A program made the translations under genes and the position numbers. A stretch of 64,000 bases of DNA from an uncultured Bacteroidia bacterium. Its GTDB lineage: Bacteria > Bacteroidota > Bacteroidia > Bacteroidales > F082. Positions 1 through 64,000 of this stretch are shown piece by piece. The notes under the pieces are model-generated. The model did not search any database. It was not told the DNA's origin and saw only the letters and a program-made list of their open reading frames with translations. The stretch spans positions 1 through 64,000 of the forward strand of contig CADCIH010000005.1 in NCBI GenBank assembly GCA_902801465.1, read 5' to 3'. Positions within the stretch are counted from its first letter, which is position 1. Each line of letters starts with the position of its first letter.

Positions 1-531
1 GACGGGACGGCTCATGATGTCGGAGCTCATGTCAGCGACGAGCATGATGGGGCAGTCCATGTCGTACTTGATCTCAGTACCGTAGATGGTGTTGTTGGTG
101 GTGATGTGGAAATAGTCTGCATCAGTAGGGATGGTGTAGCCCTTCGGGATGTAGGTGTAGGTCTTCTCTTCTGAAGAGGCGACGATCTCAACCTTACCGA
201 ACAGCTTGGCTTCCTTGGCGGCCTTCTTGGCCCAGACGCCGGTCTGGAGGTAGGCGGCCTTGGTCTTCATCAGGTTGGCGGGAACAGTGAAGAACTGGGT
301 GCTGGCACCACCACCGAGGAAGAGGACTTCGTACTCCTCAGGGATGTTGAGGAGGTCGCGCCACAGTTGACGGGTCTCAGCCATGATACGCTCCCAACCC
401 GGGGTGCGGTGTGAAATCTCGGCGATGCCGATACCAGTGTTGTCAAAATCATAAAGAGCCTTGACAGTGCTTTCGATAGCCTGCTTGGGCAGAACGCAAG
501 GACCTGCGTTGAAATTAAAAGCTTGTTTCAT
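1..531 (-). CDS. serC: phosphoserine aminotransferase, 3' end outside window
   Basis: This is the N-terminal 177 residues of a PLP-dependent phosphoserine aminotransferase, the second step of serine synthesis. The protein begins [15 protein letters not shown], a typical SerC start with the FNFxAGP motif. It continues with a glycine-rich segment (GGGASTQF) that binds the cofactor phosphate and an SHRTPGW-type segment near residue 40. The start is the ATG at 529-531 on the minus strand. The C-terminal half, including the PLP lysine, lies beyond position 1. A minus-strand CAAAnnTA box (588-595) fits its promoter, divergent from rpmE2. Confidence 0.93.
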
Positions 532-587
532 TTGATTGAAATTGTAAGATTTATTATTAAGTTGTCTGTCGTTTCCGAAAAGTGCTG

Positions 588-595
588 CAAAGTTA
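588..595 (-). promoter_or_regulatory. -7 element for serC
   Basis: Minus-strand TAACTTTG matches the Bacteroidota -7 consensus TAnnTTTG. It lies 57 bases before the serC start. I see no good -33 TTG at the right spacing. Confidence 0.45.
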
Positions 596-665
596 ATAAT
601 TAAAACGGTGTAATGAAGCTTTTTTTGAAGAATTAGAATGTTAAAGAAAAATAATCAAAAAAATG

Positions 666-695
666 TTGCCAATTCAAAAAAAAGTCGTACTTTTG
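666..695 (+). promoter_or_regulatory. Bacteroidota-type promoter of rpmE2
   Basis: TTG at 666-668 and TACTTTTG at 688-695 are separated by 19 bases, the classic spacing of the Bacteroides primary sigma factor promoter. The start codon follows 44 bases later. Confidence 0.75.
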
Positions 696-739
696 CACGC
701 TCAAAGTAAAAGGAAAGAAACTAACAAGGAAATAAAGCG

Positions 740-1009
740 ATGAAAAAAGAAATTCACCCCAAGAACTATCGTCTGGTTGTTTTCAAAGATATGTCGAATG
801 AACAGATGTTCATGTCACGTTCGACCATTGCCACCAAAGACACCATCGTCTGGGAAGACGGTCAGGAGTATCCCTTGGTGAAGCTTGAAATCTCCAGCAC
901 CTCACACCCCTTCTATACTGGTAAGATGAAACTTGTTGACAGCGCCGGTCGCGTCGATAAATTCAATAGCAAGTATAAGAAGTTCTTCGAAAAGAAGGAA
1001 ACGAAGTAA
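740..1009 (+). CDS. rpmE2: 50S ribosomal protein L31 type B
   Basis: An 89-residue protein with the L31 signature: [11 protein letters not shown] at the start, then TSHPFYTGK and DKFNSKYKK near the end. It is the type B form: the zinc-binding cysteines of type A L31 are absent (there is no cysteine at all). This form is usual in Bacteroidota, and elsewhere is associated with zinc limitation. It is a single-gene transcription unit, with a consensus promoter 44 bases upstream and a strong hairpin-T terminator just downstream. The ATG start is unambiguous. Confidence 0.96.
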
Positions 1010-1035
1010 TCGTTTAAAAGGTGTAACGGAAATGA

Positions 1036-1069
1036 AGCTCTCGAGGGTTCGCCTTCGAGGGCTTTTTTT
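1036..1069 (+). terminator. Rho-independent terminator after rpmE2
   Basis: A 12-bp stem (AGCTCTCGAGGG pairing with CCTTCGAGGGCT, including G-T pairs) with a small loop is followed by seven T residues. Confidence 0.85.
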
Positions 1070-1162
1070 GTCGTGAAACGCTTTGGCATCATTATTGACA
1101 AATAGCACCGCTCACTAAACATAAACGCTATTACTGACAAAGTGTCAGTGCCATCACATCCT

Positions 1163-3658
1163 ATGAAATTAATTGACGATGATTTTTTGATGAGTGACAT
1201 GGTGGACTCGGGCAACTCGGATTTCATTCCCGTACTCACCATCGACGATATACATCTCAACCAAGACGAGAAAGTTCCTGATGTGCTTCCCGTCTTGCCC
1301 CTGCGAAACTCCGTGCTCTACCCAGGCGTGGTCATCCCCATCACCGTGGGCAGAAGCAAGTCGATGCAGCTGGTGAAGGAATACTATAAGAAACGCAAAC
1401 CCATCGGCGTGGTGGCGCAAAAAGACGCCAACGTGGAGGAACCTGGCATCGCCGACCTCTACCCAGTAGGCACCGTTGCCCAGATACTCAAGACCTTCCA
1501 GATGCCCGACGGCAACATGACCGTCATCATCCAAGGCAAACGCCGCTTCGAAATCGTCGAAGTGCAACAGATGGAGCCATACTTCATCGCCATGGTGCAA
1601 CCATACGAAGCCTCCGAAGAGGTGCCACGCGACCGGAAGTTCAAAGCCCTCATACAATCGGTCAAAGAACTCGCCGTCCAAGTCGTAGGCAAAAACCAAC
1701 GCCTCCCCGAAGAAGCCGGCTTCGCCATCAAAAACATCGACGACCCGGTCTTCCTGCTTAACTTCGTGGCCAGCAACGTGGAAGCCGACCTTCCAACAAA
1801 ACAACTGATGCTCGAATGCACCAACGTCGTCGATATGGCCAACAACCTGCTGGGCGTGCTCACCACAGCCCAACAGATGAACGAGCTCAAACAACAGATT
1901 CAAAGCAAGGTCAAGACCGACCTCGACAAACAACAGCGCGAGTTCCTGCTCAACCAACAGCTGCGTACCATCCAGGAAGAACTGGGCGGCTCTCCTAATG
2001 AACACGATATCAAGGAACTCCAGGAAAAAGCCGCCAAGAAGAAATGGACCAAAGAAGTCCAAGAAGTGTTTGAACGCGAGCTCAAGAAACTGGAGCGTAC
2101 CAACCCCCAAGCAGCCGAGTATGGCATACAACTCAACTACCTGCAATACCTCGTCGACCTGCCTTGGATGGATTATACCAAGGACAACTTCGACCTGAAA
2201 CGCGCCCAGAAGATCCTCGACGCCGACCACTTTGGCCTCGACAAGGTGAAGGAACGTATCATCGAACACCTAGCCGTCCTGAAGTTGAAGAACGACATGA
2301 AGGCGCCTATCCTCTGCCTGGTAGGTCCTCCCGGCGTTGGCAAGACCTCCCTGGGCAAATCGATCGCCCGCGCCCTCAACCGCAAATACGTCAGGATGTC
2401 GCTCGGCGGCGTCCGCGACGAGTCGGAACTCCGAGGCCATCGAAAGACCTATATCGGCGCCATGCCAGGCCGTATCATCCAAAACCTCCGTAAAGTGAAG
2501 TCGGGCAACCCCGTGTTCGTCCTCGACGAGATCGACAAAGTGAGTGGAAACAACATCAGCGGCGACCCGCAAGCAGCCCTGCTCGAGATCCTCGACCCGG
2601 AACAGAACTCCACCTTCTATGATAACTTCATGGAATTGGACTACGACCTCTCAAAGATCCTTTTCATCGCCACCGCCAATACCCTCTCGACCATCCATCC
2701 TGCCTTGCGCGACCGTATGGAGATTATCGACATCAACGGGTACCTGCGTGAGGAGAAATATGAGATCGCCAAGCGCCACCTCATACCAAAACAACTGAAA
2801 GAACATGGCATGGACGCCACCCAAATCACCTTCCCGAAAGACATCGTGATGCGGATCATCGACGACTATACCCGTGAGGCTGGCGTGCGTAACCTGGAAC
2901 GCCGCATCGCCGACGTGATGCGCGCCCGCGCCAAAGACGTGGTGCTCGAACAGTCGTCAGGTCGCAAGGTGACCGTCGAGGAACTCCGCAAGGTCCTCGG
3001 CGTGCCGATGCACCACGACGAGGACGAAGTGAAACATCCCATGCCTGGCGTGGCTACCGGCCTGGCCTGGACCTCAGTGGGAGGGGAGATCCTCTCCATC
3101 GAGGTGAGCCTCAGCCGTGGCGGCGGACATCTCTCACTCACAGGCAACCTCGGCGACGTGATGAAAGAGTCGGCCACCATCGCCTACGAGTTCATCAAGG
3201 CCCATAGCTCATTGCTCGAGATAAACTCCGACGTGTTCGACGCCTGGAACGTCCATATCCATGTGCCCGAAGGCGCTACACCCAAGGACGGACCCTCAGC
3301 GGGCATCACCATGCTGGCAGCCCTGACCTCGGCCTTCACCCAACGCAAGGTGAAAGGCCAACTGGCCATGACAGGAGAGATTACCCTCCGCGGCAAAGTG
3401 CTGCCCGTGGGCGGCATCAAAGAGAAGATGCTCGCCGCCAAACGAAACGGCGTCACCGATATCATCCTCTCCATCGACAATGAACGCGATATCAAAGACA
3501 TCAAAGAGGATTACGTCGAAGGTCTGAAATTCCACTATGTGAAAAACATGCTGGAAGTGGTTGATCTGGCACTGGAGAAGGAACAAGACCATAACGACCT
3601 CGACTATAACAAATACCTGATGAATCTCAGGACTGAAGTTATTGGGTTTAGGAACTGA
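1163..3658 (+). CDS. lon: ATP-dependent protease Lon
   Basis: Lon is a cytoplasmic AAA+ serine protease that degrades misfolded and regulatory proteins. Domain order is complete: an N-terminal LON substrate-binding domain (from [13 protein letters not shown], about residues 40-240); a coiled-coil segment; an AAA+ module with Walker A GPPGVGKT near residue 388 and Walker [10 protein letters not shown]; and a C-terminal protease domain. The catalytic dyad is visible: Ser in DGPSAG near residue 712 and Lys in GGIKEK near residue 753. I chose the ATG at 1163 (831 residues); an in-frame GTG at 1142 would add seven residues. The last codons and the stop run into a 7-bp repeat array (3653-3680), so the extreme C-terminus is probably array-shaped. 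Confidence 0.97.
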
Positions 3659-3735
3659 AAACTGAAAACGGAAAACTGAACGGCGTAAGCCCTCACCGAC
3701 CGAAGGGAGGTAAAGTGGAAAACGGAAAGTGGAAA
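3653..3735 (+). repeat. 7-bp repeat arrays flanking the lon / binding-protein gap
   Basis: Two short arrays with exact 7-bp period. Array 3653-3680 has four units of the form AAC(T/G)GAA. Array 3715-3735 has three units alternating GTGGAAA and ACGGAAA. The first contains the lon stop codon. The second contains the proposed GTG start of the next gene. Both belong to the heptamer-array class seen at 13 loci in this window. Confidence 0.85.
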
Positions 3736-5334
3736 ACGTTGCTGGGATGTTGCTTTTTGCTGCTTCTTCTGGGCTGCAGAAAGCCAGTGGATCCCAATGA
3801 AGGTCTGTCCATCTTCAAATACAACGAATCCGCCGGCATCCTGACTTTGGATCCGATCTATGCCAAAGACCTGCCTCACATCTGGGCTTGCAACCAACTC
3901 TTCAACAGTTTGGTGGCTTTTGATGAAGACATGGAAGTGGTGCCGCGATTGGCCCACTCATGGGAGATCAGCGGCGATGGGACCGTCTATACTTTCCATC
4001 TACGTACCGACGTGCCGTTCCATGACGACGATGCCATCCCTTTGGGCCGTTGCGTGAATGCGGAGGATGTTGTATATTCATTCAACAGAGTTGTTGATAA
4101 ATCGTTAAACTCTCCCGGGGCGTGGATTTTCGCGTCAGTGGCCCACGATGATAACGGTTATGCCTTTCATGCCCTTGATGACAGTACATTCCAGGTGCGT
4201 CTGGCAAAGCCTTTTCCTCCGTTTTTGGGTATTCTTTCCATGACCTATGCCTCCATCGTTCCCAAGGAGGCAGTGGAGTATTATGGCGACGAGTTCAGAA
4301 GGCATCCCGTTGGCACGGGCCCCTTCCGTTTCCAATACTGGAACGAGGGTGTGAAGCTGGTGATGCGCCGGAACCCCAACTATTTTGAGTTCGACGAAAA
4401 AGGGGAGAGGCTGCCGTATCTCGACGCGGTCTCCATCAGTTTCCTCATCGACCGTCAGGTGGCGTTTCTGGAGTTCATCAAAGGCAAGTTCGACTTCATG
4501 TCGGGCATCGACGCGCGTTATAAAGACGAACTGCTCACTTACGATGGCGAGCTTCGCCAGAAGTACGAGGACAAGATCGATCTGATCACGGGTCCTTACC
4601 TGAACACCGAATACATTTGCTTCTACGTTGATCCTGACGACACATTGGGCGTAGCGCGCTCGAAGGCTATGCGTCAGGCGGTGAGCCTAAGCATCGATCG
4701 CGACAAGATGTTGCGATACCTTCGCAATGGCATCGGCATTCCTGGTACTGGAGGCATGATCCCTGCGGGACTTCCCGGACATCGCGACAGCATAGGTTAC
4801 GATTACGATCTGAAACTAGCCCAACGCTTGGTGAAGGAAAACCGCCTTGAAGGTTATACCCTGAATCTCTCCACCACTGCCGAATATGCCGATATCGGCA
4901 AGTTTGTCCAAAGCCAGGTGGAGCAGGTGGGACTGAAATGCAAGATGGAGGTGATGCCTCCTGCCACTCTGCGCAGCATGAGAGGCAATGGCAGCCTTCA
5001 GTTTTTCCGTGCTTCTTGGGTCGCCGACTATCCCGATGCCGAGAACTACCTCTCGCTGTTTACCACGAGCAACTTCTCGCCCGATGGCCCCAACTATTCG
5101 CATTATTCCAATGTGAAATACGACCACCTCTACGGCAAAGCCATGGCTTGTACCGATGACAACGAACGTGCCGCTTATTATGCGGAAATGGATAGTCTGA
5201 TGATGCTGGATGCCCCCGTGGTAGTGCTGTTCTACGATGAGATACTGCGTTTTGTGAACAAGCGTGTTGAAGGACTGGGAACCAACCCTACCAACCTTCT
5301 AGATCTAAGGAAAGTCAGAATCCCCAACTCTTAA
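3715..5334 (+). CDS. ABC transporter solute-binding lipoprotein, family 5 (oligopeptide/nickel type)
   Basis: A 539-residue extracytoplasmic solute-binding protein of the SBP_bac_5 (OppA/DppA) family. The N-terminus has a signal peptide ending in a lipobox (LLGC, Cys about residue 21), so it should be a lipoprotein. Family features include LDPIYAKDLPHIWACNQLF, LAHSWEISGDGTVYTFHLR and RHPVGTGPFRF. No permease or ATPase gene adjoins it, so the substrate is open; peptides are the family default. No ATG is available. The GTG at 3715 lies inside a heptamer array; a TTG at 3739 is the alternative and would still leave a working signal peptide. The stop codon abuts another array. Confidence 0.88.
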   Translation: MENGKWKTLLGCCFLLLLLGCRKPVDPNEGLSIFKYNESAGILTLDPIYAKDLPHIWACNQLFNSLVAFDEDMEVVPRLAHSWEISGDGTVYTFHLRTDVPFHDDDAIPLGRCVNAEDVVYSFNRVVDKSLNSPGAWIFASVAHDDNGYAFHALDDSTFQVRLAKPFPPFLGILSMTYASIVPKEAVEYYGDEFRRHPVGTGPFRFQYWNEGVKLVMRRNPNYFEFDEKGERLPYLDAVSISFLIDRQVAFLEFIKGKFDFMSGIDARYKDELLTYDGELRQKYEDKIDLITGPYLNTEYICFYVDPDDTLGVARSKAMRQAVSLSIDRDKMLRYLRNGIGIPGTGGMIPAGLPGHRDSIGYDYDLKLAQRLVKENRLEGYTLNLSTTAEYADIGKFVQSQVEQVGLKCKMEVMPPATLRSMRGNGSLQFFRASWVADYPDAENYLSLFTTSNFSPDGPNYSHYSNVKYDHLYGKAMACTDDNERAAYYAEMDSLMMLDAPVVVLFYDEILRFVNKRVEGLGTNPTNLLDLRKVRIPNS

Positions 5335-5374
5335 CTTTTATCTTTTATCTTTTATCTTTTATCTTTTATCTCCT
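5333..5374 (+). repeat. 7-bp repeat array between convergent genes
   Basis: Six units of ATCTTTT-type repeat with exact 7-bp period separate the binding-protein gene from the convergent sirtuin gene. On the minus strand the array supplies the last codons (EIKDKR) and the TAA stop of the sirtuin. Confidence 0.9.
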
Positions 5375-6104
5375 CATCGATCTTCGGCAAAACCTCTCCC
5401 GCTTTGCCTTGGATGAAAATGTCGCTAATGTGTTTGGTGTAGGTGGAGGGTTCCATGTTGATTTCGATGATCTTGGCGCCATGCTGTTTGGCGATGCTGG
5501 GAATCATATTGGCAGGACTGACCTGGCCTGAAGTACCGATGATGACGAATGCGTCACATTTCTGAGCCGCTTCGACAGAACCGTTATAGGCGTCGAGCGG
5601 AATACCTTCGCCAAAGAAGATGAAATCAGGCTTCAACAAGCCACCGCAATCAGGGCAGACAGGAGGCTTCTCCGTCAACTTGAGGGATTGGGCCGGGAAC
5701 TTGGCACCGCACTTGCTGCACACAAAACGCGACATGTTACCATGGAACTCGTAAACAGTGCTGCTGCCTGCTACCTTATGCAAGTCGTCAATGTTCTGCG
5801 TGATCACACAGTCCAACCGACCTTCCTTCTCCCATTTGGCCAATATCTCGTGACCGGGATTGGGCTTCACCACACTGCTGCTGAAGTATTTGTAGAACAC
5901 CTCGCGAATGATGCTCCACGATTGCTGCGTGTACCTGTAATAATACTCAATGTCAAGCGAGGCTGGATCATATTTGTTCCAAATGCCACCTTCCCCCCGA
6001 AAAGGAGGAATGCCACTCTCGGCTGACATACCAGCACCGGTGAATGCTACAATGTGTTTCGATTCAGCAAGTATGCGTGCTGCTTCTTTGATTTTTTCTT
6101 CCAT
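5352..6104 (-). CDS. cobB: NAD-dependent protein deacylase (sirtuin, CobB/Sir2 class)
   Basis: A 250-residue sirtuin that removes acyl groups from lysine using NAD+. Visible motifs are GAGMSAESGIPPFRG (NAD binding), TQNIDDLHKVAGS with the catalytic-site Q-N-I-D, FHGN with the catalytic His, and a four-cysteine zinc site (CSKCGA and CPDCGG). Length is normal for bacterial class III sirtuins. The final residues EIKDKR and the stop codon are encoded by a 7-bp repeat array, so the C-terminus is not conserved sequence. A minus-strand -7 box lies at 6137-6144. The gene is convergent with the upstream transporter component. Confidence 0.95.
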   Translation of the reverse strand: MEEKIKEAARILAESKHIVAFTGAGMSAESGIPPFRGEGGIWNKYDPASLDIEYYYRYTQQSWSIIREVFYKYFSSSVVKPNPGHEILAKWEKEGRLDCVITQNIDDLHKVAGSSTVYEFHGNMSRFVCSKCGAKFPAQSLKLTEKPPVCPDCGGLLKPDFIFFGEGIPLDAYNGSVEAAQKCDAFVIIGTSGQVSPANMIPSIAKQHGAKIIEINMEPSTYTKHISDIFIQGKAGEVLPKIDEEIKDKR

Positions 6105-6136
6105 GGTTCGTTTTTTTGTGATTCATTACCACGTAG

Positions 6137-6144
6137 CAAATATA
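6137..6144 (-). promoter_or_regulatory. -7 element for cobB
   Basis: Minus-strand TATATTTG (TAnnTTTG), 33 bases upstream of the cobB start codon. Confidence 0.5.
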
Positions 6145-6191
6145 GATAAAATGTTTCAAAAAAAGTTAAAAAAAAACACGCTAAAAAATAT

Positions 6192-6218
6192 TTGGATAAA
6201 ATAAAAACAATATATTTG
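6192..6218 (+). promoter_or_regulatory. promoter of the EEP-fold hydrolase gene
   Basis: TTG at 6192-6194 and TATATTTG at 6211-6218 are spaced 16 bases apart. The ATG follows at 6239. Confidence 0.55.
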
Positions 6219-6238
6219 TAGAACTAATTAATTTGAAT

Positions 6239-7234
6239 ATGCGTTTCGTTATTTTATTGACTATGTTGTTGTTAACACAACCGCCAGATTCCGTTTTGGT
6301 GGCTTTCTGGAATATGGAGAATTTTTTCGATCCTTTTGTGGACAGTACCTTGACCTACAATGAGTTCACCGAAAAAGGCTCGCAGAAATGGACGATGCAA
6401 CGTTTTTATCAGAAACGAAACAACATCTATAAAGCCATCTTGGCCTTTTCACACAACCAAGCCATAGGCATCCTGGGCGTGTGTGAGGTGGAGAACGAGT
6501 TTGTGCTTAATGCGCTGTTCGGTCTGACACCGCTCAAAAGATTCAAATATCGCTGGATTCATTATGATGGACCCGACCGGCGCGGCATCGACCCGGCCAT
6601 CGTGTATTCACTCGATCGCTTCCAGTTGCTTTATAGCGAAGCCTTCCCGTATCGAAACCCTGACAACCCTAACATGGTCTCACGCGACATCCTGTATGCC
6701 AAGTTCTTCGACTACCGACAAGACACCTTGCACTGCTTCGTGAACCACTGGCCTTCGAAATACCGCGGCGAGCTGGAAACCGTCGACGCCCGTAACTGCG
6801 CCGCCACTATCGTGCGACACAAAGTGGATTCCATCGTCACCATCAACCCCCAAGCCAAAATATTGATCATGGGCGACTTCAACGACACACCTGACGCCCC
6901 CTGCCTTAGCCAGGTGCTGTGCGCCAATACCAATGGGGAAGGATTACTTTGCAACCTTTTTGCCAACGCCAAAACACTGGACTTTAAAGGCACCTTGAAA
7001 TACCAGGAATCGTGGATGGTGTTCGACCAGATCATCGTCTCGAAACCATTGCTCAAAGCCGATAGCGCCACCCTGCATTGCAATCCTAACGATGTCCATA
7101 TCGTTCACGAGGATATGCTACTCACCGACGACCCGAGTTACCATGGGCAGAAACTGAACCGCACCTATGTCGGCCCGAAATACTACGGAGGCTTCAGTGA
7201 TCATCTTCCAGTGACGCTCCTGCTTCGGTACTGA
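6239..7234 (+). CDS. secreted endonuclease/exonuclease/phosphatase-fold hydrolase
   Basis: A 331-residue protein with a short hydrophobic N-terminus (MRFVILLTMLLLTQ) and an EEP (DNase I-like) domain. Hallmarks are AFWNMENFFDP, GVCEVEN with the metal-binding Glu, NHWPSK, ILIMGDFNDTP with the catalytic D-x-N, and FSDHLPVTL at the end. The substrate could be DNA, a phosphoinositide-like ester or another phosphodiester; the sequence does not decide. The ATG at 6239 is preferred over a TTG two codons earlier. Its 3' end overlaps the convergent AddB-like gene by 41 bases. Confidence 0.88.
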   Translation: MRFVILLTMLLLTQPPDSVLVAFWNMENFFDPFVDSTLTYNEFTEKGSQKWTMQRFYQKRNNIYKAILAFSHNQAIGILGVCEVENEFVLNALFGLTPLKRFKYRWIHYDGPDRRGIDPAIVYSLDRFQLLYSEAFPYRNPDNPNMVSRDILYAKFFDYRQDTLHCFVNHWPSKYRGELETVDARNCAATIVRHKVDSIVTINPQAKILIMGDFNDTPDAPCLSQVLCANTNGEGLLCNLFANAKTLDFKGTLKYQESWMVFDQIIVSKPLLKADSATLHCNPNDVHIVHEDMLLTDDPSYHGQKLNRTYVGPKYYGGFSDHLPVTLLLRY

Positions 7235-10037
7235 CACATATTTGGCCGAACTCACAATAATGGCAAGGAGTGTTGGTGCTGTTGTCGGGCTGTACGAAAT
7301 GCGTCTCCCTGTCCATCATCGAGGTTAGGACCTCACCAAGCAACGACTCCATGGTGGTGATGAAATCATCGTTCAAAGGCTCGTAGTCCACTTTCAGGTC
7401 GAGACAAACCTGCTTCTGTTTCAACACAAACAATGAGGCCGTCACCATGGTTGGGTCGGTCACCTCGGGGTGCTCCTTCAGATACAGATACTTGTAAATC
7501 AACAGCTGTAGGGCCTTCTCTGGGATATCCGCCACACTGTTGACTTCTTTGGGCACCTTCACGTCTTTGTCCTTGACAAGTCCTGTCTTGTAGTCGATCA
7601 CACGCACGATGCCATCGCGCTTGTCAATACGGTCGGCCGTGCCGGCAATGGTGCAGCTGACACCGCCAACCTCGATGGTGGTGTGCAGAATGTGCTCCAA
7701 GTCGAGGATGGCAATCTGGTGGGTGCCGACATCGGATTCTTCGTAATGCAACCAGTTGTCGAACATCTTCTCGATGACGAGCTGGTTCAGATAGTTGTAG
7801 CCCACGTCGGGGAGACCGTGCGCGAACTGTTTGGCGATGGCCTGCTGTTTCCTTTTCTGTAAGGTGGACTTGATGTCTTGTTCAAACAACTCCGGGGTAA
7901 TGATGGTGCCTCGATAGTCGACAAAAATCCGCTGCAAAGTGTCGTGGACTACAGTGCCAATCACGTTGGCGGGAGTGTTCTCCTCGGCACTGTTGTCCTT
8001 GATCTTCAACAAGTAATGGAGACAAAACTTTAGTGGGCATTTAATATAGGTGGAGATGGAGGTGGGTGCTAGGGCCTTATTGAGGTCGGTGGTCTGTATC
8101 TTCTCCATAAGGACCTCCATCAAAGGCTCCGTCTTGTGGATGACGATGCGCTCCGATTGGCTGTTGATGACAGCTGGAGGGGTAAAAACCTCCTCGCTGA
8201 CCTGGACCAGAGGGTTGCGTTTCGTCAACTCGTATTTGAGTTGAAGCAAGAAGCGGCTGGGCTCGCTACCGACGCTGTTGTTGGCATTGTAGATGAAATA
8301 GGCTGTGTTGGCGCCTTGCAGCAACCGATAGAAGTGGTAGGCGTAGACGGCCTGCTTCTCCTGTTCGGTGGGCAGCTCGAAAACCCTCCGTATGCTGTAA
8401 GGGATGAAACTGTGACTCTTGCTTTCGGCAGGCAACACTCCCTCGTTGACACCGAGCATGTAGAATGTGTCGAAATCGAGATTTCGGGCTTCGAGCAAGC
8501 CCATGACTTGCACACCGCCCACTTCGCTGCTATTGAGTTTGACGCTGGTGTTCGTCGAGACCAAACGGTAAAGCACCTCCAAATCCTCGATGGTGTCCAC
8601 ATAGTGTTGATGACTCGTCACAATTCTGTTGAGCCGGTTGACGGCCTTGCCAGCCTCGCTCACTTGGTTGAGCAGAAATTGGGCGTGCTTGTCCTCGTTG
8701 TGAGCTTGAACTCGTTCAGCGATGAAAGCCAATAACGCCACGAGTCCCCCGAGAAGACCCGTGGTGCTCACAATATCATCACATAGAAGTAACTTTATGA
8801 ATTTCAATAGGTTGGGACTTGAACAATAGCGTTCAAAATCGGCATAATCGAAGACAAAGGCCGTCTTCTCCGCCACAAAAGAGCGGTAGTTGTTTAGGGA
8901 ATCGATTTCCTGACTGCTGAAGATGACCTGTGTCAACTCCATGTCGAGGATGCGCAAAATGGGCCAAAGATACCAATGGCCCTGTCTCACCTTGCGTCCC
9001 TTGCGGTGCAAGGAGAAGAATGCGGAAATCAAATGGTTGAGCGCGGTCTGCCGTAGTGGATAACCCATGGAAATCTTCAAGGAACTAAAACGCTCAGGGA
9101 TGGAATTCAACACGGGTACCAGCAGGTTCTCATCGGCTAAGATGACCGCTGCATTATCTTCATTCTTTACTTGAAGTAAACTCTGTAAAACCTTGGACTG
9201 CACACTGTTTCCATCTGCTGCTATCAGTTTAATTTGCTTTGGTCGGGAGGTAAGGCTGTCGGATAAATTGGTTGGCCTCCAAGGAAGGTTTTTATGGCTG
9301 TATGACCTGGCAAAATAACCGGCTGGGTTGTTCTCGTCATCAACATAATAATGGTCGAAGTCCCAGATGACCTCTGCATAGCCGTTCTTGTAAAGCTTGT
9401 CGATGACCGTCTGTTCGGTTGGCGTGAGTGCGTTGAAGCCGGCGAAGATGACCTTTCGGTGGCCTACGCAGTCGAGTAGTTGGGTCTCGTCGAGGTTCGC
9501 CAGAAAGCGGGTAATCATGCCGTAGTAGCCCTTCTGTTGCGACTCGAGGTTTTGTCGGAGAAGGGAATAATATTGTTCGAGGCTCTTGAAAAATGCCAGA
9601 TGGCTTTTCTCCTTCGGGGTAATCTCGCCGTCAACATGCCATTCGCTAATCCACTTGTCTTCATATACATAGGAGAACAACTGCCGGGCATCAACCCCAT
9701 ATTGGTCGACCTCATCGAAATCCTTGGCCATCTGGGCCGCCATGCTGCCAAATATGCCGATGTTGGTGCTCTTGTTGCGTACTGCCGCGTCAATGGAAAT
9801 CAACTCGAAAAGCATGTCAACCGTGTCGATGAGCTGTATTCCGCTCCATTGGGTCATGGCCTCTTGGATGGAGAGCATCTGGGGAAGCCAAATCTCCTCG
9901 TGGAAGATCTCCTGAAATCGCGACCTCAGAAAAAAAGCGGCTCGCTTGTTGGGAAACACTATGGTGAGCTCTTCCTTTTTAAGGTCGTAATGGTCTTTGA
10001 TGTGGTCGGCGAGAGTGGTTATGAAGGTGGAAGGCAT
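7194..10037 (-). CDS. AddB/RecB-like PD-(D/E)XK nuclease family protein
   Basis: A 947-residue protein resembling the AddB subunit of AddAB-type recombination nucleases. The N-terminal part carries a degenerate helicase-like fold (VFPNKRAAFFLRSRF near residue 30). The C-terminal part has the RecB-family nuclease signature: STYIKCPLKFCLHYLLK, GTVVHDTLQRIF, then VIDYKTG with the catalytic D-x-K. A CxxCxxxxxC segment near the C-terminus (CHYCEFGQIC), with an upstream cysteine, could hold an Fe-S cluster as in AddB. No AddA gene is in the window. It is the last gene of the AmgK-RapZ/MurU operon, separated from MurU by a heptamer array. Its 3' end overlaps the convergent hydrolase gene. Confidence 0.82.
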   Translation of the reverse strand: MPSTFITTLADHIKDHYDLKKEELTIVFPNKRAAFFLRSRFQEIFHEEIWLPQMLSIQEAMTQWSGIQLIDTVDMLFELISIDAAVRNKSTNIGIFGSMAAQMAKDFDEVDQYGVDARQLFSYVYEDKWISEWHVDGEITPKEKSHLAFFKSLEQYYSLLRQNLESQQKGYYGMITRFLANLDETQLLDCVGHRKVIFAGFNALTPTEQTVIDKLYKNGYAEVIWDFDHYYVDDENNPAGYFARSYSHKNLPWRPTNLSDSLTSRPKQIKLIAADGNSVQSKVLQSLLQVKNEDNAAVILADENLLVPVLNSIPERFSSLKISMGYPLRQTALNHLISAFFSLHRKGRKVRQGHWYLWPILRILDMELTQVIFSSQEIDSLNNYRSFVAEKTAFVFDYADFERYCSSPNLLKFIKLLLCDDIVSTTGLLGGLVALLAFIAERVQAHNEDKHAQFLLNQVSEAGKAVNRLNRIVTSHQHYVDTIEDLEVLYRLVSTNTSVKLNSSEVGGVQVMGLLEARNLDFDTFYMLGVNEGVLPAESKSHSFIPYSIRRVFELPTEQEKQAVYAYHFYRLLQGANTAYFIYNANNSVGSEPSRFLLQLKYELTKRNPLVQVSEEVFTPPAVINSQSERIVIHKTEPLMEVLMEKIQTTDLNKALAPTSISTYIKCPLKFCLHYLLKIKDNSAEENTPANVIGTVVHDTLQRIFVDYRGTIITPELFEQDIKSTLQKRKQQAIAKQFAHGLPDVGYNYLNQLVIEKMFDNWLHYEESDVGTHQIAILDLEHILHTTIEVGGVSCTIAGTADRIDKRDGIVRVIDYKTGLVKDKDVKVPKEVNSVADIPEKALQLLIYKYLYLKEHPEVTDPTMVTASLFVLKQKQVCLDLKVDYEPLNDDFITTMESLLGEVLTSMMDRETHFVQPDNSTNTPCHYCEFGQICVSTEAGASLEDDH

Positions 10038-10041
10038 GGGA

Positions 10042-10076
10042 GTGGAAAGTGGAAAGTGGAGAGTGGAAAGTTAGAA
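10042..10076 (+). repeat. 7-bp repeat array between MurU-like and AddB-like genes
   Basis: Five units, mainly GTGGAAA, with exact 7-bp period. It fills the whole gap between the stop of the nucleotidyltransferase gene (10071-10073, inside the last unit) and the AddB-like start at 10037. It would be transcribed within the operon. Confidence 0.88.
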
Positions 10077-10787
10077 GAAACTATTAATCCTATTATAATC
10101 ATCGATTTTGCCGATGTCGAACCAATAAGAGGGGTTGATCTCGACAGAGCGGATAGTGTGGTTCTTGGCTTGTTGTAGGTAGAGGTCGATGATGCTGTAG
10201 CGCTGCCATGGAAAACCCTTGAAAAGGGAGGGTTTGAAGATGTGCATTCCGCTGAAAGCCAGCTCTTTGTATTGCACTTTCGGCTCGTCAACCCATTTGA
10301 ACGTGCCATCATTGATGTTGCGCCAGCCAACTAGTTTTTGTTGATCGTCGAAAAGCAATTTGCGTGAGGTTTGACGGTCTTGGGTGAGGAGCCACGCTTC
10401 GTCGCCCGATGCCGCGAAACGGTCGTAATGACCTTGCAAATCGACGTCGCTGAGGATGTCGACATTGTGGATGAGGACGGCCTCTGTGTCATGGAAGAAG
10501 GGCAGGGCTTGTACAATGCCGCCCCCAGTGTCCATCAATAGTCCGCGTTCATCGGAGATGAAGATGTTCGCATCAAAACGATGCGTGGCCAAAAAGCGGA
10601 TGACCTGCTCGCCGAAATGGTGGATGTTGATTACGATGATGCCAAAACCTTGCTGGATAAGATTGTCGATGTTACGCTCCAAAAGCGTTTTTCCAGCCAC
10701 CTCGACGAGGGCTTTGGGCTTGTCGGCCGTCAGTTCCTTAAGACGCGTCCCTAGGCCGGCGGCAAGAATCATGGCGGTTCTATTCAT
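10071..10787 (-). CDS. sugar-1-phosphate nucleotidyltransferase, MurU-like
   Basis: A 238-residue nucleotidyltransferase of the NTP_transferase superfamily. The N-terminus has the pyrophosphorylase signature AAGLGTRLKELTADKPKA. Other conserved blocks are a metal-binding IHNVDILSDVD segment and SGMHIFKP. Short length and lack of a C-terminal left-handed helix match MurU, the MurNAc-1-phosphate uridylyltransferase of cell-wall recycling. The start overlaps the end of the AmgK-like kinase gene by 8 bases. That pairing mirrors the AmgK-MurU pair known from Pseudomonas and supports this role. GDP-mannose or dTDP-glucose synthesis is possible but less well supported by context. Confidence 0.82.
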   Translation of the reverse strand: MNRTAMILAAGLGTRLKELTADKPKALVEVAGKTLLERNIDNLIQQGFGIIVINIHHFGEQVIRFLATHRFDANIFISDERGLLMDTGGGIVQALPFFHDTEAVLIHNVDILSDVDLQGHYDRFAASGDEAWLLTQDRQTSRKLLFDDQQKLVGWRNINDGTFKWVDEPKVQYKELAFSGMHIFKPSLFKGFPWQRYSIIDLYLQQAKNHTIRSVEINPSYWFDIGKIDDYNRINSFF

Positions 10788-12228
10788 GGATGTGCTGTTC
10801 GATGTGGTTCAGTTTGACTAAGACTTGAGGGTAGGTGGTCTTGATCCAATCGGCTACACTCTGGGCGAAAAAGACGGAACGATGCTGTCCGCCCGTGCAT
10901 CCGAAGGAGACCATCAAATGGCTGAAATGCCGTTCCATGTAGTTGTCGATGCTCTGTGAAACGATGGCTTTCACGTGATCAAGGAATACGCCCGTCTGGG
11001 GCTTGGCTTCCAGATATGCGACCACCTCCCAGTCGCGCCCGGTCTTGGTGCGGAACTCCGGCTCACGACCCGGGTTGGGCAAGGCACGGCAGTCGAACAC
11101 AAAACCCCCTCCGTTGCCGCTGAAATCGTCAGGGTAGCCCTTCTTGAAAGAGAAGCTGTTGACAGTGACGGTAAGTTGGGAGTGCGGAGCGTGGAGCGAA
11201 GAACTGGGGGAATACTTTTCCAGGAGGGATGAAACTTGGGTTATGACATTTTGTAGTTCTGGGTAATCACTTAAAGGATTACTTTCATTAAACGTATTTA
11301 ATTCATTTAGTGCGAATGGAATACTTTCAATGAAATGTGCTTTCTTTTGGATTAATCCACGAAAGCCGTAGGCACCCAGCACTTGAAGCAGGCGAAGATA
11401 GACGAAGTAGGGGTAGTACCGGTCGAAATGGATGTCGGAAAGGTCGACACGGGTGCTCAGCACCTGTTTGTAATGGTCGAGTAGCTCGTTGCGCAGGTCG
11501 TTTGGCAGTTGTGCCTTCACTTGGTAGAGTAGCGATACCACGTCGTATTGCAGTGGGCCTCTTCTTCCTCCTTGGTAGTCAATAAAATAGGGCTTGCCTT
11601 GATTAATCATGATATTTCTCGACTGGAAGTCGCGGAACATGAAATAGTCGTGGGCGGCTTCGCTGACGAAGTCGGCAAAGCGGTTGAACTCGGCCTTGAG
11701 GCGGGTCTCGTTAAATACCACCGAGGCATGGGGCTTCACGAAATAGTACTTGAAATAGTCGAGGTCGTCAATCACCGCCGCCTTGTCGAAACAAGGCACA
11801 GGGTAAACCTTGCTGTAGTCTAGGTCTTGGTGTCCTTCAGTCTGGAAACGCACCAACTCCTCCAAGGCAAGCTTGATCATTTCAATGGTGGAAACGCTGA
11901 AAGAACCTGAGCGGAGGTCTTGCTGCAAAAGGCTGAAGAGACTTGTGTCGCCGAGATCGGACTGCAGGTAACAGTCGCGCTCTTTGTTGACGGCCAGCAG
12001 ACTTGGCACTCGGAGCCCAATGGCGCCGAAATGCTCTGTAAGGTAATAAAACGCCTCGTTTTCCTCAACATTGGCGTTGTAGGCGCCGATGAGGGTGGGA
12101 CCGTCGGTGAACACCCGGTAGTATTTCCGCGAAGAACCCGACTCGGCAATGGGTCGGATGTCGCTCGGAATCAGTCCGATGGTCCTTGCCAGTTCGGCTA
12201 AAGCATTCTGTATGTCGTTGTCGTTCAT
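10780..12228 (-). CDS. AmgK-like anomeric sugar kinase fused to a RapZ C-terminal domain
   Basis: A 482-residue two-domain protein. Residues 1 to about 330 form an aminoglycoside-phosphotransferase-type kinase with catalytic FRDFQSRNIM and metal-binding YFIDYQGGRRGP motifs. The pattern and the next-door MurU homologue match AmgK, which phosphorylates MurNAc/GlcNAc at the anomeric carbon. Residues from about 360 match the C-terminal domain of RapZ (YvcJ): FVFDCRALPNPGR and GCTGGQHRSV. RapZ's N-terminal P-loop kinase domain is absent. In E. coli the RapZ C-domain binds glucosamine-6-phosphate and regulatory RNA. The linker (about residues 340-352) is encoded by a heptamer array. I use the ATG at 12226-12228; a TTG four codons upstream is unlikely. 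Confidence 0.85.
   Translation of the reverse strand: MNDNDIQNALAELARTIGLIPSDIRPIAESGSSRKYYRVFTDGPTLIGAYNANVEENEAFYYLTEHFGAIGLRVPSLLAVNKERDCYLQSDLGDTSLFSLLQQDLRSGSFSVSTIEMIKLALEELVRFQTEGHQDLDYSKVYPVPCFDKAAVIDDLDYFKYYFVKPHASVVFNETRLKAEFNRFADFVSEAAHDYFMFRDFQSRNIMINQGKPYFIDYQGGRRGPLQYDVVSLLYQVKAQLPNDLRNELLDHYKQVLSTRVDLSDIHFDRYYPYFVYLRLLQVLGAYGFRGLIQKKAHFIESIPFALNELNTFNESNPLSDYPELQNVITQVSSLLEKYSPSSSLHAPHSQLTVTVNSFSFKKGYPDDFSGNGGGFVFDCRALPNPGREPEFRTKTGRDWEVVAYLEAKPQTGVFLDHVKAIVSQSIDNYMERHFSHLMVSFGCTGGQHRSVFFAQSVADWIKTTYPQVLVKLNHIEQHIHE
11175..11209 (-). repeat. 7-bp repeat array inside coding sequence (inter-domain linker)
   Basis: Five degenerate 7-bp units (GTTGGGA, GTGCGGA, GCGTGGA, GCGAAGA, ACTGGGG on the plus strand). 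It lies in frame between the kinase and RapZ-type domains and encodes part of the low-complexity linker around SPSSSLHAPHSQ. Confidence 0.7.
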
Positions 12229-12256
12229 AACTGGAATCAAAGCAAATTTGCGTTGA

Positions 12257-12264
12257 CAAAGATA
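12257..12264 (-). promoter_or_regulatory. -7 element for the AmgK-RapZ operon
   Basis: Minus-strand TATCTTTG (TAnnTTTG) lies 28 bases upstream of the kinase start. It is divergent from the DUF349 gene promoter. Confidence 0.55.
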
Positions 12265-12289
12265 CGAAACAATTTTTTTGGAAAAAAGG

Positions 12290-12318
12290 TTGAAATCCGC
12301 TTTTTATTACTAAATTTG
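12290..12318 (+). promoter_or_regulatory. promoter of the DUF349 gene
   Basis: TTG at 12290-12292 and TAAATTTG at 12311-12318, 18 bases apart. The ATG is at 12379. Confidence 0.65.
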
Positions 12319-12378
12319 CAACGTATTACGAACTCATATCGGGACCTCGGTCTTGATAATACCTTAAAACTGATTAAA

Positions 12379-14304
12379 ATGGAAAACAAAGAGCTTAAGG
12401 CCATTGATGCCAATGAGAAAAAGAGAATTGTGAAATTGAACCAATCGACCATCCTTCCGGGTAGCGTGCGCATCAAAGTGCAGACCCTGACGGAGGCCCC
12501 CGAGGAGATCATCCCCCAAGACGAGGTGCTTCCTGAAATCGTGACCGCAGGAGAGTTGGAAGAGGATGAACTGGAAGAAGCCGAAGAAGTTCAGCTGGAT
12601 ATCGAAGGAAAATCCAAGGAAGAACTGGCCGCCATGCTCGAGGAACTTGTCCAGGAGACCGATGTCGCCAAGATCAAGGACCAAGTGACCGCCATTCGCG
12701 TCGGTTTTATGAAACTCAACAAAGAGGATCTCGACAAGGAACTGGAAGCCTTCATCGAAGGCGGTGGCGACAAAGAGAGCTACCAACATGTGCCTGACGC
12801 TGCTGAAGAACGCTTCAACGCCGCTTTCGGCATCTTCAAGGCCAATCGCGCACGCCAAAATGAGATCATCGATCAACAGAAACAGGAAAACCTGCTGAAG
12901 AAACGCGCCATCCTCGAAGAACTCAAAGAGTTGATCGCTTCGGAGGAGACCCTCAAAAAGACCTACGACGAGTTCCGCGCACTCCAAGAAAGATGGAAAG
13001 CCATCGGTCAAGTGCCGGCTACCGAAAACGCCAACCTCTGGAACACCTACCACTTCCTGGTGGAGAAATTCTTCGACAAGGTCAACATCAACCGCGAGTT
13101 GCGTGACCTCGACATGAAGAAGAACCTCGACGCGAAGATCGTGCTCTGCGAACGCGCCGAAGAACTGCTCGGTGAGAAGTCGATGGCCAAAGCCTTCAAG
13201 GAACTCCAAAAACTCCATGAAGAATGGAAAGAGATCGGCCCCGTGCCCCAAGATAAGAAAGAAGAAATCTGGGAACGCTTCAAAGCCGCTACCGACAAGA
13301 TCAACGCCATCCGCCGCGAACATTACGCCCAGCTGCAAGAAGAACAGAACACCAACCTCGCCACCAAGACTGCTCTCTGCGAGAAAGCTGAGGAACTGCT
13401 CGCCGAAGAACCTACAAGCATCAGCGGCTGGCAAAAGAAATCGACCGAACTCAGCGATCTGTTCAAGGTGTGGAAGACCGTCGGTCCCGCCGCCAAGAAA
13501 CAGAACGAGGAGATATGGGCTCGATTCAAAGGCTTGATGGATACCTTCTTCGCCAAAAAGAAAGAGTTCTTCGCCACGCTGAAGGACAGACAGTCGGAGA
13601 ACCTCGAACGTAAGATCAACCTCTGCATCGAGGCTGAAGCCCTGAAGGACTCCACCGACTGGAAGAAGACCACAGAGCGCTTCAAGAAAATCCAGGAAGA
13701 ATGGAAGACCATCGGCCCAGTGCCCAAACGCCACGCCGACCGTATCTGGAAACGCTTCCGCGCCGCCTGCGACACATTCTTCAACCGTAAAGCCGAACAC
13801 TTCGGTGGACTCAAGGAAGAAGAAACCGCCAACCTGGCAGCCAAACAAGCCCTCATCGAAGAGATCAAGAGCTTCGTGCTGAAACCCAGCCGCGCCGAGA
13901 ACATGGAAGCCATCAAGGCACTCCAAAAACGCTGGATCGAGATCGGCCATGTGCCCATGAAACACAAAGACGCCATCAACAGCGAATACCGCCAAGCCAT
14001 CGACGCACTGTTCGACAGGATGAGAGCCACCCAGAACGAACTCTCAGCCAATGAGTTCAGAGAGATGATGGAAGTGATGAAGGAAGACCCCGAAGGCGGC
14101 GACAAGCTGAGAAGGGAACGTACCGTCCTCATGAACAAGATTCAGAAACTCCGCGACGAAATCGCAGTGCTCGAAAACAATATCGGATTCTTCTCCACCA
14201 GCAAGAACTCAGAGCTGATGAGAGCCGAATACGAGAAAAAGATTGCCCGTGCCAAGAACGACCTTAAGGTGCTCGAAGCCAAGCTGAAAATGCTGGACGA
14301 GTGA
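12379..14304 (+). CDS. DUF349-repeat coiled-coil protein
   Basis: A 641-residue, highly charged, alpha-helical protein with at least five DUF349 repeats of about 75 residues. Each repeat contains a W-K-x-(I/V)-G-x-(V/A)-P...W-x-R-F-like core (for example EEWKEIGPVPQ and EEWKTIGPVPK). An acidic N-terminal region (about residues 20-75) and a C-terminal coiled coil flank the repeats. No catalytic motif is visible. DUF349 proteins are common in Bacteroidota and of unknown function. The ATG at 12379 is chosen because upstream in-frame codons precede the promoter. The stop codon is followed at once by a heptamer array that runs into aroC. Confidence 0.9.
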   Translation: MENKELKAIDANEKKRIVKLNQSTILPGSVRIKVQTLTEAPEEIIPQDEVLPEIVTAGELEEDELEEAEEVQLDIEGKSKEELAAMLEELVQETDVAKIKDQVTAIRVGFMKLNKEDLDKELEAFIEGGGDKESYQHVPDAAEERFNAAFGIFKANRARQNEIIDQQKQENLLKKRAILEELKELIASEETLKKTYDEFRALQERWKAIGQVPATENANLWNTYHFLVEKFFDKVNINRELRDLDMKKNLDAKIVLCERAEELLGEKSMAKAFKELQKLHEEWKEIGPVPQDKKEEIWERFKAATDKINAIRREHYAQLQEEQNTNLATKTALCEKAEELLAEEPTSISGWQKKSTELSDLFKVWKTVGPAAKKQNEEIWARFKGLMDTFFAKKKEFFATLKDRQSENLERKINLCIEAEALKDSTDWKKTTERFKKIQEEWKTIGPVPKRHADRIWKRFRAACDTFFNRKAEHFGGLKEEETANLAAKQALIEEIKSFVLKPSRAENMEAIKALQKRWIEIGHVPMKHKDAINSEYRQAIDALFDRMRATQNELSANEFREMMEVMKEDPEGGDKLRRERTVLMNKIQKLRDEIAVLENNIGFFSTSKNSELMRAEYEKKIARAKNDLKVLEAKLKMLDE

Positions 14305-14332
14305 GAAGGAGGAGTTGGGAGTGAGGAGTAAT
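14305..14332 (+). repeat. 7-bp repeat array at the aroC start
   Basis: Four units of GA(A/G)-rich heptamer (GAAGGAG, GAGTTGG, GAGTGAG, GAGTAAT). They fill the gap between the DUF349 stop codon and aroC. Both candidate aroC start codons (TTG 14315, GTG 14321) are inside it. Its GGAG runs could double as ribosome-binding sequence. Confidence 0.75.
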
Positions 14333-15199
14333 GGCTTTCGGTTCACTTCGTTCGGCGAATCCCATGGCTTGGCCGTGGGCGGAGTGATCGAGGGATGCCC
14401 CTCCAGGTTGAAGATCGACCAACAACTCATCACCGATGATCTGGCCCGCCGGGCCACAGGCTCCACCTCGTATGTCTCCCAACGCAAGGAGGCCGACGAG
14501 GTGGTGTTTTTGTCGGGCCTGCTCGATGGGGTCACCCTAGGCACTCCCATCGCTTTCATGGTCCGTAACACCGACGGACGTCCCGAGGATTATGAAAAAT
14601 GGAAAGACCAGTTTCGTCCATTTCATGCCGACGGTACCTACCAAGCCAAATATGGTATCCGCGACTGGCGTGGAGGAGGCAGGGCCTCGGCGCGCACTAC
14701 CTTGCCCTATGTGGTGGCCGGAGCTATCGCCAAACAGATCCTCGCCCAGGACAAAATCAAGGTCTGTGCTTCAGTGCTTAGTATCGGCGGTGAGACGGAA
14801 CCCTTGAAAATAGAGGCTTTGTTGAAGAGATGCAGGGAAGAGGGTGACACCGTCGGAGGCATCGTCCACGGTAGCATCACAGGCTTGCCTGCAGGACTAG
14901 GAGAGCCACTCGACGACAAATTCCAAGCTTGCCTTGCCAAGGCCATGTTCACCATCCCCGCCGTCAAGGGCTTCGAGTACGGCGATGGCTTTGGCTCAGC
15001 CCTTATGAAAGGTTCCGAACTGCATAGTTCCGGAGGAGCCTTGGGCGGCATAACCGACGGGACGGAGTTCACGTTCAATGTCGCCTTCAAGCCAATCCCC
15101 ACTCTGGGACATGGCAACCGTCACGACGTCTGTGCGCTTCCTCGAGCGGTGGTCATCGTGGAAGCGATGGCGGCGCTTACCGCGATACGTTTTTGTTAA
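14321..15199 (+). CDS. aroC: chorismate synthase, short form
   Basis: Makes chorismate from EPSP with reduced FMN, the last step of the shikimate pathway. Signature blocks are present: SFGESHG with the first active-site His, FHADGTYQAKYGIRDWRGGG with the second, SSGGALGGITDG, and RHDVCALPRAV with the conserved R-H-D. At 292 residues it is about 60 shorter than typical bacterial AroC (350-360). The insertions before NEVRCPD-type sequence, before the SGG block, and between the KPIPT and RHD blocks are missing or trimmed. No ATG is available. GTG 14321 gives MRSNGFRFTSFGESHG, TTG 14315 adds two residues. It is likely co-transcribed with the DUF349 gene. Confidence 0.92.
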   Translation: MRSNGFRFTSFGESHGLAVGGVIEGCPSRLKIDQQLITDDLARRATGSTSYVSQRKEADEVVFLSGLLDGVTLGTPIAFMVRNTDGRPEDYEKWKDQFRPFHADGTYQAKYGIRDWRGGGRASARTTLPYVVAGAIAKQILAQDKIKVCASVLSIGGETEPLKIEALLKRCREEGDTVGGIVHGSITGLPAGLGEPLDDKFQACLAKAMFTIPAVKGFEYGDGFGSALMKGSELHSSGGALGGITDGTEFTFNVAFKPIPTLGHGNRHDVCALPRAVVIVEAMAALTAIRFC

Positions 15200-15208
15200 G
15201 CAAAGCAA

Positions 15209-15243
15209 TAAAAAAAAGCACCTCCCGAAAGAGGTGCTTTTTT
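15209..15243. terminator. bidirectional terminator between aroC and the TonB-dependent receptor
   Basis: AAAAAAGCACCTC pairs with GAGGTGCTTTTTT around a 6-base loop. An A-run on one side and a T-run on the other let it serve both convergent genes. Confidence 0.9.
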
Positions 15244-15264
15244 GTTGAGTCCTACGGAGTAAGC

Positions 15265-18200
15265 TTAGAAGCTGTACTTCAGACCGAGAACGAATGACCA
15301 GCACTGGTTGTAGTTGGTGCCATCGTTTCTGGTGTAGGTGTTGGTGGGATACTCACCGTTGATCTTGTTCATCGAGAACACAGGAGTGTTGCCTTCGAAG
15401 TGGTCAACTTTCAGAGGAGCGATAGCGTCGGTGTAGCCGTAGCAGCTATACTTGTAGAGGCCCCAGTTGGAGTTGAACATGTTGAGGATGTTGTCGAAGT
15501 TGGCGCTGAGCTCGAAGCAGTGAGTGGTGTTGCCATAGGTCTTCTTGAAGGTCTTGGCGATACGGGCGTCGAGCAGGTGAGCCCAAGGTGAACGGCCGGC
15601 GTAAGCCTCGGCATACTGACCTTTGTGGGTGCTCAGGTAAGGATCGTTGTCCATGAAGGTCTTGAAGGCGTTCATGTCTTCTTCGCTGACCCACTGGAGG
15701 TCGTTGACGCTGTTAGGAATGTACATGAGGTCGGTTGAGAGACCGTCGCCATTCAGGTCGTTGGAGTAGATGTAGCTGTAGGCACCGGCTGAGAAGGCGG
15801 TGTAGAACAGGTTGATTCTGACGCCGTCGCCATCGAAGAGGCTGGGGAACATGTAACCGACAGAAGCGGTGACCTTGTCAGGAATGACATACTGGCTGCG
15901 CTGGATACCAACGAAGGAGGGGCCGTCGACGGCATACAGGCCAGAGTAGGCTGAAGTGGCGGCGCTGCCGGGCATGCCGGAGATCTCCTTGCTTTCAGTG
16001 TGGGTGTAAGCGGCGCTCAAGTTGAAGTTCTTGAAAGGAGTGGCGTTGATGGCGGCGTTGATGGTGTAGCCGTAGCCTTCTCTCGAGTTGGTCAGAACAT
16101 AAGCGCTGTGATTGCCATAGGTGTATTCATCGAGGAGTCTGTAGTTGACGCGGTTGTCGGGACCGTCGAAGCGGACGTCGTCGCCAGCGTTGGCGATCAT
16201 GTCGTACTTGAGGTTCCAGTCAATGAGGCGGACGCCCCAGAGGGTCTTGTTGAACATGCCTTCCAAAGTGAAGGTCATCGGGAATGAAACAGGCATATCC
16301 CAGTCGAAACCGAGCATTGACTTCCAGATCTGGGGCATTCTGAAGTTAGGATCGACACCGTTGATGTCGCCGCTGAGTTGACCATCTTCAGGAGTCACAG
16401 TGGTGTTGAGGCCGAGGATGTTGACCATCTCGTTCACATCGGTGGTGATCACGCCGTCGTGGACCAGAGCGTCCAGGTTAGCGGCAGTGGCATCGGAGTA
16501 GTTGACAATATAACCCAGGATCGAGTCGTTGACGATGCTGGCGCTGAAGTTACCTTTGTTGAAGCTGGATTGGATCATACCAGCGTTTTGAGGCATGTTG
16601 GTGAAGAATACCAGAGGCAGACGGCCTTGGAAGAGACCGGTACCGCCGCGGAGGGTGAAGTCGTCAGTGGCATCCCAGGTGAAGCCGACACGAGGAGATA
16701 CTTGAACGCGGTTGGTGGGCCACTTGCCGGTGTTGACAACATTGCCGCCCATGTTGTATTCAAGGATGGCGTTGTTGGTCATCAGCTGTGAGTCGTCGAA
16801 GAACAGACCGTCGCCGCGGACACCGAAGTTCAGTTTGAAGTTGTCAGTGATGTTCCAATCATCCTGTGCATACACACCGAATTGGTTGTAGGTGACTTCA
16901 CCGCGAGGATTGGCTTCACCGTTGTTACCGACGGTGAGAGCGAAGCTCAACGGGCGATTGCCGGCGAGGAAGTCCTCAACGCTGGCGAAACGATAGTAAC
17001 CGGTACCATTACGCATGTAGGAGTTGGAAGCGGTTTGGCGTTCCCAGTTGACACCTGCAGTGATCTTGTGGTTGCCAGTGAAGTAGGTCACGTTGTCAGT
17101 GGCGTTGAACACTTTGTTCTTCACACCGTTGTTGTAGGTGAAGAGCTCATAGCCAAGGCTGGTGAAGGGGATGAAGTTACCGGTGGCTTGGAAGTCCTCG
17201 TAGCCGCTCATGATGTCGATGTGCGGGAAAGGAGTTGAGTTGGAACCACGCTGGTCGTTGATGTCGGTGTAGGTGAAGATGAACTGGTTGCTCACTTGGG
17301 TTGAGAAGCGGCTGTTCAATTCAGTGGCGAACGACATCACATCATTGCGCTGTGAGTACATGTTGTTCGAGAAGGGGAAAGCAATCTCGCAGGAACGGTT
17401 GTAGTTTCTGTTACGGAAGTTATCGTCGCAGGAGTTGCCGTTGGGGCTGTACCACTGGGTGTTGCCAGTCTTGTTGAAACGGAACATCAATTTGTTGTTG
17501 TCGTCAATGTTCCAGTCGATACGGGCCAACAATTTCAGGTTGTTGTTACCACCAGGATAGTTGGTGTAGGAACCGGCATCGTAGCCATAGTCGTTTTTCA
17601 GCTTGTTGTAAACCTGGTCGAGAACGGCAGCGGCTTCAGCACCGGGACGGTATTTGATGACTTCTGAAGGCTCTTCGGTTCTCTCAGCGTTCAAGAAGAA
17701 GAACAACTTGTCTTTCACGATGGGACCGCCAACAGTGGCACCATAGGTCCACTGGCTTTCTTCGGGACGAACGCCGAGGTCTTCGCCCAGCAGTCTGTTA
17801 CCACGCATGGTCTGGTTGTTATAATAGGTGTAGGCAGAACCATGGAACTGGTTGGTACCCGACTTGGTGATGGCGTTGATGCCGCCACCGACGAAGTTGG
17901 ACTGACGGACGTCGAAGGGAGCGACCACCACTTGAACTTCCTCAATGGCATCCACTGAGATGGGGGTGCCACCGCCAGGAAGGTTGGCGCTCAGACCGAA
18001 GTTGTTGTTGAAGTTGGCACCATCAACAGTGAAGTTGGTGGAACGGCCGTCGCTACCGGCAAAGCTCATGCCGTTGGCGTAGGGAGACACCTTGACAACA
18101 TCGGTGATGCTGCGGTTGATGGTAGGCAGGGTGGCGATTTCCTGAGTGGAAATGGTCGTCGAAGCGGATTTGCTGACAGACTTGACAGCATCACCGGAGA

Positions 18201-18549
18201 TGACAACCTCGCCCAGACCTACAGCCTCGCTGTAAAGCGTGAAGTCGGCACGATGGGTCTCACCCAACTTCAAAGAAACGCTCTCGGCCTTGGTGGTCTT
18301 GTAGCCGACGAAACGGACTTCGATGGTGTAAGGGCCACCGACTCTCATGCCTTGCATGGTGTAGCGACCTTCACTGTTGGTAGTGGTACCATACGAAGTA
18401 CCTGAAGGGACGTGGGTGGCGATGACGGTAGCGCCAGGAAGCGGACCCTGTTGGTCGGCAACTTTACCTGTGATACCAGAAGTCGTCACTTGTGCCATCA
18501 TTGCCACTGAAGCAATCATAGCAAGGAAAAAGGTAAGTAACTTTTTCAT
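15265..18549 (-). CDS. Oar-like TonB-dependent outer-membrane receptor
   Basis: A 1094-residue outer-membrane protein. A signal peptide (residues 1 to about 20, ending AMMAQ) is followed by a carboxypeptidase-regulatory-like beta-sandwich domain (about 25-110, ITGKVADQQGPLPGATV). Next come a plug domain with RSITDVVKVSPYANG and TVDGANFNNNFG, and a long beta-barrel ending in an aromatic residue (GLKYSF). It resembles the Oar/OmpA-related TonB receptors of Bacteroidota rather than SusC, whose TonB-box and SusD partner are missing here. The cargo is unknown. It stands alone between a bidirectional terminator and a minus-strand promoter box at 18606-18613. Confidence 0.9.
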   Translation of the reverse strand: MKKLLTFFLAMIASVAMMAQVTTSGITGKVADQQGPLPGATVIATHVPSGTSYGTTTNSEGRYTMQGMRVGGPYTIEVRFVGYKTTKAESVSLKLGETHRADFTLYSEAVGLGEVVISGDAVKSVSKSASTTISTQEIATLPTINRSITDVVKVSPYANGMSFAGSDGRSTNFTVDGANFNNNFGLSANLPGGGTPISVDAIEEVQVVVAPFDVRQSNFVGGGINAITKSGTNQFHGSAYTYYNNQTMRGNRLLGEDLGVRPEESQWTYGATVGGPIVKDKLFFFLNAERTEEPSEVIKYRPGAEAAAVLDQVYNKLKNDYGYDAGSYTNYPGGNNNLKLLARIDWNIDDNNKLMFRFNKTGNTQWYSPNGNSCDDNFRNRNYNRSCEIAFPFSNNMYSQRNDVMSFATELNSRFSTQVSNQFIFTYTDINDQRGSNSTPFPHIDIMSGYEDFQATGNFIPFTSLGYELFTYNNGVKNKVFNATDNVTYFTGNHKITAGVNWERQTASNSYMRNGTGYYRFASVEDFLAGNRPLSFALTVGNNGEANPRGEVTYNQFGVYAQDDWNITDNFKLNFGVRGDGLFFDDSQLMTNNAILEYNMGGNVVNTGKWPTNRVQVSPRVGFTWDATDDFTLRGGTGLFQGRLPLVFFTNMPQNAGMIQSSFNKGNFSASIVNDSILGYIVNYSDATAANLDALVHDGVITTDVNEMVNILGLNTTVTPEDGQLSGDINGVDPNFRMPQIWKSMLGFDWDMPVSFPMTFTLEGMFNKTLWGVRLIDWNLKYDMIANAGDDVRFDGPDNRVNYRLLDEYTYGNHSAYVLTNSREGYGYTINAAINATPFKNFNLSAAYTHTESKEISGMPGSAATSAYSGLYAVDGPSFVGIQRSQYVIPDKVTASVGYMFPSLFDGDGVRINLFYTAFSAGAYSYIYSNDLNGDGLSTDLMYIPNSVNDLQWVSEEDMNAFKTFMDNDPYLSTHKGQYAEAYAGRSPWAHLLDARIAKTFKKTYGNTTHCFELSANFDNILNMFNSNWGLYKYSCYGYTDAIAPLKVDHFEGNTPVFSMNKINGEYPTNTYTRNDGTNYNQCWSFVLGLKYSF

Positions 18550-18605
18550 AGATAATGAGTTGTTGTTAGTAATTAAGATTGATTGTTTGTTGCTGTTTTC
18601 CGAGG

Positions 18606-18613
18606 CAAATTTA
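18606..18613 (-). promoter_or_regulatory. -7 element for the Oar-like receptor
   Basis: Minus-strand TAAATTTG, 57 bases upstream of the receptor start codon. Confidence 0.5.
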
Positions 18614-18711
18614 CCAAATTAACCACACCTAAATCCATTAAATAAGAGTTTTTCCAATAAAATAATCAACATGGCGTGTTCATAACTTTTGGGGCCTTTG
18701 GCCTTTTTTTA

Positions 18712-18741
18712 TTGGATTTTATGAAAAAGTACGTAAATTTG
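18712..18741 (+). promoter_or_regulatory. promoter of the small acidic lipoprotein gene
   Basis: TTG at 18712-18714 and TAAATTTG at 18734-18741, exactly 19 bases apart. The ATG is at 18775. Confidence 0.72.
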
Positions 18742-18774
18742 CAGCGAAACTAACACTATTACACCATAATTATC

Positions 18775-19149
18775 ATGAAGAAAACCTTATTTGCTTTGGT
18801 CATGAGCGTTATCATGATCGGCCTTGCCTCTTGCGGCAATGGCGGCCACTCAAAAGCCTTCAACGAATCAAAGAAGGTTCTGGACAACGTGAAGAGCGAG
18901 ATCCAAAGTGCAAAAGACTGCGACGAAGTTGACATGGCTACCTTCGGTATCCTCGGTCTCCTCGGCGTGGAAGGCGTCGACGAAATGCCTGATGCTGAAC
19001 AAGAAGAACTCACCAAACTCACTGAAGAGATTGACAAGGTCCTTGAAGCCAAGAAAGCTGAACTGAATTGTCAAGATGACGAAAGTTGGTTTGACGAAGA
19101 AGAGGACATGCCTCTTGATGAACCCTACGAAGAAGAAGTGATGGAATAA
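18775..19149 (+). CDS. small acidic lipoprotein of unknown function
   Basis: A 124-residue protein with a lipoprotein signal peptide: hydrophobic residues 5-19, lipobox LASC, Cys about residue 21. The mature part is a helical, charged segment (about 25-105) followed by an extremely acidic tail rich in Asp and Glu to the end. I recognise no family. It has its own consensus promoter and its own strong terminator, so it is expressed as a single gene. The acidic tail could bind cations, but that is only a guess from composition. Confidence 0.75.
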   Translation: MKKTLFALVMSVIMIGLASCGNGGHSKAFNESKKVLDNVKSEIQSAKDCDEVDMATFGILGLLGVEGVDEMPDAEQEELTKLTEEIDKVLEAKKAELNCQDDESWFDEEEDMPLDEPYEEEVME

Positions 19150-19165
19150 TCATTTCAACACCTAT

Positions 19166-19210
19166 CAAAAAAAACGGAGGCGCTGTCAATGCAGCGCCTC
19201 CGTTTTTTTA
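19166..19210. terminator. bidirectional terminator between lipoprotein and C10 protease genes
   Basis: A 16-bp perfect stem (ACGGAGGCGCTG core pairing with CAGCGCCTCCGT) is flanked by A8 and T7 runs. The protease stop codon overlaps the T-run. Confidence 0.92.
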
Positions 19211-21769
19211 TCTAACCAGAATCTTCTTGGTCCTGACGGCTTGTCCGTTGAGATACCTTATCAAATAGATGCCTGGCGCCAGATTCTCAATGCTGTCACC
19301 GATACGTCGTCCGGTCAGGTCGAACACCTGTATCGTTGCGGCATCCCAATCCTCCGTCTCGAGATATTGCTCAAGGTCCAAAGGCATGTTCAGGTTCAGT
19401 CCCACCACACTGTCGTATTCAGGTAGGTGATACACCGTGGTGTAATAGCCCGGCTCGTGAAGGATGACACCGTTGAAATCATAAGAGCCTCCGCTGCTCA
19501 GATAATCCTCGATGAGGGTGAGTGAGGCGTTGAGCTCGTAGACACCAAGGTCAACAAGTCCGTGTTGGACCCTTAGGTGGCCGTCGAGGTCGTTCGTGTA
19601 ACCCGCTGGACCCGGTTTGCCCGCATTCAGGCAGATGCTCCGCGGCTCGATGTGCCAATCGGCATCCTCGAACTCGGCGCCCGTGCCTTGGGCGGGACGG
19701 ACGAAACGCACGTAGACTCCAGGCTCCTCGCCGTCGTTGGCTGCCGGCAGGTTGATGTTGCCCTCGCCGTTCATGCCACCTTGCACAGCGCAGTGCTCAA
19801 ACGAGGCGTTGCCAGTAACTTGGTGCTGCGTGCCATTGGCCTCGTTACCCCAGATGATGCAGTTGGTGTATTTGCTGTATTGGTTCTCGATGAATAGGCC
19901 ACCAGTGGCTTCGGTGGCACGATTCATCAAGATGTTGCAGTTGCTAAGCTGGCACTTGCCACGGGCATAGATGCCTCCGGCAGTGGCCGCTGTGTTGTTG
20001 CTGACGACGCATCCTTTCAAAATGGGTTTGTCGGTGTTGTACAGGTAAATGCCGCCCCCCTTGGTGGTAGCGGTGTTGTTGCTGATAACGCAGTTGGTGA
20101 TGACTGAGCTGTTGCGGTCGCACAGGCCGCCACCCATTGAGGCACTGTTGCCGGTGATGATGCAGTCGACCACCTGTGTCTGACCGATTCCGGTGGAGGA
20201 GTTGACATAGACACCACCGCCAAAGCCGTTGCTGGTGTTGTCGCGGATGATGCAGTTCGAGAGGGTGGTGTAGTCGTTCAGATACACACCGGCACCAGCG
20301 CCGGCCATGCCGTTCTGGATGATGAAGCCGTCCCATACCGCCCTGGAACCTGCGTTGAAGAACTCGGCTTGGTTCAGCACGCGTTTGGTGTTTTGGCCGT
20401 CGAGGATGGTGGGGTTGGCCTCGAGGTCACGGTCGCTCAGGCTGAAGCCGGGACCCTCGTTGCCGCTGAAACCGCCATACACCTTGTTGGAAGCTGCGAT
20501 GTTGAAAGCGTTGACGGGATCGGTGTCGTCACCATAGTAGGTGCCGCTCTTCACCCATACCTTGGTGCTTCCTCCGCTGGAAAGATAGGTGGCATATTCT
20601 AATAAAGGTGTCGCATTGGCCCAGGAAGAGCCGTTGCCGGTTCCGTCGGCACTGACGTAGATGATGCCGTTCTCATCGGCACGGATGTCCATGGGGACGA
20701 TGTTGAAAACGGCAGCTTGGCCTTCGCTGAATCCGTTGACATCATATAAAGAATAGTATTGGCTGTCGCCACTGCCACTCCAACCGAAGTTGAAATGGAA
20801 GAGGTCGTTGCTGTCGTATCCGTCGCAAACAAAGGCGTGTCCGCTGCTGCCGTTGGCACCCGAATAGTACAAGGGGTGGGAGAGGTCGAGCTCGGCTTTT
20901 AACATCTCAATCCAGAGATCATGCTCGTAGGAGCTCTTCTGGCGATACTTGGCGCCACAATAGCCGAAATAGGAGCGTAAGGCAGTCTCCACGTCCCTTG
21001 ACTGGGCACCGCTACCATCGGCACCATAGTTCATGTTGACACTGACGCCGCAATGGTACATCAGTGTGGCTACGGCATCGTTGTGGCTGTAAATCTGCTC
21101 GGGCATGGAATTCCACTGGTAGGTGGTAGCGCCGAAATTGGCATATTGCTCACCGTATTCGCCGTGTACATAACTATGTGAACCGAAACCTACCTCGGGA
21201 TGGTTCCAATATTTCATTACTTGTGACATTGCGCAGGCAACACAACCAGCGTAAGCGTGTCCACATGGACCGCCCCACCAGCCTCCACCTGTTGAAGGAC
21301 AATATTCGTTGTAGTAGCAATCCTGATTCCAATGGGTGGTGATCAACGGGGTCACGGTGGTGGTGTTCTTTGCGGCAAAACGGCCGTTCAAGGCGTCGTC
21401 CCATTGGCGCAGCACGTCTTCTTCGGGTTGGATCCCGTATGCCTCGGCGTAGTCGACCATGTCCTTGTAATGTTGGATCCACCAGCGGTAGTTGTCAGGC
21501 GCATAGTCCAAATCGGGGAATTTCTCATTTTGGGAATATCCCAATACGGGTGGTAATACAGTGCTGCCTGAGATCATAACAAACCCGTTGTCGCCAACAT
21601 TATAGATATAAACCCTGTCGGATGAAACAAGGGTAAGAGCCTCGCCTTTAGCGGCGAAATTGGCTTCGGCAAAAGCCCGGGCAGTCTGCTTGGCTTGCGC
21701 TTCCGTGACTTGTGAATAACCTGTAAACGACAAGGTTATTAAGAGGATTAGGGTAATTAATTTCTTCAT
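19208..21769 (-). CDS. secreted C10 family (streptopain-like) cysteine protease with beta-helix and T9SS sorting domain
   Basis: An 853-residue secreted protein. It has a signal peptide ([20 protein letters not shown]) and a Spi-type inhibitory propeptide (about 20-110). The C10 peptidase domain has catalytic Cys in [18 protein letters not shown] near residue 178 and the His region [19 protein letters not shown] near residue 310. A right-handed beta-helix follows (about 390-680) with repeated short N-x-C-x-I and N-N-T blocks typical of pectate-lyase-like folds. A Por (T9SS) sorting domain ends [24 protein letters not shown]. The beta-helix may bind glycans. I use the ATG at 21767-21769; 19 upstream in-frame residues precede the signal peptide and cover the promoter. 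Confidence 0.9.
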
Positions 21770-21784
21770 GTAGAAAAATTTTTG

Positions 21785-21823
21785 CAAATATATAACTTTG
21801 TATGGAAAAAAAACGTATTTTTG
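21785..21823. promoter_or_regulatory. divergent promoters: C10 protease (minus) and thrS (plus)
   Basis: The minus-strand -7 box is 21785-21792 (TATATTTG). Two plus-strand boxes, TAACTTTG at 21793-21800 and TATTTTTG at 21816-21823, point to thrS; the second is better placed for the ATG at 21851. Confidence 0.6.
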
Positions 21824-21850
21824 CACGCTTTTTCAAAAAGGTATAAAAAC

Positions 21851-23791
21851 ATGATCAATATAACCTTCCCTGACCAAAGTGTCAGACAGTTTGAATCCGG
21901 CGTCACGCCGTTGGATATCGCCAAGAGCCTGAGCGAAGGATTGGCGCGTAATGTGTTGGCAGCTAAAGTGAATGGAATGAAGTGGGATGCCACCCGCCCC
22001 ATCACCGAGGATGCCACCATCCAACTGTTTACTTGGAACGACCCGGAAGGCAAAGCCGCTATGTGGCACTCGTCAGCCCACCTGATGGCCGCCGCCATCG
22101 AAGCGCTCTACCCGGGCGTGAAGTTCGGCATCGGCCCCTCAGTCGACAACGGCTTCTATTATGATATCGACACGGGCGACCTCACCCTGACCGAAGCCGA
22201 TTTGGTCAACATCGAGAAGAAGATGCTTGAGCTGGCCCGTGAGAAGCAGACCTTCGAACGTGTGGAAGTGAGCAAGGCCGACGCCCTGAAGTATTTCACA
22301 GAGAAAGGCGATCCCTACAAGGTGGAGCTGATCAACGACCTCGAAGACGGTACCATTACCTATTATAGAAATGGAAACTTCACGGATCTTTGCCGTGGTC
22401 CCCATATCCCGAACACCAGCTTCATCAAAGCCGTGAAGCTGACCGCACTGGCTGGCGCCTACTGGCGTGGCGATGAGAAGCGCAAGCAACTCACCCGTGT
22501 GTACGGCATCACCTTCCCGAAACAGAAGGACCTCGAAGAATACCTGGTGCTGCTCGAAGAGGCCAAGAAACGCGACCACCGCAAGCTGGGCCGCGAACTT
22601 GAACTCTTCATGTTTAGCGACATGGTGGGCAAGGGCCTCCCGATCTGGCTGCCCAAAGGCACCGAGCTTCGCCTTCGCCTGCAGGACTACCTGACCAAGA
22701 TCCAGAAAGAATATGGCTACGAACAGGTGATCACCCCTCATATCGGTGGTAAGCAACTCTATGTCACCTCCGGTCACTGGGATCACTATGGCGAAGACAG
22801 CTTCCGCCCGATCACCACACCCGAAGAAGGGGAGGAGTACCTGCTGAAACCCATGAACTGCCCGCACCACTGCATGATCTTCAAGAACAAACCGCGTTCT
22901 TATAAAGACCTGCCGTTCCGCTGCGCCGAGTTCGGTACCGTGTATCGCTACGAACAGAGCGGCGAGCTCCACGGACTGACCCGTGTGCGTTCGTTCACAC
23001 AAGACGATGCCCATATCTTCTGCCGTCCCGACCAGGTGAAGGAAGAGTTCATCCGCGTGATGGAGATCATCGAGATCATCTTCAAGGCGCTGAACTTCCA
23101 GAACTTCGAGGCACAGATCTCGCTTCGCGACCCCAACGACCATGAGAAGTACGTGGGTACCGACGAGAACTGGGCTAAGGCTGAGGCCGCCATCCAGGAA
23201 GCCTGCGAGGAAAAGGGCCTTCCCGCACATGTTGAATATGGCGAAGCCGCTTTCTACGGTCCCAAACTCGACTTCATGGTGAAGGACGCCCTCGGACGTA
23301 AATGGCAACTGGGTACCATCCAGGTGGACTACAACCTGCCTGAGCGTTTCGACCTTAGCTATATCGGCGCCGACAACGAGAAACACCGCCCCGTGATGGT
23401 GCACCGCGCCCCCTTCGGATCAATGGAACGTTTCGTGGCTGTGCTGCTTGAACATTGCGCCGGCGAGTTCCCGCTGTGGCTGGCTCCCGACCAAGTGATC
23501 ATCCTCCCTGTGAGCGAAAAATATCTGAATTTTGCAGAAAAAGTGCAAACGTATCTGAAAAAGTCCGATATTCGCAGCCTCATTGACGAACGTAACGAGA
23601 AGATCGGCCGTAAGATCCGTGACGCTGAAATGAAGAAATATCCCTTCATGGTCATCGTGGGCGAGAAAGAAGAGGCCGAGAACGCAGTCTCAGTGAGAGC
23701 CCACGGACAAGTGGACATGGGCTCGATGGACCTCGAAGCCTTCGCCAAGATGATAAACGAAAAAGTAAAAGAAGAACAAAGCATCCGCTGA
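21851..23791 (+). CDS. thrS: threonine--tRNA ligase
   Basis: A 646-residue class II aminoacyl-tRNA synthetase that charges tRNA-Thr. Domain order: N-terminal TGS domain (about 1-60); editing (TAD) domain with [17 protein letters not shown]; catalytic core with zinc-ligand Cys in MNCPHHC; motif 2 around [16 protein letters not shown]; motif 3 [18 protein letters not shown]; and an anticodon-binding domain to the end. Length is normal. The ATG at 21851 gives the conserved [10 protein letters not shown] start. It heads the conserved thrS-infC-rpmI-rplT cluster. No T-box-like leader fits in the short upstream region. Confidence 0.98.
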
Positions 23792-23822
23792 TGCATTAAT
23801 AATAAGGTGTATAATAAAAGTA

Positions 23823-23840
23823 TAGGAGATTAAAACAATA
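23823..23840 (+). promoter_or_regulatory. Shine-Dalgarno and rare ATA start of infC
   Basis: TAGGAG at 23823-23828 is one of very few strong SD sequences in this window. It is followed 9 bases later by ATA, in frame with the conserved IF-3 sequence. Shine-Dalgarno plus rare start is the expected arrangement for IF-3 autoregulation. Confidence 0.7.
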
Positions 23841-24404
23841 GCACAGATCCCCAACAGAGGCAACAACTCGCCGCGTAACGGAAAGAAAGGCGAAAACCAG
23901 CATCGGGTCAACGAAGAAATCAAAGCCCCGATGGTGCGACTGGTAGGCGAAGGAATCGAAACCAACATCTATCCACTGAAAGAGGCATTGCGCATTGCCG
24001 AGAGCATGGAACTGGATTTGGTGGAGATCTCTCCCGATGCCAATCCCCCGGTCTGCAAAGTGATGGACTACAAGAAATTCGTCTTCGACCAGAAGAAGAA
24101 ACAAAAGGAAATCAAGTCGAACGCCACCAAGATGGTGGTCAAGGAAATCCGCCTGGGACCCCAGACCGATGACCACGACTTCGAATTCAAACTCAACCAC
24201 GCCAAACGCTTCCTTCAGGACGGCAACAAGGTGAAGGTCGAGGTGTTCTTCAGAGGACGTTCCATCGTCTATAAAGACCAAGGTGAGATCATCCTGCTTC
24301 GCTTCGCCCAAGAACTGGAAGAGTTCGGCAAAGTCGAGATGATGCCCAAACTGGAAGGGAAACGCATGATGATGATGATCGCTCCTAAAGGTACTAAGAA
24401 TTAA
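23838..24404 (+). CDS. infC: translation initiation factor IF-3, non-AUG start
   Basis: IF-3 (about 188 residues) binds the 30S subunit and proofreads initiation. The conserved IF3-N block HRVNEEIKAPMVRLVGEG starts well upstream of the first in-frame ATG (23931), so that ATG cannot be the start. The frame opens after an in-frame TAG at 23823-23825 and has no ATG, GTG or TTG before 23931. A clear Shine-Dalgarno (TAGGAG, 23823-23828) sits 9 bases before an ATA at 23838, which I take as the initiator. An ATT at 23829 is in frame but directly abuts the SD. A rare initiation codon is the known basis of infC autoregulation in E. coli (AUU). The C-domain ends MMMMIAPKGTKN. Confidence 0.93.
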   Translation: MAQIPNRGNNSPRNGKKGENQHRVNEEIKAPMVRLVGEGIETNIYPLKEALRIAESMELDLVEISPDANPPVCKVMDYKKFVFDQKKKQKEIKSNATKMVVKEIRLGPQTDDHDFEFKLNHAKRFLQDGNKVKVEVFFRGRSIVYKDQGEIILLRFAQELEEFGKVEMMPKLEGKRMMMMIAPKGTKN

Positions 24405-24436
24405 CTCATTTTTAAACTTATAAATTAATAGTAAAA

Positions 24437-24631
24437 ATGCCGAAAATGAAGACCAAGTCCGGCGCCAAGAAACGTTTCGAATTAACCGGCACCGGCAGAA
24501 TCAAGAGGAAGCATGCTTATCATGGCCACATCCTGACCAAGAAAAGCCAGAAGAGAAAACGTAATCTTGACCACACCGCCATCGTGGAGAGCGTGGACGA
24601 GAAGACCGTCAAGAGAATGCTCCTGAAGTAA
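24437..24631 (+). CDS. rpmI: 50S ribosomal protein L35
   Basis: A 64-residue basic protein with the L35 pattern: [14 protein letters not shown] at the start, [12 protein letters not shown]-like centre (here [14 protein letters not shown]) and [10 protein letters not shown]. It lies 32 bases after infC and before rplT in the universal infC-rpmI-rplT order. Confidence 0.98.
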
Positions 24632-24706
24632 ACCAATTGTTTAACTTTGTTCCAGCAGAAAAGATCCCGCAATGGGGCGGGGCGCTGAACGAAAAATCAC
24701 AAAAAA

Positions 24707-25051
24707 ATGACAAGATCAGTCAATGCCGTGGCCTCAAGAGCCAGGCGCAAGAAAATCCTTAAACAGACCAAAGGTCAGTTCAGAACCAGAAAGAATGTCT
24801 GGACTGTGGCAAAGAACTCCTGGGAAAAAGGACAAACCTACGCTTACCGCGACAGAAGAAACAAGAAACGTGACTTCCGCGCTCTGTGGATCGTCCGTAT
24901 CAACGCCGCCGTGCGTGCCTACGACATGTCTTACAGCGTGTTCATGGACAAACTCAACAAAGCCGGTATCGAAATCAACCGTAAAGTCCTCGCCGACCTG
25001 GCTCTGAACAACCCGGAAGCTTTCAAGGCTATCGTTGAACAGGTGAAGTAA
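24707..25051 (+). CDS. rplT: 50S ribosomal protein L20
   Basis: A 114-residue L20, needed early in 50S assembly. It begins [19 protein letters not shown] and contains the conserved [18 protein letters not shown]-type block and [10 protein letters not shown] 75-base gap separates it from rpmI and holds a weak TAACTTTG box (24642-24649) that may add transcription. I cannot make out an L20-binding operator fold with confidence. A strong terminator follows. Confidence 0.98.
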
Positions 25052-25069
25052 TCCCGTTTCAAAAACGAT

Positions 25070-25101
25070 AAAAAGCGCGGCCCTAAAGTCGCGCTTTTTT
25101 A
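25070..25101 (+). terminator. terminator of the thrS-infC-rpmI-rplT cluster
   Basis: AAAAAGCGCG pairs with CGCGCTTTTT around a 10-base loop, ending in T6. Confidence 0.85.
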
Positions 25102-25124
25102 TTGAAAAAAAGTTCAAAAAACTC

Positions 25125-25154
25125 TTGCAGGTTTCAAAAATAGTTGTACCTTTG
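25125..25154 (+). promoter_or_regulatory. promoter of the tRNA-Leu pair
   Basis: TTG at 25125-25127 and TACCTTTG at 25147-25154, 19 bases apart. The tRNA starts 14 bases downstream. Confidence 0.78.
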
Positions 25155-25167
25155 CAGCCGATTTACA

Positions 25168-25254
25168 GCCCAGGTGGTGAAATTGGTAGACACGCTACTT
25201 TGAGGGGGTAGTGCCGATTACGGCATGCAAGTTCGACTCTTGTCCTGGGCACCA
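25168..25254 (+). tRNA. tRNA-Leu (anticodon GAG)
   Basis: A class II tRNA. The acceptor stem GCCCAGG pairs with CCTGGGC, the D-arm segment GGTGAAATTGGTAGACACG is leucine-type, and the anticodon loop is TTTGAGG. A long variable arm (GGTAGTGCCGATTACGGCAT) and T-loop GTTCGACTC follow. The CCA end is encoded (25252-25254). Confidence 0.95.
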
Positions 25255-25273
25255 TCGAAACAAAAACTCCTTA

Positions 25274-25355
25274 GCCCCGATGGCGGAATTGGTAGACGCG
25301 TACGTTTCAGGTGCGTATTTCGAGAGGAGTGCAGGTTCGACTCCTGTTCGGGGCA
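25274..25355 (+). tRNA. tRNA-Leu (anticodon CAG)
   Basis: The acceptor stem GCCCCGA pairs with TCGGGGC. It has a leucine-type D-arm, anticodon loop TTCAGGT, a long variable arm and T-loop GTTCGACTC. The CCA is not encoded. It lies 19 bases after the first tRNA-Leu and is probably co-transcribed with it. Confidence 0.95.
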
Positions 25356-25360
25356 CATCA

Positions 25361-25387
25361 GCAACCTATAATCGGGTTGCTTTTTTT
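25361..25387 (+). terminator. terminator after the tRNA-Leu pair
   Basis: GCAACC pairs with GGTTGC around TATAATCG and is followed by T7. The next gene starts only three bases later, so read-through may supply it. Confidence 0.75.
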
Positions 25388-25389
25388 AT

Positions 25390-26280
25390 ATGAAAAAGAC
25401 TAGCCACTCCAAAGAAAACCCCTTGAAATTCAAAGTCGTTGAACCATCACCACTGATGGAATTCATCATGCGGAAAATGGATGGTATCAGCCGTACACGT
25501 GCAAAACACCTGCTCACCAACGGCTGCATCAGCGTGGACGGAGAACGTACCACACAATTCGACTTCGAACTGAAACCCGGAATGACCGTGGAAATAGGCA
25601 AACCCTCCGCCAAAGAACGCTTCCAAAGCAAATGGCTCAAAATTGTCTATGAAGATAAATACATCGTGGTCATCGAGAAAAAAGAAGGTATCCTCACCAA
25701 TAGCCCCACCAAAGACAAAGACACCGCCCAAAGTGTACTCAACCACTATTTTACCGTGTCACAACAACGCTGCCGAGCCCATACCATTCACCGCCTCGAC
25801 CGCGACACCTCAGGCCTGATGCTCTTCGCAAAGGACAAGAAAGTGGCACTCATGTTCGAAGAAGATTGGAAAGACATCGTCTACGACCGCCGCTATATCG
25901 CCGTGTGCGAGGGTAGGGTGGAACCCCGCGAAGGAACCGTGAAATCGTGGCTCAAAGACAATAAAATGTTCGTCACCTATTCCAGTCCCACCGACAACGG
26001 GGGTAAACTCGCCATCACCCACTACCAAGTGCTGGTAAGCAACAACAATTATTCACTCGTCGACTTCCACCTGGAGACTGGACGAAAAAACCAAATCCGC
26101 GTCCATGCACAAGACCTCGGACACCCCATCGTGGGCGATGAGAAATACGGCTCCACCGACAACAGCCTCGGCCGCCTCTGCCTCCATGCCTACAAACTCT
26201 GCTTCCATCATCCATTGAAAGACAAGGACATGGAGTTTGAGACACCGTTCCCGACAGTGTTCGACAAACCGTTTCATTAA
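25390..26280 (+). CDS. RluA-family pseudouridine synthase
   Basis: A 296-residue protein with an N-terminal S4 RNA-binding domain (ISRTRAKHLLTNGCISVDG, about residues 35-80). A RluA-type catalytic domain follows, with the HRLDRDTSGLMLFAKD motif whose Asp is the nucleophile. GRKNQIRVHAQDLGHPIVGDEKYG is also typical of the family. It isomerises a uridine in rRNA (RluD/RluC-like) or tRNA; the exact site cannot be told from sequence. The start lies immediately after the tRNA terminator, and I see no separate promoter. Confidence 0.94.
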   Translation: MKKTSHSKENPLKFKVVEPSPLMEFIMRKMDGISRTRAKHLLTNGCISVDGERTTQFDFELKPGMTVEIGKPSAKERFQSKWLKIVYEDKYIVVIEKKEGILTNSPTKDKDTAQSVLNHYFTVSQQRCRAHTIHRLDRDTSGLMLFAKDKKVALMFEEDWKDIVYDRRYIAVCEGRVEPREGTVKSWLKDNKMFVTYSSPTDNGGKLAITHYQVLVSNNNYSLVDFHLETGRKNQIRVHAQDLGHPIVGDEKYGSTDNSLGRLCLHAYKLCFHHPLKDKDMEFETPFPTVFDKPFH

Positions 26281-26292
26281 AAAAACAAAAAT

Positions 26293-26317
26293 CCGTCAAG
26301 CAATTGGCGGTTTTTTT
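26293..26317 (+). terminator. terminator after the pseudouridine synthase gene
   Basis: CCGTCAA pairs with TTGGCGG around a 4-base loop, followed by T7. Confidence 0.75.
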
Positions 26318-26340
26318 GTCTTTTTTGAGTTTTTCTTTAT

Positions 26341-26348
26341 TATCTTTG
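26341..26348 (+). promoter_or_regulatory. -7 element of the adhesin-like gene
   Basis: TATCTTTG (TAnnTTTG). The ATG follows at 26386. TTG triplets upstream are not at ideal spacing. Confidence 0.5.
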
Positions 26349-26385
26349 CGTTTTAAACAGAAAACGTTTTACCTAAAATTTTTTT

Positions 26386-27453
26386 ATGAGAAGATTTCTT
26401 TTATTAGCCATGTTTCTTCTGGGAAGCACAGTGATTTTGACTGCTCAAGAAGAAATAGTTCTTTTTTCAGATGATTTTGAAGATGGCACCTTGGACCAAT
26501 GGACCTTAGTTGATGCCGATTGCGATGGACATAATTGGTATATTTCGGAATACGAGGGGAATCATACTGCCTATTCAAGTTCAATGGTCTCTAATCCTGA
26601 CAACTATTTAATCTCGCCTTGGCTTCCTGGTGCCACCAGAATCGAGTTCAAGATCTGGACGGATTTTGATTCTGACGATTATTACGAGGTCTTGGCTTCT
26701 TCTACAGGTGACCAACTCGAGGATTTTACAGAAGTGGTTTGCTCTGGCATTGCAAGTGATTTCGGCTATAGTTTTCATTCTGCCACACTTCCGGAAAATA
26801 CAAAATACATCGCTTTTCGGCACTACAACAGTGAACACCAAAGATTCTTGGAACTGGACGATGTTTTTGTGTACGGTCATCAAGTTAACATCATCAATAA
26901 CATCAATATAACTGGTTTCACGGCTCCTTTCTGGGGTGAGCATCCTGATTACAGCCTCACGGTTCCTGATGGCGCTCTTTACACCGTTGATGAGGTGATT
27001 TGGTATTATAACAATAATTACATGGCTCCGGATGCTATTTTCGTTGATGCGACAGGCTATTATTACATGGGTGTTTCTGTCAAGCCAGCCGATGGCTGGT
27101 ACATCAGCCCCGACGCCACGGTCCTCTTCAATGGTGACGCATCTATTAATGATGTCACATTCAACGTCCTTCTTTCCGATGGAACATTAAGAGTCTTTAC
27201 CATCGATTTTGGGGTGGATCCTACCATGGGAGTTGATGAGTGCTCCTCGGCAAGACTCGTTGTGTGGCCCAACCCAGTAGCCCATTCCTTATTCCTCGAA
27301 GGAGTGGACGATGAACTCGTCAATGTTTACGACAATACAGGACGCATGGTGCTTCAAGGGCACTACAACGGTCATCTCAATGTGAGTGCATTGCCGAAAG
27401 GCGTGTATTCGGTTACCGTTGCTGGCCGAACAGTGAAGTTTGTCAAGGATTAA
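26386..27453 (+). CDS. secreted cleaved-adhesin-like protein with T9SS sorting domain
   Basis: A 355-residue secreted protein. A signal peptide (residues 1-20, ending LTAQ) is followed by a jelly-roll domain of the cleaved-adhesin type (about 25-180). That domain contains DDFEDGTLDQWTLVDADCDG and LISPWL..ATRIEFKIW, the pattern seen in gingipain adhesin domains. A middle beta-rich part (about 185-280) has no clear family. A Por C-terminal domain (about 285-355) shows VVWPNPVAHSLFLEG, VYDNTGRMVLQG and LPKGVYSVTV. It should be exported by the type IX system and surface-attached. It has lower GC content than its neighbours. Confidence 0.85.
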   Translation: MRRFLLLAMFLLGSTVILTAQEEIVLFSDDFEDGTLDQWTLVDADCDGHNWYISEYEGNHTAYSSSMVSNPDNYLISPWLPGATRIEFKIWTDFDSDDYYEVLASSTGDQLEDFTEVVCSGIASDFGYSFHSATLPENTKYIAFRHYNSEHQRFLELDDVFVYGHQVNIINNINITGFTAPFWGEHPDYSLTVPDGALYTVDEVIWYYNNNYMAPDAIFVDATGYYYMGVSVKPADGWYISPDATVLFNGDASINDVTFNVLLSDGTLRVFTIDFGVDPTMGVDECSSARLVVWPNPVAHSLFLEGVDDELVNVYDNTGRMVLQGHYNGHLNVSALPKGVYSVTVAGRTVKFVKD

Positions 27454-27511
27454 TCATTATGAATATCTAAACCAATTGTTCCATGAAAAGAGCTCTACAT
27501 CTCATCAAGGA

Positions 27512-27604
27512 TGTTATGGTGGACGACGCAGCTTTGAAGGTCTCAAACCCGGTGTTTATGTGGTTAACACTGCTGAGCATTCATTTAAATTAATGATTGA
27601 ATAA
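27512..27604 (+). pseudogene. orphan remnant of a T9SS sorting domain
   Basis: Between the adhesin-like gene and the transketolase gene, one frame reads a fragment containing FEGLKPGVYVVNTAEHSFKLMIE followed by TAA. This matches the last strand pair of a Por C-terminal sorting domain (L-x-PGVYVV...). No signal peptide or domain precedes it. It is probably the leftover 3' end of a decayed secreted-protein gene. Confidence 0.55.
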
Positions 27605-27619
27605 ACAAAATTTAACAAT

Positions 27620-28462
27620 ATGGAAATCAATGAATTAAAGAGAGTAGCATCGCAGGTGCGGCGCGACATCATCCGGATGGTTCATGGATGTCAGTCGGGT
27701 CACCCGGGCGGCTCGCTAGGTGCCACCGACCTGGTCACCGCGCTCTATTTCGACCAAATGCAAATCGACCCCGCCAAGTTCCGCATGGACGGTAACGGTG
27801 AGGACATGTTCTTCCTTTCCAACGGTCATATCAGCCCGATGTTCTATAGCATCCTCGCCCGCAGAGGTTACTTCCCCGTGAGCGAACTGGCTTCTTTCCG
27901 TAGGCTGGGCACCCGGCTTCAAGGCCATCCCACCACGGCGGAAGGACTGCCAGGAGTACGTATCGCCTCGGGTTCCCTCGGACAAGGTCTCTCGGTGGCC
28001 GTCGGCGCCGCCCAAGCCAAACGACTCAACAAAGACAACCATCTGGTGTTCGTGCTGATGGGCGACGGTGAACAGGATGAAGGCCAGATATGGGAAGCCG
28101 CCATGTATGCCGGTGCCAAGAAGATCGACAACCTGGTGGGCATCCTCGACTATAACAAAAAACAAATCGATGGTCCGACTGACGTTGTGATGAACCTGGG
28201 CGATATGCGCGCCAAATACGAGGCCTTCGGATGGAAGGTCATCGAACTCAATGGCAACGACATGGAACAAGTGGTCAATGCTTTGAAACAAGCCCGTCAA
28301 GAAGCAGGGCAGGGGCAACCCCAACTGCTACTGGCCCACACCGAGATGGGCATGGGCGTCGACTTCATGATGGGTACCCACAAATGGCACGGCACCCCGC
28401 CTAACGACGAACAGGCTGCCAATGCCCTGTCACAATTGGAGGAGACCTTAGGAGACTATTGA
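27620..28462 (+). CDS. transketolase, N-terminal subunit
   Basis: The 280-residue TPP-binding half of a split transketolase (pentose phosphate pathway). Motifs are GHPGGSLGATDLVTALYF near residue 30, GSLGQGLSVAVGAA, and the TPP/Mg site GDGEQDEGQIWEAA...DYNKKQ with the G-D-G...N pattern. It pairs with the C-terminal subunit gene 33 bases downstream. The stop codon opens a heptamer array that fills the gap. Confidence 0.96.
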   Translation: MEINELKRVASQVRRDIIRMVHGCQSGHPGGSLGATDLVTALYFDQMQIDPAKFRMDGNGEDMFFLSNGHISPMFYSILARRGYFPVSELASFRRLGTRLQGHPTTAEGLPGVRIASGSLGQGLSVAVGAAQAKRLNKDNHLVFVLMGDGEQDEGQIWEAAMYAGAKKIDNLVGILDYNKKQIDGPTDVVMNLGDMRAKYEAFGWKVIELNGNDMEQVVNALKQARQEAGQGQPQLLLAHTEMGMGVDFMMGTHKWHGTPPNDEQAANALSQLEETLGDY

Positions 28463-28495
28463 ACGGAAAACGGAGAACGGAAAACGGAAAATATT
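28461..28495 (+). repeat. 7-bp repeat array between transketolase subunit genes
   Basis: Five units alternating GAACGGA and AAACGGA with exact 7-bp period. They fill the entire gap between the stop of the N-terminal subunit and the ATG of the C-terminal subunit. Confidence 0.92.
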
Positions 28496-29458
28496 ATGGA
28501 AACATACGAGAAAAAAGATACAAGATCGGGATTCGGAGCTGGCTTGCTGGAAGCGGGTCGCCGCAATCCTAAAGTCGTCGCCTTCTGCGCCGACCTTACT
28601 GGATCACTCAAAATGGGAGATTTCGCCAAGGAGTTTCCCGAACGCTTTTTCCAGACTGGCATCGCCGAGGCCAATATGACCAATATGGCAGCTGGCATGG
28701 CGCTCAGCGGTTTCGTGCCATTTACCGGCACCTTCGCTGCCTTCGCCACGGGACGTGTCTACGACCAAATTCGCCAATGTGTTGCCTATTCCAATAAAAA
28801 TGTTAAAATAGCTGCATCCCATGCCGGTGTTACCTTGGGTGAAGATGGTGCCACCCACCAGATCCTCGAGGATATCGGACTGATGAAGATGCTGCCCAAC
28901 ATGACCGTCATCGTGCCGTGTGACTACAACCAAACCATGAATGCCACCATCGCGGCTGCCGAATACGAAGGTCCAGTGTATCTGCGTTTCGGACGTCCCA
29001 AAGTGCCGAACTTCACCCCCGCTGATGAGAAGCTCGTGATAGGGAAGGCCCAGATGATCCAAGAGGGTACCGATGTGTCGATCTTCGCCTGCGGACACCT
29101 GGTGTGGAAAGCCATCGAAGCTGTACAGATCCTCAAAGGACAAGGCATCAACGCCGAGCTGATTAACATCCACACCATCAAACCCCTGGATGTGGACGCC
29201 GTGCTGAAGTCTGTGGCCAAGACCCACTGTGTGGTCACCGCCGAGGAACACATGCGTAACGGCGGCTTGGGCGACAGCATCGCCCAAGTGCTGGCACTCA
29301 ACATGCCAGCCCCCATCGAGATGGTCGCCGTCAACGATGTGTTCGGCCAAAGCGGCACCCCCGACGAGTTGCTCAAGGCTTATCACCTCGACACGCCCGA
29401 CATCGTTGAAGCAGTAAAAAAGGTGAAAAGCAGAAGGGAGAACCCTCTTGGCAGATAA
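28496..29458 (+). CDS. transketolase, C-terminal subunit
   Basis: The 320-residue pyrimidine-binding plus C-terminal half of the split transketolase. It contains [22 protein letters not shown] with the catalytic Glu, [14 protein letters not shown], and [14 protein letters not shown]. The C-terminal domain has [18 protein letters not shown]. It forms a heterodimer unit with the upstream gene, co-transcribed through a heptamer-array spacer. Confidence 0.96.
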
Positions 29459-29470
29459 AACCAAGACGAT

Positions 29471-29600
29471 CCGCACCCCATCGGGGTGCCACATCGGTAA
29501 AAAAAAACGACCCCCCAAACCCACCGCACCCCATCGGGGTGCCACATCGGTAAAAACAAATGACCCTCGACATCCCTGCCGAGCGTAGCGAGGCAGGACC
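29471..29600 (+). repeat. palindromic intergenic repeat element: two direct copies plus a third hairpin
   Basis: Two near-identical copies of about 33 bases (29471-29505 and 29524-29557), each with a GCACCCC/GGGGTGC hairpin followed by CACATCGGTAAAAA. A third hairpin (29575-29597) has CCTGCC pairing with GGCAGG around GAGCGTAGCGA. There is no coding content. It may also end transketolase transcription. Confidence 0.85.
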
Positions 29601-29625
29601 AAAGACAAAGTCATAAACACAAACT

Positions 29626-30771
29626 ATGAAAAAACTATTATTGCTATTATTAATCCCCCTGTTTTTTTCATGCGGAAGTAAGGAAAAAAAAGCTGAACAG
29701 CCTCACGCAAAGAATGTAATCTATATGATCGGTGACGGCATGGCACTGCCGCAGGTGTTCGCCACCATGCTGGCCACGGGCGACGACCTGGCGTTCTGCC
29801 AATTCCCCTATATCGGTGTCGTTGATACCCGTTCGAAGAGCAATACCATCACCGACTCCGCTGCAGGTGGCACCGCCTTGGCCTGCGACGAAAAGACCAA
29901 GAACGGCATGGTGGGAATGAATTCCGATACAGTGGCAATGCCAACCATCCTGGATGTCCTGGCCGAACAAGGGAAGAGCACCGGCATCGTGGTGACCTGC
30001 TACTCGGGCCACGCCACACCTGCCGACTTCTATGCCAAGGTGCCAAAACGCTCCATGTATGAAGAAATCGCCGTGCAGATGGCCGAATCGGACAAACTCA
30101 ACGTGATGATCGCAGGCGGACGCAAACACTTCACCCAACGCAAGGACAGCATCAACCTCCTGGAACGTATGGAGAACGAACTGGGTTGGACGATCTACGA
30201 CACTCTGGCCAATATTAATACCGACTGCATGAAATACGCTGTGCTGGCCGACGACAACCACATGCCGGTTTATCCCGACCGTGGCGAATTCCTGCCCGAC
30301 GGCGTGAAGACCGCTCTCGAGACCCTTGAAAAAGACGAGGATGGCTTCTTCCTGATGGTGGAAGGCTCACAGATCGACTTCGCCTGCCATGCACATGACT
30401 CGGTGTGGATGGTCAACGAGACCGTCGACTTCAGCAACGCCGTTCAGGTGGCCCTCGACTATGCCAGGACCCACGACAACACTCTGGTGGTGGTCACCGC
30501 CGACCATGAGACAGGCGGCCTCACCATGATCGACCGTAAAGGAAAATACACCAACGTGGAGTTCGACTACTCAACGGGTAGCCATACCTGTCTCCCCGTC
30601 ATGATCTATGCCTACGGTCCCGGCGCGGAACTGTTCACTGGCTGGATGCAGAACAACGAAGTAAAAGCCAGAATCCTCAAAGCCTGCAATATTGAATCCA
30701 CTGCCGTCGAAAGCGCCAGTGATCAAGAGATCGCTCCCGTGATGGGCAACTTTGACTCCAAACCTGATTAA
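29626..30771 (+). CDS. alkaline phosphatase, lipoprotein
   Basis: A 381-residue PhoA-superfamily phosphatase. The signal peptide ends in a lipobox (FFSC, Cys about residue 16). Metal and catalytic residues are visible: MIGDGMALPQ (Asp metal ligand), TDSAAGGTALAC with the D-S-A nucleophile serine, SGHATPADFYA, EGSQIDFACHAHD and TADHETGG. It would hydrolyse phosphate monoesters outside the inner membrane. No Pho-box is evident, and there is no phosphate transporter nearby. Confidence 0.94.
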   Translation: MKKLLLLLLIPLFFSCGSKEKKAEQPHAKNVIYMIGDGMALPQVFATMLATGDDLAFCQFPYIGVVDTRSKSNTITDSAAGGTALACDEKTKNGMVGMNSDTVAMPTILDVLAEQGKSTGIVVTCYSGHATPADFYAKVPKRSMYEEIAVQMAESDKLNVMIAGGRKHFTQRKDSINLLERMENELGWTIYDTLANINTDCMKYAVLADDNHMPVYPDRGEFLPDGVKTALETLEKDEDGFFLMVEGSQIDFACHAHDSVWMVNETVDFSNAVQVALDYARTHDNTLVVVTADHETGGLTMIDRKGKYTNVEFDYSTGSHTCLPVMIYAYGPGAELFTGWMQNNEVKARILKACNIESTAVESASDQEIAPVMGNFDSKPD

Positions 30772-30802
30772 TTCTTATTGTTCAATCCTTAAATAGATTA
30801 TT

Positions 30803-31765
30803 ATGAAACATTTTATTCATGTTTTGACAGCCGCAATGTTGTTGCTACTTGCAAGTTGCGGAACTAAGTTCGCTATTACCTCTTCAGGTGAAACCTTATT
30901 AAAACTTACAAAAGTTACCGATCTGGAGGAACCATGTCTCAATCCTTATGGTGGTGACGATGGCCATGATCTGTATTTCTCAGTCCGTGAAGAAAAAAAA
31001 TACTATAACATCTACAAAAAGGAAAATCCCTTTTCAAATGCTATCAGCCAGAAGACTAGTGGTAAAAATTTCAACTTTTCACCGGCCTATTGCGAGGCGA
31101 ACGGTAAGATCGCTTTCAGATGTCAGTTGGAAGGAGCATCAACCTCCGACATTTATATGATGAACAACAATCAAGGCAAGGCAATGACCCAAATTACTGA
31201 GTCAAGCAATGCATGGGAAGACAATCCGTGTTTTAGTAAAGATGGCAAATATTTGGTATATGACAAATTAATCAACACCTATTACAAATCAAGAAACTTT
31301 ATGGGTATTCAAAACGTCGTTGTGATTCAAAACACGGAGGTTTGGTTGAGAAACCTTGAGACAGGTGAAAACATGCTGCTCGGAAATGGCTCGCAACCTT
31401 CATTCTCACCTGACGGAAAAACCATTGTGTTTGTTAAGTATTCGTCTGATGCAAAAAGTTGCAGCATTTGGACAATGGACACTGAAGGAGGAAACCAAAA
31501 CAGATTGACCGATGCCAAGAAAGGATTCGCCTTCCATCCGAGGTTTAGTCCTGACGGAAAATTTATCGTGTTTGAGTGCCAGAAAAAAGACAAGAAGGAT
31601 TTCGATATTTATACTATAGATATAAATGGTAACGATTTAAACCAAATCACTCAGAACAAATCATATGACGGACAACCATATTGGGCTACTGACGGTTACA
31701 TCTATTTTGTTTCTGATAGAGGTGGAAAGAAAGGTAATTACCAGATTTGGAGGTTTAAAATGTAA
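30803..31765 (+). CDS. TolB-like beta-propeller lipoprotein
   Basis: A 320-residue lipoprotein (LLASC, Cys about residue 19) with repeated PD40/WD40-like blades. These include NFSPAYCEANGKIAF, NPCFSKDGKYLVYD, PSFSPDGKTIVFVKY, HPRFSPDGKFIVFEC and QPYWATDGYIYFVSDRGG. The pattern matches the C-terminal propeller of TolB, but no Tol-Pal genes adjoin it. It is likely a periplasmic or outer-membrane-anchored binding protein. AT-richer than its neighbours. It follows the phosphatase gene by 31 bases. Confidence 0.85.
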   Translation: MKHFIHVLTAAMLLLLASCGTKFAITSSGETLLKLTKVTDLEEPCLNPYGGDDGHDLYFSVREEKKYYNIYKKENPFSNAISQKTSGKNFNFSPAYCEANGKIAFRCQLEGASTSDIYMMNNNQGKAMTQITESSNAWEDNPCFSKDGKYLVYDKLINTYYKSRNFMGIQNVVVIQNTEVWLRNLETGENMLLGNGSQPSFSPDGKTIVFVKYSSDAKSCSIWTMDTEGGNQNRLTDAKKGFAFHPRFSPDGKFIVFECQKKDKKDFDIYTIDINGNDLNQITQNKSYDGQPYWATDGYIYFVSDRGGKKGNYQIWRFKM

Positions 31766-31883
31766 TTATCAATAGCTAATACAAAAAGAGGGTAATTGTT
31801 TGTGATGTGATCCTAATGATTATCCAATTGATAATCAGTTTATTAGGTTTTTATTTACAGGTTTTACGATTGTTCCTAATTTA

Positions 31884-31921
31884 GAATTTAGAGGGATTTG
31901 TCGCTATCTCCCTCTAAATTC
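31884..31921. terminator. inverted repeat between convergent genes
   Basis: A perfect 13-bp stem (GAATTTAGAGGGA with TCCCTCTAAATTC) around a 12-base loop, between the TolB-like gene and speA. Its right arm merges into the adjoining heptamer array. It probably acts as a bidirectional terminator, though there is no T-run. Confidence 0.6.
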
Positions 31922-31958
31922 TTAATTCTTAATTCCTAATTCCTAATTCCTAATTCTC
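31917..31958 (+). repeat. 7-bp repeat array at the 3' end of speA
   Basis: Six units (AATTCTT, AATTCTT, AATTCCT x3, AATTCTC) with exact 7-bp period. The minus-strand stop codon of speA (31950-31952) and its last two or three codons are inside the array. Confidence 0.92.
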
Positions 31959-33839
31959 CAAGTAGGTGTATCCGTAAAGTCCTGATCTGTAATTAGAAAG
32001 GAATTCTTTTCCTTCCTCAATGGTGATCTTGCCTTCCTTGACGCACTTGGTGACCCAGCTCTCCACGGTGCGGACGAGTTTCTTGGGACTGTACTGGACG
32101 TATTCAAGCACATCGGCAACGGTCTCGCCGTCGATGACCTGGTCGATATAATAGCCCTTCTCATCCACCGAGATATGGACAGCATTGGTGTCGCCAAACA
32201 GGTTGTGGAGGTCACCCAAGATCTCTTGATAGGCGCCCACCAAAAACACACCGATATAGTAATGCTCCTTGTCGGAGAAGCTGTGCAATGGGATGGTGTG
32301 CTGGGTCGACTTGGCAACGAAGTTGGTGATTTTGCCATCGCTGTCGCAGGTGATGTCCTGCAAGGTGGCCAGATGTGTCGGGTTCTCGTCCAAACGCTGG
32401 ATCGGGATGATGGGGAAGAGCTGGTCGATAGCCCAGAGGTCAGGCAACGACTGGAACAGAGAGAAGTTACAGAAATACTTGTCGGCCAAAAGCTTAGGCA
32501 ACGAGGTGAAGTCCTCGGGGACACGCTTCAGGCCATTCGCGATATGGTTCACCTCGCGGGCGATGCTCCAGAACAGACGCTCGATTTTGGCACGCGACTT
32601 AAGATCCAGAAGTCCGAGGCTGAACAGGTTGAGGGCTTCCTCGCGAATCTCCTGGGCGTCGTGCCAGATCTCCAGCGAGGAGTTGCGGTTTAGCTCGTCC
32701 CATGAGTTGTAAAGCTCTTTGATGAGTTCGTGGTCGTTCTCCTCAGGCTCCTCGTTGTCGTCCCATTCGGGCAGGGAGGTCTTCTCCAGCACCTCAAAGA
32801 TGAGGACGCTGTGGTGTGCGGTGAGGGCGCGGCCCGACTCACAGATGACGTTGGGGTGGGGCAGTTCGTTCTTGTCACAGGCATCCACAATGGTATAGAT
32901 GGCGTTGTTGGCGTATTCCTGGATGCTGTAGTTGACTGAGCTGGGACTGCTGGAGCTGGTGCCGTCGTAGTCGATGCCCAGTCCGCCGCCCATATCCACG
33001 TATTCAATATGGTAGCCCATCTTGTAAAGCTGCACGTAGAACTGTGCCGCCTCACGCAAGGCCACGTTGATCTTCTTGATCTTGCTCACCTGGCTGCCGA
33101 TGTGGTAATGCACCAGCTTCAGGCATCCCTTCAAGTCGTGCTCCTCAAGATAGTCGAGGGCTTCCAGAAGTTCAGAGGAGGTGAGACCGAACTTGCTGCC
33201 GTCGCCTCCCGACTCTTCCCATTTGCCGGCGCCGGAACTGGCCAGTTTGATGCGCACGCCGAGGTTCGGGGTGACTTTAAGGCGTTTGGCGATCTTGGCC
33301 GTGGTTCTCAACTCGTTGAGCTTTTCGATGACGATGATGATCTTACGACCCATCTTCTGGGCAAGCAAGGCCAATTCGATGAACTCCTCGTCCTTATATC
33401 CATTGCAGATGATCAAGGAGTCGGAGTCGGTCCCGAGAGCGATGATGGCATGAAGCTCGGGCTTTGAGCCGGCTTCCAGACCGATGTTGCATTTCTTGCC
33501 GTGACTGACAATCTCCTCAACCACGGGGCGCATCTGGTTCACCTTGATGGGCATCACCACGAAGTTCTGTCCATGGAACTCGTATTCCTTGGCAGCCTCC
33601 TTGAAGCATGAATCGATCTTGTTGATGCGGTCGTCGAGGATGTCGGGGAAACGCAACAGCATGGGGGCTGAAACGTCCCTAAGCGACAACTCGTCAACGA
33701 GCTCAGGAAGGTCAACAGAGACACAGCCTTCCTTGGGTGTCACGGTCATGTGGCCTTTTTCGTTGATGGAAAAATAACTTCCGCCCCAGCCTTTCACGTT
33801 GTAAAGGTCCTCGGAGTCTTCAATGCGCCATTTTCTCAT
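31950..33839 (-). CDS. speA: biosynthetic arginine decarboxylase
   Basis: A 629-residue PLP enzyme making agmatine from arginine for polyamine synthesis. Features are the PLP-lysine segment MPIKVNQM, GLEAGSKPEL, and a TIM-barrel with YVDMGGGLGIDYDG. A C-terminal block has GAYQEILGDLHNLFGDTN. The start is the ATG at 33837-33839 (MRKWRIEDSEDLYNV); the 24 in-frame residues upstream are promoter region. A minus-strand -7 box lies at 33876-33883. The last residues (LEN) and the stop codon come from a heptamer array. Confidence 0.96.
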   Translation of the reverse strand: MRKWRIEDSEDLYNVKGWGGSYFSINEKGHMTVTPKEGCVSVDLPELVDELSLRDVSAPMLLRFPDILDDRINKIDSCFKEAAKEYEFHGQNFVVMPIKVNQMRPVVEEIVSHGKKCNIGLEAGSKPELHAIIALGTDSDSLIICNGYKDEEFIELALLAQKMGRKIIIVIEKLNELRTTAKIAKRLKVTPNLGVRIKLASSGAGKWEESGGDGSKFGLTSSELLEALDYLEEHDLKGCLKLVHYHIGSQVSKIKKINVALREAAQFYVQLYKMGYHIEYVDMGGGLGIDYDGTSSSSPSSVNYSIQEYANNAIYTIVDACDKNELPHPNVICESGRALTAHHSVLIFEVLEKTSLPEWDDNEEPEENDHELIKELYNSWDELNRNSSLEIWHDAQEIREEALNLFSLGLLDLKSRAKIERLFWSIAREVNHIANGLKRVPEDFTSLPKLLADKYFCNFSLFQSLPDLWAIDQLFPIIPIQRLDENPTHLATLQDITCDSDGKITNFVAKSTQHTIPLHSFSDKEHYYIGVFLVGAYQEILGDLHNLFGDTNAVHISVDEKGYYIDQVIDGETVADVLEYVQYSPKKLVRTVESWVTKCVKEGKITIEEGKEFLSNYRSGLYGYTYLEN

Positions 33840-33875
33840 GTCAATTTTATTTAGTTTTGTTTTGTAAACGGACTG

Positions 33876-33902
33876 CAAATCTATAAAAAAAATGTATATT
33901 TG
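33876..33902. promoter_or_regulatory. divergent -7 elements for speA (minus) and the BadF-type kinase (plus)
   Basis: Minus-strand TAGATTTG at 33876-33883 and plus-strand TATATTTG at 33895-33902 lie back to back between the two divergent genes. Confidence 0.55.
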
Positions 33903-33925
33903 ACTTCTCAAAAATCATTTCCGTT

Positions 33926-34756
33926 ATGTCAACTTTGATTATCGATGCCGGATCCACCAAACTGGAGTGGGCTTTGTTGGAGAAAGGGAAGGTCGCAGAC
34001 CGTTTCACCACCCCTGGCTTTAACCCGAATTATACACCTTTTATGGTGCTTCAGGATGCGCTGGAAAGGGATTTCCCGGTGGTTGATTCCGTCTATTATT
34101 ATGGGACAGGATGCGGTTCTGAGAAGAATTGCCAGCTGATAAGGGAATGCTTCCAAGAACGTTTTCCCCAGGCGGAGATATTCGTGTCGCATGACCTGAT
34201 GGGAGCTGCCCGCGCCCTGTTGGGCCATGGGAAAGGCATAGTGTGTATCCTCGGCACCGGCGCCAACTCCTGTCTCTACGACGGGGAGGTCGTCGTTGAC
34301 AAGGCTGTGTCGCTAGGTTATCTGGTGGGTGACGAAGGAAGTGGTTGTTATATCGGAAGGAAGCTTGCCAAAGCTTATTTCTATGACTTTATGCCACTTG
34401 AACTAAAACTTGAATTCGATAAATCATATCATTTGGAAATCAATGAATTTATTGATAGGGTTTATCATCAAAAAGAACCTTCGAGATACCTGGCTGGATT
34501 TGCGGAATTCGCAGGCGAGCACATGGATCATCCTTTTATCAAAACCTTGCTGAAAGAGTGCTTTATGGATTTTATCAAGGTGTTCGTTTTGCGCTACAAG
34601 GAGTGCCGTGAACTGCCTGTTTGTTTTGTGGGATCGGTTGCGTTTTATTGTCAGACCCTGCTATACGAATGCCTCTCGGCTGAAGGGCTGACCATGGGAA
34701 AGGTGATGCGGTCACCCATGGAAGGATTGATTCAGAATTCCGCCTTAATCCACTGA
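33926..34756 (+). CDS. BadF/BadG-type ATPase, N-acetylglucosamine-kinase-like
   Basis: A 276-residue actin-fold kinase. The phosphate-1 motif is IIDAGSTKLEWALLE at the N-terminus; CILGTGANSCLYDG (near residue 110) and GDEGSGCYIGRKLAK (near 140) bind nucleotide and sugar. The closest functional family is the GlcNAc kinase / BadF-BcrA ATPase group common in Bacteroidota. The substrate is probably an amino sugar, but this is inferred. The 3' end overlaps convergent miaA by 25 bases. Confidence 0.85.
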   Translation: MSTLIIDAGSTKLEWALLEKGKVADRFTTPGFNPNYTPFMVLQDALERDFPVVDSVYYYGTGCGSEKNCQLIRECFQERFPQAEIFVSHDLMGAARALLGHGKGIVCILGTGANSCLYDGEVVVDKAVSLGYLVGDEGSGCYIGRKLAKAYFYDFMPLELKLEFDKSYHLEINEFIDRVYHQKEPSRYLAGFAEFAGEHMDHPFIKTLLKECFMDFIKVFVLRYKECRELPVCFVGSVAFYCQTLLYECLSAEGLTMGKVMRSPMEGLIQNSALIH

Positions 34757-35631
34757 TAGCTTGTGTCTTTGCGAAGCCAAGTCATTTGCCGTTTGGCATA
34801 ATGGCGGGTGTTCAGCTTGATTTGCTCGATGGCTTCGTTGAGACTGCATTTGCCGTCGAAATAATCGAACAACTCTTTGTAACCCACCGTGTTAAGCGCA
34901 TTGCGCCGACGATAGGGAAGAAGCTTACGTGCTTCGTCAACCAGGCCGTGCGACAACATGACTTCCACGCGTTGGTTGATGCGGTTGTATAAGTCGGCCT
35001 TGTCACGGTAAAGGGCGTATTTCACGATGTTGAAGTCCCGCTTCACAGGTTGCTTGGTGCGAAACGAAGAGAACGTCTCGCCCGTCTGGTAACAAATCTC
35101 CAAGGCTCTCTGCAGACGGCGTGGGTTCTTCTTGTCAACAAAAGCCCAGTACTCGGGATCCAGCCTTCGCACCTCGGCTTGCAATCCTGCCAAGCCTTGC
35201 TCTTCAAACAACTTTGTCACACGCTGCCTCGTCTCCAGGGTGATGTCGGGCATGAGATCGATGCCCCTGCAAACTGCGTCGATGTACAATCCTGAGCCTC
35301 CTGCCATCACCACGTGGTCATGCTCTTTGAAAAGAAGTTTGAGAAGTTTCAACGCATCCCTTTCGTAATCTGCAACATCGTAATCACTTAATATACTGAT
35401 GTTCTGAATGAAATAATGCTTTACTTCACGTAATTCTTTAGGTGATGGAACGGCGGTTCCTATACTCATTTCTTTATATAGCTGGCGGCTGTCGGCCGAC
35501 ACGATGACGGTGTTGAGTTGTTTTGCCAGCTGGATGGCGGCCGCAGTCTTGCCTGAGGCGGTAGGTCCGGCGATGACGATGAGGGTCCTGCCGGATTCGG
35601 AATTGGGGATATGGAATAGGGAATTATCCAT
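34732..35631 (-). CDS. miaA: tRNA dimethylallyltransferase
   Basis: A 299-residue enzyme that prenylates A37 of tRNAs reading UNN codons. It has the P-loop GPTASGKT at residues 22-29, then VSADSRQLYKEMSIGTAVP, AGGSGLYIDAVC and NPRRLQRALEI. The start ATG (35629-35631) overlaps the cca gene end by 8 bases. Residues 2 to about 13 (DNSLFHIPNSES) are encoded by a heptamer array and form an extension that most family members lack, so the N-terminus looks recently acquired. It is the last gene of clpC-cca-miaA. Confidence 0.95.
   Translation of the reverse strand: MDNSLFHIPNSESGRTLIVIAGPTASGKTAAAIQLAKQLNTVIVSADSRQLYKEMSIGTAVPSPKELREVKHYFIQNISILSDYDVADYERDALKLLKLLFKEHDHVVMAGGSGLYIDAVCRGIDLMPDITLETRQRVTKLFEEQGLAGLQAEVRRLDPEYWAFVDKKNPRRLQRALEICYQTGETFSSFRTKQPVKRDFNIVKYALYRDKADLYNRINQRVEVMLSHGLVDEARKLLPYRRRNALNTVGYKELFDYFDGKCSLNEAIEQIKLNTRHYAKRQMTWLRKDTSYQWIKAEF
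35593..35627 (-). repeat. 7-bp repeat array encoding the MiaA N-terminus
   Basis: Five degenerate units (GGATTCG, GAATTGG, GGATATG, GAATAGG, GAATTAT on the plus strand; ATTCCNN-like on the coding strand) with 7-bp period. They lie within the first 13 codons of miaA. Confidence 0.7.
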
Positions 35632-37111
35632 TGTTTTCGTTCTTTTGTGGCACGGGCCCGTTGTTGTTGACGACCACGGGTGCTTCAATTTCTTTCACGA
35701 TGGACAATCCTTGCTCTTCCCCAATCTTTTTCATATAGGCGTATGCCTCTTCGAAGTTGTTTCCGATGATGCCGTCGAGGATGGCTTCTCGGATGGCGTT
35801 TTTGATGACGCCCACCTCGCGTCCTTCGCCGATGCCAAAGGCTTCCATGATGGCCTTGCCGTCGATGGGCGGCTGCCAGTTGCGTAGGTGGTCCTTGGCT
35901 TCGATTTCCTTGAGCTTCTGCTCTACGATCTCGAAGTTGTGGTGGTATTTCTTGATCTTTTCCTCATTTTTCGAGGTGATGTCGGCATGGCAGAGCAGCA
36001 TCAGGTCGTCGATGTCGTCGCCTGCATCGAAGAGAAGCCTCCTGACGGCGGAGTCGGTGACGATGTCCTCTGCGAGCACGATGGGGCGGAGGTGGAGCAG
36101 CACCAGTTTCTCCACATATTTCATCTTCTCGTTGAGTGGTAGCTTCATCTGAGCAAAGATCTTGGGCACCATCTTGGATCCCTTGAACTCGTGTCCGTGG
36201 AAGGTCCAGCCGATGCCGTCTTCCCAGCGTTTGGTCTGGGGTTTGGCGATGTCGTGCAGCAGGGCGGCCCAGCGAAGCCATAGGTTGTCGCTCTTCTCGG
36301 CCACCTGGTCGAGCACCTGCAAGGTATGGTAGAAGTTGTCCTTATGGCCTCTTCCGTTGATGATTTCCACACCTTTGAGGAGGGTGAGTTGGGGAAGCAC
36401 ATACTTCAGCAGCCCGCACTCGTCGAGGAGCAGGAATCCTGTGGAGGGACGTTTGGACATCATGATCTTGTTCAGTTCGTCGGTGATGCGTTCCATCGAG
36501 ACGATCTTGATGCGTTCCACGTTGCGTGTGATGGCGTGGAACGAGTCGGGGTCGATATAGAAATGCAACTGTGTGGCGAATCGTATTGCCCGCATCATGC
36601 GCAACGGGTCGTCGGAGTAGGTGATGTCGGGGTCCAATGGTGTGCGGATGGTGAGTTCCTCGAGGTCGCTCATGCCGTCGAAAGGGTCGAGGAATGCCCC
36701 GAAGTCGTCTTCGTTGAGGCTGATGGCCATGGCGTTGATGGTGAAGTCGCGCCGGTTCTGATCGTCCTCCAGAGTGCCGTCTTCCACAACGGGTTTCCGG
36801 CTGTTGCGGTCGTACGACTCACGCCGTGCGCCAACGAACTCGATCTCCATGCCTTTGTAGTTGATCATGGCGGTCCCAAAAGCACCGTAGTATTTGGCCT
36901 CTTTATGTCCGGGTAGGTGAGATGCCACCTTCTTGGCTAGGGCGATGCCGCTGCCCACTGTCACGATGTCGATGTCGTTCGACGGCCTGTTCAGCAACAT
37001 GTCGCGCACATAGCCTCCGATGACGTAGCCTCTGACACCTAGCTCTTTACAGCAGGTGGATACCAGTCGGAACAGAGGGGTGTCGATATTTTTCTTGAAG
37101 TCAAACTGCAT
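35624..37111 (-). CDS. cca: CCA tRNA nucleotidyltransferase with HD domain
   Basis: A 495-residue class II nucleotidyltransferase of the PcnB/Cca family. It has a head domain GYVIGGYVRDMLLNRPSNDIDI with the catalytic D-x-D, RRDFTINAMAISL, a DPLRMMRAIRFATQL block, and a C-terminal HD phosphohydrolase domain (WAALLHDIAKPQTK). In Bacteroidota this single protein adds or repairs the tRNA CCA end. The polyasparagine-like C-terminus (VVNNNGPVPQKNENNG) is non-conserved. The start overlaps the clpC end by 11 bases and the end overlaps miaA. Confidence 0.92.
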   Translation of the reverse strand: MQFDFKKNIDTPLFRLVSTCCKELGVRGYVIGGYVRDMLLNRPSNDIDIVTVGSGIALAKKVASHLPGHKEAKYYGAFGTAMINYKGMEIEFVGARRESYDRNSRKPVVEDGTLEDDQNRRDFTINAMAISLNEDDFGAFLDPFDGMSDLEELTIRTPLDPDITYSDDPLRMMRAIRFATQLHFYIDPDSFHAITRNVERIKIVSMERITDELNKIMMSKRPSTGFLLLDECGLLKYVLPQLTLLKGVEIINGRGHKDNFYHTLQVLDQVAEKSDNLWLRWAALLHDIAKPQTKRWEDGIGWTFHGHEFKGSKMVPKIFAQMKLPLNEKMKYVEKLVLLHLRPIVLAEDIVTDSAVRRLLFDAGDDIDDLMLLCHADITSKNEEKIKKYHHNFEIVEQKLKEIEAKDHLRNWQPPIDGKAIMEAFGIGEGREVGVIKNAIREAILDGIIGNNFEEAYAYMKKIGEEQGLSIVKEIEAPVVVNNNGPVPQKNENNG

Positions 37112-39641
37112 CGATGTTAACCTTGATTTCTTGTTTTTCCTCGTCGAGGTCGATATGGATGGTGCTTCCCGGGCTTGCCGGATGGATGATGAGCTCTTCG
37201 GCCAGGATGTCTTCCACGTATTTCTGGATGGCTCGTTTCAGCGGACGTGCGCCGAACTGGTCGTCCCAGCCCTTGTCGGCAATAAAGTCCTTGGCTTTGT
37301 CGGTGAGTTCCATGCTGTAGCCCATCTCTTCGACGCGTTTGAAGATGTTGCGGAGCTCGATGTCGATGATCTTGTGGATATCCTCTCGTCTCAGAGAGTT
37401 GAACATCACCACGTCGTCGACACGGTTGAGGAACTCCGGAGCGAAGGTGCGCTTGAGGGCGTTCTCGATGACGGTATGGGAGTATTCGTTGGCCGAGTTG
37501 CGTTTTGCCTCAGTGCCGAAGCCCACGCCTTGGCCGAACTCCTTCAGTTGTCGGCTTCCGATGTTGGAGGTCATGATGATGATGGTGTTTTTGAAGTCCA
37601 CCTTACGGCCCAAGCTGTCGGTGAGCACGCCGTCGTCAAGCACTTGCAGCAGCAGGTTGAACACGTCGGGGTGGGCTTTCTCAATCTCGTCGAGGAGGAC
37701 GATGGAGTAGGGCTTGCGACGTACTTTCTCGGTGAGTTGTCCGCCTTCTTCATAGCCCACATATCCTGGGGGTGCGCCTACGAGACGTGATACGGCGAAC
37801 TTCTCCATATATTCACTCATGTCGATGCGAATCAGGGCTTCTTCCGAGTCGAACAGGTATTTGGCGAGTACCTTGGCGAGGTAGGTCTTGCCAACGCCGG
37901 TGGGTCCTAAGAAGATGAACGAGCCGATGGGCTTGTTCGGGTCCTTGAGTCCCGCGCGGTTGCGTCGGATGGCCTTGGTGACCTTGCTGATGGCGTCGTC
38001 TTGTCCGATGACGGTGCCGGCCAATTCCTTTTCCATATTCATCAGGCGTGTGCCTTCGTTTTGTGCTATGCGTTGCACGGGAACGCCGGTCATCATGGCG
38101 ACCACTTCGGCCACGTCCTGCTCTGTCACGGGTGTGCGGTGGGTGAGGCTATCTTGGTCCCAGGCGTGCTTGGCGAGTTCAAGCTTTTCAGTGAGCCGCA
38201 GTTCCTTGTCGCGAAACACACCGGCATCCTCGAACTTCTGGGCGGCGATGGCTTTTCTCTTCTCTTGTTTCACACCTTCGATCTCATGTTCCAGTTGGGT
38301 GATCTCGTCGGGCACGTTGATGTTGCGGATATGCACCCGGGCTCCGGCTTCGTCGAGGGCGTCGATGGCCTTGTCGGGAAGGTAACGGTCCGACATGTAA
38401 CGGGTGGTCATCTTCACGCATGCCTCGATAGCCTCGGGGGTGTAGGTCACGCTGTGGTGTTCCTCGTATTTCCCTTTGATGTTGTTCAGAATCTCGATGG
38501 TCTCTTCCGGTGAGGTGGGGTCGACGAGCACTTTTTGGAAGCGGCGTTCCAGGGCGCCGTCCTTCTCGATGTATTGGCGGTATTCGTCGAGGGTGGTGGA
38601 GCCGATGCACTGCAGCTCTCCACGGGCTAGTGCGGGTTTGAACATGTTGGAGGCGTCGAGCGAGCCGTTGGCGTTGCCGGCACCCACCAGGGTGTGTATC
38701 TCGTCGATAAACAGGATGATGTCAGGGTTCTTCTCCAGTTCGTTGAGGATGGCTTTGATACGTTCCTCGAACTGTCCGCGGTATTTGGTGCCGGCCACCA
38801 CGCTGCCGATGTCGAGCATCACGATGCGCTTGTTCAGAAGGGTACGCGACACCTTATGCTGCACGATGCGGATGGCCAGGCCTTCGGCGATGGCCGACTT
38901 GCCCACACCGGGTTCACCGATGAGGATGGGGTTGTTCTTCTTGCGGCGGCTCAGGATTTGGGCGATGCGTTCCAACTCCTTGTCGCGGCCCACGATGGGG
39001 TCGAGACGGTTTTCTTCCGCGGCTTTGGTCAAGTCGCGTCCGAAGTTATCGAGCACCGGCGTCTTGCTTTTGCCGCTTGACGTCTTGCGCGACTTCTCTG
39101 GCTGGGGCTTCACGTTCTCTTCCACCTCGTCGTCATCGTCGTCTCCGAAGAGTCCTTGGGGCGTCTCGGGTTCGGTGGCGTCTTTGGGAAGCTCACGGCC
39201 CATCTCAGCATTGTATTTAATGAGTTCTTCTCGGAAATTTTCATAGGTGATTCCTTCGAACTCAAGGTTTTGCGATATGATGTTGTTCCGCTCATGCAGG
39301 ATGGCCAGCATGAGGTGCTCCGAGCGTACCATGTCGCTCCGGAATTCCTTGGCAACGATATAAGTGTATTTCAACACGCGCTCTGCCTGCTTCGTCAAGG
39401 GAAGGTTGTCGCCAACGGGTTTCGACACGTTGACCACCCTGACGGAGGCCTCCAGCTTCTGTTGAAAGATCTCAATATTCAGATTAAGGTTGTGAAGCAT
39501 CTGGATGGCGCAGCTCCCGCCTTCCTTCAACATTCCCAGAAACAGATGTTCCAACCCGATGTAGGGATTTCCCAGTCGTACTGCTTCGCTGTGACTTAAT
39601 GACATAATGTCACGTACTCTGGGGGAAAATTTGGCATCCAT
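37101..39641 (-). CDS. clpC: ATP-dependent Clp protease ATP-binding subunit ClpC
   Basis: An 846-residue HSP100 unfoldase. It has an N-terminal double Clp-N domain (residues 1-150) and an acidic linker (about 155-195). AAA1 has Walker [13 protein letters not shown] motif lies in the middle domain ([23 protein letters not shown], about 425-450, shown here only in part). AAA2 has GPTGVGKT, and a C-terminal D2-small domain completes it. The UVR motif marks ClpC rather than ClpB. It feeds substrates to ClpP. First gene of clpC-cca-miaA; a minus-strand promoter box at 39706-39713 puts a heptamer array inside its 5' leader. Confidence 0.96.
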
Positions 39642-39646
39642 ATATT

Positions 39647-39702
39647 AGAATTAAGAATTAAGAATTTAGAATTAAGAATTAAGAAATTTTCCGTTTTCCG
39701 TT
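39647..39702 (+). repeat. double 7-bp repeat array in the clpC leader
   Basis: Six AGAATTA-type units (39647-39688) pass directly into two TTCCGTT units (39689-39702), all with 7-bp period. The array lies between the clpC promoter box and start codon. It shows that two unit families can adjoin in register. Confidence 0.9.
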
Positions 39703-39705
39703 CTG

Positions 39706-39713
39706 CAAAGGTA
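39706..39713 (-). promoter_or_regulatory. -7 element for clpC
   Basis: Minus-strand TACCTTTG (TAnnTTTG), 64 bases upstream of the clpC start. Confidence 0.55.
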
Positions 39714-39806
39714 ATAACAAAAATCGCTCCTCGCTCGTTTTTTGGGCCTTTTTGACAAAATTTCATGAAAAAACGTCATTCTCGTGGTGTATAAAGGATT
39801 TTTTCG

Positions 39807-39814
39807 TACCTTTG
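39807..39814 (+). promoter_or_regulatory. -7 element for gyrA
   Basis: TACCTTTG followed by C, 61 bases upstream of the gyrA ATG. The -33 region is weak. Confidence 0.6.
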
Positions 39815-39875
39815 CACCTGCTTATAAAAAAGGCCTTAAAATTGAATTAAGAAATTTTAGAAGACATAAGAAAGA

Positions 39876-42449
39876 ATGGAAGACGAAACTTTGAATGGAG
39901 AAAACCAGTCTGGTGAAAAAATAATCAAGGTGAACCTTGAGAACCAGATGAAATCGGCATATATCGACTATTCCATGTCGGTCATCATATCACGTGCTCT
40001 GCCTGATGTGAGGGATGGCTTCAAGCCTGTTCATCGCCGTGTGCTTTATGGCATGTTGGGATTGGGAGTGAGCTCTCACAGCGCATACAAAAAGTCGGCC
40101 CGTATCGTCGGTGAGGTCCTAGGTAAATACCACCCTCACGGCGACTCGTCCGTATATGACGCCATGGTGCGTATGGCCCAAAGCTGGTCGTTGCGTTATC
40201 CTTTGGTGGATGGTCAGGGTAACTTCGGCTCGGTCGACGGTGACAGTCCGGCGGCCATGCGTTACACAGAAGCCCGTCTGAAAAAGATCGCAGAGGAGAT
40301 GCTCGACGACCTCGACAAGGATACTGTGGATTTCCAGAACAACTTCGACGACTCGCTGCAAGAGCCTACCGTGCTGCCCACCCAGATCCCGACCCTGCTG
40401 GTCAACGGATCCAACGGTATCGCCGTGGGTATGGCCACCAACATGGCCCCACATAACCTCAGCGAGTGTGTCGACGGCATCATCGCCTATATCGATAACC
40501 GTGACATCACCATCCAAGAGTTGATGGAATACATCAAGGCTCCAGATTTCCCCACCGCAGGCGTAATCTACGGCTATGAAGGCGTCCGTGAGGCATTTGA
40601 GACGGGTAGGGGACGCATCGTGGTGCGCGGCGAGACCACCATCGAGGAACACAATGGCCATGAGCGCATCATCGCTACCTCGATACCTTATCAGGTCAAC
40701 AAAGCCATGATGATCAAGAATACGGCGGACCTCGTCAACGAAAAGAAACTCGACGGCATCTCCGACATCCGCGATGAGTCAGACCGTAAAGGCATCCGCA
40801 TCGTGTATGAACTGAAACGTGATGCCAACGCCGAAGTGGTGCTTAACAAATTGTATCAGATGACAGCCCTCCAGAGCTCGTTCAACGTGAACAACGTGGC
40901 CCTGGTCAACGGACGTCCCTATACCTTGAACCTGAAGCAACTCATCGAACACTTCGTGGAACACCGCCATCAGGTGGTCGTCCGCCGTACCCAGTTCGAC
41001 CTGAGGAAAGCTGAGGAACGCGCCCATATCCTCGAGGGTCTGGCCCGCGCCATCGACATCGTCGATGAGATCATCGCCACCATCCGTGCCTGTAAGGGCG
41101 GCTCCGCCGAAGCCAAACAGGCCATCATGGAACGTTTCGACTTCGACGACCCACAGGCCTCCGCCATCGTGGCCTACCGCCTGGGACAACTTGCAGGACT
41201 CGAGATCAAGAAGATCATGGATGAGTTGGAAGAACTGCGCGAACGTATTCGCCATTTCCACGAAGTTCTACAAAATGTGGACATGCAGTTCCAAATCATC
41301 AAGGACGAACTCACCGAGATTAAAAATAAATATGGCGACGCTCGCCGTACCCAAATCGTTCCCGCAGCAGGCGAGTTCCGTATCGAGGACATGATCGCTG
41401 ACGACACTGTGGTGGTGACCATCTCCCACCTCGGTTATGTGAAACGCACTCCTCTGAGAGAATATCGCCGCCAGAGTAGGGGAGGCAAGGGCTCCAAAGG
41501 CTCCTCGACACGCGACACCGACTTCATCGAGCATATCTTCACCTGCACCAACCACAACTACCTGCTGTTCTTCACCGAACAAGGCAAGTGCTATTGGATG
41601 CGCGCTTTCGAGATCCCCGAAGAGGGCAAGAACAGCAAGGGTAGGGCGATCCAGAACCTGCTGAATGTCGACAAGGACAACAAAGTGATTACCGTCCTGA
41701 ATGTCCGCGACCTGAAGGACGAGGACTTCATCAATAACCATTACGTCATCCTCTGCACCAAGAAGGGTATCATCAAGAAGACCACCTTGGAAGCCTACTC
41801 ACGTCCGCGTAAGGCAGGTATCAACGCCATCACCATCCGAGAGGGCGACGAGTTGCTGACAGCCTGCATGACCAGTGGCGAAGATGAGGTGCTGATGGCA
41901 CTGCGTTCGGGCAAGGCCGTACGTTTCAACGAGAAGACAGTGCGTCCGATGGGCCGTAACGCCTCAGGCGTGAAAGGCATCACCCTCGCTACAGAAGAAG
42001 ATGAGGTCATCGGCATGATTTGCATCCACGATCCCGAACAGACCGTCCTGGTGGTCTCGGAGAAGGGCTTCGGAAAACGTAGCGGTATAGACGACTACCG
42101 TATCACCAACCGTGGTGGCAAGGGCGTCAAGACGCTGAACATCACCGAGAAGACCGGCGAACTGATTGCCATCAAGGATGTAACGGATGATGATGACCTT
42201 ATTATTATTAATAAGTCAGGCATTCTGATCCGTATCGGTGCCGACACGCTCCGCGTGATGGGTCGTGCCACCCAAGGTGTGAAACTCATCGACCTGAGGG
42301 GTAACGACGAAATTGCCGCTGTGACCAAAGTGAAGAGAGAAGAGGAAGACGAAACGGAGGAAGTCCAATATGACGAGGACGGAAACCCGATAGTCGTGGA
42401 ACCTAAGGAAGGGGAGGAGAGCTCTGAGAGTTTGGAACAAGATTTGTAA
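39876..42449 (+). CDS. gyrA: DNA gyrase subunit A
   Basis: An 857-residue type IIA topoisomerase subunit. The catalytic Tyr is in AMRYTEARL at residue 130. The quinolone-determining region reads [15 protein letters not shown] with Ser and Asp at the positions corresponding to E. coli 83 and 87, that is, the susceptible form. The C-terminal pinwheel contains the GyrA box QSRGGKG, which separates GyrA from ParC. An acidic tail ends the protein. It has its own promoter. A heptamer array follows the stop. Confidence 0.97.
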
Positions 42450-42466
42450 TGGATACTGATTCCTTA

Positions 42467-42501
42467 GATAAAAGTTAAAAGATAAAAGATAAAAGTTATT
42501 C
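42467..42501 (+). repeat. 7-bp repeat array after gyrA
   Basis: Five units (GATAAAA, GTTAAAA, GATAAAA, GATAAAA, GTTATTC) with exact 7-bp period between the gyrA stop and the TPR protein gene. Confidence 0.9.
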
Positions 42502-42520
42502 ATATTAAACTTCAACTGAA

Positions 42521-43696
42521 ATGAAAAAAGTATTGATTTTATTGGCCATCGCTCTCACCGCCAATGTGATGATGGCTCAGAAGATGGACCGCACCAACGC
42601 TTACAACTACAATAGAAACGGTCAGTATGAAAAGGCCGTTGAAGCTATTGAGAAGTGCGTCAACCATGAGGGCTTTCTGGGTATGAAACCCAAAGACCAG
42701 GCTCAAGCATGGCTTTATCGCGGTATGATCTACCTCAATGTTCAGCAGGATCCCCAGCTTTCTGTCAAGTATCCGAACGCCTTGGATCTGGCTTACGAGT
42801 CGCTGAAAAACTGCATCAAGGCTGATGCCGACTATACGAGCGACAATGCACAGGACATCTATCAGAGAATCGGTGCCATTGCTGTCAAGTATTTCCAGGC
42901 TGGTGTTGAGAACTTCAACAGTGAAGTGTATCCTGAGGCTGCCGTGAACTTCCGCAAGTCTTATGAAATCTCGCTGAGCGGTACTGCTCCCGACACCTCG
43001 GCTTTGATCAACGCCGCCTTGGCTTACCAGAGAGCTTCGATGTATCAGGATGCTCTGACCAACTACCAGGATCTGAAAGGCCTTGGCTATAATAAGGTGG
43101 ATCTCTACAAGAACATCGCTGCTTGCTACATTGGTCTCAACGATGACGAAAATGCCCTTGCCGCTATCCAGGCTGGTCTCGACAAGTTCCCTGGCGACCA
43201 AAGCATGATCATCGAAAAGGTGAATCTCTATCTGAAGCAGGGCAATGGTGAAGCTGCCATCGCCGACCTCAACCAACTTCATGACTTGGATCCCAACAAC
43301 GCATCGATTCTGTTCATCCTTGGTACTATCTATGGTGATGACACCCATGCAATCTTCGATTCCGAGAAGGCCATCCAGTATTACAACGAGGCTCTGCAGG
43401 TCAATCCCGAGTTCTACGATGCCGATTACAACCTGGCTGCCTTGTACGTGAACCTCTCAAACAAGAAGAACGCCGAAGCCAACGAGATCACCGGTTTCAG
43501 CAAGGCTGAAGTTGAGCGTTACAACACCTTGGTGAAAGAAGGCGACGATTATCTGCAAGCTGGTCTGCCGCATGCCGAACGCGCTTTCAACGCCCAGCCG
43601 AGCCCTGAACTGGGTCAAGTGCTGAAGAGCATCTACGTCCGTCTGAAGATGATGAACGAGGCCAAAGAACTTGAACAAAGACTTCAAGAGCTCTAA
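42521..43696 (+). CDS. exported TPR-repeat protein
   Basis: A 391-residue protein with a signal peptide (MKKVLILLAIALTANVMMAQ). Most of the length is helical tetratricopeptide repeats, for example AYNYNRNGQYEKAVEAIEKC, ALAYQRASMYQDALTNYQDL, AACYIGLNDDENALAAIQAGL and AIQYYNEALQVNPEFYDADYNLAALY. No enzymatic motif. It is likely a periplasmic protein-interaction scaffold. The gene may share gyrA transcription or have a weak promoter of its own. An inverted heptamer array downstream probably ends transcription. Confidence 0.88.
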   Translation: MKKVLILLAIALTANVMMAQKMDRTNAYNYNRNGQYEKAVEAIEKCVNHEGFLGMKPKDQAQAWLYRGMIYLNVQQDPQLSVKYPNALDLAYESLKNCIKADADYTSDNAQDIYQRIGAIAVKYFQAGVENFNSEVYPEAAVNFRKSYEISLSGTAPDTSALINAALAYQRASMYQDALTNYQDLKGLGYNKVDLYKNIAACYIGLNDDENALAAIQAGLDKFPGDQSMIIEKVNLYLKQGNGEAAIADLNQLHDLDPNNASILFILGTIYGDDTHAIFDSEKAIQYYNEALQVNPEFYDADYNLAALYVNLSNKKNAEANEITGFSKAEVERYNTLVKEGDDYLQAGLPHAERAFNAQPSPELGQVLKSIYVRLKMMNEAKELEQRLQEL

Positions 43697-43706
43697 AGAA
43701 TTGTAA

Positions 43707-43755
43707 AGTGGAAAGTGGAAAGTTTTCCGTTTTCCACTTTCATCTTTCCACTTTC
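43707..43755. repeat. inverted 7-bp repeat array, probable terminator
   Basis: Seven 7-bp units. Purine-rich AGTGGAA units are followed by their pyrimidine-rich complements (CACTTTC). GAAAGTGGAA (43711-43720) pairs with TTCCACTTTC (43732-43741) in a 10-bp stem. Confidence 0.85.
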
Positions 43756-43939
43756 AATAAAGTCCTAATGAGATAACCCTGGGAGAGAGTTCCTGGGGTT
43801 ATTCATTTCTGTTTACTCAGTATCTATTTAACATAATATTGATTATATTTGAAAAGTGGCATTCTTTTGAGAATGAAATATTTAGAAAAAACATTGGAAA
43901 TGTTTTCCACAAAGTGAACATTTTGGACAAAACCATACT

Positions 43940-43947
43940 TATCTTTG
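43940..43947 (+). promoter_or_regulatory. -7 element of the DUF3127 gene
   Basis: TATCTTTG followed by CAAATG. It lies 75 bases before the ATG, leaving a long A-rich leader. Confidence 0.55.
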
Positions 43948-44021
43948 CAAATGAAAATAGCTATTTCAAAATCATAACAATACCATCAAATCAATAAATC
44001 AACAATTAAACAAATAATACC

Positions 44022-44429
44022 ATGGAAATCACAGGAAAAGTCGTGAGACTCGGCGGTCTCACCGAAGGAACCAGCGCCCGCGGGCCCTGGCGTAAACAAG
44101 ATCTAATCATCGAAACTGACGAACAATATCCGAAGACGGTCTGCCTGACCTGTTGGACCAACCAAATCGACGAGATTCAAAAAATGGTACCAGGTCAACT
44201 CATCAAGGCTCAAATAGACATCTCCTCACGTGAGTTCAACGGCAAATGGTACACCGACGTCCGCGTGTGGCGCTTCGATCCCGTCACCGCAACGGCACCC
44301 GCTACGGCTCAACAACCGAATCAACCTGCCGCACAGCCAGTGCACCAAACACCCCCAGCAGCCCCCACAGGCGGCCCTGAAGACTTCTTTGGCTCCGACT
44401 CAAACAACGGAGACGACCTGCCATTTTGA
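44022..44429 (+). CDS. DUF3127 OB-fold-like protein with SSB-type acidic tip
   Basis: A 135-residue protein. Residues 1 to about 92 match the DUF3127 pattern (MEITGKVVRL, GPWRKQDLIIET, GKWYTDVRVWRFD), a single-strand-binding-like OB fold in Bacteroidota. A Pro/Gln/Ala-rich linker (about 93-122) leads to an acidic tip ending DDLPF. This is almost the DDIPF tip through which bacterial SSB recruits repair and replication proteins. It is therefore probably a second, SSB-like DNA-binding protein; the inference rests on domain layout. It has a private promoter and a convergent hairpin array at its 3' end. Confidence 0.85.
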   Translation: MEITGKVVRLGGLTEGTSARGPWRKQDLIIETDEQYPKTVCLTCWTNQIDEIQKMVPGQLIKAQIDISSREFNGKWYTDVRVWRFDPVTATAPATAQQPNQPAAQPVHQTPPAAPTGGPEDFFGSDSNNGDDLPF

Positions 44430-44490
44430 ACGGAAAACTGAAAACGGAGAACGGAAAATCTCAGTTTTCCGTTTTCCGTTCTCCGTTTTC
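44428..44490. repeat. inverted 7-bp repeat array forming a 20-bp stem, bidirectional terminator
   Basis: Nine 7-bp units; the first half is purine-rich and the second half its complement. A perfect 20-bp stem (44439-44458 with 44472-44491) has a 13-base loop. The array contains the stop codon of the DUF3127 gene and encodes the last residues (ENGERKTEN) and stop of the convergent kinase. Confidence 0.93.
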
Positions 44491-45540
44491 AACTTCCTCA
44501 AAGAGTCTCCACTGGGCCCTGGTGCGGACCATGTTGTGCTCAGGATACCTTATCTTATAATAGGTGTCACCATTAATATAATCGGCAAAGAACCGTACAG
44601 CCTGCATGTATGGGAACAACTTGGCCGCATAAGGCAGCAATTCACGCTCTAAGGGCGTCAGGAAGGTTTTCGTACCCTCCAAATACCCATCTAGGAATGC
44701 ATTGTAAATGTCCAGGTTGAAATGGATGTTGCCCAGGTCAGGGTCGTCCTCAGCCCCGGTATTGGCAGCAGAACGTAGGAAATCACCGAAATCAGAGAAG
44801 ACAAAACTGGGCATTACTGTATCCAAGTCAATGATACATAACACGTTGCCTTGTCTGTCGAAGAGCATGTTGTTCACCTTGGTGTCGCAATGGCAAATGC
44901 GCTTGGGCAGCTTGCCTTCACGGTATAACCGCTCTCCAAGACTCATCTCGAAGGCCAAGTCCTTGATCTTTTTAACATAATCTTGAACCTCGTGGTCGTT
45001 CATGCGTCCCACAGGGTCTGCCGCAATGGCTTCGTCCAACTGCCTCAAGCGGAACTCAATGTTGTGGAAGTTGGGGATGATCTCCCCTATCGGTTCCTTC
45101 ACGTCGGCCAGCAACGACTCGAAGTCGCCAAAAGAACGACCGGCATCGTAAGCGGATTGTGGAGTGACAGCCTCTTGGGTCACACTGTCGGCAATGAAGT
45201 CCATCACACGCCAGTACTCCTCTCCCACCTTCACGTAGGTCTTGCCCGTGTCAGCCTTCACGAAATGCAATACCCTGCGGTCGATGTCGGGCATCCCTGA
45301 GTCTTCGTATTTCTTGCGGATATGGCCGGTGACAATCTCGATGTTGCGCTGCAACATCTCCACATCAGTGAATACCTTGTCGTTGATATGCTGGAGGACA
45401 TATCTGGGCTGCTCCTGCCCTGCGACCATTATCTTATAGGTGTCGTTGATCAAACCGTTGCCTAAAGGCTGGATGACAGCGATCTCTGATGGGTTGACAA
45501 AATGTGAAGCAATGGTAATGAGTGAATTATTGTCGTGCAT
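44461..45540 (-). CDS. phosphotransferase-family sugar kinase, NahK-like
   Basis: A 359-residue aminoglycoside-phosphotransferase-fold kinase. The nucleotide-binding N-lobe has PLGNGLINDTYKI; the catalytic loop is CHCDTKVNNMLF and the metal site CIIDLDTVMPSF. Layout and length resemble N-acetylhexosamine 1-kinase (NahK). It is divergent from a GH109 alpha-N-acetylgalactosaminidase, so a role in phosphorylating released GalNAc is plausible; this is inference. The start is the ATG at 45538-45540. The C-terminal ENGERKTEN comes from an inverted heptamer array. Confidence 0.8.
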   Translation of the reverse strand: MHDNNSLITIASHFVNPSEIAVIQPLGNGLINDTYKIMVAGQEQPRYVLQHINDKVFTDVEMLQRNIEIVTGHIRKKYEDSGMPDIDRRVLHFVKADTGKTYVKVGEEYWRVMDFIADSVTQEAVTPQSAYDAGRSFGDFESLLADVKEPIGEIIPNFHNIEFRLRQLDEAIAADPVGRMNDHEVQDYVKKIKDLAFEMSLGERLYREGKLPKRICHCDTKVNNMLFDRQGNVLCIIDLDTVMPSFVFSDFGDFLRSAANTGAEDDPDLGNIHFNLDIYNAFLDGYLEGTKTFLTPLERELLPYAAKLFPYMQAVRFFADYINGDTYYKIRYPEHNMVRTRAQWRLFEEVENGERKTEN

Positions 45541-45553
45541 GGTTTTTTTGCTT

Positions 45554-45586
45554 TTGACAAAATTACAAAAAGAATTTTTATATTTG
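45554..45586 (+). promoter_or_regulatory. promoter of the GH109 gene
   Basis: TTG at 45554-45556 and TATATTTG at 45579-45586, 22 bases apart. The ATG is at 45613. Confidence 0.55.
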
Positions 45587-45612
45587 CCAGTCATTCAAAT
45601 AAAACTAAAACT

Positions 45613-47037
45613 ATGAAAACAAAACTATTTGCACTGATCCTTGCGGTTGTTGGACTCTTTTCGGCTTGCACGCCGAAGGTCCAAGAAGACCGTCATGGCA
45701 ACTATGTCATCAAGAATAACACCATCGTCTTCGACGAGCCACAGCGGCAAGAGGGACAGAAGAGCGTCCTTCAGTTTGCCGTCGATCCCATTGAGAACGT
45801 CCGCATCGGCTTCATCGGTCTGGGCATGCGTGGCCCGGATGCCGTTGACCGCATGACTTACATCGACGGTGTGACTGTGGTGGCGTTGTGCGACATCGAG
45901 CCTGACCGCGTGGAGGCCGTGCAGACGAATATCTTGGAGGCTAAGGGACTCCCCCGTGCCGCCGCCTATACTGGCCGCGACGCTTGGCGTGAGCTCTGTG
46001 AGCGTGATGACATCGACCTGGTGTATATCGCCACCAACTGGCAGACCCATGTGATGATGGCTACATACGCCATGCAATGCGGCAAACACGTTGCCGTGGA
46101 AGTGCCCGCCGCCACCTCCATCGAGGAATGCTGGCAGTTGGTCGATGTGGCCGAACAGACCCAACGCCACTGCATGATGCTCGAGAACTGCTGCTATGAC
46201 TTTTTCGAGCTGACCGCCCTGAACATGGCGCAGCAAGGACTGCTGGGTGAGCTCATCCATGGCGAGGGCGCCTACATCCATAACCTGGAGCCTTATTGGC
46301 ATGATTACTATGAGAACTGGCGCCTGGAGTTCAACCAGAGCCACTCGGGTGACGTGTATCCCACCCATGGACTCGGACCTCTCTGCCAGGCATTCAACAT
46401 CCACCGTGGCGACCGCATGAAGACACTGGTCTCAATGGGCACACCCTCTTATAAAGGAAAGGAAGTGGCCAAGGAGATGATGGGCGTCGATGAGTTCGCC
46501 AATGGCGATATGACCACCACCATGATCCAGACCGAGAAAGGCAAGACGCTGTTGATCGAACATGATGTCTATACCTACCGTCCCTACAACCGTTTGTATC
46601 AGCTTACAGGTACCACCGGTTTTGCCAACAAGTATCCTTCCGAGGGATTCACCGTTCTTGAAGAGAACCTTCCGGAAGGCTTCCTCAGCGACGTGCTCGC
46701 CGAAGGTCAGCACCTGAATCCCCATGGCTTTGTCCCCGCAGCTGTGCGCGACAAGATTCTGAAGGAGTACCTCCACCCCATCGCGGTTGAGATTGAGGAG
46801 AAGGCTAAGGAGGTCGGTGGTCACGGCGGCATGGACTTCGTGATGGACTACCGTTTGATCTACTGCCTGCATAACGGTTTGCCGCTCGACCAGGACGTGT
46901 ACGACGCCGCTGAGTGGTCGTGCCTAGGCGAGCTCACAGCCGCTTCCATCGCCAATGGCGGAATGCCCGTTGCCATCCCCGACTTCACTCGAGGCGATTG
47001 GAATAAGGTGCAGGGCTATCGTCACGCTGTGAAATAG
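45613..47037 (+). CDS. GH109-type alpha-N-acetylgalactosaminidase lipoprotein (Gfo/Idh/MocA fold)
   Basis: A 474-residue lipoprotein (LFSAC, Cys about residue 19). It has a Rossmann domain starting VRIGFIGLGMRGPDAV and VVALCDIEPDRVEA, and an oxidoreductase-like C-domain. Features shared with GH109 glycosidases are GKHVAVEVPAATSIEECW, LENCCYDFFELTALNM, and YPTHGLGPLCQAFNIHRGD. GH109 enzymes use NAD+ to cleave terminal alpha-GalNAc, as on blood group A and mucin glycans. I chose the ATG at 45613, which begins the signal peptide; the longer frame overlaps the promoter. Confidence 0.88.
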   Translation: MKTKLFALILAVVGLFSACTPKVQEDRHGNYVIKNNTIVFDEPQRQEGQKSVLQFAVDPIENVRIGFIGLGMRGPDAVDRMTYIDGVTVVALCDIEPDRVEAVQTNILEAKGLPRAAAYTGRDAWRELCERDDIDLVYIATNWQTHVMMATYAMQCGKHVAVEVPAATSIEECWQLVDVAEQTQRHCMMLENCCYDFFELTALNMAQQGLLGELIHGEGAYIHNLEPYWHDYYENWRLEFNQSHSGDVYPTHGLGPLCQAFNIHRGDRMKTLVSMGTPSYKGKEVAKEMMGVDEFANGDMTTTMIQTEKGKTLLIEHDVYTYRPYNRLYQLTGTTGFANKYPSEGFTVLEENLPEGFLSDVLAEGQHLNPHGFVPAAVRDKILKEYLHPIAVEIEEKAKEVGGHGGMDFVMDYRLIYCLHNGLPLDQDVYDAAEWSCLGELTAASIANGGMPVAIPDFTRGDWNKVQGYRHAVK

Positions 47038-47063
47038 GCCGTGACGCCTTTGAATAAGATGTT

Positions 47064-49022
47064 TCATCTTGAAATGGATTTGAAGAAGATCTCAGCGTCC
47101 TTCCATACCGTGTAATCGCGGGCATAGAGGAGATTCAGCTGGTTCTGGAACTCGGTGTCGATGACGGTGCCTAGTTTTTCGATGGGCGTGGCAGGGGAAT
47201 AGACGCCACGGCGGATCTTGGGCAGTTTCTGGGACTCGTCGGAGGCATTGCAATATCCCACCCAGGTGCGACGGCCAAGTAACACCAGAATGGCATCCTT
47301 GAGAAAACGCACGGGCTTCTTCACCACTAATGCCAGTGGCAGCCAGAACAAAAGGCTGAAACCAGCCAGGACGAAGTCGAGAAGCCGTTTGTTGCGGCGG
47401 TTGGCTACGGTGTCGATGGCCTTGATGTCAACGGTATAGAGGTCGCCACGGGTGTTGATGCTGTTGCTGCCGATGATGGACAGGCTGTCTTCAGGCGCGA
47501 TCTTGTAATCCACGTTGGAAGCGTGCCATTCCACCATCTTGTCGATGATGACCTGATGCGGCACGTCCTTCGAGCAGAAGATAATCTCGGTGATCTTGTA
47601 AATATTGATGATGTCGGGCACTTGGTTGATCTTGCCGATGAACCCCTCGGGGGTCTCCCCTTTCACCTCAGAGCTCACCAGCCCGATAAAATCGGGTTTG
47701 ATGGAGGTGCTTTGGATCAACGACTCCACACGCTGTGCCTCGTCTGGACTGCCGATGAGCAGGAAACGTTTCTTGGCATTGCGTTTCGAGAGGAATGACT
47801 CTTTTCCCATGGCGATGCCGATGAGTCTGGTGACGCTCATCTCGAGGGCGAGCCATAGCGTGCCGAAAAGGATCAAGGCACGTGAGAAGCGCAGCGACTC
47901 GGGCAGCAAGGCGTAGAGCATAAGCACGAAGACGCTGCCGATGGCGACGCCGAACACTCCCTTGCCCATGCTGTATGGCTTGTCGTAACCTCCTGCGAAA
48001 TAGGTGCTTAAGAGCCATATCAGGATATAGGCTGGCAGGACTACAGCAAACAGCGTGGTCGGGTAACTTCCAGTGCCTTCATACACCATGCTGCGGCCCC
48101 AGAAATAGCTGATGGCTGCCAGTCCTCCGTAGCCTAACACGGCGTCGAGGAACGGGATGGCTATCTTGTGGAAGAACTGGCCAAGCAAGGCCAGGAAGGC
48201 CTTGAAGTAGATGGCCATATTAATAAAGAACGAGAACCAGAAGGCGCGTTTCTGGCCGAAGTGTTTCTTGGCGAAGATCTCCATGGCCTTGTAAAACACA
48301 AACACGTAGTTGACGCTGGTCTTCTTGGTGCTCTCACCCTTATAGTGGATGATGCGTGTCTCGGGGAAATAATAGTTCTTGTAGCCTCCTTGCGTGATTC
48401 GGTACGAGAGGTCGATGTCCTCCCCGTACATGAAGAAGGTCTCGTCCAACAGCCCCACCTTGTCTAGGGTCTCACGGCGCATCAGCATGTAGGCGCCTGC
48501 CAGGATCTCGCATTCGTTGGTCTCGTCGTTGGAGAGGTGTCCCATGTAATAATGTGCGAAACGCTTGCTGTGGGGAAACAGCTTGGCCAGGCCGAACATC
48601 TTGTAGAATGCGGCGGCCGGTGTGGGCAGTCCACGCTTCGACTCGGGCAGGAAATTGCCCTTGCCGTCCACCATCTTCACGCCAAGGCCTCCTGCCTCGG
48701 GATGGGCGTCCATGAAGGCGATGCACTTCGAGAAGGTGTCGTCTTCAACCACCGTGTCGGGGTTGAGCAACAAAACGTATTCGCCTGTGGAGATACGGAT
48801 GGCCTGGTTGTTGGCCCGGCTGAAACCCACGTTCTCCTTGTTGGCGATGACTGTCACCTCGGGAAACTTCTCCGCGAGCATCTTCAACGAGCCGTCAACG
48901 GAGTTGTTGTCCACGACAAATACCTCACCCTCAATGCCTTGCAAGGCACGACGGACCGAATAAAGGCACTGCTCGAGGAAATACTCGACATTATAGTTGA
49001 CGATGACGATGGATAGCTTCAT
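47064..49022 (-). CDS. family 2 glycosyltransferase fused to a WcaJ-like membrane region
   Basis: A 652-residue membrane protein. Residues 1 to about 250 are a GT-A fold: VIVNYNVEYFLEQCL, VVDNNSVDGS, LLLNPDTVVEDD, FMYGEDIDLSYR. About five hydrophobic segments follow (about 265-410), then a Rossmann-like region (KKRFLLIGSPDEAQRVES) as in PssY/WcaJ. A last hydrophobic part resembles the membrane entry of sugar-phosphate transferases (RRNKRLLDFVLAGFSLLFW). The catalytic KFRSM-type block of those transferases is missing. It probably acts in surface polysaccharide assembly. A minus-strand -7 box lies at 49039-49046. Confidence 0.83.
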   Translation of the reverse strand: MKLSIVIVNYNVEYFLEQCLYSVRRALQGIEGEVFVVDNNSVDGSLKMLAEKFPEVTVIANKENVGFSRANNQAIRISTGEYVLLLNPDTVVEDDTFSKCIAFMDAHPEAGGLGVKMVDGKGNFLPESKRGLPTPAAAFYKMFGLAKLFPHSKRFAHYYMGHLSNDETNECEILAGAYMLMRRETLDKVGLLDETFFMYGEDIDLSYRITQGGYKNYYFPETRIIHYKGESTKKTSVNYVFVFYKAMEIFAKKHFGQKRAFWFSFFINMAIYFKAFLALLGQFFHKIAIPFLDAVLGYGGLAAISYFWGRSMVYEGTGSYPTTLFAVVLPAYILIWLLSTYFAGGYDKPYSMGKGVFGVAIGSVFVLMLYALLPESLRFSRALILFGTLWLALEMSVTRLIGIAMGKESFLSKRNAKKRFLLIGSPDEAQRVESLIQSTSIKPDFIGLVSSEVKGETPEGFIGKINQVPDIINIYKITEIIFCSKDVPHQVIIDKMVEWHASNVDYKIAPEDSLSIIGSNSINTRGDLYTVDIKAIDTVANRRNKRLLDFVLAGFSLLFWLPLALVVKKPVRFLKDAILVLLGRRTWVGYCNASDESQKLPKIRRGVYSPATPIEKLGTVIDTEFQNQLNLLYARDYTVWKDAEIFFKSISR

Positions 49023-49038
49023 TTCTTGAAATGGTGGC

Positions 49039-49107
49039 CAAAATTAGGAAAAATTCTCACAAGAATTGTAGTTATAACGAATAATCCCGAAAAGAATTGT
49101 AATTTTG
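49039..49107. promoter_or_regulatory. divergent promoters: glycosyltransferase (minus) and formyltransferase-like gene (plus)
   Basis: The minus-strand box TAATTTTG is at 49039-49046. The plus strand has TTG at 49076-49078 and TAATTTTG at 49100-49107, 21 bases apart, with ATG at 49132. Confidence 0.6.
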
Positions 49108-49131
49108 ATGCGAATAATTCGTTAACGACAC

Positions 49132-50820
49132 ATGGAAGAACGACAGCTTACCCCCTTGCGTTTCGGCATTATGGTCGATGACCTCAGTATGGAAGCCTGG
49201 AAAGTGGAGACCGTCCGCAAACTCGTTGAAGGCGGGATGCAATTGGCATATATCATCCGCAACGCGGAGACGAGCGAAAAGAAAAGCTTCTTCAAAAAGC
49301 TGAAGACCCTCCCCGTGCGAAGGGCTTTCTTCCAGCTATGGAATCACTATAAGTTCAAACCCGCCAGCAAGCAGATGACCGACTTGAATACAGTCGTCGA
49401 CCTTGAAAACGTCCCCGTTTTGGACTGCAAACCTACTCATAAAAGTACTTCAACCTTTATTTTAGATAATGATGTTGAAACTATTAAAAACCAACAACTT
49501 GACTTTGTTTTAAGATTTGGTTTTGACATTGTTCGAGGGGAAGTCCTGAATGCGGCGAAGTATGGCATCTGGTCGTTCCATCACGACGATGAGATGGACT
49601 ATCGTGGAGGTCCTCCGGGCTTTTGGGAGTGGATGCAGGACAATCCCCGCAACGGCATCATCCTGCAACGTCTCACCGAGTCGCTCGACAAGGGCTATAT
49701 CCTCTGCAAGCGCTGGTATCCCACCATCTTACATTCGTACAAGGCCCATCTCGACCAGTTGTTGAGCGAGAGCACCGACATGCCGCTTCAGGTGTGCCGA
49801 GAGATACAGTATACGGGTGAACTCAAGGAGTCGCTCTCCGAGTCGCAGGCCAAGCTGTATCGTCCCCCGGTCAACTTCCGGATGCTGGGGTATTGGATCA
49901 AATGCCTCACCCGCCGTTGGCGTTTTCACCGTCACGACCTGTTCCGTCAGGAGGATTGGAACGTGGGTTATGCAGAGGTGCCTTTCAAGGAGTTTCTGGA
50001 AGCCCCTGAGGGCCATCTTGACGAGATCGTGTGGCTCAAGAAGAAACGCCGCTCGGCCTATAACGCCGATCCTTTTGTGATCACCACCGAGAAGGACACC
50101 TATATCTTTTACGAGAGTTACAGCTACAAGAAAGGCAAGGGTTGCATCGAGGTGGTGCGCAAGTCGAAGAACTACCGCAAGCCTAAAGTCGCCCTTGAGG
50201 AGCCGTTCCATCTCTCCTATCCCTTTGTGTTTGAGCACGAGGGGGCGGTGTTCTGCATTCCAGAATGCCATCAGGCTGACCGCATCAACCTCTATCGCTT
50301 CAATGAGAATGAACTCAAGTTGGAACAGGAGTGTGTGTTGATGGAACACATTCAGGCCGTCGACCCGACCTTGGTGTTTCACGATGGACGTTGGAATCTG
50401 TTCTTCACCCAGAAGGACCAGCCCAGCGTGAAGCTCTACCGCTATGTTGCCGACGACCTGCGGGGTCCATACGATGCACATCCTCTCAACCCTGTCAAGG
50501 TGGACTGTGCCGGCGCGCGCATGGCTGGCGCATTTTTCGAGTGGAACGACCAACTCATCAGGCCGGCTCAGGAGTGCATCAGATACTATGGCACGGCCGT
50601 GTGCCTGAACCGTGTGGAGGTGTTCGACAACCTTCATTATGAAGAGACGCAAATAGATAAGATACAGCCTATTGCGACATCCAAGTTCAAGAAGGGCTTG
50701 CATACCATTAATGGTAACGAACAGGTGACGGTGATCGACGGGAAACGTTGGCTTTTCACCTTCATCGGGATGTGGCATCAGGTACGGCAAAAGGCCAATC
50801 GGCGCAAGGAGCATGTTTAA
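49132..50820 (+). CDS. formyltransferase-like protein with C-terminal five-bladed propeller
   Basis: A 562-residue cytoplasmic protein. Residues about 1-210 resemble the formyl-transferase N-domain fold: LDFVLRFGFDIVRGEVL, KYGIWSFHHDDEMDYRGG, and IILQRLTESLDKGYIL. Residues about 290-550 look like a GH43/GINT1-type propeller (NADPFVITTEKDTYIFYE, SYPFVFEHEGAVFCIPE, DPTLVFHDGRWNLFFT). No N-glycosidase activity is assured. The neighbouring flippase gene (8-base overlap) and divergent glycosyltransferase suggest modification of a surface sugar, perhaps N-formylation. A middle stretch near codons 100-125 is AT-richer than the rest. Confidence 0.75.
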   Translation: MEERQLTPLRFGIMVDDLSMEAWKVETVRKLVEGGMQLAYIIRNAETSEKKSFFKKLKTLPVRRAFFQLWNHYKFKPASKQMTDLNTVVDLENVPVLDCKPTHKSTSTFILDNDVETIKNQQLDFVLRFGFDIVRGEVLNAAKYGIWSFHHDDEMDYRGGPPGFWEWMQDNPRNGIILQRLTESLDKGYILCKRWYPTILHSYKAHLDQLLSESTDMPLQVCREIQYTGELKESLSESQAKLYRPPVNFRMLGYWIKCLTRRWRFHRHDLFRQEDWNVGYAEVPFKEFLEAPEGHLDEIVWLKKKRRSAYNADPFVITTEKDTYIFYESYSYKKGKGCIEVVRKSKNYRKPKVALEEPFHLSYPFVFEHEGAVFCIPECHQADRINLYRFNENELKLEQECVLMEHIQAVDPTLVFHDGRWNLFFTQKDQPSVKLYRYVADDLRGPYDAHPLNPVKVDCAGARMAGAFFEWNDQLIRPAQECIRYYGTAVCLNRVEVFDNLHYEETQIDKIQPIATSKFKKGLHTINGNEQVTVIDGKRWLFTFIGMWHQVRQKANRRKEHV

Positions 50821-52114
50821 GAAGATACTTGGCACGGGCATTACGAGGGTGTTGAACCTGGCCATCGGGTTCGTCACCATGCTGATGGGCACCAAGGTGC
50901 TGGGGCCCACTGAATGGGGCATCGGCTTCACCGTGCTCACGGATGTGACCTTCCTTTTGATCGGCGTGGAGTTCCTGGCAGGCAGCGGACTGGTGTATTT
51001 CACCCCTCGCAAGAAACTCTCCACCTTGATGGCGGTCTCCTATTCGTGGATTGCCCTGGTGATGGTGTTTTACGTCCTGTTGTTTTGGGTGCTTTCGCGC
51101 TTCCCTGTCACCTTCGACCACATCGTTCCGCATGGCTATGAGGGTGTCACCTTGTTGCTTACTTTGGTGTACAGTTTCCATAACTTCAACTTGAACGTGT
51201 TCCTTGGCAAGGAGAAAGTGAGCACTTTCAACTGGGTGTTTTTGCTTCAGATCCTTGTGCAGCTAAGTTCGATGGCGCTGTTCATCTTCGTACTGGGCAT
51301 CACCGATGCCCGCGCATACGTGTATTCCTTGTTATGTGGTTACACTCTCGCTTTTTTGGTCGGTTTTGCCTTGATGATTAGGATGTTCGACCGTGAAGGT
51401 GGCGACCCCTTCCTGCCGACGGCCAAGGAGATGCTGAAATACGGCTATGTGATCCAGCTCTCGACCTTGGTAAGTACCTTGAACCGCCGCATGAGCGTTT
51501 ATCTGATACGTCAACATTGTTCCGAGGATGCCGTGGGTGTTTATGGTGCGGGTACCCAAGTGGGAGAAGGATTGAAGGTGTTCGGGCAGAGCGTTGCGAT
51601 GGTGCAGTTCTCCCGGCTGAGCAACCTGAACGACAAGAAGGAGATTGTGAGTCTGACGATCAAGTTCTTGAAAATCACCATTGTGCTGACGCTTCTCGCC
51701 CTTTTGGTGGTAGTGTGTCTGCCCGTGGGTTTCTTCGAGTGGCTGTTCACGAAAGACTTTGGTCAGGTGAAGTTGATCCTCTTATTGATGTCGCCAGGCA
51801 TACTCTTCCTTTCTGCCCACATGGTCTTCACGCATTATTTCTCGGGTACCGGCATCCCGAAATACAACCTCTACGCCTCGTTGGTAGGACTGGCGGTGAC
51901 TGTTCCGGCAACTTTCATCTTGATCCCGACGATGGGTATTAATGGTGCGGCGATCTCATTTTCATGTACTTACGCTGCCGTCATGTTTTATCAGTGGTTC
52001 GTTTTCAAACGAATTGCCGAGGTCAAGGCAAAAGATTTATTGCTTACAAAAGACGATTGGGCATGGTGCAAAGCGGATTTTTTCGCTATCTTTGCAAAAA
52101 ATAAGAAAGACTGA
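50813..52114 (+). CDS. polysaccharide flippase (MATE/Wzx-like)
   Basis: A 433-residue integral membrane protein with about 12 hydrophobic segments. It has the N-terminal pattern of the polysaccharide-export flippase family ([28 protein letters not shown]). It would move lipid-linked sugar across the inner membrane. The start overlaps the preceding gene by 8 bases, and its TGA overlaps the parE ATG by one base. A -7-like TATCTTTG for parE lies inside its 3' end. Confidence 0.88.
52087..52094 (+). promoter_or_regulatory. possible internal -7 element for parE
   Basis: TATCTTTG followed by C, within the last codons of the flippase gene and 20 bases before the parE ATG. Confidence 0.45.
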
Positions 52115-54060
52115 TGGAGAACGATTATTTGGAAGAGAATCATGATATTTTCAACCAGCCGGAGGAGAAACCCCTGGTGAACGAAGACTATGGCGAAGAC
52201 AAGATTGTCCACCTTGAGGATATGGAACACATCCGTCGCCGTCCTGGCATGTATATCGGCAAGCTGGGCGACGGCGCGTCACAGGATGATGGTATTTACG
52301 TGTTGATTAAAGAGGTGATTGACAACTCGATAGACGAGTTTACTTCAGGTTTTGGTAAAAGGATAGAATTGACCATCGACAAGGCTGAGAAAAAGGTCAC
52401 GATACGAGATTTTGGTCGTGGCATTCCTCTTGGAAAACTTGTCGAGGCCGTCTCTCAGCTGAACACCGGTGCCAAGTACGACAGCAAGGTGTTCCAGAAA
52501 TCGGTGGGTCTGAACGGCGTGGGTACCAAGGCTGTCAATGCACTCTCATCCTATTTCAAGGTGCAGTCGATCCGTGAGGGCAAGACCCGTATCGTGGAGT
52601 TTGCCCAAGGCAAGAAGACCACCGACACTGGAATCATGGCATACGAAAACGTCGACGAGACGGGTACCTTGGTGGAGTTCATCCCCGACAGCGCCTTGTT
52701 CGGCAACTATCATTATGTGGATGAATACGTTGAGAAACGGGTTTGGAATTACGTGTATCTGAACCGTGGCTTGACGATGACCTATAACGAGAAACGCTAT
52801 TACTCGAAGAACGGCTTGCTCGACCTGTTGCAGAACAACATGGAAGGCGAAGGCCTCTACCCTGTCATCCACATCAAGGACGGTGACTTCGAGGCGGCGT
52901 TCACCCATGTAAACAACCAGTCGAGCGACTATTTCTACTCGTTCGTCAACGGTCAGCATACCACCGAGGGCGGCACCCACCAGTCGGCTTTCCGTGAGGG
53001 TTATGCCCGTGTGGTTCGCGAGTTTTTCCAGAAGGAATACGAACCGGCCGACATCCGTCAGGGTTTAATCTGCGCTTTATGTGTGAGGATTCAAGAGCCT
53101 GTCTTTGAGGCACAAACGAAGACTAAGTTGGGTTCAACCCACCTCGCTCCCAACAATCCTGACGGAAGCAACGACAGCCCATTCTTGAAGACCTACGTCT
53201 TCGATATTCTGAAACGTCACTTGGACAACTATCTTCACAAGAATCCCGAAACGGTGTCTGTCTTGCAGGCAAAGATCCAGGCCAATGAAAAGGAACGCAA
53301 GGAGATTGCAGGTATCAAGAAGGCCGCTCGTGAGAGTGCCAAAAAGGTCAGCTTGAACAACAAGAAGTTGCGTGACTGCCGCATTCACCTCAATACCAAT
53401 CACGAGAAGCGTTTGGAGAGCACCATCTTCATCACTGAGGGCGATTCCGCATCGGGGAGCATCACCAAGAGCCGCGACGTGCAGACCCAGGCCGTGTTCA
53501 GCTTGCGAGGCAAGCCGTTGAACTGTCTCGGCATGACCAAGAAGGTGTGTTATGAGAACGATGAGTTCAACCTGTTGCAAGCCGCTTTGAACATCGATGA
53601 GGATATCGAGAACCTTCGTTACAACAACATCGTGATCGCCACCGATGCCGATGTCGATGGCATGCATATCCGTTTGTTGATGCTCACTTTCTTCCTTCAG
53701 TTCTACCCCGACTTGGTGAGGAACGGTCATGTCTATATCTTGCAGACTCCCCTGTTCCGTGTGCGTAACAAGAAAGAGACCTATTATTGCTATTCCGAGG
53801 AGGAGCGTGTTGAGTCCATCCTTAAATGCGGCAAGCAAGCCGAGATCACACGATTCAAGGGTTTGGGTGAGATCTCGCCCGACGAATTCCGTGCCTTCAT
53901 CGGTCCCAACATGCGCTTGGAGCCTGTCATCCTTCAGTACGACTTCGGCATCAAGGAGTTGTTGAAGTATTACATGGGCAACAACACCCCTGAGCGACAG
54001 AGGTTTATTATCGATAACCTGAGGGTTGAGGACGACACCTATATCGACAAGGTGGATTAA
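52114..54060 (+). CDS. parE: DNA topoisomerase IV subunit B
   Basis: A 648-residue GHKL-ATPase topoisomerase subunit. ATP-binding residues are in [10 protein letters not shown] and RDFGRGIP, then [14 protein letters not shown] and QTKTKLGS. The TOPRIM domain has EGDSASGSI and [11 protein letters not shown] call ParE rather than GyrB from its length and the N-terminal style of Bacteroidota ParE. ParC is not adjacent; usually the two are neighbours. It is oddly placed at the end of a surface-polysaccharide-like operon, with a one-base overlap with the flippase gene. Confidence 0.9.
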
Positions 54061-54092
54061 GTCTTACTGTTGTAAATATAAATTGTTGAAAA

Positions 54093-56219
54093 ATGAAAAA
54101 AACTGTATTAATCATGGCAAGTGTAATCGCTTTGGCGGCTTGCACGGAGAAGCCCCAGCCACGCTATCAGGTGGCAAGCTACCCTGATGCCTTCAGGGAC
54201 GAAACCGTAGTTGACGACTATTTCGGAACTCAAGTGGCAGACCCCTACCGCTGGCTTGAGAACGACACCTCAGTTGAAACCAGCGCCTGGGTTGAAGCTG
54301 AACGCAAAGTCACAGCCGACTACCTTAGCCATATCCCCTTCCGTGGCGCCATCAAGGACCGTTTGACACAGGTGATGAACTACGAACGCTACAGCGCACC
54401 AGGCAAGCGCTTCGGACGCTACATTTACAGCAAGAACGATGGTCTTCAGAACCAGAGTGTGATTTACCTCCAGTATCCAGGCCAGGAACCTGAGGTGTTA
54501 CTCGATCCCAACAAGCTCTCCGACGACGGCACCGTGTCATTTGGCGGTGGCTCACAGTCGAACGACGGCAAATACTACGCCTACCTCATTCAGCGTAGCG
54601 GCTCCGACTGGGTCGAGATTTACGTGATGGACATTGCCACCCGTGAGCTCCTCCCCGACCATATCGAATGGGCCAAGTTCACCGGTGCCTCGTGGTACAA
54701 GGACGGATTCTTCTATGCCGCCTACGACAAACCTGTCGAAGGCAAGGAGTTCAGCAACGTGAACGAAAACCATAAGATCTATTACCACAAACTCGGCACC
54801 TCGCAGGACGAAGACCAGCTGTTTTATGAAAACCCCGAGCAGCCTCGTTATTTCCACCAAGTGGATCTCACCGAGGATGAACACTATATGTTCCTCTTCG
54901 AGAGTGGCCAAGGCGCTGGAAGCACCCTCTGGATCAGGGATATGCAAGACCCCAAAGGCCAGTTCGTGAAGATTGCAGACGATATGGACTACCAATACAT
55001 GCCTATCGATGTCATCGACGATGTGGTCTACTTGTTTACCAACTATAACGCTCCTAAGGGTCGTGTGGTTTGCTTCCCCGTCAAAGCCCCGCAAATGGAG
55101 AACTGGAGAGACCTGATTCCCGAGTCGGACAACGTGCTGGTTTCCGCCCAGATGGCCGCTGGCAAGATGATTGTCACTTACGACAAGGACGCCGCCAACC
55201 ACGCCTACGTGTATGACCTCGAAGGCAAACAACTCCAGGAGATTGCCCTGCCCACCTATGGTGGGGTCGGCTTCAGTAGCCGGTATGATGAACCCGAGGT
55301 ATATTATGCTTTCACCTCGTTTGTGTATCCTACCACCATTTTCAAATACGACATTGACGCCAACACCTCTGAGGTGTTCCGTGCCCCTCAGGTCGACTTC
55401 AACCCGGCCGACTTCGTCACCGAACAGGTGTTTGTCACCTCGAAGGATGGCACCAAGGTGCCGATGTTCCTGACCTATAAGTCAACCCTGCAGAAAGACG
55501 GCAAGAATCCCACCCTACTCTATGGCTACGGCGGCTTCAACATCACCTTGAATCCTGGTTTCAGCACTTCTCGTCTGCCCTTCCTTGAGAACGGTGGCAT
55601 CTATGCCCAGATGAACTTGCGCGGCGGTAACGAATACGGTGAGGAATGGCATCTCGCCGGCACCAAGCTTCAGAAGCAGAACGTGTTCGACGACTGTATA
55701 GCCTGCGCTGAATACCTTATTAGTAACAATTACACTTCGGCTGACTATCTCGCTTTGAATGGTGGCTCCAATGGAGGTCTGCTCGTTGGCGCCGTCATCA
55801 ACCAGCGTCCTGACCTCTTCAGGGTGGCTGTGCCACAAGTCGGCGTGATGGATATGTTGCGTTACCACCTCTTCACCATTGGCTGGAACTGGGCGAGCGA
55901 CTATGGCACCAGCGAAGATGACGAAGCCATGTTCAAGGCTTTGTATGCCTACTCACCGCTGCACACCATCCAGAGCGGTGAGAACGTGCATTATCCCGCC
56001 ATTATGGTGACCACCGCCGACCATGATGACCGTGTGGTTCCGGCCCACAGCTTCAAGTATGCCGCTGCACTGCAGGCTGCACAGACCGGTTCAGAGCCCA
56101 AGATCATCCGCATCGACAGCAAAGCTGGCCATGGTGGAGGCAAACCTGTCGCCAAGGTGCTGGAGGAACAGGCGGATATCTACTCCTTTATCCTTTACAA
56201 CATGGGATTGACTTATTAA
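54093..56219 (+). CDS. prolyl oligopeptidase (S9A) lipoprotein
   Basis: A 708-residue serine peptidase with a lipoprotein signal (LAAC, Cys about residue 17). The N-terminal propeller begins after DPYRWLENDTS. The C-terminal alpha/beta-hydrolase holds Ser in GGSNGGLLVGAV (near residue 560), Asp in DHDDRVVP (near 645) and His in AGHGGGKP (near 679), a complete triad. It cleaves short peptides after proline. Periplasmic or outer-membrane location is inferred from the lipobox. It follows parE by 32 bases, and a structured element follows its stop. Confidence 0.95.
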   Translation: MKKTVLIMASVIALAACTEKPQPRYQVASYPDAFRDETVVDDYFGTQVADPYRWLENDTSVETSAWVEAERKVTADYLSHIPFRGAIKDRLTQVMNYERYSAPGKRFGRYIYSKNDGLQNQSVIYLQYPGQEPEVLLDPNKLSDDGTVSFGGGSQSNDGKYYAYLIQRSGSDWVEIYVMDIATRELLPDHIEWAKFTGASWYKDGFFYAAYDKPVEGKEFSNVNENHKIYYHKLGTSQDEDQLFYENPEQPRYFHQVDLTEDEHYMFLFESGQGAGSTLWIRDMQDPKGQFVKIADDMDYQYMPIDVIDDVVYLFTNYNAPKGRVVCFPVKAPQMENWRDLIPESDNVLVSAQMAAGKMIVTYDKDAANHAYVYDLEGKQLQEIALPTYGGVGFSSRYDEPEVYYAFTSFVYPTTIFKYDIDANTSEVFRAPQVDFNPADFVTEQVFVTSKDGTKVPMFLTYKSTLQKDGKNPTLLYGYGGFNITLNPGFSTSRLPFLENGGIYAQMNLRGGNEYGEEWHLAGTKLQKQNVFDDCIACAEYLISNNYTSADYLALNGGSNGGLLVGAVINQRPDLFRVAVPQVGVMDMLRYHLFTIGWNWASDYGTSEDDEAMFKALYAYSPLHTIQSGENVHYPAIMVTTADHDDRVVPAHSFKYAAALQAAQTGSEPKIIRIDSKAGHGGGKPVAKVLEEQADIYSFILYNMGLTY

Positions 56220-56220
56220 T

Positions 56221-56440
56221 GTTACTTTTCCCATTGATGGAAAAGTAACCAAAAGATCTAGGCCAAAAACATCGGCCCACCGCACAGCCGCCCTAAGTGG
56301 GTGACCCTCAAGGCTGGGAGTGCCTTCGTTCCGAAGGCAAACGCTTCGCGCCCAGCCCTGAGGCTCAACCCACTTAGTTCGTCTTTTGGGCGGGCGCTGC
56401 TCCGGTTTTTGGCCGTGGCCCACGCGCCCATCCCGTGGCG
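56221..56440. repeat. large structured intergenic element with five nested or sequential stems
   Basis: Non-coding. Stems read by eye: 56221-56231 with 56239-56249 (11 bp); 56261-56270 with 56405-56414 (10 bp); 56293-56302 with 56368-56377 (10 bp); 56305-56318 with 56351-56363; and 56321-56328 with 56332-56339. The last four are coaxially nested. It starts one base after the peptidase stop and ends at the next (convergent) gene stop. Either an interspersed repeat or a structured RNA. Confidence 0.75.
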
Positions 56441-56441
56441 G

Positions 56442-57668
56442 TTAGTCCTTCTTTATTATCTTCTTGATTGTATAGCCGTTGCCGCAGTGGTATCTAGCGA
56501 CATAAACACCAGGTCGTAAATTGGTATTATTTACCAGTCTACCTGACATATCGAAAACCTCCACCCCTAAAACATCATCGTTTGAATCGTTTTCCGCGAT
56601 GGCGTCGTGGGTGGCGATGCTGATGTCGAAGCCGTTGTCCTCTGAGATCATCGGGTAATTGGTGGTGACCAAGCGGATGCGGTAATGTTCACCAGTAAAG
56701 ATACCTTGAGGGATGTTGACGGTGAGGCTTCCGCTGGTGTTGGTGGTGATCCTGCCCAGTTCAGTAGGTGAGCTGAAGCTACCGTTGGCTGCCGAGAGTT
56801 GTGCGATGACCTGGTTGGGCTCTTTGTCGAGGTTGTCGGGGCTCATGGTGCCAGTGAGGGTGAACGGGATGGTGAGCTCCTCTCCTATCAGATAATGGCT
56901 TTGTGGGAGGGCGCCCATCTGGATGCTGGGGTTGTATATCAGCAGGATGTCGTCGACATACATGTCGTCGGCAGTACCTCCAGCGCCTGGGACCTCGTTG
57001 GTGGTGATGGTGAAGAGGATATAGCGGGGGTCGTTGCAGGGACCGTTTTGCACGAAGGGTACGGAGAGGCGGCGCCAGGTATAGCTGCCGTTGGCCTCGC
57101 TGGTGCGGTGGAAGGAGGTCATGGCAGTGGCCACCAACTTGTCGGATGGGTCGAGAGTGCCGTTCGCCACCTCCTTGAAGTCGGCGTCGCCATGGATCAA
57201 GGCCCTTGCACGAGCGTTTTGGCTGGGACTAGCCGAGCGGAAGCACACCCATACCGTCAACGAGTCGGGAATAGTGTTGATAGGCGTGTTGAAGCGAGCA
57301 TCGGAACGTTGCGTGTAGTTGTAGTTGCTGCTTCCCGAGGCGCTCATGCTGCCAGCGTTCATCCTGCCACAGGTAAGGTTGCCGTTGGCGGTGACACCCA
57401 TGACCGATTTGGGCCACATCCGCACACTTCTCGTTCCGGAAGATCCGGGTCTTACCTGGTTCGAAGGCTCGATCTGTTTCGACAAGAAGCCAGAGAAGGT
57501 TCCTGACGCGGACATGCCGGAATGCCAGTGAATGGGTTCGTAAGTGTCGCTTCCCGAGCCGAAATTGGCCCAGTTTTCAAAGCCCCGGTTCTCAAACTGG
57601 GTGCCGTATTGCGCCAAGCCCAGCAAATAGCTGAGACAAAGGCATAAAAACAAACTAATTCTTTTCAT
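56442..57668 (-). CDS. secreted PCMD-like protein with T9SS sorting domain
   Basis: A 408-residue exported protein. It has a signal peptide (MKRISLFLCLCLSYLLGLAQ) and a beta-sandwich region (about 22-240) of the putative carbohydrate-metabolism-domain type, with NRGFENWANFG, MSASGTFSGFLSKQ, and a DDMYVDDILLIYNP end. A second beta-sandwich (about 245-345) follows. A Por sorting domain closes it (VEVFDMSGRLVNNTNLRPGVYVARY..IKKIIKKD). Function is unknown; glycan binding is the likeliest guess. A -7 box (57674-57681) ends only about six bases from the start codon, implying an almost leaderless mRNA. Confidence 0.82.
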   Translation of the reverse strand: MKRISLFLCLCLSYLLGLAQYGTQFENRGFENWANFGSGSDTYEPIHWHSGMSASGTFSGFLSKQIEPSNQVRPGSSGTRSVRMWPKSVMGVTANGNLTCGRMNAGSMSASGSSNYNYTQRSDARFNTPINTIPDSLTVWVCFRSASPSQNARARALIHGDADFKEVANGTLDPSDKLVATAMTSFHRTSEANGSYTWRRLSVPFVQNGPCNDPRYILFTITTNEVPGAGGTADDMYVDDILLIYNPSIQMGALPQSHYLIGEELTIPFTLTGTMSPDNLDKEPNQVIAQLSAANGSFSSPTELGRITTNTSGSLTVNIPQGIFTGEHYRIRLVTTNYPMISEDNGFDISIATHDAIAENDSNDDVLGVEVFDMSGRLVNNTNLRPGVYVARYHCGNGYTIKKIIKKD

Positions 57669-57673
57669 CAGGG

Positions 57674-57681
57674 CAAAAGTA
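57674..57681 (-). promoter_or_regulatory. -7 element abutting the start of the PCMD-like gene
   Basis: Minus-strand TACTTTTG; five bases separate it from the ATG at 57666-57668. Confidence 0.45.
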
Positions 57682-57702
57682 AAAAAAAAACTAACAATTT
57701 TC

Positions 57703-57731
57703 TTGGTTTTTTTTAAAAAAATGTAACTTTG
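57703..57731 (+). promoter_or_regulatory. promoter of glmS
   Basis: TTG at 57703-57705 and TAACTTTG at 57724-57731, 18 bases apart. ATG at 57752. There is no glmS ribozyme in this short leader. Confidence 0.7.
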
Positions 57732-57751
57732 CTCTTTTAATTCTTATTACA

Positions 57752-59596
57752 ATGTGTGGAATTGTAGCATACGTAGGGCATCAAGAAGCTTACCCCATCC
57801 TCATCGAAGGATTGAAACGCCTTGAATACCGTGGATATGACAGCGCTGGCGTGGCACTGCTGAACCAAAGGGATCAACTGAATGTGTATAAGGCCAAAGG
57901 CAAGGTCTCCGACCTGGAAGCCAAGGTAGCCGACAAGGATGTGACAGGCCATATAGGCATCGCTCATACCCGTTGGGCCACCCATGGTGAACCTAACGAG
58001 ACCAACGCGCACCCTCACCTCTCCAAGTCAGGCAACATCGCCTTGATTCACAACGGCATCATCGAGAACTACCTCAGCCTGCGCAAGGAGTTGGAGAAGC
58101 GCGGATTCGAGTTCAAATCGTCGACCGACACAGAGGTGCTCACCAACCTCATCGAAGACGTACAGCAAAGCGAAAATGTCGATCTCTTCGAGGCCGTCCG
58201 TATTGCTTTGAACCACGTGATTGGTGCCTACGCCATCGCCATCGTGGAGAAAGGTCATCCCGACCAGCTGATTGCAGCGCGTAAAGGCAGTCCAATGGTC
58301 ATCGGTATTGGCGACTGCGAGTATTTCATCGCTTCCGACGCCACCCCCATCGTGGGTCGTACCCAGAAAGTGGTGTATATCGAGGATGAGCAGGTGGTGC
58401 GTATTAAATTAGGTGAAGAGCTGCACATCAAGACCATTCAGGATGTGGAGGCCATCCCCTACGTTCAGGAGCTGAAGATGAACCTCGACAGCATCGAGAA
58501 GGCCGGCTTCGACCACTTCATGATGAAGGAGATCTACGAGCAGCCGTCCATCGTGCGCGACACCATGCGCGGACGTCTCCATCCCGAGAGCAACACCGTC
58601 CGTCTGGGCGGCATCATCCAATACGAGAAACAGCTGCTTTATGCCGACAACATCGTGTTTGTGGCTTGCGGTACCTCATGGCATGCCAGCCTGGTGGGAA
58701 GCTACATGATCGAAAAGCTCGCCAAGATCCGCGTCAAGGTGGAGTACGCATCAGAGTTCCGTTATCGTGACCCTGTGGTCACTCCTCATGATGTGGTGAT
58801 TGCCGTGTCGCAGTCGGGTGAGACCGCCGATACTTTGGCCGCCATCAACCTGGCCAAGGAGAAAGGCGCCATCGTGCTTGGCATCTGCAACGTGATTGGC
58901 TCCTCCATCTCCCGCGCCACCGACGCTGGAATCTATACCCATGCCGGTCCCGAGATCGGCGTGGCCTCCACCAAGGCTTTCACCTCGCAGGTGACCGTGA
59001 TGGCCATGCTAGCCTTGCGTTTGGCCGAGTTGAAAGGCACCTTGAAGGACGAGGAACGCCTGGAGTTCATCAAGGAACTGGACAGCATCCCGGAGAAAAT
59101 ACAGTGGACGTTGGACCACAGCGGACATGTGAAGGACATCGCTGCCAAGTACAAGGACGTGCGCAACATGCTCTACCTTGGCCGTCTGCAAAACTACCCC
59201 GTGGCTCTGGAAGGCGCCTTGAAGCTGAAAGAGATCTCCTATATCCACGCTGAAGGCTATCCAGCCGCAGAGATGAAACACGGTCCCATCGCCTTGATCG
59301 ACAAGGATATGCCCGTGGTGTTTATCGCCACCAACCACAGCACCTATGAGAAGGTCATCAGCAATATCCAAGAAGTGAAGGCCCGCGACGGCAAGATCAT
59401 CGCCATCGTCAGCCAAAAGGACGTGCTCGCACGTAAGATGGCCGACTATGTCATCGAGATCCCTGAGACCGAATGCCTCTACTCGCCTCTGCTGGCCACC
59501 GTGCCGCTTCAAATCCTCGCCTACCATATTGCAGTGATGCGTGGCTGCAATGTCGACCAGCCTAGAAACTTGGCAAAATCAGTTACAGTTGAATAA
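57752..59596 (+). CDS. glmS: glutamine--fructose-6-phosphate aminotransferase (isomerizing)
   Basis: A 614-residue enzyme making glucosamine-6-phosphate, the entry to peptidoglycan and LPS amino sugars. MCGIVAYVG exposes Cys at position 2 as the glutaminase nucleophile. HTRWATHGEPNETNAHPH and two SIS isomerase domains (CGTSWHASLVGSYMIE, SQSGETADTLAAI, LGRLQNYPVALEGALKLKE) follow. The C-terminus NLAKSVTVE is canonical. The leader is only about 20 bases, so any control must act elsewhere; note the RapZ-type domain encoded at 10780-12228. Confidence 0.98.
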   Translation: MCGIVAYVGHQEAYPILIEGLKRLEYRGYDSAGVALLNQRDQLNVYKAKGKVSDLEAKVADKDVTGHIGIAHTRWATHGEPNETNAHPHLSKSGNIALIHNGIIENYLSLRKELEKRGFEFKSSTDTEVLTNLIEDVQQSENVDLFEAVRIALNHVIGAYAIAIVEKGHPDQLIAARKGSPMVIGIGDCEYFIASDATPIVGRTQKVVYIEDEQVVRIKLGEELHIKTIQDVEAIPYVQELKMNLDSIEKAGFDHFMMKEIYEQPSIVRDTMRGRLHPESNTVRLGGIIQYEKQLLYADNIVFVACGTSWHASLVGSYMIEKLAKIRVKVEYASEFRYRDPVVTPHDVVIAVSQSGETADTLAAINLAKEKGAIVLGICNVIGSSISRATDAGIYTHAGPEIGVASTKAFTSQVTVMAMLALRLAELKGTLKDEERLEFIKELDSIPEKIQWTLDHSGHVKDIAAKYKDVRNMLYLGRLQNYPVALEGALKLKEISYIHAEGYPAAEMKHGPIALIDKDMPVVFIATNHSTYEKVISNIQEVKARDGKIIAIVSQKDVLARKMADYVIEIPETECLYSPLLATVPLQILAYHIAVMRGCNVDQPRNLAKSVTVE

Positions 59597-59626
59597 TTAA
59601 ATATAAACATATAAAAATTTATTAAC

Positions 59627-60199
59627 ATGGACATAAAGACATTTTTCAAGAAGATCTTGGGCACCTTGGAACAGGAGGTGAAAACCGAGGTCAACAGGAC
59701 CAAGCAACAGCTGAAGTCTGAAGCGAGACAAGCCATCAACCAGACCCAACAACAATCACAACAACCCCAGCAGCCTCGTCCTCAACAGCCTCAAGCGCAT
59801 GCCGAGACGGAACGCGTTAGTCGCACCGATTCGCAATGTATGACCTATTTCAGGGAGATCTTGAGTCAGGAATTCGGTCAGTATGCTGTTCGTGAGAACG
59901 TGCCGGTTCAAGAACTGGTGGGCGATATCGCGGATCAGTTCAAGCTGTATGAAACCCGCCCCTATCAGGCCTACAAAGCAGAATGGGGCTTGCCTTATAC
60001 CTTTGTCTTGTACAGTGGCGAAAGTGTGAAGGGTGTCATCCTCATTGGCAAGGGTCAGAACCAGTCTAGAAAAGTGAAGTTCTTGATTTCAAAGATGTAC
60101 GCCAAGAAGATTCATGCTCCTTTTATCACGTTCTACATGGATGCTCCGAACGAGAGAGAGTATGTGGTTGAGAGGATTAGGGAGTTTGTGGGGAGATAA
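59627..60199 (+). CDS. Q-rich linker protein of unknown function, upstream of the RT locus
   Basis: A 190-residue protein I do not recognise. Residues 1 to about 40 are an amphipathic, charged helix (MDIKTFFKKILGTLEQEVKT). Residues about 40-65 are Gln/Pro-rich (QQQSQQPQQPRPQQPQ). Residues about 70-190 look like a compact alpha/beta domain containing PYTFVLYSGESVKGVILIG and HAPFITFYMDAPNEREYV. There is no signal peptide. It lies 30 bases after glmS, and its stop codon is the first part of a heptamer array leading into the RT-associated RNA. A nuclease-like fold is possible but unproven. Confidence 0.65.
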   Translation: MDIKTFFKKILGTLEQEVKTEVNRTKQQLKSEARQAINQTQQQSQQPQQPRPQQPQAHAETERVSRTDSQCMTYFREILSQEFGQYAVRENVPVQELVGDIADQFKLYETRPYQAYKAEWGLPYTFVLYSGESVKGVILIGKGQNQSRKVKFLISKMYAKKIHAPFITFYMDAPNEREYVVERIREFVGR

Positions 60200-60235
60200 G
60201 AGATAAAAGTTAAGAGGTAAAAGATAAAAGTTAGG
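60194..60235 (+). repeat. 7-bp repeat array at the head of the RT locus
   Basis: Six units (AGATAAG, AGATAAA, AGTTAAG, AGGTAAA, AGATAAA, AGTTAGG) with exact 7-bp period. They run from the stop codon of the Q-rich protein gene into the first bases of the predicted RNA closing stem. Confidence 0.88.
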
Positions 60236-60368
60236 GAAAGGGGATGCAGTTCAACTGCGCCTGTGGCGGATGCAGCATGACTCGCGAAAGAAGGCTTTGC
60301 AGGCAGCCTGGTCATGTACCATCTTGTATTTCAGCGACTCGCTGAATCAAAAGCGTTCCCCTTTCTCT
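60233..60368 (+). ncRNA. predicted structured RNA upstream of the reverse transcriptase
   Basis: A roughly 136-nt element closed by a 12-bp stem: 60233-60244 (AGGGAAAGGGGA) with 60357-60368 (TCCCCTTTCTCT, one G-T pair). Inside are three hairpins: 60246-60249/60255-60258 (GCAG/CTGC); a two-part stem 60276-60281/60311-60316 (CATGAC/GTCATG) plus 60292-60296/60305-60309 (AGGCT/AGCCT); and 60330-60336/60340-60346 (TTCAGCG/CGCTGAA). A U-rich tail follows and the RT ATG is 12 bases downstream. The region is also open in frame with the RT from an ATG at 60270, but the hairpins argue for RNA function. Confidence 0.65.
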
Positions 60369-60380
60369 TTTTGTTTTGTC

Positions 60381-61580
60381 ATGGATAGCATCATTGCGCA
60401 ACTGACCGATCAGAGGGCATGGGAGGAACTCCTTGCACGCCGTCTGGTGAGAGGTTGCTACACTTGGCATGGTTTCGAGGATGCTGACAGTTTTGTCGCG
60501 GATCAGAAATATCTCGCAGTTGCCCAACGCCTAAACCGAGGTGAGAGTTTGGGTCTTCCTGTCAAAAAGATTGTCAACAAAGTCGGAACCGACAAGAAAC
60601 GGGTGGTCTACACTTTTGGACGTGACGAGATGCGGGCTTTGAGTCTTATTTCCTACCTGCTTTACCGTTACGACCATTGTTTTGCCCCCGGCTGTTATGC
60701 CTTCCGTCAGGGACTTCGTCCGCAGGATGCCATCCGCAATCTCAACAAAGCGCTCAAGTATCGTCCGATGTGGGCTTACAAGCTCGACATTCACGATTAT
60801 TTCAATTCCATTCCCGTTGAGAAGCTCTTGCCCATGCTGGTCGAGATGCTTTCCGACGATCAGCCACTATATCGGTTCTTTGAGCAGATGCTCATCAACC
60901 CGAAGGTGCTTTACAACGGACAGGTGGTTGAGGAAAAGCATGGCATCATGGCTGGAACACCCACCTCTCCTTTTTTGGCCAATGTGTATCTGAGTGATAT
61001 TGACCATCGTTTTCACGACGCGGGGGTGGTATACGCTAGATACTCAGATGATATTATCTTGTTTGCTGAGGACCGTGAGACCTTGGAATTGCATAAGGCT
61101 GAGCTTTTGCGGTTGATTGGTGAACACGGGCTGACGGTCAACCCCGACAAGGAGCATGTCTATTCGCCCGATGAGCCTTTTGAGTTTTTGGGTTTTCGTT
61201 GCCACGGCAACGAAATCGGCATCGGCACATCCACCATCAAGAAGATGAAGGGTAAGATCAGCCGTCGCGCCCGTGCCATGATGCGTTGGCGAAAGCGCAA
61301 GGGCGTCAGCGCTGAACGGGCGATGGAAGCGATGATCCGACACTATGACAAGAAGTTCTTTGAGGATGACGACCCCGAGAGTCTTACGTGGTCGCGATGG
61401 TTTTTCCCCGTCATCAACCGTACCGAGGGGTTGAGGGAGATTGACCAATATTTACAACAGGAGCTACGTTTCCTAAGCACTGGAAAGCACACCAAAGCCA
61501 ACTACCGTGTCGATTATGAGACCTTGAAGCGCTTGGGTTACCGAAGCCTGGTCAACGAGTTTTACCGGTCCCAAAAATAG
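60381..61580 (+). CDS. free-standing reverse transcriptase (RNA-directed DNA polymerase)
   Basis: A 399-residue single RT protein. Polymerase motifs: KLDIHDYFNSIP with the first catalytic Asp at residue 136; HGIMAGTPTSPFLANVYL around 188-205; YARYSDDIIL with Y-S-D-D at 221-224 (catalytic Asp 223 and 224); and FEFLGF near 269. A C-terminal thumb-like helical part follows (SRRARAMMRWRKRKG). It has no endonuclease (HNH/GIY) domain. The retron hallmarks NAxxH and VTG are absent. It resembles group II-like RTs, but its class is unclear. The ATG at 60381 is preferred; an in-frame ATG at 60270 lies inside the structured RNA. The 3' end overlaps a convergent small gene by 19 bases. Confidence 0.88.
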   Translation: MDSIIAQLTDQRAWEELLARRLVRGCYTWHGFEDADSFVADQKYLAVAQRLNRGESLGLPVKKIVNKVGTDKKRVVYTFGRDEMRALSLISYLLYRYDHCFAPGCYAFRQGLRPQDAIRNLNKALKYRPMWAYKLDIHDYFNSIPVEKLLPMLVEMLSDDQPLYRFFEQMLINPKVLYNGQVVEEKHGIMAGTPTSPFLANVYLSDIDHRFHDAGVVYARYSDDIILFAEDRETLELHKAELLRLIGEHGLTVNPDKEHVYSPDEPFEFLGFRCHGNEIGIGTSTIKKMKGKISRRARAMMRWRKRKGVSAERAMEAMIRHYDKKFFEDDDPESLTWSRWFFPVINRTEGLREIDQYLQQELRFLSTGKHTKANYRVDYETLKRLGYRSLVNEFYRSQK

Positions 61581-61864
61581 AAGAAGTCAAACACCCGACA
61601 AAACAGTTCGCGGTACCATGACTGATGCAGTTCCAGGTCTGCATCCCTGGTGCGGCTGCGGAATATGTGCATGTAATAGAAGAAGTTATGGACACGCCAC
61701 TCGCGGACTTGCGACTCGAGGTCACGGTTGGCGACGGCCATCCCGGGCTCACATTGCTCGCGGAGGGCGATCAGGAAATTGCGTATATCGGTCCTGCTCC
61801 TGATGAAGGCGGAGCCGTTGATGTGCGTGTTGTCGCGGCTGAGTATGACCTGGTCGTCACTCAT
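61562..61864 (-). CDS. small aromatic-rich protein of unknown function
   Basis: A 100-residue protein, unrecognised. It starts MSDDQVILSRDNTHINGSAF and ends in an aromatic helix-rich segment (YRELFCRVFDFFYFWDR). No signal peptide. Its start overlaps the end of the metallophosphoesterase gene by 8 bases, so it is the last gene of that minus-strand operon. Its 3' end overlaps the convergent RT gene by 19 bases. The tight overlap on the 5' side supports it being a real gene. Confidence 0.65.
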   Translation of the reverse strand: MSDDQVILSRDNTHINGSAFIRSRTDIRNFLIALREQCEPGMAVANRDLESQVREWRVHNFFYYMHIFRSRTRDADLELHQSWYRELFCRVFDFFYFWDR

Positions 61865-62744
61865 TGTTCAGAAGCCGGTATTCGTATGTCACCTTGTCGG
61901 CGCAGCCAACCACGAGGTAGGAAGGTTCCGTCTTGCCGTCGTTAAGGTTGTCGGTCATCACATATTTCACACCTGCGAAGGTCTTCACATCGCGATAGTG
62001 GAAATGTCCCATGATCACCATGTCAACCGCGTTCCTGCTCATCAGGTCCATGAAGGCGTATTGTTCGTCCTCTGGCAGGTTGGCTGCAGGAGTGGTAGTG
62101 TAGTTGTAGGTGGTGCGGAAGAGCCAGTTGTGGCTGATGACGAAACAATAGCGGTACTCGGTGCGCTGGCTGAGTTGTTCCTCGAGCCAGTCCAACTGTC
62201 TTCTGCCGTGCGTTCCGTTGCCCGAATCCAGGAAGATGAACAGGTCTTTCAGTCCTGAGACGGTGTTCACCGTGACGGTATAGGTGGAGGTGTGGAAATG
62301 TTGCTTGTAGAACTTGGCGCAGTCGAAATACACGTCATGGTTTCCGATGATCGGGAAGCAGGGGTCGTTTTCGGCTTGGGTCAGCGGATCGAACATCATG
62401 GCCGAATCGGCTAGGATGAATGGTCCTTCCCCACTCTCGTTGGCGAGGTCGCCGGCGATGATTGAGAAAACCGCTTCGGGATCGTTGCGTTCGATGGTGA
62501 TATACTTGGCCAGACGTGAGTTGTCGTCGTTGATATGGCTGTCGGAGCAGGAATAGAAGGTGTAGTTGTCGGGCACGTTGTTGATGACGGGCATGCCGTT
62601 TTGTTCGTTCCAGTCGAGCCAGTCGGCAACGCGTTGTTCGGTGTCACTGCGGTTGATGATCATGCCGGGGATGTCGAGGCGGTTACAGGAAGAGGCCATC
62701 AAGAGTCCCAGGGCCAGGATAATGGTATAGGTGTGTTTTTTCAT
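61857..62744 (-). CDS. calcineurin-like metallophosphoesterase lipoprotein
   Basis: A 295-residue lipoprotein (MASSC, Cys about residue 20). The metal-site motifs are in order: SDSHINDD, AGDLANES, GNHDVYFD, ISHNW and MGHFHYRDV. It belongs to the metallophosphatase superfamily; the substrate is unknown. It lies between an outer-membrane barrel gene (5 bases upstream) and the small unknown gene, in a three-gene minus operon. Confidence 0.88.
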   Translation of the reverse strand: MKKHTYTIILALGLLMASSCNRLDIPGMIINRSDTEQRVADWLDWNEQNGMPVINNVPDNYTFYSCSDSHINDDNSRLAKYITIERNDPEAVFSIIAGDLANESGEGPFILADSAMMFDPLTQAENDPCFPIIGNHDVYFDCAKFYKQHFHTSTYTVTVNTVSGLKDLFIFLDSGNGTHGRRQLDWLEEQLSQRTEYRYCFVISHNWLFRTTYNYTTTPAANLPEDEQYAFMDLMSRNAVDMVIMGHFHYRDVKTFAGVKYVMTDNLNDGKTEPSYLVVGCADKVTYEYRLLNNE

Positions 62745-62749
62745 GGCGA

Positions 62750-63466
62750 TCAGAAATTATCATAGGTGAAACCGAGGTTGATGAAGAAGCCGTTGTATTG
62801 CGACGAGAGGTTGAGCACACCTGCGGGATGCAGTCCGGCTTCGCCGATGATGCGCCACTGTTCGTTGATGTCATAATAGCCGTGGATGGTATAATAGAAC
62901 AAGGTGACGCGTTCGATGATGAACTCGCGGTAGTTGGAGATGCCACCGCCGATGTTCCAATGATGTTTGTTAATGGTAGGGTCGTCGGCAAACAAATTCC
63001 CCTCGATTTTGAACACCACGTTCATTGGCTCGAAGATGACGCCTTCTCCCCCGTTTTTTCTCAATGGAATCTCGGCGATATAGCGGTTGCAGAGGCCCAA
63101 TTGGAAGTTCCAGTGGAGGTTGCGGTAGCCCAGGGTGAGCATGGCATTGAACTCCTGAAGACCGTAGCTGGAGAAAAGACGGTAGAGGTAGCGGTTTTCG
63201 ATGTAGGCATAGTCCCAATCGGTAAAACCGTCAGTGCCAATTTGATAGGCTAGGTTGAAACTGTGCCTGGAGGGACCCGCTTGATAGCCTAGGTTAAGGC
63301 CGTTGCCGTTGTCGAATCTGGCATCGAAAGCCAAAACGGCGTTAGGGGTGAATTTCTGGGTCCGGTTGTAATCACCTTCGACGTTGAACCTGTATCGTGC
63401 GAAGCCTTGAGCGTAGGTCCCGATAGCTATGGAACTTAGTAGGACAAGAAGTAATAGTCGTCTCAT
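62750..63466 (-). CDS. outer-membrane beta-barrel-like protein
   Basis: A 238-residue exported protein with a signal peptide (ending GTYAQ). The mature part has alternating hydrophobic beta-strand patterns, many Tyr/Phe/Trp/Asn residues and a final aromatic (TYDNF), as in small outer-membrane barrels. No named family is recognised. It is the first gene of the minus operon with the metallophosphoesterase. A -7 box lies at 63487-63494. Confidence 0.72.
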   Translation of the reverse strand: MRRLLLLVLLSSIAIGTYAQGFARYRFNVEGDYNRTQKFTPNAVLAFDARFDNGNGLNLGYQAGPSRHSFNLAYQIGTDGFTDWDYAYIENRYLYRLFSSYGLQEFNAMLTLGYRNLHWNFQLGLCNRYIAEIPLRKNGGEGVIFEPMNVVFKIEGNLFADDPTINKHHWNIGGGISNYREFIIERVTLFYYTIHGYYDINEQWRIIGEAGLHPAGVLNLSSQYNGFFINLGFTYDNF

Positions 63467-63486
63467 TTCAATTTTTTTTGTCGCGG

Positions 63487-63510
63487 CAAAGATAGGGTTT
63501 TTTATCTTTG
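63487..63510. promoter_or_regulatory. divergent -7 elements: OMP operon (minus) and nnr (plus)
   Basis: Minus-strand TATCTTTG at 63487-63494 and plus-strand TATCTTTG at 63503-63510 form a compact palindromic pair of promoter boxes. Confidence 0.6.
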
Positions 63511-63525
63511 CAAAAAATCTGGCTT

Positions 63526-64000
63526 ATGAAAATACTAAGCATTGAAAAGATTCGGGAAGCCGACCGTTACACCATTGAGAACGAACCTATCAGATCGATT
63601 GAACTGATGGAACGTGCTGCAGGACAGGCTTCTGAATGGTTGTCGCAACGACTTAAGCCCGACAACGAAGTAATGGTTTTTTGCGGCACGGGCAATAATG
63701 GCGGCGATGGTTTTGTAGTGGCAGAGCATCTATACCAAAAAGGGGTTGAACCTAAAGTGTTTATGGTTGGCGACCCTCACAAGATGAGTCTCGACTGTAA
63801 GGATGAAGTATGGATTCTAGAAACTAACACTGGCTTAAAACCAAACCAAATCCACACGGCGGATGATTTCCCCGCTTTTAACGGTGGAGAGATCATTATT
63901 GATGCTTTGTTTGGCTCAGGCTTGAACCGCCCAATCACAGGAATCGCAGCTGACCTTATTAATTATCTGAACCAACAGAACGCCATTCGCATTTCCATTG
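63526..64000 (+). CDS. nnr: NAD(P)H-hydrate epimerase domain of Nnr, 3' end outside window
   Basis: The first 158 residues of a YjeF_N-type epimerase that repairs hydrated NAD(P)H. Conserved segments are MKILSIEKIREADRYTIE, LMERAAGQ, CGTGNNGGDGFVVAEHL (the epimerase phosphate and catalytic loop) and IIDALFGSGLNRPI. In most Bacteroidota it is fused to an ADP-dependent dehydratase C-domain; that part is beyond the window. Confidence 0.92.
   Translation, partial: MKILSIEKIREADRYTIENEPIRSIELMERAAGQASEWLSQRLKPDNEVMVFCGTGNNGGDGFVVAEHLYQKGVEPKVFMVGDPHKMSLDCKDEVWILETNTGLKPNQIHTADDFPAFNGGEIIIDALFGSGLNRPITGIAADLINYLNQQNAIRISI

What the first reader, a model, noticed from the sequence alone, without database searches (positions are those of the whole stretch)
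60194..61580. Reverse transcriptase locus with a dedicated structured RNA in front of it
Seen: an RT with intact motifs (D136, Y-S-D-D at 221-224) starts 12 bases after a roughly 136-nt element with a 12-bp closing stem, three internal hairpins and a U-rich 3' flank. Known: in retrons and in several defence-associated RT systems (e.g. DRT2) an RT copies a structured RNA encoded directly upstream. Inference: this is an RT/ncRNA module, possibly anti-phage. It lacks the retron marks (NAxxH, VTG), any intron endonuclease domain and any clear diversity-generating TR/VR pair, so it may belong to an unassigned class.
Basis: partly seen in the sequence, partly recalled or inferred. Interest (0 to 1): 0.88.

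Follow-up and report, generated by a model that had tools for sequence, protein, structure and literature searches.

The report
UG26 reverse transcriptase with RT-5 RNA
A gut bacterium carries a compact three-part module, made of a reverse transcriptase, the small folded RNA it probably copies and a likely membrane-bound partner protein; each part was already catalogued separately, and the module most likely makes DNA that defends the cell against phages.

Summary
In detail: a 136-nt structured RNA (60233-60368) ends 12 bases before an intact RT gene (60381-61580). It is not an unassigned class: the RNA matches Rfam RT-5 (87.4 bits, cut-off 45.7) and the RT matches PADLOC RT_UG26 (523 bits, next 126). 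A model built without f56 and clade B finds 7 of their 8 RNAs and nothing beside 34 other RT loci. In two genomes the RNA lies 0.6-3 kb from the RT, so it is not simply the RT's leader. Most likely this is an uncharacterised DRT10-like phage-defence module in which the RT copies a short RNA segment into DNA that acts through the partner.

The parts
59627..60199 (+). Partner gene, 190 aa; PADLOC RTasCOG2852-like; N-terminal amphipathic helix, P/Q-rich linker, C-terminal domain
   Evidence: partner in 28 of 28 clade A loci with upstream sequence; in 22 of 172 family genomes, one copy each, all 22 with the RT
59633..59686 (+). Predicted amphipathic helix of the partner (residues 3-20)
   Evidence: hydrophobic moment 0.58, charge +2, 0.7% of shuffles as high; best of 6 offsets, which the shuffles do not correct for
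60233..60368 (+). Structured ncRNA, RT-5 family with its closing stem
   Evidence: covariation; z -3.83; own model R1 124.1 bits (the window is a training sequence)
60255..60359 (+). Part matched by Rfam RF03026 (RT-5)
   Evidence: 87.4 bits, cut-off 45.7
60233..60244 (+). P1 closing stem, 5' arm (pairs with 60357-60368)
   Evidence: helices 1-2: 10 of 12 pairs with both-sided changes
60357..60368 (+). P1 closing stem, 3' arm
   Evidence: helices 1-2
60246..60258 (+). P2 hairpin
   Evidence: helices 3-4: 4 of 5 pairs with both-sided changes
60259..60264 (+). Pseudoknot 5' strand GCCUGU, pairs with 60299-60304
   Evidence: helix 5: both-sided changes GC>AU, CG>UA, GC>UA in 2, 3 and 5 sequences; the sixth pair fails in 6 of 33
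60299..60304 (+). Pseudoknot 3' strand GCAGGC in the P3b loop
   Evidence: helix 5
60268..60324 (+). P3 long stem with P3a (60268-60272/60320-60324) and P3b (60293-60296/60305-60308)
   Evidence: helices 6-7: 13 of 16 pairs with both-sided changes
60330..60346 (+). P4 hairpin, 7 bp
   Evidence: a stem at the UCAAA in 33 of 33 RNAs, sequences differ (for L078 the script picked a shorter 5-bp stem)
60347..60356 (+). J4/1 linker UCAAAAGCGU: candidate reverse-transcription template (inferred)
   Evidence: UCAAA in 33 of 33 RNAs, then variable bases; A-B-A' test not above shuffles when any period is allowed
60381..61580 (+). UG26 reverse transcriptase, 399 aa
   Evidence: PADLOC RT_UG26 523 bits; D136, YSDD 221-224

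Best explanation
A class-2-like defence-associated RT module of the uncharacterised UG26 group: partner protein, RT-5 ncRNA and RT in close succession on one strand. SHOWN by sequence: the RT is intact; the RNA is a conserved pseudoknotted fold that goes with UG26 RTs; in one of two UG26 clades a partner gene precedes the RNA in every locus that could be checked; RNA and RT can lie apart. INFERRED: the RNA folds around the RT and presents a short single-stranded segment, best guess the UCAAA-containing linker just 3' of hairpin P4, as a template whose 5' edge is set by P4. The RT, perhaps primed by one of its own residues as in DRT9 and DRT10, makes cDNA, probably short repeats. The cDNA or the RT-RNA complex controls the partner, which probably sits on the membrane through its N-terminal helix and may be the effector that stops the infected cell. 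In clade B, which has no such partner, another effector or the cDNA itself would do this.
For: RT: 523 bits to RT_UG26; among other UG groups UG17 (DRT10) is next with 109, then UG27 102, UG4 97, Drt9 96. UG26 is one clade, support 99/97, apart from group II-like RTs. RNA: RT-5, covariation, blind detection of 7 of 8 RNAs of f56 and clade B. Not simply a leader of the RT gene: 3055 nt from the RT in L048 with K+-transport-like genes between (named by eye), 551 nt with an ORF between in L049; terminator-like hairpin just after the RNA in L052. Partner: 28 of 28 clade A loci with upstream sequence, absent from 5 of 5 clade B genomes, varied flanking genes. [quoted passage not shown] its authors propose that the cDNA modulates the membrane protein and say that all UG enzymes characterised so far are implicated in phage defence (PMC12632851 sections 6, 8, 10). 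PADLOC files RT_UG26 and RTasCOG2852 under DRT.
Against: No cDNA, RNA or phage data. A-B-A' pattern: UC recurs at some period of 6-14 in 33 of 33 linkers, but shuffles average 29.3; for 3-mers 19 of 33 against 20.2. The period-10 excess (28 against 6.0; 3-mers 16 against 2.9) may only reflect fixed linker length and the paired top of P1. The general RT model (126 bits) scores above every other UG group, so closeness to UG17 is weak, and the tree does not place UG26 relative to Drt2, Drt3a or UG4; UG17, UG27 and DRT9 rows could not be obtained. The window's neighbours are housekeeping-like. The nuclease-fold relation of the partner rests on PADLOC's name, and its membrane attachment on sequence alone; no structure could be predicted.
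Confidence: 0.58

Rival explanations
1. The RNA is a cis-acting leader (attenuator or riboswitch-like) that controls expression of the RT gene.
For: It ends 8-21 nt before the aligned RT start in 21 of 33 loci; U-rich 3' flank.
Against: In L048 it lies 3055 nt away with other genes between, in L049 551 nt away beyond another ORF; terminator-like hairpin after the RNA in L052; it stays 4-33 nt from the partner in the 26 loci measured and was not found in 34 loci of other RTs.
Confidence: 0.07
2. Retron-like: the RNA is an msr-msd that yields a single-copy msDNA primed by the RNA.
For: RT next to a structured upstream RNA.
Against: No NAxxH or VTG in the window RT; best retron model 64 bits against a cut-off of 235; Rfam finds RT-5 and no retron RNA at gathering cut-offs.
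Confidence: 0.05
3. Domesticated group II-like RT with a degenerate intron RNA, serving DNA repair or another housekeeping role rather than defence.
For: Best NCBIfam match is the group II maturase model, 120 bits but far below its cut-off of 300; the general RT model beats the other UG groups; housekeeping-like neighbours.
Against: UG26 forms its own clade apart from 12 group II-like RTs; the RNA covaries as RT-5; patchy presence, 24 of 173 family genomes, and varied flanks fit an accessory module.
Confidence: 0.15
4. Same module and defence role, but the RT makes untemplated or RNA-primed DNA and the RNA is only a scaffold.
For: DRT1 and other class 1 enzymes act without a template (abstract of PMC13275509 in the listing; passages of PMC13174585); the template pattern test was negative.
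Against: Class 2 enzymes studied so far use cis-encoded RNA as template (PMC13174585 passages); the profile neighbours of UG26 include UG17, Drt9 and Drt3a.
Confidence: 0.15

Closest known systems
PADLOC RT_UG26 (UG26 of the UG/Abi classification, Mestre et al. 2022, recalled; paper not held)
   Same: Window RT matches over its full length, 523 bits
   Different: No difference seen; I found no functional study of UG26 in the held library (22 papers, 20 shown)
Rfam RF03026, RT-5 RNA (Weinberg et al. 2017, recalled; not held)
   Same: Same RNA, 87.4 bits, cut-off 45.7
   Different: The 104-position Rfam model as printed has neither the closing stem P1 nor P2 and shows no pseudoknot pairs; 4 of 5 clade B RNAs fall below its cut-off
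DRT10 (UG17 + SLATT + ncRNA), PMC12632851
   Same: RT + about 137-nt ncRNA + probable membrane partner; single-stranded segment just 3' of a stable stem-loop
   Different: Different RT group (109 bits), different partner family, RNA between partner and RT rather than upstream of both; A-B-A' not shown here
DRT9 (UG28)
   Same: RT with upstream ncRNA
   Different: Drt9 profile only 96 bits; no conserved poly-U loop seen inside the fold; DRT9 ncRNA is 188 nt (PMC12489045 passages)
PADLOC RTasCOG2852
   Same: 17 of 21 partner proteins match at E up to 0.1, best 3.1e-8
   Different: Window's own match is weak (E 0.0019); no acidic residue is invariant or nearly invariant in the alignment, so nuclease activity is doubtful

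Membership tests
UG26 reverse transcriptases | Full-length match to the UG26 profile, best among UG groups | tested here: met
   523 bits, residues 3-399 to 2-397 of 398; next 126 bits
UG26 reverse transcriptases | Intact RT catalytic motifs | tested here: met
   D136, YSDD 221-224; YSDD in 35 of 35
Rfam RT-5 RNA | Score above the curated cut-off | tested here: met
   87.4 against 45.7 bits
Rfam RT-5 RNA | Conserved secondary structure | tested here: met
   30 of 39 pairs with both-sided changes in 33 RNAs; P4 left out of that count and checked apart
DRT class 2 | Phylogenetic position with DRT2, DRT3a, DRT9, DRT10 | tested here: inconclusive
   Tree places UG26 as its own clade; relation to Drt2, Drt3a and UG4 unresolved, no UG17 or DRT9 rows
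DRT class 2 | RNA-templated repeat cDNA | not testable with these tools
   Needs cDNA sequencing
DRT10 | UG17 RT | tested here: not met
   109 bits to UG17 against 523 to UG26
DRT10 | SLATT partner | tested here: not met
   Partner matches RTasCOG2852; no SLATT family among Pfam matches at E up to 1 for 21 members
DRT10 | A-B-A' template pattern | tested here: inconclusive
   Present but not above shuffles unless the period is fixed at 10
Anti-phage defence system | Protects against phage | not testable with these tools
   No experiment
Retron | NAxxH and VTG motifs (recalled), msr-msd RNA | tested here: not met
   Both absent from the window RT (among 35 UG26 proteins NAxxH occurs in 3, VTG in 1); no retron RNA at Rfam gathering cut-offs
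Group II intron | Maturase RT above cut-off and intron RNA | tested here: not met
   120 bits against a cut-off of 300; no intron RNA at Rfam gathering cut-offs
Diversity-generating retroelement | TR/VR repeat pair | tested here: not met
   No ungapped direct repeat of 30 or more bases in 56000-64000

The most novel reading that the evidence does not exclude
UG26 is a telomerase-like repeat synthesiser built differently from DRT10: template UCAAA(A/G)NNNN directly 3' of P4, realignment on a UC held in the top of the closing stem, giving about 10-nt repeats (window: ACGCTTTTGA), and the repeat DNA gates a membrane-anchored, catalytically dead nuclease-fold partner. Clade B would be a two-part form that works without it.
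Probability: 0.15. Interest if true: 0.78.

Novelty: new member of a known kind. Interest (0 to 1): 0.5.

Why it matters
It joins three separately catalogued parts (Rfam RT-5, PADLOC RT_UG26, PADLOC RTasCOG2852) into one testable module, adds a covarying pseudoknot and closing stem to the RNA, and gives exact RNA boundaries. If UG26 proves to copy RT-5 and act through this partner, it adds another RNA-templated RT immune system, from Bacteroidales, with a partner type other than SLATT, and bears on the proposal that repeat synthesis is a general theme of UG enzymes and related to telomerase.

Tried and rejected
Considered and rejected: RNA as generic repeat (one match in the genome); leader of the RT gene (L048, L049); the segment GUACCAUCUUGU (60316-60327) as template, because its base 89 (RNA numbering) covaries with base 39 (14 both-sided changes), although GU recurs there at period 10 by eye; retron, group II and DGR (see membership test).

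DRT11 to DRT15 gave no relevant paper. No terminator was found in 59500-61700, where shuffles gave 2.4 on average. The scanner reported no + strand terminator in L049, although a GC-rich hairpin with a T run follows the RNA there by eye. Dropped: L057, L060 and L072 are cut by contig ends, so 33 of 36 loci give an RNA. L056 is in the alignment but was missed by model R1. R1 was trained on 25 RNAs including the window, so its window score is no test. L110 was left out of the tree by the program.

Full report
What is there. The window is part of a 148,575-base contig of a 2.46-Mb, 34-contig genome. At 60381-61580 it holds a 399-aa RT with D136 and YSDD at 221-224. An RNA of 136 nt, 60233-60368, ends 12 bases before its ATG.

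Known names. The RNA is Rfam RT-5 (RF03026): 87.4 bits, cut-off 45.7, E 5.8e-16 for the whole window. The RT is PADLOC RT_UG26: 523 bits over residues 3-399; next come the general RT model with 126 bits, then UG17 109, UG27 102, UG4 97 and Drt9 96. The upstream protein matches PADLOC RTasCOG2852 weakly (E 0.0019), but 17 of 21 aligned relatives match at E up to 0.1, best 3.1e-8. So the 'unassigned class' reading fails; the parts are catalogued, and I found no functional study. A search for UG26 found 22 papers and showed 20. Judged by title, one of those shown concerns RTs: a survey that only lists UG26 among RTs of cold-seep viruses (PMC10504277, passages). 'RTasCOG2852', 'RF03026' and RT-5 phrases gave no paper. 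UG26 does not occur in the text of PMC12632851, PMC13174585, PMC8934634, PMC12483538 or PMC13275509 (term searches). Nothing outside that library was searched.

Relatives. UG26 occurs in 24 of 173 genomes of the family, all of one genus, and in 11 of 393 sampled order genomes. In the class sample only the window's own genome matched, 1 of 395. RT-5 matched in 7 of 393 order genomes, 6 above the cut-off, and all 7 have a UG26 RT. The other four RT genomes carry a diverged RNA: G066 passes Rfam in a smaller search, G084 and G264 are found by my model, and G171 was seen by alignment only. I worked with 36 UG26 loci (L047-L081 and L005). Three are cut by contig ends, leaving 33 RNAs.

The RNA fold. 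On a sequence-only MAFFT alignment of the 33 RNAs, 39 named pairs give 94.4% paired cells against 77.8 (sd 0.6) in 500 shuffles, 30 pairs with both-sided changes against 18.5, and a covariation score of 0.486 against 0.173; sliding the partners gives at most 53.2%. The structure was drawn from the window sequence and the Rfam fold, and relatedness inflates such counts, but both-sided changes occur in P1, P2, P3, P3b and the pseudoknot. The sixth pseudoknot pair fails in 6 of 33, and one P3a pair in 8 of 33. P4 was left out of that count because MAFFT put it out of register; each of 33 RNAs has a stem at an invariant UCAAA, with differing sequence. A model built from 25 RNAs (23 of the genus, L048 and L005) finds 7 of the 8 RNAs of f56 and clade B at E 4.6e-13 to 7.2e-6, with no other match at E up to 1 in 111 kb. 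It finds none in 34 loci fetched for other RTs, which hold only short flanks; the single match in that run is the window itself, a training sequence.

Not simply a leader of the RT gene. In L048 the RNA is 3055 nt from the RT, with two genes between that look like trkA and trkH (named by eye); in L049 it is 551 nt away with a 159-aa ORF between. In both it stays next to the partner. L052 has a 15-pair terminator-like hairpin just after the RNA. The scanner reported no + strand terminator in L049, although a hairpin with a T run is visible there.

The partner. It lies upstream of the RNA in 28 of 28 clade A loci that have upstream sequence: 26 by search, and L049 and L051 by ORF and alignment. 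The gap to the RNA is 4-33 nt in the 26 measured. In 172 family genomes it occurs in 22, one copy each, and all 22 have the RT. Two RT genomes are not in that list: G491, whose partner is present in L071, so it was either not drawn or missed, and G496, whose contig ends near the RT start. In a search of nine genomes at E up to 0.01 it is absent from 5 of 5 clade B genomes and present in the 4 from f56 and f111, which are the genomes of L048-L051. One of these, G387, has an extra copy with no RT-5 within the 8 kb fetched; its N-terminus looks like membrane segments. In most relatives the first residues form an amphipathic helix: 18 of 21 have at most 2% of shuffles as high and three lie at 5-6%, with the best of six offsets taken and not corrected for. 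In L080 they look like membrane segments. No acidic residue is invariant or nearly invariant, so I doubt that it is an active nuclease; the COG2852 relation rests on PADLOC's name. Nearest upstream genes fall into 15 clusters in 27 clade A loci by a crude ORF caller, which fits a unit that moves or is lost as a whole.

The tree. UG26 is one clade (99/97), apart from 12 group II-like RTs (90/98) and 5 other RTs; its relation to Drt2, Drt3a and UG4 is not resolved. L110 was left out by the program, and the Drt3a and UG4 branches are very long. Within UG26, families f63, f67 and f85 (clade B, without partner) split from f1, f56 and f111 (clade A, with partner).

How it likely works. DRT10 (UG17) is the closest worked example: a 137-nt ncRNA, a SLATT protein and the RT; protein-primed repeat cDNA; [quoted passage not shown] and the proposal that the cDNA modulates the membrane protein (PMC12632851, sections 6, 8 and 10 read). 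Class 2 enzymes studied so far use cis-encoded RNA as template (PMC13174585 passages). By analogy the J4/1 linker (60347-60356), with UCAAA invariant in 33 of 33 RNAs and a variable remainder, is my template candidate. The direct test was negative: UC recurs at some period of 6-14 in 33 of 33 linkers but in 29.3 on average after shuffling, and 3-mers in 19 against 20.2. Only a fixed period of 10 exceeds shuffles (28 against 6.0; 3-mers 16 against 2.9), and P1 may explain that. The template step, the cDNA, the membrane link and the anti-phage role are all inference.

Verdict. A real, well conserved module and a new member of a known kind, with each part already named. Its value lies in joining the parts, in the refined RNA and in the tests it allows.

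Noticed in passing
L047, L058, L061, L064, L065, L068, L071, L073: between RNA and RT: In eight loci the RNA-RT distance is 88-141 nt; the extra sequence has palindromic, repeat-like parts and reads in frame into the RT. With up to 1 mismatch a 16-base end motif occurs 1-2 times in each of 4 such genomes, the insert included, and not in the window's genome.
   Followed up: partly
L048 (G211), RNA 6805-6938, RT from 9994: Two K+-transport-like genes lie between the RNA and its RT, with the RNA still well matched (80.3 bits).
   Followed up: partly
L145 (G387:C26), 3090-3791: Extra partner gene with N-terminal membrane-like segments, no RT-5 in the 8 kb fetched; neighbours include proteins that look HEPN-like and SocA/Panacea-like by eye.
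   Followed up: partly
L049 and L057 (G387): Two UG26 RT copies, one cut by a contig end, both followed by homologous genes that look by eye like a large DNA methyltransferase.
   Followed up: no
L061 (G488), partner ORF: The partner frame is open through the upstream elongation-factor-like gene, giving one 697-aa ORF.
   Followed up: no
window 25168-25356: Two neighbouring tRNA-Leu genes, anticodons GAG and CAG.
   Followed up: no
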